A stretch of DNA of 64,000 nucleotides, taken from Opisthocomus hoazin. Lineage: Eukaryota; Chordata; Aves; Opisthocomiformes; Opisthocomidae. The position numbers and the translations under genes are program-made. This document shows, piece after piece, positions 1 to 64,000 of this stretch; positions within the stretch are counted from its first letter, which is position 1, and the number at the start of each line of letters is the position of its first letter. Under the pieces are notes generated by a model. It worked only from the letters and a program-made list of their open reading frames with translations. It searched no databases and was not told the DNA's origin. Location of the stretch: positions 6,127,823 through 6,191,822 of the forward strand of contig NC_134420.1 of the NCBI RefSeq assembly GCF_030867145.1, read 5' to 3'.

Positions 1-3000
1 TTGGCTAACTACGTATGAAGAACCTGGGAAGGAAGAGGAAGGATAGAATTGGAAGTGAATCAGGACCATGCTCTTAGATATGTGGACGTGCCTGTCTTTA
101 ATTTGTTATATCAATATATAAAATTAAGGCGCTAAATAAGGGTCCAGAAGCACTCCACCCATTTGAGTTTGTGCCTGTAGAGCTGAACGATGCCAGAGCA
201 GTGCCATTGTAGCGTAGCTGTCAAAGCTAGTATCACCCCTTGGCACTACACAATGCACTTGAAGCCACAGCTTCCTTTAGTGGAATCAAGTAGTTAATCC
301 ACCAGCTCTGTGACGATTTATTTAAAATAAACAATACAAAAAAATAGATAGAAAATATTTGCTCTTAAACACCAGATTATAAAATGAAATGCATATGAAG
401 CCTCAGATTGAGGGTGTTCCTTGTGAGATTTAGAAGAGGGATCTGAACAGAGAACTTCATATTTTTAGCTACATTTACAGACCACAGATATTTTGAAAAG
501 GATGGGTAGGGTGCTTTGGCCTGACGTTAGCTATTTCATACCTCGATCTTCTCCCTGCCCAGCGGAACACAATGTAATCACCATTGAGCTCATTAGCAGT
601 GCCCTAAAATAAAGCAGAGGTTTTCCTGTCATCTTGAATTATGTGCTGCTCCAGTGTTTGCAGGGAAGAGGAACATCTTCTGTATTCAACAAACCAACAG
701 GAATAGCAGTTCTGTGCTCAGATTCCCTCAAAACCTTTTACAATCTCTGATTTTCCTTTCTATCTTGTGGTAAGAAAAAGAACATTTGGACTTTTATACC
801 TTCAAACTCATGGACACATTCTCCAAAGAAAATATCTAGCACTTTTTAAGTATTTTTTGCATAAAAGAGGTGAGACTTTTGTGATTTATAGAAAGCAGAG
901 AAATTGTTTCTCGGAAGATAGAGTAATATTAAAGACAACTTCTGCTGTTAATGAAACATGAGATCAACAAACCCAACAACATCTAACACTGTTTGTTTCA
1001 GTCCAGTTTTCTAATGAAATGACACTTACACATTTATTGTGTCTGTCTGTTGCCCTTCGTAATCACTTTTGAACATATTTCTGCCAAATTTGCCAGAAAC
1101 GTCTAAGTGCCAGGGTTAGGAGTTCCCTACAATTTTCAGAAAAACAGTTAACCAAAAGCAGTTTTGTGAAGACAAATAAAAGAGCCACAATGAAGGAGAG
1201 GGAAAAGGCATGCTGGTGACATGGCAGGAGCTAAGGATGCTCGCAGAGAAGCATTGAGGAGCATGAAGGGGAGGGCTGGAGTTCTCACAGATCCTGCCCT
1301 GGGCCTGCTGAGGGGGTGGTAGTGGAAACCTGGGGTTACTGAAGAGAGGAAGCCTCAGGAAGACGATGCATTCATTCTGAGGCTCGTAGAACAAGCAGGA
1401 CTTTATTTCATGTTATAAATAAAATGATGTGAGTCATTTGATTAAAATACTAGTCATCTGAGGATATGCTGGCATTGCTGGCTTGGCTTAGTGTTACCTG
1501 ATGCAGATGCAAGTATGTGACGTAACAACAATTTCCCCCAGTTCCTTGTTTCTCGATTTTGGATCCAGATTGGAGACCATTCTATTAGGCTGATTCTAAA
1601 GAAATTTAAGAGATTAAATGTGTTTACATTCAGTCTTGAATTCATGTGATGGTTGTCAGCTTGTCAGGAAAATAAAACTAAAGAATGAAAGAGGGGATGA
1701 ATGGAAGCCTCCCTCAGTGAAAAACATTGTCCTTTCTTGGGAAGGCATGAGAATCACTTTCTACGGACTCCACTAACCCCAAACATCAACTAATGACACA
1801 AGCTTCTTCTTTGTTTATTTTTTCCTACAATTGTACACACTGTCTCAATATCCTTCTACACAGAAAAGCTGTGGTATAGCAGCTGAAAATACGCAAGTGT
1901 CCTTAGATCACTGGAACCTGTTCTGGCAGATTCTAGTGGTGACAGTGAAATGTGTTGGCTGGTTGTGTCACTAGCAAATTATACTTTGTGGAGATAGATT
2001 ACTAATTACGGTTTCATGTATGCGTTTCTCCTTAGAGAAACTACTTTACATGTAATAGAATCTCCATACATCCTTCCTACACAGCATCTTATGTATTTTG
2101 GCTTAATTTTGTCCATTGACAAATCAATACTTGTCCTAGAGAAGGATTTTTCTCCTTCTTTCATAACCAAAAAATCCAAGGCATGGAAAAAAATGAGTGA
2201 CAAATTCAGGCTGTAATATCAATCCCAGACCCAACACTGTAGTCCAAGGATCCGCCCGCACACTCAGATGTCAGTTCCCTGTTGTACGAAGCGCAACTAT
2301 TTTCCAAATATCTATTAGGAGTTGTGCTGGGTTGTTTTTCCGCACCAGGAATAGTTTCCTGATCCAGTGATGTATCTGAAGTTGCCTTTGGTGTCTCTTT
2401 AACAGTTCTTCTAGCAAATGAATGTCTATAATAGATTTAAGCCCTGTTCAAATCAGCACGACCTGTGATTGGAATCAATAGAAATTCCTCCCCAAACTTC
2501 TCTTAATACATTTTAAAATAATGTTAAGAGACAAGTCAACAGAAAAGAAAGGACTACTGCAGCCTTAGAAAACCTGGTCCTGATTTTCTAATTCTAGCAG
2601 TAAAAGGGCACCATAATACAGCCTTCAATCTGTACATTTTCCTCAAGGTTTTTCAAGCAGTGTAGAGAGACCTGACTACCGCCAAGACCAAACTGACTCT
2701 TGCGTAAAAGCCTTGCCCAAGCTGTTAAACAGTCTGATGATGGAACAGTAAAATAATTATAGATCAATGATATAACGATCATATTAATAAAATATAGGAC
2801 AGAATGCTGCAATCCTTGGCTAAATCTCGTTGTGGGTAATTGCATCCCCCTCACCAAGTGTTGCATAGCTTTCTTGTGTACTAAGAGAGTCGTTTCTCCG
2901 GCTCACCCCCCAAGGTAGGTGCGTTTCTGTCTGTGTAGCATGACAGATGGCTTGAGGTCCTTCGGGATCCTTTGCATTTAACTCATGGGGCAGTACAGGA

Positions 3001-3416
3001 ATTCAAAGGAACAGATGTTCCTGCAATATCTGGGAAGAAGATAAGCACCCCCATTTAGTTTTGAGATAAACATATTTTATACTGTCAGTTTTTTCCACAG
3101 ATATACCAAAAAAACAGAAGCTTTTTAATATGAATATAATTGCTTTCATGCTTTTAAAGGCATTTGCTGTTGGGTGGCTTTTTATTAGATTTTTTTTTCC
3201 TAATCTAGTTGCTAATATTAAAAACAGCTAGATTTTAGACAGGAAAGCGAGGACAGAGGAAAAAAAATAAATATTTATGTAATGTAACAGGAAAATTTCC
3301 AGCCATGCAGTCATATACGGTAACTGCAGATCACCTAGTGTTGGGGGTTTTTTCACAGTGAAATCCACTATACTAGTAGAAAATCTCCTGCATTTCGAGT
3401 GCCATAATGGCTTTTA

Positions 3417-3430
3417 CCACTAGAGGGCTG
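3417..3430 (+). promoter_or_regulatory. CTCF-like motif
   Basis: CCACTAGAGGGCTG matches the CTCF core pattern CCASYAGRKGGCRS closely, in + orientation. It was judged by eye, not scored. Confidence 0.45.
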
Positions 3431-5968
3431 AAGCAGCAGCTTTAACAGGAGAACAAACCTGTGCTGCTATGTGAGCCCAGCGCACCTTGGGCTATCTGAA
3501 AATCAGGCATTGTCATTACACTTAACGCTATGAGTCTATATGCTTAAAACCAAGATACTCCTTAATACGAAAAAGGGCAGCTTTCAGACACTTTTATGTC
3601 TTTTTTTTCTTTTTTAAAGTGATTGTTTTTACCTTCACAGAAAGCAAATGCAACTTTCCAAACACCAGGGTTTGTAGCAAGTCATTAGAGTATTTCATCA
3701 GCTATATTAGTGCAGAGATTTCTGAGCAAATAACCTCCAATTTGGCTTAAAACTAGAAATCACCCTGAAAAAAATTATGTGCAACTTCAATCCTCTGTCC
3801 TGTAACATTTCTTGTGCTTGTTAGGCTATTGGTAGAGCAATGTAATAATGTTCCAGCAACTGAATGGGGCATCTGAAAGAGAGCAGCCCGATTTACAAGC
3901 TCTAAGCTGTCATATATCACCCTTAGCTGAAGTAGTGGAAAAGCTACATAACTTTGCTTGACAAAATCCAGAGTCATAGTTTATTTTGCCTCTGCAGCCA
4001 ACTTCCTGCTAGATTTTTCTATTTGTCCCTGTGATCTTGTCCCAAAGTTCCAGATTTCTATTTCCAGCAGCATGAGCTGGTTAAGAGGGACCTTCCTTGT
4101 GAATGCGTATGTTCTGCCCAGACACATGCATTCTTTAGCATGTTTCAGCTCAGGCCTGTTCTCTTTGGGATGCAAACCAAGAAAGATAAACAATCTTTGT
4201 GCTGTTGTAGAGATGCAGAGCATCAAAAGTGTTGTCAACCCAACTTCATGTGGTTTTAGCTGGGACTGGGGAATCATTACAGGTTGGAGTGTAGGATTCA
4301 GCGTAGACACATCTTTAACGTGTCAACACGTGGACACGACATCTAAATCCTCACAACGCTTGGTTGTGTGATGTTTCAAGAGACTTGTCTAGTTGTTGCT
4401 GTGAATCATCATGACACTGGAGGATAAAACAAAAGCCCGCCTAAGTTGTTCTAGGGAGTGACCCTCACAAACTTCCCGGGAGAATGAGGAAGCTCCTGGT
4501 TTAAAGCAACCCCTTTGTCCCCCTTTTCTGCCTCTTCAGTAAAGGGCTTCGCACAAGATTTTATTTCAATAACTTTTTGAAATATTGAATATTTGTTTTC
4601 ACTGAGAAAAGAATTTGCAAAGCTGTTGCTTCTTCAAGACAACCTTATTCCTGGTGGCCTGACAAGCAAGATCATTATTTTGGCATTGCTTTGGGATTTT
4701 GCAGTTCCATAGTCCCAAAGAAAGTGAAAAATTGCTTTGTTTTTAAGGTGACATCAAATTCCATTAGATTCAGTGGACAGCTACCATAAATAGGAATGAG
4801 AATTAGATCATAATTTTAGAGGCATGTTGATCCTATCCTCAGTCCCAAAGGACTCAGTATTACAGACGTGCATTTCATGGCATAACTAAGATTTTAAGCA
4901 CATAATTTATTTCTGAAGGTGCTACTGGACCATTAAGAGCAGTTTTTTGTCGCCTTTGAGTAGACGTGGAAAACAATATCTCTTCAATTTTATCTGTGTG
5001 ACCATATGAATTTAAAGTAACACATATATGATTATTTTTCAAAATGGATCATAAAATATATATTCATTTATTAGCCTTGCATTCATAACACTTGGGAAAG
5101 AACAAATCCATATTGCAGTGTATCAGCAGCAAAGATAAGGTCAAAAATTGTATTTAAATAATTTGCATTTTTAAATCAGTGGTATGTGTCACTGGTGAGA
5201 ATTTTAGCTTAGAGTGTGGTTTGCCTCAGCAAGATTAAAACTTAGAGAAATGTATATTGCTGTGTTGACTTTGTAGTCCTTTAAATGGATTATACTATAT
5301 TTAGACACTATTCTGAGGGTTATTGTGGAAAATTTTGAGAATAGATGTATAGCAAGAAGAAAAACCAAGCTAGGATCCACATGTGTATTTCTTCGTCTCT
5401 TTCAATTAACTTGTGGAAATAGCCCAGTCAGAAACTTGTAAAAATAACTATTTATACAAATGAAAGGGCAGGTAAGGACCCAATCCTTCATCCTTCACAC
5501 AAGCAAAAGTAAAAGAAAATCTTATCAGGCAAAGAGAATTGTATTTAATTACAAGATCTCAGGATTAAACAATAAGCTCTGTGTGAAAAACTGCAGGCAT
5601 CTGCAGCATCCTGCATCATACCATCTGATCCCACAGACATTCTTAGAGCTTTTTCAGAACTGCATTTTTGACTGGGTGACTTTTGATTGAATCTCTTTCC
5701 TTCTGGTCAATACGTGAACATTCAGCAGTGATATCTGGACTAGAATTTTCTGCATAATGTTCTGTTTCACCTGCCACTGACACCAGTGGAAGGAACTCAC
5801 AGTGATTTCACTGGAGTTTGAACTAGGCCTTTTGTGAGAAGAGTCTGTCTTTGACAGGTACTCATTGTAGAAATAGTTATTGATAACACTTTTGATAACA
5901 TAGAATAATGCTATATGTTGTTTCTTCTAGAAATGGCTTATTCTACCAAGGTTAATTAACTAATAAAG

Positions 5969-6011
5969 AGTGTTAAAAAAGCTGACAAGTCTGTACATGT
6001 TTTTTAACACT
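5969..6011. repeat. Perfect 12-base inverted repeat (hairpin)
   Basis: AGTGTTAAAAAA at 5969-5980 and its exact complement TTTTTTAACACT at 6000-6011 flank a 19-base loop. It could form a stem-loop in RNA or mark a small element; no coding context. Confidence 0.7.
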
Positions 6012-7012
6012 AATGGCATTAGCTTTCTACTGCTCTTATTAGTGCCTCTTGTGAAACCAAAACAGCTGAGCATGGTCAGGATGTGACTCCATAATATCTG
6101 GATGTAACATGTGATAGACATAAAATTTCTGCTTCAGATGGCTACAGCAACAGCCTAGTCACTATAGCGTTTTAATATACCAAGGTTGTTTGCTATTTTG
6201 CATATTTTTTCCAATTAAGGACTAACTAATTCTCCTCTAGTAAGAGTCTACACCCAGGAATGTCTCACCTGGCCTGTAAATTCATTGTCGTGTGATATGA
6301 CAAATTATTTATCCTTCCCAAAGCAGTCATTGTTTACTTATTAAATGCTACTATTTTACTAATAATTCTTGGTGCTACTTCGTAGCCATAGCACCAAAAA
6401 CATGCCAGTGCTGAGCTTTCTAAAAAAAGGACCAGAGCTCCTTGTATGTAGTGTGCAAATAAACAAAGCACCCTTGCCCTGCAGGCTTTACAGTCTCAAA
6501 TTCCAGCTCAGATAAGTGCTCGGTACTTTACTGAAGGGCTTGCCTTGCAGAAAGCAATCCCATTTCATCCCTGCTAAACAATTTCCAGTGCCTGCTGCCC
6601 CTCAGAAAAATCTGTTAATACGGGTTTCCTTCCAGCATCTGCAGTGCCACACTGGAGCCGCGGAGCACTGGGAAGTTCCTTATGTAACTGCGCAGCCTCA
6701 CATGTACTGGGGAAAAAATCCTTTCGGCAGCGTAATGGTGGTGAAGTTGCTGTGCTGAAACCTCTGCTGAAAACCACATTCAGTACCTACCAGGATTTAG
6801 AAATCAGCTCTGTGTTATGATGCTAATTAGCAACATTTTAATTACATATAGTTTTGATATATTTCCTACTCTAGTGCTTTGCAGTTCTTTTACAACTTTG
6901 AAAGGAAATATTGGAATTCTGCACAGATTAGTCTTTATAGGAATTTCAATATTAAAATAATTGGTCTTTCTTGTACAAACGTGCTTTGCTGCCGTAAAAC
7001 TTCATTAACCCT

Positions 7013-7026
7013 CCACCAGAGGGCAA
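7013..7026 (+). promoter_or_regulatory. CTCF-like motif near the promoter
   Basis: CCACCAGAGGGCAA is a strong match to the CTCF core in + orientation, about 650 bases upstream of the CpG island. A promoter-proximal CTCF site facing the gene is a common arrangement. Confidence 0.5.
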
Positions 7027-7340
7027 CATCAGAAAAAAATATTTGTATAAATCCAAGAAGCAGTTTCTTTTAGGATATTACGGCTACAACACACGTTTTC
7101 ATCAGTGAATCTTACTTTCAAAATACACTGTTTCCATTTTGTCACCAACTAGGCAAGTGAAGGAGCTTAATAATTTTAGAAGGATTTGTTTAGAGCAAAA
7201 TTTATGCTTTCTTTAGTTAACAAATCTACAGAAAATTTAAGATTAACATGAAGCCTAAAAGAAATACCACAGTTATGATTTTAGAATGAAATACCACGCT
7301 TTGCATCTTCAAGCTACTTCAAAGTGATTAAAGTCAGGAA

Positions 7341-7391
7341 ATTACTAGAATAATAATTAGAACACTAGAATTACTAGAATAATAACTAGAA
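7341..7391 (+). repeat. Spaced 22-base direct repeat
   Basis: Copies at 7341-7362 and 7370-7391 both begin ATTACTAGAATAATAA and end TAGAA, with a single mismatch. They are AT-rich, with no function evident. Confidence 0.75.
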
Positions 7392-7625
7392 AAATAATTC
7401 TGTTCATAATGTGCCCAGCTCATTGCAGTGCTGTAAATACCACAAATGAAGTCTAAATGTTATGCTGGCCTACTCGGAGGCGTGAAAGCAGAGGACACAA
7501 AACAGGCGGAAAATATTAAATGCCTAAGAGAAGGCAGTCGCTAATGGATGCCTAATATGATATAAAATAAGCTGTGCGAGTAAACACGGATAAAGAGATA
7601 AATACACCTTTAGAATGGGGGTTCT

Positions 7626-7635
7626 CTATTTATAG
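7626..7635. promoter_or_regulatory. MEF2-type / TATA-like motif CTATTTATAG
   Basis: A perfect palindromic match to the MEF2 consensus CTA(A/T)4TAG at the AT/GC boundary immediately upstream of the CpG island. It could bind MEF2 factors, which act in neurons, or serve as a TATA-like element for a start near 7660. Ten-base motifs occur by chance, so the support is mainly its position. Confidence 0.35.
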
Positions 7636-7904
7636 CCAGAGCAGCACTATTTGCGGTTCATGCCCTGCTTCCCCAGACGTGCGACGGACTGCGTGAAGGC
7701 CGTGCCCCTTCCCCACGCGAACGGTACAAATGGATCGGCGACTCTCGCCCCAGCGCGCAGCCAGCCCCCCGGCGCGGCCCCGGGATGGCCCCGAAGAGGG
7801 GCGCGAAGCCGCCCCCCCTCCACATCCCCCCGAGACGGCCGCGGGTGGGAGGCGGGGGCGCGGCTCCCCGCGGGCTGCGGAGCGCGGTCCGCCCCCGTGG
7901 GCGC

Positions 7905-7925
7905 GGCGCTGTCCGCGGTGCTGAA
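7905..7925 (-). promoter_or_regulatory. RE1/NRSE element (REST site), copy 1
   Basis: Read on the - strand, the 21 bases hold both RE1 half-sites with canonical spacing: TTCAGCACC, a two-base spacer, then GGACAGCGCC. Only one base, in the spacer (A to G), differs from the commonly quoted consensus. RE1 elements are bound by REST, which silences neuronal genes outside neurons. It lies about 690 bases upstream of the start codon of a neuronal gene, inside its CpG island. Confidence 0.85.
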
Positions 7926-7932
7926 GGGACGC

Positions 7933-7953
7933 GGCGCTGTCCGCCGTGCTGAA
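7933..7953 (-). promoter_or_regulatory. RE1/NRSE element (REST site), copy 2
   Basis: A second RE1 in the same orientation, 28 bases from copy 1. On the - strand it reads TTCAGCACG, spacer, GGACAGCGCC. It differs from copy 1 at a single base and from the quoted consensus at two bases, both at or next to the half-site spacer. The strongest contact half, GGACAGCGCC, is intact. Confidence 0.8.
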
Positions 7954-8397
7954 GGGGGCCGGGCGCCCTGAGGGTGCCGCTCGCCGCCGCCGCAGCCGCC
8001 TCCTCGGGACGAGCCCTGCGCGGCCGCGGAAGGAGCCCCGCTGCGCGGAAGAGCGGGCGGGAGGGGGGCTCCTCGCCGTCTGCGGCATTCAGCCAGCGGT
8101 TCCGGGGCGCGGGGTGCTTCGCAGCTCCCTGCCCTCGGCGGCGAATCGCACCCCTCCCCCTCCAGCTCCGCAGCCGGGGATACCGCCAGCGCCACGCCGA
8201 GAGCGCTTCGGCACGCTCCCGCGCCGGGACCTCCGTCCCCTCCCAGCCGGGCATGGCCCTGCCGCCACCCGCCGCACCCTGCGAGGCCGAGTAGACTTTC
8301 TGACCGTGCCCGGCAACTCCGCGCTGCCGGGAAACCCGGGGGCCGCCCGCCGCGCGCTCAGGCTCCCCGCTCGCCGCCGCACTCAGGCGCGCTCCCT

Positions 8398-8413
8398 CCC
8401 CCCCCCCCCCCCC
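8398..8413 (+). repeat. Poly-C run (16 C)
   Basis: An uninterrupted C homopolymer within the CpG island, closely followed by a CA-rich stretch at about 8445-8455. It is likely to be length-variable and error-prone in sequencing. Confidence 0.9.
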
Positions 8414-8512
8414 ACCCCGGCTCCGCACGCCGTCTCCCCCTCGCACACACACACGGGCGCGCACGCTTCCTCCCGCTCTCCCTCCTCCCGGAGGTGCGCT
8501 GCCAGCCGCTTG

Positions 8513-8566
8513 ATGAGGGGGAAAAGTTAAAGAGATGGGACCGATATGAACCATCGCCGCTCGTAG
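8513..8566 (+). promoter_or_regulatory. Cluster of three short upstream ORFs in the presumed 5' UTR
   Basis: Three ATG-started mini-ORFs end before the SLC17A6 start: 8513-8530 (MRGKS), 8535-8549 (MGPI) and 8546-8566 (MNHRRS). The last two overlap in different frames. A fourth, 8253-8294, would also be present if transcription starts upstream of it. They lie 50-100 bases before a main ATG in good context, so they could modulate translation by reinitiation. This depends on the transcription start, which is not known. Confidence 0.45.
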
Positions 8567-8615
8567 CGGTGCCCTACCCAGAGCAGAGCAGAACCCAGCG
8601 AGCATCCCTGCAGGA

Positions 8616-40193
<31,578 letters not shown>

Positions 40194-40261
40194 CATACCT
40201 AAATATTGGATATATTTTGTAGTGTTTGTGATTAAATTCATTGTGATTGTTTGCACACAGA

Positions 40262-40267
40262 AATAAA
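40262..40267 (+). promoter_or_regulatory. Proximal polyadenylation signal AATAAA
   Basis: A canonical hexamer lies 69 bases after the stop codon. If used, it would give a very short 3' UTR. A short A-run follows at about 40317-40324. Confidence 0.45.
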
Positions 40268-40802
40268 ATGTGGTATAAACATGTAAACACATATCAAACA
40301 GGAAGGTCTGACTGTAAAAAAAAATCCATTAAAGTGCAATCTGTATGAGTTGTGACATGTCATCACTTTCATTAGGTTATATTTGTTCTATAAACATTAG
40401 AGTTTTAAGGGTTTACTGGTCAAAACTATAGAGGCAATTAGATACAGTATACAAGAGCTAAAATTCATAACTACGGATTAAAGCACAACTAAGCAACCAA
40501 GTTGGCACATCTAATGCTCTTTTTAGAAAGCCAAAATTACTTGATCATTAAAAATGCACTTATATATTTGTTACACTGTATTGAATGAGATGATTGTGTT
40601 AAATACACACGTTTACTCAGTGCAATGTAGGAATTGTGTGTTAAGTCTAAGACAAGAGCTTTCTTACAGAAGAAAGGTTGAGTCCTAGGCATTTACAGAG
40701 GATTGATCCAGTTCCTTGAATGGTAATTGTATCAAGCCTAAAGAACAAATAGGGCATATTGTATGTTTATCGTGATTACATGCTGCAGGCTACTCTGTGA
40801 TG

Positions 40803-40808
40803 AATAAA
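40803..40808 (+). promoter_or_regulatory. Internal polyadenylation signal AATAAA
   Basis: A canonical hexamer within the 3' UTR, about 610 bases after the stop. It could give an intermediate mRNA 3' end. Usage cannot be judged from sequence alone. Confidence 0.35.
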
Positions 40809-41955
40809 GGAATTATTTAGGAGTTTTATACTGAATGTTTGGGCACAAATTCTTATTTCTATTCTTTACAGAAGCTTATGAAATTATAGGCATTGTCATG
40901 TTCTTCCCTGCATTTATCAACTAATATAAAAACAATATATAATTTTAAGTCTAACTTTTCACGCAGACCGTCAAATCCCTTTACCAAAAAACAAGCTTTA
41001 TTATTCTTTTCTTTGCAGTATATTCCAACTTTGTACTGGTGTCTTTAGAGAGAGAGAAAAAAACCAATATAACCTAGAAAAAGATATAGTCTTTTACAAA
41101 ATTCCAAAGAGAAATTTACTGTGAGCAAGTAGCCCTACGAAAAAGGATGTATTTGTTTTGCAGAATATTTTGAAGCCAATAGAAGAAACAGAGAATAATT
41201 TAACCCTTATTCTTCCCTTAATAGCTTTCATATTTTTACACATTGTGCCACAGTTGTATACATAGATATAAGTTTATTGAAGATACTGTAATTTTAGAAA
41301 ATGTTGCTATTTTAGAAATCCCTGAAATAAAAAAATGTATTTGTCTTTCAATTAAACCTAATAATAATGGACACTGAATATGAGTAACATATAAACTCAC
41401 AATAAACCAAAGTGGCAAACAACTAGTGTTGGGCCGAAAGAAGCCAACAAGCATCACGCTTGTCTCTTTAGCAGAACTCAACAGTGACTGCAACATTAGT
41501 GTACCAAGCAATAAGTGCAATGCATTATGAAGTGCATAATCTTCTATACTATAGACTAACCTTCGTTTAGCTTGTTGTATATATTTGGGGTTGTTGGGAT
41601 TATACCAAACTGAACCAAACTGGAGTTAGCAACACCAGACCACTTCTTAATACTCTAAAATGACAACAACGATCCATTTCTTAATTCAATCAAATGATTA
41701 TTATTGTATGTAATAATCCACTCTGGATTCTTGGTCTGTTCATTGTATTGTGCTAGTGATTGGAAACCCTGCTACCGCAATATACAACTTGAGGATTGTT
41801 TCTTCTCCTTTTTTTTAATGCAAATCATACCTTGACCTTAAAGAAAAAAATATTTTGCTTTGTGCCTCAAAGTGATGTAAAATGTGACCATAGCTTTTGC
41901 TGTGTTTAATGAAAAAGATGTGGACTGTGTTACTTTTGTTGCTGCAAAAAGTGTT

Positions 41956-41961
41956 AATAAA
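41956..41961 (+). promoter_or_regulatory. Distal polyadenylation signal AATAAA
   Basis: A canonical hexamer in the context GTTAATAAAATGC, followed by an A-run near 41980 and T-rich sequence at 42001-42020 that could act as a downstream element. This is the best candidate for the main 3' end of the SLC17A6 transcript. Confidence 0.65.
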
Positions 41962-41989
41962 ATGCTCTATTTATCCTTTTATATAAAAA

Positions 41990-44900
41990 AGAAACATTGT
42001 AGTCTCTTGTCATTTTTTTAGATGCACTTTAATATAGATGACTAAAATTATTGTCATTGCAGAATAAATTCTGCTATTGACATGGAGGTGGTATCTTATG
42101 TCCCAGCTGGGAGGTATGCTGAATATCCAACGTCCTGCATTGCCTCCTCTCTCTCCAGCCATGCACAGATGTATAGTGGGAGAGGCAACTAACTCTGGTT
42201 CGCTGCTCCTCCTCCTGTAAGAAAGGCTGGAGTAGGCGTCGAAGAGAAAGGAGCAGGAGGATCAACATGCCAGCCAATGCAGCGAAACTGGGAAAGACAG
42301 ACCAATCTGTGTTAGCTAAAGAGCTGGCACAGATCAGCATTCTCTAAAGCAAATAAAAAGAATCACAGACTGCTGTTCTTGGAATTTGTTTCCTTCCTTG
42401 CTCCTACAACAAGACTCCTTTAACTGAAACATAATGTTTCTTTCCGTCCATCTTTGGATAGACTCTACAGGAATCTGTAAATTCCACAAATCCTATAAGT
42501 AAGTCTTTTTCTAACAAAATTTTTACTCTTCAGTAATTTTTTTGCACCCTGTAGAAGAATATAGAAACACCAAACTGAACAAAAGGCTGCAAAACACTAG
42601 GCAGAGCAGTAAGGGGCCCAGTGTTTCTCACCAATAAACTAGTTATCATGAGATGCGAAGTCAGGTAACACAAAAAGTTACTGCTAATTGTTTTGATGAA
42701 CTGGTGTGATGTTGCCATGGAAACATCCTGAAAGATTAAAAAGTGGGATAAATAGGGGCTATAAAAGTACAATTGTATTTATTGTCGTAAGTGGACAGCT
42801 CAGAAAATGAAAACTAATTAACAAAATTAAAATTCATTCTTCTTAGTTTTCAGCCTAATCTTACAGGTTCTCTATCTTTTGAAATTGTTTCAATAATTTT
42901 CTTTCATTAAATACAGGTAATTTTTTTTTCTTATTAGTTTGACACCTTTTATTTACTTTGAACAAGGGACAGACTTTAATGTAGGCATTAGACATTGCAT
43001 TGTTCAGCCATGTACGACTCAGTGGGAACTCAACAATTGCCTTTAAATGATACACCACCTTAGGGTCCTCCACAATTCTTTTTCTAGCTCTCTGCTTCTG
43101 CTTGGACTCCTTTACTTACTCTTTAAATTGCAGTGCAGAGGAATTTGTTCATCTGGGAGGGAAGGGGAGCATGACGGGTTTCAAGATTTTTGCTTCTTCA
43201 CAGACTCATATTCACAGAAAAATACAAGAACCAGATGTCAGAAACATGACTGAGAAAGAAGAAGGGGACATGGAGAAAACTGGGCTCTTGCAAAGGATGG
43301 CTGAGTGAAGACAAGCAGCAACACCTGGATCTGTTATAGGGAAAAAGAGGGTTGAGAGGACATGACCCTTCACCTAAACGCCTATATTTCTTCTCAGTAA
43401 ATATGTTTATGTTTCCCCCTTGCTACTTCATTTTCATAAAGCATCATCACTAAAAAATACCTCTTAAGCCTCTTCTGAACTGTGCCCTCTCTGCCCAGAG
43501 GTTTCTCTTCCTCCCTCAGATTCAAGGACTAGCTCTGCAGAGGCGTTGCACTTGTATGGCACAGTGTTCATCTTTTGGAACTCTCAGCAGCTCAGATCAT
43601 ACCCGTTTATCAATCAGACCGTGTTCACAGTCACTAGATCATTTTGTCCTGTCACTTCTTTCTGGTCTGTTCCCCTGTTTGATACTCTCTGCTCACTTGC
43701 TACATTGGAAAAAAGGAAAGGAATTGTTACTCACAGTTTTATTTACTGGTTATCTATCTTTTCAGTGAAGAACAATAAGTAAAAGGAAGAGGTAGAATCC
43801 AGACTCCATAAAGTCATTAGAAAAACTTTGAATTTATGTGAGGTAGAATATCACCTCAAATGTTTAACTTGACACCCTCAAATGGTTTCATATAGATAGT
43901 ATCACTCAAACAGTGACAATTTTTTAGATATTTGAACCTGCATTGGTCAGATCCCTTCTGTTAACACACACTCTTTTTTGCAGAGATAAAGCTGTCATAA
44001 AGTGCTCTTTGCTCTCAGAAGTGATCATGAAATTCAATGGACCAAATTTCATAAAAACACTTTTCTATGGGGGAAAAGAAAGCCTCAAGGTAAAGGTTGA
44101 ATAACAGTGACAAAAGAATATCTGCAAATATGAATGAAGTCCTCTTTCAGCATGAAGCTACGAATAGGAATGAATGTGGAAGTCAGAATAAATGTCACAG
44201 TTCAAAGCCGTGCTGTTAGAAAGATAACATCACAGTCTTAGTTGCTGTCTCTGAAAGATGAAATGTTTTGTTCCTTTCAGGATAAGCTGTGAAGGAGTTT
44301 GAAGGCTAGTCCAAGTCTAGATTAACTACTTCACAGCAGCTGCTTTTGTCCTTATTTTGAATTTGTCTGTTTGTTTTGCTTGAATAAGTTTCATTGCACT
44401 TGGAGATATAAGAGTAAATAATCAAAGGAACTAGAACTACAGACAGCTATTTTAATTAGATGTCTATGCATATCCTCTCTGATCCAGATAACGTGTCTGA
44501 TGTTGCTGTTCTAGCTTTGCTTAACACTTTTTCACTCTATTGTAAGCCGAAGCTCAGCAAAGAATGAAATCTATTACATATTCATATCTGTACAACTACT
44601 GAAGCTTGTGTACTTAGTTATGCTGAGGTTAAGTGCTTAGAAAGTATCTTCCATGTTTGAGAAATCATGTTACAAAATGATTGCTGGCAAATGCCCCCTT
44701 GGTAAGGCGTTTAACATTACAAACATAAAATCCTTGCAAATTTTGCTTTAGGTGAAGCCACAGTCTCTCAAATACCATGGGTGAGGCATTAGAAAACAAT
44801 ACAAAAAAAAGATTTTGAGTGAGAGTCCAACCTCTGGCAGGCTCTTCTCTATAAGAAAGTAAGTAGAGAAGAAGTATAAAAGGCAGATTTAATGTCAAAC

Positions 44901-45090
44901 ATAAAATATAAATAGAAGTTAGAAGTTACAGGAAATAAAGTGTTGCAGGAAATTTAAGGAAAAGCTTATACAAGAGCTGCCAAATTTCCTCACTTTTTTT
45001 CATGGCAGTAGTGAGAAATAAAAAGCTGCATATGAAATCCTAAATATCTGGTCCACCCTATCCTGAATCTAAGGTATGATCAGAAGTTGG
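41990..45090. other. Intergenic DNA immediately downstream of SLC17A6
   Basis: Mostly AT-rich. A moderately GC-richer stretch at 42074-42345 holds an 88-codon - strand open frame with a predicted membrane segment (see findings). No other gene signal is seen. Confidence 0.6.
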
Positions 45091-45099
45091 CTCAGAAGT

Positions 45100-45660
45100 T
45101 GTTTACCACGTTCTAGCTGCACTCTGCCCTGTCCTAACCCAGTTTCTAACACGTTTCTCTGTCAGTGTCATAAGGGCACTTACAGGCCTGAATTGCCCTG
45201 AGCATCCTTCCCTGGCACGCCCCACTTGCACCCTCACCCATGACCCAGGAGTCCCATTTCAGCTCTGGCCCGGGCTTCCCTGTCTCTGCTCTGTGTCCTA
45301 AATAGAAGCTGGATCTAGGTTGCATCCTTGCCACAAGCCCTGCCTCTGGCCCAACTTCTGCTGCTCCTGAGAGGCCTCTCTGGATGAGCCCTGGACCTGA
45401 TTCATCCCTCACTGTCTCTGGGACCGTCGGTGGAGCTAGCACCCTGCTCTGCCCATGATGCTCAGAACCTGTGGGACTGCACCCTGGTCCATAAGGGCAC
45501 AACCAGCAGCTGGGTCACCTTCAGATTGTGATTCATGTCCCCAACGAGCTGCCCTTCCCCCTCTTCCTGCTCCCTGTGGGACACGTTCCATGTTGTGCAG
45601 GTGACAAACTTGCTAAACTTCACATAAGGTCTATTTGCAATCTTGAAATTAAGCACCTTT
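45100..45660. other. GC-rich block of unknown origin
   Basis: About 550 bases of C/T-rich + strand sequence sit sharply within AT-rich surroundings. The - strand is open at 45146-45502 and 45462-45704, but the translations are rich in Gly, Pro and Ser and show no domain. It looks more like a decayed repeat or an old retrotransposed fragment than a gene; I cannot name a family. Confidence 0.4.
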
Positions 45661-45700
45661 GTTGGTCCCTGAAGAAGCAGAATGGTGCGTAATGATACCA

Positions 45701-48700
45701 TCATTATTTTCTTAACTTACAATGAAACATACTGGCATGTGGGGCAGGAGATCTAACCTGCTAGATACCAGAGCATACTGCCTCATTTGTAGTAGGTTTT
45801 GGATTCCTACTTAAGGTCTGTCTCTCTCACAGATGTACTCTGCCATCATGGATATACTCATGGTGCCAGTTTCCATTTCCAGGAGGAGCTATGTTTAATT
45901 CATCACTGTGTCTTGGTGGAACTGAATCAAGTTTTCATCCTTGCACCCACTACAGGTTTTCTTCACTGGACACAGGAAGCTACTACTACTATCCTCAGTC
46001 CTTCTGCTGGAGATGATCAATGTTTGCTTGCACTTTAACTAGCTTTTCAAAACTGATATTTCTTTACACTGCTCCCGGTTAGGCACTGTTGCGTGATGGC
46101 ATGCTGTCTGCTCGCAAAAGTATGGAGAAAATGGTCTTCTTGATCTTTGCATTAACCAGTGTCAGAAGTTAAGACTGATGGTTTGCAAAACTGGCGATCA
46201 AGGCATTACAAAGACTAACACAAACTTGTACAACTGACAAGGAATTGATGATGAGGTGTTGCTTGTACCCTGAGGATCAAATGGCAGGTGTTATGCACGA
46301 AGAATAACGAATGAGATGAAAATCTGACATGGACAAACAGTACAGCTATATTTGGTTTAGCAAGATCCCAATTCATACTAAGTAGTATGAATTCATTCAC
46401 ATCTACTCTGACTGTGACACCTTGAACACTCAATATATAATTTATACATGTGCAAATTTACTTCCTACTTTTCTTTCAGAAAATACAGAGATTACATGTC
46501 ATTAGCAACAACAAAATAAACTGGTTCACTTAATCAGCAATAGGAAGAATTTTATTTCAAATGGCAAACATCTTCTATGAGAAAGACAGCAGCTGTTCAC
46601 AAAAAAGATGGTTATTAAAATTAATCCAATTGTAAAACTTCACTTAAAATTTAACATGAAACACGTTAGAGTATTCTTCTAGGTCTATATATACATACAC
46701 ATACAGGTAAATATAATATGCACATATATGTACATAATATATGGGTACTTGGAACAGTAATAGGAGAGAATTCTTAATGTACACAGAAAGATTTGAGTTT
46801 TCTTTTGACCTTATCAAAATCCTAATCTGTCTTCAGCAAGTTCAAATAGCACTTACGTAAGTCTCTTCTCAAAACCACTACAATCAATGATAGACATGGA
46901 TATTAGCAACAAGTAACAAAAATTTTAAATCATACATAAGAAGTTTGGTTGGTTTTGTTCTCTCTGAGAAGATCCTGAAGTCTCATAGCTTGAGGGAACT
47001 TCAGAACAGCAGCCTAAATAAGGTCTGTAAAACTGGGTGGGAATATTGGCAGGAAGCACTTGGTGTTGTATTGCTTATCTTGACATTTCCACCATTACAT
47101 TTTCCAGGTCACAAATGTAGAATAATCTGTTATTTATTTTCCCCATAGCAGGAACTTAGTATTTAGTACTTACTTAAGTTGATATAATTAAGGTTTAAAT
47201 ATTTCTAGAGGTATGAATGCCTAATAATGTTCCCCAATTTAAGGGATCTACTTGAATTCAGACTGTACTTTTTCAGAGCATCTCTGTTCTCTCTTGAAAA
47301 AGAAATATGAAAAAGAACTTTCCTTGAAGAATGGAATTTCTTTCACTTATTCAAATGGTTGCACGTCTCCTGCAAGGGTTTCAAGTTTCCTGTGCATCAC
47401 ACTTACTGAAAAATCTGAACTGATTAAGCAGGACATGCGCTGTAAAAATGATACTTACCAGGAAACGTTGGACATCATGCCATGCAGATGAATAGCACAT
47501 GCACTGCAAAAATGTGTCAAGGTCCACACAAACAGTGTCTGGTTTAAATCAGTGTTCAGAAAGTGTGAGTGGATGGCTGGATGTCCAAGGCTCCAGATAG
47601 GGGAAAAAATTCCTCATACTTTGGAAAATATTTCTGATTGATACGAGGAGTCATATCTAGAAGAATCGAGATACAGCCCTACTGACTTCTTTACATCTCT
47701 CCACCTTTCTGAGCATCTGTGATGGTCAGCAAATCAAAGAGAGAGGTCACAATTAGGTCAAAAAAAGATGCAAAAAAACAAGTAAAAATTGTACTTGGAA
47801 GCAGACAATGAACTAGATAAAAAAGCATTTAAAAAAAAAAAAGGATAGCATTGTTAAAATTGGAAGATTGCCATTTAATTAAAGTTTGTCTTGTATAATC
47901 AATTAAATGTGTCAACACTGGATAAGTGCCATAGATGGCCATGAACTAAAGAAGTTTGTGAGCAGGGTATGATAATTTTCTTCAAGGTAAACATCAGAAC
48001 AATAAACAGAACTGCTTTCAATTTTAATCTGGAAAGTTACAATGATATTTTCTTTTTTGTAAATGCTGCTTTATGGAATTAAAATAGGATCAAATAAAGA
48101 CAAGGTCAACCAAAGCACAACTTCTTTCTCAGCTGTGTTTTTCTGTGCGGTTATGTCTGATCACAGGAACAATAAAGCACAAAGTGTTTATCCTGTAGAG
48201 ATGAAGCACCAAATTACATGTGATGTATGAAAAGATGCTTGTTGGCATGTACAAGGCTTATGCAGAATATCACAAGCACGGTAAGTTGAAGACCACCTAG
48301 CTCCACTGTAGGAATCCTGAAGACAGTGATCCACAGTTATTTCTTGACTGGTAACGTGACGGTATACAATAGGATGAGACTATGAAAAGGTGGACCGGCT
48401 GTGCTTTGTGAGTTAGTATTCTCCATTGCATGAACATGCAAATCCTAATTACTGTTGACATATGCCCTTCAATAATAAAAATATAACAGTAATCTCAGTC
48501 TAAAGTCTAAAAGAAGGACTAATTCATACAACATATGTATACATCCTCCAAAAACTTTTCAGATCATTTCAAGCAATCTGAAAATGAAATATATTAAAAA
48601 TTTAATTAAATATGTTAAATATTATTTTAAAAATATGTTTCAGAAAACATAACTTTGATTTTGTTTTTTGCGTATTTCTCTTATATCTCCATCATACCTA

Positions 48701-51400
48701 CCAAATTAAAACCCAATCTTTCTTTCTTTTTCAGATATGGTCTGGGTCATGCCGAGAAGCTTAAAATTTGAATTTTTCATAAATTAATATACCTTTCTTA
48801 TCAAATGAAATAATTATTTTTGTATGCTGAACACATTCAGTAATGAATGAGATGGAAATGAAAATCTGAGAAACCAGAATTACCTCCTTAGGCCAATTAT
48901 TTCAAAGAGCATTTGTGTGTGTGTGTGCTTCACACAATTGAAAGGGTATGTGTTTAAAAAGCGTTTCCTAGTTAATTTATATTCTTGTCTTAGAATATCA
49001 TTATTAGCCTAGAAACTTGTTCATACAATGCCAGCCTTACTGCAACCGTCATTTACTGTTTATATTGCTAAATGTAAATCCTCCACGTTTTATTTAGAAT
49101 AAAATCCTTTGGGCCTTCAGTGGTTTATTTGTTCTTGTGCATTAATTTGGTTTGAGAGGACACGAAAACTACTTGGCAGAAAATATACAAGCTGAAATAA
49201 TTACTGTGAAGTTGTAATATCACCACTCTTTTTTATTTAACTATTGGCACTCATTTAAGATGTATTCCCTAACTGATACTTCAATGCACAGACCGTGAAA
49301 CTTTGGAGAATTGGGCCCTGTCCGCTATAAAACACCCAGTTCTGTTCCCTGCGGAGGCAATGTGTTTTGAAGACATTGACTTCACTACAAGGAAGAGAAA
49401 CCAAGTTTCTCAAAATCGCCACTGTCGCACCCGTGACTGAACACTGTGCTACGTAACAGGCACACTGCATGCACTGATACTCTGTTCTGGAGCAGCCGCT
49501 GCCAGGCAGGAGGCAATCTGCAGTGCTGCTGCTCACTAGATTTCGGTCTATATTCCCATTTAACAGAATGGAAGAACCGAAACAGAGAGAGAGACCTAGC
49601 TGTATTTTCCCCAAACTCAGAGCTCCTGGTATTTGCTCGTTCTCTGTCGGGATGCAAGCTATATCTTCACAGGACTTTGCAGTGAAAGCGGATCAGCTCC
49701 AGAGTAGTCCTTGGCTACAGCTGCTGCTGCAGTGAATCAGAGCCTCAAATGTAAGCCTCTCATATTCCAGGCAAACGTTCAAATCCTTCTGTCGCTGAAC
49801 TGATCTGTAATCTCCTGATCTCTTCTGTTTACTTAGCCTGTGTTGGTAAGACTATTTGAAGCACAGAGAAATGATGTCTTTATGGCACAGAGGAGAACTG
49901 GGGAAGGTATGGTTCCTGATCACTGAGCGATGCATCTGTGTCCACCCACCACAGTGCCCAAGTGATGGGTGTTCCAGATGTTCTACTTCCAGTGTCAGTT
50001 AGGCAATGCATCGGAATGAACACCTACACTTCTGTTGGCAGTGACTATGGTAAGTCACACAAGAAAGAGAATCCCAGAAAATAACAAAATGAAACAACCT
50101 AGAGGCATAATGTTGTCAGAAAAAATGCCTATTTGACTAATAAGTGAACCTGGAGGCACTGCTTGGAAATGTTTATTTTCTCTTTTGTTCTTGATTCATT
50201 TAATCTGATGAATCTATCACTTTCAGTTATGTTATGAAAATGAAACAGTGGATTGTATGCAAGTTGATTAACAGCAACATGTTGGTAGCATGACCTAATC
50301 ATTCCCTGCAGGATTACTATTTCCTTTCTTGTTTCATTTCAAGATACTTCAGCTTTATTTTTCTGCAATGAAATTACAAATCATGTGATTCATCCTGGAA
50401 TAATCTCATAAAAATAATCAAAAAGGCTTGCAGAAGAAGGAAAGTGTGAGAAAGAATGAGACAGAAAAGAGTCTTCCAGCTGACTAAGGGGAGAGATTTA
50501 AAGGTCACCATCAAAACAGGCTTCAAAACCAAACACCAGAAAAGACAATAAAATCAATTAGGAAAATTGTATTGTTGATGTTTGAAAGTTAACTGTCTTA
50601 ATAACAGAGTATAGACACATTATGTATTCAAACACTTTTGGGAAACCTCAATGTCTTCCAAAATAAAAGGTCTATGCGATTTTTATTAGGAGCTCAAATT
50701 TATTTTAAAAACATTTTTGATGTGCATATGTTAGAGTTTCTGTGGACAAGAAGTATTTATAGGATAGCTTGAAGCCTGGCATCCCGTTAAGTGTGACTTC
50801 ACTTCTGTTGCCTGAATAAACAACGTAGGACCCACAGAGACTCTGTCATTTGTGGCAAAATGGTGTTGATCTCCTGGGGAAAAATGCTGGAGTCCGTCAC
50901 TTCATTTGTTGTGTGTGGTCATTAATTTAATTTGTGATTACTAGCAAAGTACAGGAAGATACACACAGATGAATTATTGATCTGCTTTTGGGCACTAATT
51001 AGAACAGGTTTACAGTTAATCTCTAAAGCACTCTTTATCTTGTATGCAATAAAAGAAGACCAAATTTAATTTGTCCTCTGTTGTTCTTGTGATTAATTGA
51101 ATGTATGAAACCAAATCAGCATTATATTCCTAACAAGGCATTTGTAAATGAACATTCTGGTTTGCAGACATCATTCTCCTTATTCTATATCTGTAGAAAG
51201 AACAAAGATAGTCAGTAACAACTTTGACAGAAGGCAGGGCTTGGGGTAAATTTAGCTATATGCTAATACTTGATTTGCAGCACACAAAATGCTTTACTAA
51301 GAAAACATAGTAAAAATGAAAAAAAAATCCTACTATTTCGTAGTAGTAAGATAGTAGTTTATCGTATGATTATATACTGACAATGTCTTTCTCCTTTCCC
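45701..51400. other. AT-rich intergenic DNA
   Basis: No gene is supported. It contains an AT/purine-pyrimidine alternating stretch near 46685-46745, an A12 run at 47831-47842, a (TG)7 microsatellite at 48914-48927 and a somewhat GC-richer island at about 49255-49760 with overlapping short frames on both strands. Confidence 0.6.
48914..48927 (+). repeat. (TG)7 microsatellite
   Basis: Seven uninterrupted TG units. Confidence 0.9.
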
Positions 51401-51409
51401 TTTCTCCTC

Positions 51410-51671
51410 CCTCACCTCTCCGAGCCTGCGGTGTGACATTTACTATGGTGCAGCAGCCAAGCTGGAGCTCCACTGAGAGCTCCCTCTGCGACGGGGCCGT
51501 TGTCAGCTGTGGGCAGCGCTGCTGCAGGGCTGCTCCTTTCTCCCCTTGCCATGAGAAACAGCAGTTTCAAACAGCAGCTTTGGCCACAGACAGTTTGAAA
51601 GCAGGAGCCTGACTGCCTGTGCTGCCAGCAGAAATGTCATGTCACACTTGATCATTAGGTATCACTTCCAG
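51410..51671 (+). other. Small GC-rich island ending in a strong splice donor
   Basis: About 260 bases of GC-rich, CpG-containing sequence in AT-rich surroundings. It ends CACTTCCAG followed by GTAAGC at 51672, a good 5' splice site. This resembles the first exon of an unannotated, perhaps non-coding, transcript on the + strand. No convincing coding frame is present. Confidence 0.25.
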
Positions 51672-51680
51672 GTAAGCAAA

Positions 51681-54600
51681 ACTAGACTTTACAAAGCATC
51701 ATCTTTCAGCAGGATCCTTTTGTACTAATTAGTTTTTATGTTATTTTTAAAGGCAACATGTTTTAGATGATCCTCCATTTTGATAGGACACAAAAAATGT
51801 GACACAATCTGTATATTAAACTGGAGAAATGAAGATGTCTACATGAAATAACAGTTCTAATTTGTTTATGTTTGTTACTTTAAAAACTCTGTTAATGCTA
51901 CTGAAATTCACATTATGGTTTTTGCCTTAGCATTAACGATTACCTCACTACTTAGTACTGTTAGATTTGTTACACTTTAAAAAACAGAAAACCAGAATCT
52001 CTCCTTTTTCTCTTGAGGCGTAAAAGCAGGTTGAAGTCCACAGACAGAAGAATAAACACTCCTTGTAATTTCTCCCGCCTTCTGCCACCTCCAGATGATG
52101 CTCAGATACCAAGCTGAGCATGTGCAACATACACTTGCTAAAAATGCTAGTTGCTGCTCTGTATGTTTGTATGTATATCCATATGTGTGTGTATATAAAG
52201 ATTTAAGACTGCAGAGACAAGTATTAACAGTTAGGAGACAACAGAATGAAAATTTGCATGCACAACCCTAATCGGCTCCTTTTCCATATATATTCTGAAA
52301 CAACACACAATCAACAAATCTATTTTTCCACAAAATCTCCTTGTCGTTCAGCACACAAATAAATACCATAAACTAATGAGCAGCTATTGAATATGTTGTT
52401 TTCTCCTCTTTGTTCAATGTTATCACCTCATTTAAATACTGGTTTCAAGACAGAAAGATTAATTTTCTTATTTACTCTTCAGTAATACCCATCACTACAG
52501 TGTCCTAGTGCTTCAGACATTGATCTGCATTTCCTTAGCACCTATAGAAGAGGGTTCTGACTGCACGCTTAGGTAGAGAACTAGTAGAAAAAATGAAAAT
52601 AACTAATTTATAGGGCACTAATTTGAGAGTTTTTAATCCTGATTTTTCAGAACAATTGACGATAAATAAAACTACCCAAGTTTATAATACAGTCTCCCAT
52701 ATTGGCTGCAGTTACGAATGCTCTAATGTCATCAATCAGACCTATCATCTGACCAAAATCAGATTGCATCATCTCACACTATCCTCCTGGAAATAAGAAA
52801 TGCAATTATTTAATATCTATGAGAAGTTTTGTTTGCTTTGTTTAATAACCCTAGTTTCAATCTAGAAGTTTTGGAACAAGAAAAAAAGAAATTAGTTCAT
52901 TGGGATGGCACTCAACAGTCTCAAATAAAACATCAGCTCTTTTGCTAGTAGTTTGCTAGCAATCTTCTGCCTTAGTCACCACACATTTTTCAACTAATGC
53001 AACAAGCCACTTTTATTTATCTATAGAAACTGTTTGCTGTGTAATGAATTAGTTGTTCTTGATAGCACAGTATAGTAGTGTAGTGCCCAATCCCTGGCCT
53101 GTGTTCCTCGCCTCACTCTCCATCAGGCCAAATCTGCAAACTGCAGTTACCAGTCCAGTTTATAATCTCAATTTCATTTGATTCCTTAGTTCAGAGGACC
53201 ATTTGGGCAGCAAAATTGTTGTACCTAATCTACCTATATACTCACCTTTTTATGCGGTTGCTAAGAGCAGCTGTCATGGTTTACATCACCCACGGAATCT
53301 TTTTCACAGGGGTTCTCCTTGAGCTGGAGCCCCATGTGGAATTTGTTTCTGTGCATGCAGATAAATATTTTTGTATTTGAGTACGATGAAGTGGGCATTT
53401 TTTGCTAAATTTCAGTGGACAAATACAATGATTGCACATGCTACACTGGAGCCTAAATATTCAAAAGCATGCTTTCAAAAATGTCAAAGTTAAAAGTATT
53501 TCATACTGATTTAATTGTCTAAATAAGTAATTATCAATTTCTGGAAGGTTGGCTTCTTAGCCTGTGAAAGAATGTTTTTGTATGTCATGTATATTGCAGA
53601 AATGGACAGAAGTGAATGGACTATGTTGGTAGTATCAAAGCAAGAGGGTTGCAAAGAGATGGTTGCTCCACTTTGGTAGTGTACCTCTACTGTCTTGAGA
53701 CGATGCAGGCAAGTTCAATACAAGTAAGAGCATCCCCCATACATCTGCCATTTAAATTTTGGAGGACTTCATTATGCGCATTTTTTATGAGTTCACACAC
53801 ATTGAAAAAAAAAGTCAGGCAAAATTCCAAGAAACAAATCAGTTTGAAAATGAATATAATGAAACTGCTGAGCTACTTTATGAAATAATTCTGCCTTCAA
53901 ATAACTGGGTTATTTTTCATAGCTATTTACTCAAGAATCAAAGCCTGTATGTACATTTAAGCAAATATCAAAAAAAAACCCCTTCTACAAACTGAAACGT
54001 GCAGGAGTTCTGTCTAAAAAAGGTAACTCCACAAGGAGCCACTAGAGTATAAGAAATTTCACTTATTTGTAAATTCATGAGAAATATAGTTAGTCAAATC
54101 CAGACAATGAATTATGAATGGTTCTGAGCAAAGGGGGAAACTGTACATCCTGTACAACTGACAAAGAACATTATAGCAACCGAATACTGAGAAAAATACT
54201 GAATATAAAATAAATAGTAACAGACAACATGAAAACATTTTTCTATCTCAAAGCTGCCAATCTAGTGGTGAAGTATACAGTTTGAAGATGTTGTCCTTTA
54301 TTTACATAAAGAATGAAATGCTACAGGCATGAATTCTGTCATCTATCTGTCTATGGTATTTCTGATGCCTCCCCATCTTTTAGTTAGTCATATCTGTTTC
54401 TGTAAATAGCTGTTTTTAAAGAGAAAAATTTGCCATTTTTAAGTATATAAAAACCAGAAGTCTGGCTACTATATTAGATAACAGCAAAGCAGAGCTGGCA
54501 GCATGATGTGCCAAAGGTCAGACTCTCAAAGTGTAGTTGCATACTTCTAGCTACTCCTACTTTTGCATACTTTTGACATGTGTCTCACATCCTTCATGTC

Positions 54601-56900
54601 TGATTCCTGGAAGCTGCCAGTCTACCCACTCCATGTCAAGTTGATTAGATATAGAATCACATACACTAGGGACAGAAGTTTGATGTGACAAGTATGATTT
54701 TCCTTTCAGCAAGCTGAATCTCTTTCAAGATTTTCGGATAGACTGCACTGGTATGATGAGAAATAATTGCCTGACCCAAAATTTTAACACAATTCAACAT
54801 CAAACACGGCAAATGCGTCGAGTTTAGTTGCACTTGTATTCTCACAAGCACACATTTTCCTTATATGCTAAAAGCTTATTAAACAAAATCTTTCTCCCTT
54901 TTCTCCATTTCAAAATCTTACTGTCAGGAAGATCTTCCAAATCCATAGCAACCTGATTTTTAATCTGCACCACCAAAAACAAGAGCACATGCGTGGCTTC
55001 CTCCCCCTCCCCTCGGTCATATGCTCTGCTGACAAACTCAGCATTTGGAGGGGAAGGGATTAGTCACTGGAGCAGCAAGGGAAAACCAAGGATTCCTTAC
55101 AAAAGAAGTGCCTTCAAACCGTGTGTCTGCTACTCATCACTCACTTCACGTGAGAATTCAAAAACACTAGGCATGTTTTATGGCATGTTGCCTTTTTAAA
55201 AAGAAAATTATAATAATGGGACCTCTCTGACAGCTGCTTCATGGTTTGGAATATGAATACCAGTCCCAGCAGAGGCAGATTAGAGGCCAAAGTGTAGAGG
55301 AATGGGGGAGAGGTGAAAGGTTATTAGCTTGAGACATGTGTCTCCAAAATATATCTTGCAGATCTTCAGCACATAGCTATGCTGTAATGTTTACATCATT
55401 TTTAGAGTTTTGGTTGGGTGCTCTTTAAAAGAGAGTATATATAAAAATGTACAATACATAGTCATTATACACATGATATACCTGAAATAACATTTAGCCA
55501 TCTTTAGAAAAGATTATGAATCATAATCATAACGAAAAATTCATGTATACTACGTCTTATAATCAGGCAGTGCATTAATTACTTGAAGAGGAAAATCTTT
55601 TGACCAATTTTTTTTCTTTTGTTCACAAATTATTTTCATATTTACCCAAAGCATGCATCATTACCAAATCTCAATTTTTCTGCTGTGGTGTTTGCTATTC
55701 AGGAACAAGTACAGCCAACTACCAGTAATAATTAGCCAACTAATTTTACTACATGGACAGTCTAGGAACAGACACGTGCGGTCATCCCAGCAGCATAAGA
55801 CATTGTACAGAGAACCTGTGGAACTGGCTGGGAGCTGCTTATCAAGACTGGGAAATAGGATACGCTATGAGATCATCACGAAACACTTCTATCGTTTCAT
55901 CGCCTGATGTAGCACGTACGCAAAGCAGCCCATTAGAGAAAGCAAGCTGAGCATCTCTTTGTTCAGGCTGAGCCTCTTTTAGGATGACAACATATAGTAC
56001 ATGCTACCATATAATTTTACATGGCAGCTATGTACTGTCTAAGGATTTACACACCATTGACACTGTACAAAGAGAGGTCTGCTGAAATCTCACACAATAT
56101 AATTTAGTTTTACTTTTTCCTTTTACAGATTCCCAATACCGAGCAAATATATAAAAATCATTCCTAAAAGAACATTTTAATTAAACACTTGACATTTGGG
56201 AAATACTTCTGTTGCAGATGCTTCTGAAATTTCAATTTGTGTATCTTTCTGTACATGCATGATAACGTCTTCCAAGGATCACTTGACACATTTTGCACTT
56301 ATTTTGCACACACAATGTACACAAGGACAACATTGCTAAGAGCTCTGACGCTATTTTAAATTTTGCTTTTTCAAATTTTTGAAGTCCTAGCTTGCCCTAC
56401 TTAAACAGCATTTTAAAGTACATTTTTGCATGAATTTTTGCAGTATTATAAAAAGCTATTCAGTAAAAGCTTTTACATCCAGAGAAAGATTCTTTTGTCA
56501 CTGTGAACCTGCCAAGAGGTCCCTGCAGCACTCAGACTATGATCGATACTGTAGAAAACACCAGATACATCCAACTTCCTTTTTCTCCTTAAAGCATTAG
56601 CACGTAGCGTATGTAACTTGATGCTGAAAAACTCTGCTGTCTGCAGCCCCTGACAATCCAGTGTCATGTCTGGCTACTTTCAAAAGCTACATGAAGGTTA
56701 CTTGAGTGAGAGGAGAAGATAAATATTAGTAGATTAATAGTAATATATTTTCCTCTAAATAGAATTCAGTGCAAGTTTGGAAAAAGAAATATATGTTGGG
56801 AAATATTAGAGACATTGGGGTAGAGTCAGTTACTGCATACAGCAGGCACTGTCAATATAACTAATTTAATCACTGGAACTAACTCAAGAAAAAACCCAGT
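51681..56900. other. AT-rich intergenic DNA
   Basis: No gene is supported. At 55027-55043 the MAF-type half-sites TGCTGA and TCAGCA face each other across five bases, within a slightly GC-richer stretch at 54990-55150. Confidence 0.6.
52082..52095 (-). promoter_or_regulatory. CTCF-like motif downstream of the gene
   Basis: On the - strand it reads TCTGGAGGTGGCAG, matching the AGGTGGCAG part of the CTCF core. Its orientation is opposite to the upstream sites. Confidence 0.3.
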
Positions 56901-56912
56901 TAATTGTGGTCT

Positions 56913-56931
56913 TATATAAGAAGTGACGTCA
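56913..56931. promoter_or_regulatory. TATA-like palindrome beside a full CRE
   Basis: The palindrome CTTATATAAG (56911-56920) is followed after three bases by the full cAMP response element TGACGTCA (56924-56931). Both are symmetric, so either strand could be transcribed. On the - strand the CRE would be upstream of the TATA, the usual order. On the + strand a 98-codon open frame starts at 56936 and a donor-like site follows at 57240. Confidence 0.35.
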
Positions 56932-57108
56932 GTCTGTGTCTCAGTACTGGAAACTAATGCAGCCTTGTGGGGCTTTTAAATCTGGCAGCTGGCAGACTGT
57001 GATGTTGACAAGGAGAAAGACTAGAAGCAAAAGCTATTTTATTTTTAAAGTCAGAATGCTCTGTTCAAAGTTGGGAGAGATTCAACATTTTTTGGTTTTT
57101 TCTCCTCC

Positions 57109-57122
57109 TTGCCCTCTGCCAG
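57109..57122 (-). promoter_or_regulatory. CTCF-like motif downstream of the gene
   Basis: On the - strand it reads CTGGCAGAGGGCAA, a moderate CTCF core match, convergent with the + strand sites upstream of SLC17A6. Confidence 0.3.
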
Positions 57123-57240
57123 TTTGGAATTTACATGGAGGCAATTGTTCGAGGTTCAGGTGTGGCATCTCTGGAACCTGGGAAACTTCAGTTTTGTTAT
57201 CATCTTTTACATCTTTCAAGTGGCAGATATGAAATCGAGG

Positions 57241-60200
57241 TAATTCTGATACAAAACACTAGTAAAACAGTGTGAACACAGCATTCATGACAATGTTTTT
57301 TCTCAAAGGAATATTTGAGAAAAATGTCAGTAGTCCTTATTTCTTTATACTGCTTTTGGAAAATGTTCCTTGAGAATCTTTTCCATTATGCAAGTTGCTC
57401 TGTTATGTGAAATGGCCGGTCATTTAGCAGACATTTTGGAGATAGGATGGGGAAGGTGACAGCCTGAGAGACCAGTAAAGTTACTGGTCCAGCATTTCAC
57501 TGTGTGGTCTCACTTCTGTGACCATGTAGAAAGGCTGATTCACTTATTGGGGTCCACAATGGTGGGAAGAAGAGCAGATAGCAAAGAAGAAAGATGTGGA
57601 TACAATACAACTGATTTAGTATTTTGTTTCATGATGATGACAGCAAAACTACTGGTTGTTTATATGTTACCTGAGTGATCTCAAAGAAATCTTCACAGAG
57701 AAAAGAAAGCATGATGGTCTCTTACAGGTAGGAAAATCCAAGTATAGCAAACTGAAAGGACCAGGACATGTTTACTCAGTAAGCTACTGGCAGGGCTAGG
57801 AACAGCCCAGTTTCCAGTTCTAATGTACTATTGAACTATGCTACCTTTGTGGTGAAGAAGGAAAAAAATAGACACATACAGATATACTTGGATTAATTGG
57901 ATTCGACTTTGATTAATTTCAGCACAATTTAATTCTTGATTCCAACAGAGCACTGACTCATCAGAGTCTGAACATTGTGGCTGAACCACTGGGAATGTCA
58001 CTGAACAATACTTTCTCTCCATTTCTGTAAACAGGACTTCTGTAACATCAGGCCCTGGGCACTGAAGACATCCAGCAACTCACAGGATTGAAAACTAAGT
58101 CACCACCTTGAGCTCTAAATAATTTGACGGGGAAAAATATATCTCTGTCTCCTTCTGGAGGCTCCCTTCAAGGGCATAGACTTGTTTTTCCACTTATAAA
58201 AATTCTATTGTTCTCCTTTAAGCAATGAATTGCAAGAAACAAAATTTTACTGGGTACTTCAATAAACCACTTTGAGCTGCTTGTCCTTGCAGACATGCAA
58301 CAAATGAGTAATAAACGCTCCTTGAAGGATCAGAGCAATTGCCAGTGAACGAGACTACATGCCACATCCTGCTGCTGCCTATCTTGGCAGCACTCACACA
58401 TAGCAACTCTAGAGGAAGACATTAGAAATATTATAAATATTAGGGGAATATTACTAGGGGCATATACATTCCTAACTACATCTGTTATCTCCTAAAAAAA
58501 CAACTACTGCATTTCAGGTTCTACACCTCTCGAAATGTGACATTTCAAAGAAAAATGCATGAAGAAGCACAGTAATCCTAGTGAGGAGATGCAATTTTAC
58601 TGAATTTTCTGCATTTGTATTTATGAAAAAGCTTTAAACACTGCTTATATACTTTCCTCAGGGAATAAGATTCTGTGAATTCCTTTCTTTCAGAAATCTG
58701 TTCGTTTCTGCACAAATGTTACAAAAGAATATAGAATGCCTAATGATTTGTCATTGAGATAAATGAGCAAAAATGCTATTTTGTTTCTCGTTCCTAAGTG
58801 TAAGCAAGTATATTCCTCTGTGCCATAAATCACACATACACAAGAAGTCCAACCAATTTTTCAATAAAATATTAAAATATGAAATTAAATCCATTGGATT
58901 TAATGTGTAAGACATAAGCATTCTATCCTAAAGACAATGACAACACTTTTATCACAGTGAGTGACTGAGCTACACAAAACAAGGGCAGCTGTAACTTGTG
59001 TTGCCAACAACTTCTGCAGCTTTTTTGACCTTCCCATTGTGCTGTTCAGTAAAAAATGCATACAGGTAGTTACCATGGTAATCCCCACATCACATGATAA
59101 TCTTCAGCTGTTGCAGAGATATAGAGCATCTTCTTAAAGAAGCATGCATAGATGCACATAGATAACAGACAATAAATTTGGGACAAACTTCCTTGTTCAG
59201 TACATCTTAAATTAGATCAGGTGTGAAAACAGCACAGAAAAGGTTATGTCAAGGCTTCCCAAGCTAGACAACTGTAACAGTGGGAACACACTTGCTTGTA
59301 ACGAGCCCAGTGGGCACAAATAATTGATTAGATTTTAAAACCTTCAAACAGAAGTTGCATTACTTTCTTGTATGGTACAAAAAATATTGCATATACTTCA
59401 TAAATAATCATAAGAATATAACTGATTATCTCCTTTGTAAAATAATCCTGAGCGCACTTGATCGATGATACCTGTATGAATTCAGTTAAACTCATACAAC
59501 CATACAGAAATAGCAAAATGAATCTGATTCTGAAGATCTGGGGCTTTTTCAAACATGGACTTCCACTAGTAAAGGATGTGTTTTAGTCTTTGGTCACAAC
59601 ATAAACGCCTATGCCTGAACAAAATATCCCTGACACTCAAAAAAGAAAAAAGCATTTCAAGCTTAGAAGAATGACCTTGCCTTAGCTTCTACATCTGAGA
59701 ACAGAGCTCTTTTTGTTTCTGAAGCAGCTTGTCTTCAACTGTGAAGCAATCTCTCCCTCATCAGAAAACTCTCTCTCTCTCTGAAGTCCTCATTTATGTT
59801 GATCTAAAGCAATGCCTAGCGTGTGACTAGGGAAGAACATGAAAGGATGGAAGAAATCTAATAATGCTTCATTAAAAGAGGTTTGCTTACATATGTGGGG
59901 GTAGGAAGGGCAGAAGATGGAGGAGGTAGCCTATCTATCCATCTCATCACTTTCCCTGTTTCGCTAATGCAACTACTGAGTTTTTGTGTGGTTCGCAACA
60001 TGTAGAGCAGTGAAGCCCATTAGGCAGCCTTGTTGCTGTTCTCTGCACAATAGAGTCAAACACGGATTCCTCTTTTTGTATTTCACATGACTTGCAGCCT
60101 GTGACAGTGATCTTTCACAGAGTCTTTTTGCACATTGGGCCAGACATACAATAAAGAGTAGAAAGATGTGCTTGGTACAGAAGCCTGGCCTCTTCTCCCT

Positions 60201-63200
60201 TACCAACCATACAGAAACTACTCAATAGAAAAAGCTAAAGTGGTATTACCACTACTGTCTACCATCAGGATTTATCACAAATTTACAAGTACTGAAAATG
60301 GAAGTAAACCGGTGGATTTCTCCTGATGATCCAGTGGTTGCCTTTTAATCCTCAAAACATTGGCTTCTCGGCCAAATTAGCTAGATTTGCCTCACATCTC
60401 TGTATCTGATGTTTGAATCCATGTCTGAAATCTGCATTCTAGATGTCTCAAGGTCTACTAGCATCTCTATAGCAATTTTGACTCTATTTTTAAAAGCAAA
60501 ATCATTAAAATTATTTCAAAAGCTACTAAAATTTTACACAGTCAGTTACAACGCTATACACTGCATTTGTGCATTCCACATGAATTTACCGCTACTGTTA
60601 CTACTTACTCCACATCACCTGGTTAAGAACAATGATGATGAGATCCCATCACCATAAAAGCCTAGGACAACTTTGGTTTTTTTTCTAAGTGGAACCAATA
60701 TTACATAAGCAGCCTGCTAGACACCCTACTTTTCACTCTTCAAGGCCACATAAGTTAAAGTTAGCATCTGGATTTAAGCCAGCACATGTGGTGATCACAG
60801 GTGTAATAGTTTAGTGTGAAAGCACTGCTGAGTAACTAATTTTTTCACTTTTCCTCAATTTTTAATTAATTTTAAGGAAAAAACATGCAAAACAGATGGT
60901 AGAGATAGTAGCGGAGTCCAGCTGAGAGGGCGTGGGTAATTTTAACTTGAAAGCCAAGACTTGTACTGTTTGACAAGTGAAGGCAGAGAGAGAGAAATAA
61001 AACATAATTCTAATTAGGGACAGGAATTAGAACATTTGAGTCTGTGTACAAGCAACTCTACAAGGAATGGAGCACTTCAGGTTCTACCAGCATCTGAAGA
61101 GAGGGAGGGGTTATGAGCACTTCATGCATGCTTTTTCCAACTTTTGAAAGTTTTTTTTTTTGCCTATTTTCTATGCCTACTTTCCATATCAGAGCAGACC
61201 TTATTTCTCCTGTTCATTGCCATAAGCTACTTACAGCTAACAAAACTTAGTCTCAGGAAAATGTCAAATATAATGAAAAAGAAAGAGGAAAAGTTATAAA
61301 AGAGAGAAAGTTGGCAACAAGTTCTCCTATGGGTCACATTCTCACAGGTTCTGCAAGTTCTTCTCTTTCATTCACTAAAAACCATGCTACCACCTCAGCT
61401 GCTTCTGCTGCTGCCATTTCTGCTCTGGTTTGTGTCACCAGGGTATTGTCCGTAAAAAGAACACCTCCTCAAGCACTGCATAATGTCAGTGCTGGCTGAC
61501 AAGGTGGAAAAACAGCTTTACCCCTGAAAAACACCAAAAATGAACCACTGGGAGTTTATGTCTATTATTTCTTTACCATGAAGCAGACTGTGAAAGTAAT
61601 GGAGTATAACGATGTTGATGAGGAAAGAATAAACTATTTATTATTGTAATGTGATGTTCAAGGATAATTTTGAGAATATTAGAACATACAACAGATCCAA
61701 AACCTGAGTAGTGTCTAGAAAAGAAGGTTTTGAGGTCCTCTAATATGAACTCCAACACTAAGAACCCTGAAGAAAGAAAAAATGCCATTGATTTGTCAGT
61801 CAGATGTAATCAGTTCAATGGACTTTTTTCTAGCTCTTGGAAAAACAGAGCGCCACAACTTACCAGAATAAAAATTAAGGTTATGATTAAAGTAGAAGCT
61901 AGTGGGCAAGTGACAAAAAATAACAGAAGGCATGTCAGAAGGTTCAGAGTATTTCTTTTAATTGCCTGTTGAGTCTGTATGTTGACAGCAATAGGTTTAC
62001 ACCTAGAGCAAAATTATTTTTTAAAAGAATGGAAAAAATCACCTACCAGCTAGAGTCCTACACAGATACATCTGAGAATCTTCACAGAGATTCCAAAGAC
62101 CCTTTAGATTATACGTATCATACTGAGACTTTAAAATGAGCCACAGGGAACATTAAGGTACTAGTGACTGTAGGGAGAAAGTGATGAAAGCTTTCAGTTA
62201 AAAATGAGGGTAAATGGGACTTTCTATCCATCACGTACTGATGTTTATGTATATTCTCTAGTTGTAGAAATCTGCAAATCTGCCTTATCTCAATATCATT
62301 CAGTGGTAACAGGAATCTTGGGAGTGGCTGAAGCCTGGGGCAATGTAAGATAAGGACTAAAGCACAAACTCGTTTATAATTTTAAAAAGTTTAAATATCA
62401 GTTGTCTAACCATCTCCCCAAGGAGATCCTGGAACACCTTTCTGCATGGATGTTGAGGAGAAGAAAACTTCATAATTTTAAGATGAAACTTGATCATTTT
62501 ATGGAAACGTGTATTCAGGTGGTTGTCTGAATAGTAGCAGAGTACATATGAGGATTCACAAGTTTATCTCTAGTCCTTGTAAAATGTAGGATTATTTTTA
62601 AAGGACCAAAAAAGATCTATGTGAAACATTCTTAATGCAGGCCCCTCAACACCACTTCACATCCATAGCATGATACTATTATTATTTTTTTTTTTTAGTA
62701 AGCTGCATTCTGTTATAGAGGTAATAGTATTTGGCTTTCTTTTACAGTGAGGCAGAACTGCTAAGAACTAATCATTAGGCTGAATGAGGTTTACTCTAAA
62801 TGTTACTGACCAACTGATTATTATAATGCTATTAACTGGGCCTGCTAGTGCTTTGGAGCTAACATAAATGGCTTGGTTTGGCTTTCAGGTCTAGATCAAG
62901 TATGGTAATACCAGGCAGTTTTCAGTAACTGCCGTCTCAGACTGACAGGTACAACATTCTCGGTTCTTTTTTTCCCCCCTACGTTTTCTGGTTGTGAAAA
63001 AAAGATTTATTCTCTAAATAACCAAATGCATCTTCTAACTTTCAAGAATATCAAAAAGTCTGTGAGGATCAAGATGAATCATTTGACACATGCATATTTC
63101 AATGAACTTGTGGGTGTATGCCAGAATGTTTTACCCTTACTGCTGTTAACTTGCAGGCTACAAAATTATCAGGTATGAACATTATGTCATTGATTCCACA

Positions 63201-64000
63201 GAATCTTCACTAACAAAATCTGCCAGGGGATGACTAAAGAATTATTCTGAGATTTGGAGGATTTAAATGGAGCCCCGTGTTAGATACAGACTTCCCATGT
63301 GATCTCGTGCATGTCATTCAGACGTGATGCAGAAAATCTATGCTTTCTCCTCTCTCTGAGGGGCTTTGTTTCCAGTTCTCTCAAAACACTTGTCTAGTCA
63401 TGAAGGAATAAGGTTTGGTTTAGGCACAATCTTTCAACTCATCTTTGCTGAAGTAGTTCCACGTGCAAGGAAAGTTTACAGAAGAACACAAGAATAGCCA
63501 TACTTGTCGAGGCCACATAGCCAACTGCTTTGACTCCAACAACAAACAGAAGTGAGCACCTATGGAAGAGTACAAACAAGGCAGGCATATGCGATATTGC
63601 CCCTGTTAACAGTCTCCCAGCCTCTGGCAATTTTCAGCTTGGAAAATTCCCAAAGCCTGCTGGTATTTGTCTATTAAGTAATCCCCAAAGGATCTCTCTT
63701 CCAAATACTTGTTAGTCCCCTCTCGACACAATCTACTTTGTCATTCATAATGTCCTACAGGAAAGAATTTCACAGGTCTAACAACTTCCTTCTTGGTTTG
63801 GTTTGGTTTGGTTTGGTTTTTTGTCAGCCCCTGCTGCCCTAATTTGATGGCCCTGATTTCTTGTGCTGGAAAAGACAAATGACAGGTCATCGTGCTACTC
63901 CTGATTTTGAAGCCTTCTGTTTTGATCAAGTTGTCTTTATTTCCATGTTGAAGATCGCTAGCCTAGGCAGTCACCCTCTGTGTGGAAGTCTTCTTTTGAG
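57241..64000. other. AT-rich intergenic DNA to the window end
   Basis: Nothing coding is supported; open frames are under about 85 codons and featureless. It contains a CT-rich run near 59768-59780, a T12 run at 62685-62696 and a GGTTT pentanucleotide array at 63795-63819. FANCF and GAS2, which follow SLC17A6 in mammals, are not recognised here. Confidence 0.6.
63795..63819 (+). repeat. (GGTTT)5 microsatellite
   Basis: Five perfect pentanucleotide units followed by a short T run. Confidence 0.9.

What the first reader, a model, noticed from the sequence alone, without database searches (positions are those of the whole stretch)
7902..7957. Tandemly duplicated RE1/NRSE (REST site) in the VGLUT2 CpG island
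Two near-consensus RE1 elements, same orientation, repeat with a 28-base period about 0.7 kb before the SLC17A6 ATG. Each has TTCAGCAC and GGACAGCGCC with canonical spacing; mismatches fall at or beside the spacer. RE1 sites usually occur singly, so a tandem pair could allow two REST molecules to bind and sharpen neuron-restricted expression, or could allow copy-number change by slippage. The sequence is seen directly; REST binding to RE1 is established knowledge; double occupancy is inference. The 28-base period is about 2.7 helical turns, so the two proteins would sit on different faces.
Basis: partly seen in the sequence, partly recalled or inferred. Interest (0 to 1): 0.75.

Follow-up and report, generated by a model that had tools for sequence, protein, structure and literature searches.

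The report
Paired REST silencer sites at VGLUT2
A short DNA switch that keeps nerve-cell genes off in other tissues has been copied side by side in front of a glutamate-transporter gene; the pair is real and probably works, but such pairs are already known and turn up at many other places in the same genome.

Summary
The repeat is real. Two 28-bp units (7902-7929, 7930-7957; 26 of 28 identical) each carry a canonical 21-bp RE1 on the minus strand, 663-711 bp before the SLC17A6 ATG (8616) in a CpG island. Copy 1 (7905-7925) matches all 19 consensus positions; copy 2 (7933-7953) has one change, C to G at position 9. Chance is excluded (0 of 100 shuffles; about 1e-6 expected). The genome encodes REST with its DNA-reading fingers. 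Best reading: an ordinary REST silencer, strong in copy 1, weaker in copy 2. The premise that RE1 sites usually occur singly does not make it special: 12 of 85 near-perfect RE1 loci here hold two or more sites, 13 of 13 neighbouring pairs on the same strand; a tight-pair scan finds 28 direct pairs at 23 loci and no convergent pair. Same-strand repeats are published as the most strongly bound REST regions (PMC4371837), and EMSA supports two REST molecules on tandem sites (PMC8096226). Copy 2 is the only one of 98 sites without C at position 9. New member of a known kind; occupancy, conservation and copy-number variation are untested.

The parts
7902..7929 (-). 28-bp unit, copy 1
7930..7957 (-). 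28-bp unit, copy 2; 26 of 28 identical to copy 1; of the 7 non-motif bases 6 are the same
7905..7925 (-). RE1 copy 1, TTCAGCACCGCGGACAGCGCC, perfect at 19 of 19 specified positions
7933..7953 (-). RE1 copy 2, TTCAGCACGGCGGACAGCGCC, 18 of 19; G at position 9
7642..8560 (.). CpG island holding the pair (limits set by me): G+C 0.76, CpG observed/expected 0.98
8616..8701 (+). SLC17A6 (VGLUT2) coding part of exon 1, followed by GT splice donor
   Evidence: gene name from recalled protein sequence

Best explanation
A canonical REST silencer of SLC17A6 whose 28-bp unit was copied head to tail. In non-neuronal cells and progenitors one REST molecule binds copy 1 firmly through its zinc fingers in the major groove and recruits corepressors that shut the CpG-island promoter. 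A second REST can sit on copy 2, 7 bp away and pointing the same way, with lower affinity because position 9 is G; the pair raises time-averaged REST occupancy. In neurons REST falls and the gene opens. Shown here: the sequence, relative site strength by matrix, the gene, a REST gene in the genome. Inferred: binding, order of affinity, double occupancy, repression.
For: Two canonical RE1 far beyond chance in a CpG island 0.7 kb before a neuronal transporter gene. REST exons found at C5 with all finger exons present, finger 6 reading FKCDQCSYVASNQHEVTRHARQVH. The genome uses the same architecture widely: 12 of 85 near-perfect loci multiple, 13 of 13 pairs same strand, 28 direct pairs against 1 for the reversed-pattern control and 0 convergent. 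Published: strongest REST ChIP regions have same-strand RE1 repeats (PMC4371837); tandem sites give two EMSA bands (PMC8096226); strong motifs silence in reporter assays (PMC9903721, passages).
Against: No binding, expression or conservation data for this locus. Copy 2 lacks C9, which 97 of 98 near-perfect sites keep, and reaches 80% of the maximum with my small matrix. SLC17A6 was absent from the main texts of the REST papers in which I looked for it: PMC1794552, PMC10257853, PMC4371837, PMC2573930, PMC9903721. The divergent-pair control did not complete.
Confidence: 0.75

Rival explanations
1. One working site plus a passenger: the duplication is neutral, copy 1 does the work, and copy 2 is drifting under relaxed constraint.
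For: Copy 2 is the only one of 98 near-perfect sites changed at position 9; its matrix score is lower.
Against: The other 18 specified positions of copy 2 are intact; finger 6, which reads position 9, is not essential for binding canonical sites by EMSA (PMC8096226).
Confidence: 0.35
2. Chance resemblance: a tandem repeat of a GC-rich island that happens to look like RE1, with no REST role.
For: GC-rich islands carry simple repeats; exact RE1 cores also occur 44 times in 257 Gb of prokaryotic contigs, which have no REST.
Against: That is about one per 6 Gb; expectation for this island is about 1e-6 and 0 of 100 shuffles of the window matched twice.
Confidence: 0.02
3. Assembly artefact: the second copy was made in assembly.
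For: Short GC-rich tandems can be misassembled; no reads were available.
Against: The copies differ at 2 of 28 bases, and direct RE1 pairs with other units and periods occur at 22 further loci.
Confidence: 0.03
4. A slippage-prone 28-bp repeat whose copy number varies and so tunes VGLUT2 silencing between individuals.
For: Head-to-tail repeat; three- and four-copy RE1 arrays of period 23-25 and about 30 exist elsewhere in the genome.
Against: Only two copies, already differing at two bases; no population data.
Confidence: 0.08

Closest known systems
Same-strand repeated RE1 regions in mouse ES cells (PMC4371837, section 7 read)
   Same: several complete RE1 in the same strand orientation within one region
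   Different: those are bound by REST in ChIP-seq; here binding is unknown, and the list of regions could not be opened
Tandem NRSEs of CELSR3 and PCDH-gamma-a (PMC8096226, section 22 read)
   Same: neighbouring NRSEs in one orientation, a short gap (9 bp in CELSR3, 7 bp here)
   Different: CELSR3 sites are noncanonical with 11-bp internal gaps; here both are canonical with 2-bp gaps; two EMSA bands shown there, not here
Snap25 and Celsr3 tandem canonical RE1 (PMC2573930, passages); NSF with four NRSE in under 100 bp (PMC1794552, passages)
   Same: clustered RE1 beside neuronal genes
   Different: other genes and species; spacing not compared
Other direct RE1 pairs in the same genome (L054-L064, L065-L092)
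   Same: same strand, mostly CpG-rich surroundings
   Different: other periods (21-49 in the tight scan); the window ties with C21:2246802 for fewest mismatches, 1 in all

Membership tests
canonical RE1/NRSE | left half TTCAGCACC and right half GGACAGCGCC separated by 2 bp | tested here: met
   copy 1: 19 of 19; copy 2: 18 of 19
canonical RE1/NRSE | C at position 9 (strongly preferred, not obligatory) | tested here: inconclusive
   copy 1 has C; copy 2 has G, the only such case among 98 sites; effect on binding unknown
canonical RE1/NRSE | bound by REST, encoded in the same genome | tested here: inconclusive
   REST finger exons present; binding not testable with these tools
canonical RE1/NRSE | silences a linked promoter in non-neuronal cells | not testable with these tools
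   needs reporter or knock-out
canonical RE1/NRSE | conserved in orthologues | not testable with these tools
   no other vertebrate genome held; G000 has no relatives in the tool
tandem same-strand RE1 repeat | two or more complete RE1, same strand, close together | tested here: met
   7-bp gap, both minus strand
tandem same-strand RE1 repeat | each site bound by its own REST molecule | not testable with these tools
   EMSA or ChIP-nexus needed
noncanonical NRSE (half-sites 7-9 bp apart) | left half then right half with a 7-9 bp gap | tested here: not met
   the 7-bp gap lies between a right half and the next left half (sequence)

The most novel reading that the evidence does not exclude
RE1 silencers grow and shrink by micro-duplication that keeps orientation, so REST dosage at a promoter is set by array length and by how far each copy has drifted. 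At VGLUT2 a perfect and a position-9-weakened copy form a graded two-step switch whose copy number may vary between individuals or species.
Probability: 0.12. Interest if true: 0.5.

Novelty: new member of a known kind. Interest (0 to 1): 0.24.

Why it matters
It is a compact natural test of whether two adjacent REST sites repress more than one, with a built-in single-base difference at a position read by one finger. It also shows that tight same-strand RE1 arrays are frequent in this 1.48-Gb genome (bird-like by size and contig pattern, my inference). The SLC17A6 case alone changes little.

Tried and rejected
Viral contigs: the tandem pattern gave 0 matches and the single core 1 (that locus was not examined). 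Prokaryote contigs served as a chance baseline. No REST zinc-finger structure appeared among the 19 PDB sequences matched at E up to 1e-20; their names are other zinc-finger proteins. A bacterial promoter scan of the interval was uninformative. Naming genes beside the other arrays from reading frames worked for one (L062: Pfam Filament PF00038; neurofilament heavy by eye). L055 looked like LHX3 by eye, without a Pfam match. The others were not named. The pairs in L057 and L058 look like twins but align only over about 104 bp around the sites. A noncanonical reading across the two copies was rejected from the order of halves.

Not obtained: the divergent-pair scan (sent) and the count of single cores did not complete; a direct-pair scan at 52-81 bp was not repeated. 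The orientation statement therefore rests on 13 of 13 pairs in the list and on the convergent scan.

Full report
Observation. The interval 7902-7957 holds a two-copy tandem repeat of 28 bp; the units are identical at 26 of 28 positions. Read on the minus strand each unit holds a 21-bp RE1: 7905-7925 with no mismatch and 7933-7953 with one mismatch among the 19 specified positions. The gap between the sites is 7 bp. No further site with up to 3 mismatches occurs in the 64 kb and 0 of 100 shuffles reach two. The looser consensus NTYAGMRCCNNRGMSAG with one mismatch is less specific: 11 of 100 shuffles reach two. A Markov model of the island without the repeat expects 1.0e-6 to 1.9e-6 sites with up to 1 mismatch, and 0 of 300 simulated islands held a tandem of period 20-60 at 90%. 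In 257 Gb of prokaryotic contigs, which lack REST, the exact core was found in 44 stretches, once in each.

Site strength. I had no JASPAR matrix, so I built a small one from 14 distinct sites in a table of PMC1794552 (passages seen). Copy 1 scores 30.3 and copy 2 25.6 of a possible 31.9; the next best site in the window scores 12.4. Those 14 sites were themselves predicted by profile, and one of them is identical to copy 1, so the matrix is only a yardstick. PMC11025195 kept canonical sites at 84% or more of the maximum with MA0138.2 (passages); copy 2 reaches 80% with my matrix, which is not the same scale.

Surroundings. The sites lie in a CpG island (G+C 0.76, observed/expected 0.98), 663 to 711 bp before an ATG at 8616; later frames carry the VGLUT2 transporter, the last ending at 40193. 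The gene name rests on recalled protein sequence. No transcription start was mapped. The window is part of G000, 1.48 Gb in 415 contigs.

The protein that would read them. The missing middle, finger 5, lies between them as a separate exon reading [29 protein letters not shown]. Finger 6 reads FKCDQCSYVASNQHEVTRHARQVH. In the simulations of PMC8096226 (section 23 read) Arg349 of finger 6 contacts the G opposite position 9; that the arginine in VTRH is this residue is my recalled numbering.

How unusual is a pair? One search counts 231 sites with up to 2 mismatches against 3 for the reversed pattern; its listing stops early, but all 98 sites with 0 or 1 mismatch come before the cut. Grouped at 300 bp these form 85 loci. 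Twelve hold more than one site, and 13 of 13 neighbouring pairs are on the same strand, with spacings 28, 33, 33, 35, 38, 40, 42, 46, 49, 54, 61, 75 and 265. The window has the smallest spacing in that list. A scan for two exact cores 21-51 bp apart in direct orientation gives 28 matches against 1 for its reversed control, at 23 loci, 17 of them with a pair in which both sites have 2 mismatches or fewer. Periods run from 21 to 49, so 28 is not the tightest; several short ones are multiples of three and might be coding, which I did not test. The convergent scan gives 0, with 0 in its control. The divergent scan did not complete. The window pair ties with C21:2246802 for fewest mismatches in that scan.

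Origin. At the window 6 of the 7 non-motif bases of the unit are shared and nothing beyond it is (3 of 10 on either side), so a 28-bp duplication is likely but rests largely on the motif itself. L054 (28 of 30 bases on one side) and L063 (30 and 21 of 30) share flanks more widely; at the other clusters of the 12 only the motif is clearly shared without gaps. The free dinucleotide at positions 10-11 is the same in 10 of 13 neighbouring pairs against 3.7 when shuffled, p = 0.0003. This suggests that clusters arise by duplication and the sites are kept while flanks drift. Caveats: the two pairs of one triple are not independent, and shuffling ignores local composition and any mild constraint on these two bases.

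Copy 2. Position 9 is C in 97 of 98 near-perfect sites; the exception is copy 2 of this window. PMC8096226 reports C9 as highly conserved in 3232 canonical sites and read by finger 6, yet finger 6 is not essential for binding canonical sites by EMSA. So copy 2 is probably weaker, by an unknown amount. This fits both a graded pair and a passenger copy.

Known relatives. PMC4371837 (section 7 read) states that regions of highest REST enrichment contain multiple complete RE1 repeats in the same strand orientation. PMC8096226 (section 22 read) shows two shifted bands for tandem sites and concludes that each site is bound by one REST. PMC2573930 (passages) reports tandem canonical RE1 near Snap25 and Celsr3. 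PMC1794552 (passages) finds 75 of 566 genes with more than one NRSE, and four in NSF within 100 bp. PMC3529185 (passages) uses two synthetic sites in tandem. PMC9903721 (passages) finds a minimal motif strength for silencing. So the architecture is known. My searches for SLC17A6 or VGLUT2 with REST, RE1, NRSF or NRSE listed papers; the passages I read from six of them or their neighbours do not tie REST to an RE1 at this gene. Most papers on those lists were seen only as listings, and supplements could not be opened, so I make no claim that this site is unpublished.

Geometry. 28 bp is 2.67 turns at 10.5 bp per turn. But PMC8096226 describes fingers 3-8 as wrapping the duplex in the major groove, so the two proteins are better seen as following each other along the groove than as sitting on two faces. 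In the 28 direct pairs the periods spread over many phases of the helix, which gives no hint of a required phase.

Verdict. A real, probably working REST silencer with a duplicated site; a new member of a known kind. The least ordinary points are the pairing of a perfect with a position-9-changed copy and the wealth of same-strand arrays in this genome.

Noticed in passing
L062 3524-3635 (G000:C13:18343223-18343334): Four same-strand RE1-like sites at steps of 31, 30 and 30 bp (1, 2, 1 and 2 mismatches) beside intermediate-filament exons, neurofilament heavy by eye.
   Followed up: partly
L057 3453-3513 and L058 3428-3486 (G000:C2 and C4): Two RE1 pairs on different contigs with the same two variant sites in the same order, 40 and 38 bp apart; only about 104 bp align. 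Possibly old paralogues.
   Followed up: partly
G000:C15:13798148, C7:5511282, C41:78572978, C41:78903753: RE1-like arrays of three or four copies at a regular 23-25 bp step.
   Followed up: no
window 8546-8566: Short upstream frame MNHRRS* 50 bp before the SLC17A6 ATG.
   Followed up: no
window 8394-8418: C-rich run (25 bases, 83% matches) in the CpG island, a possible length-variable tract.
   Followed up: no
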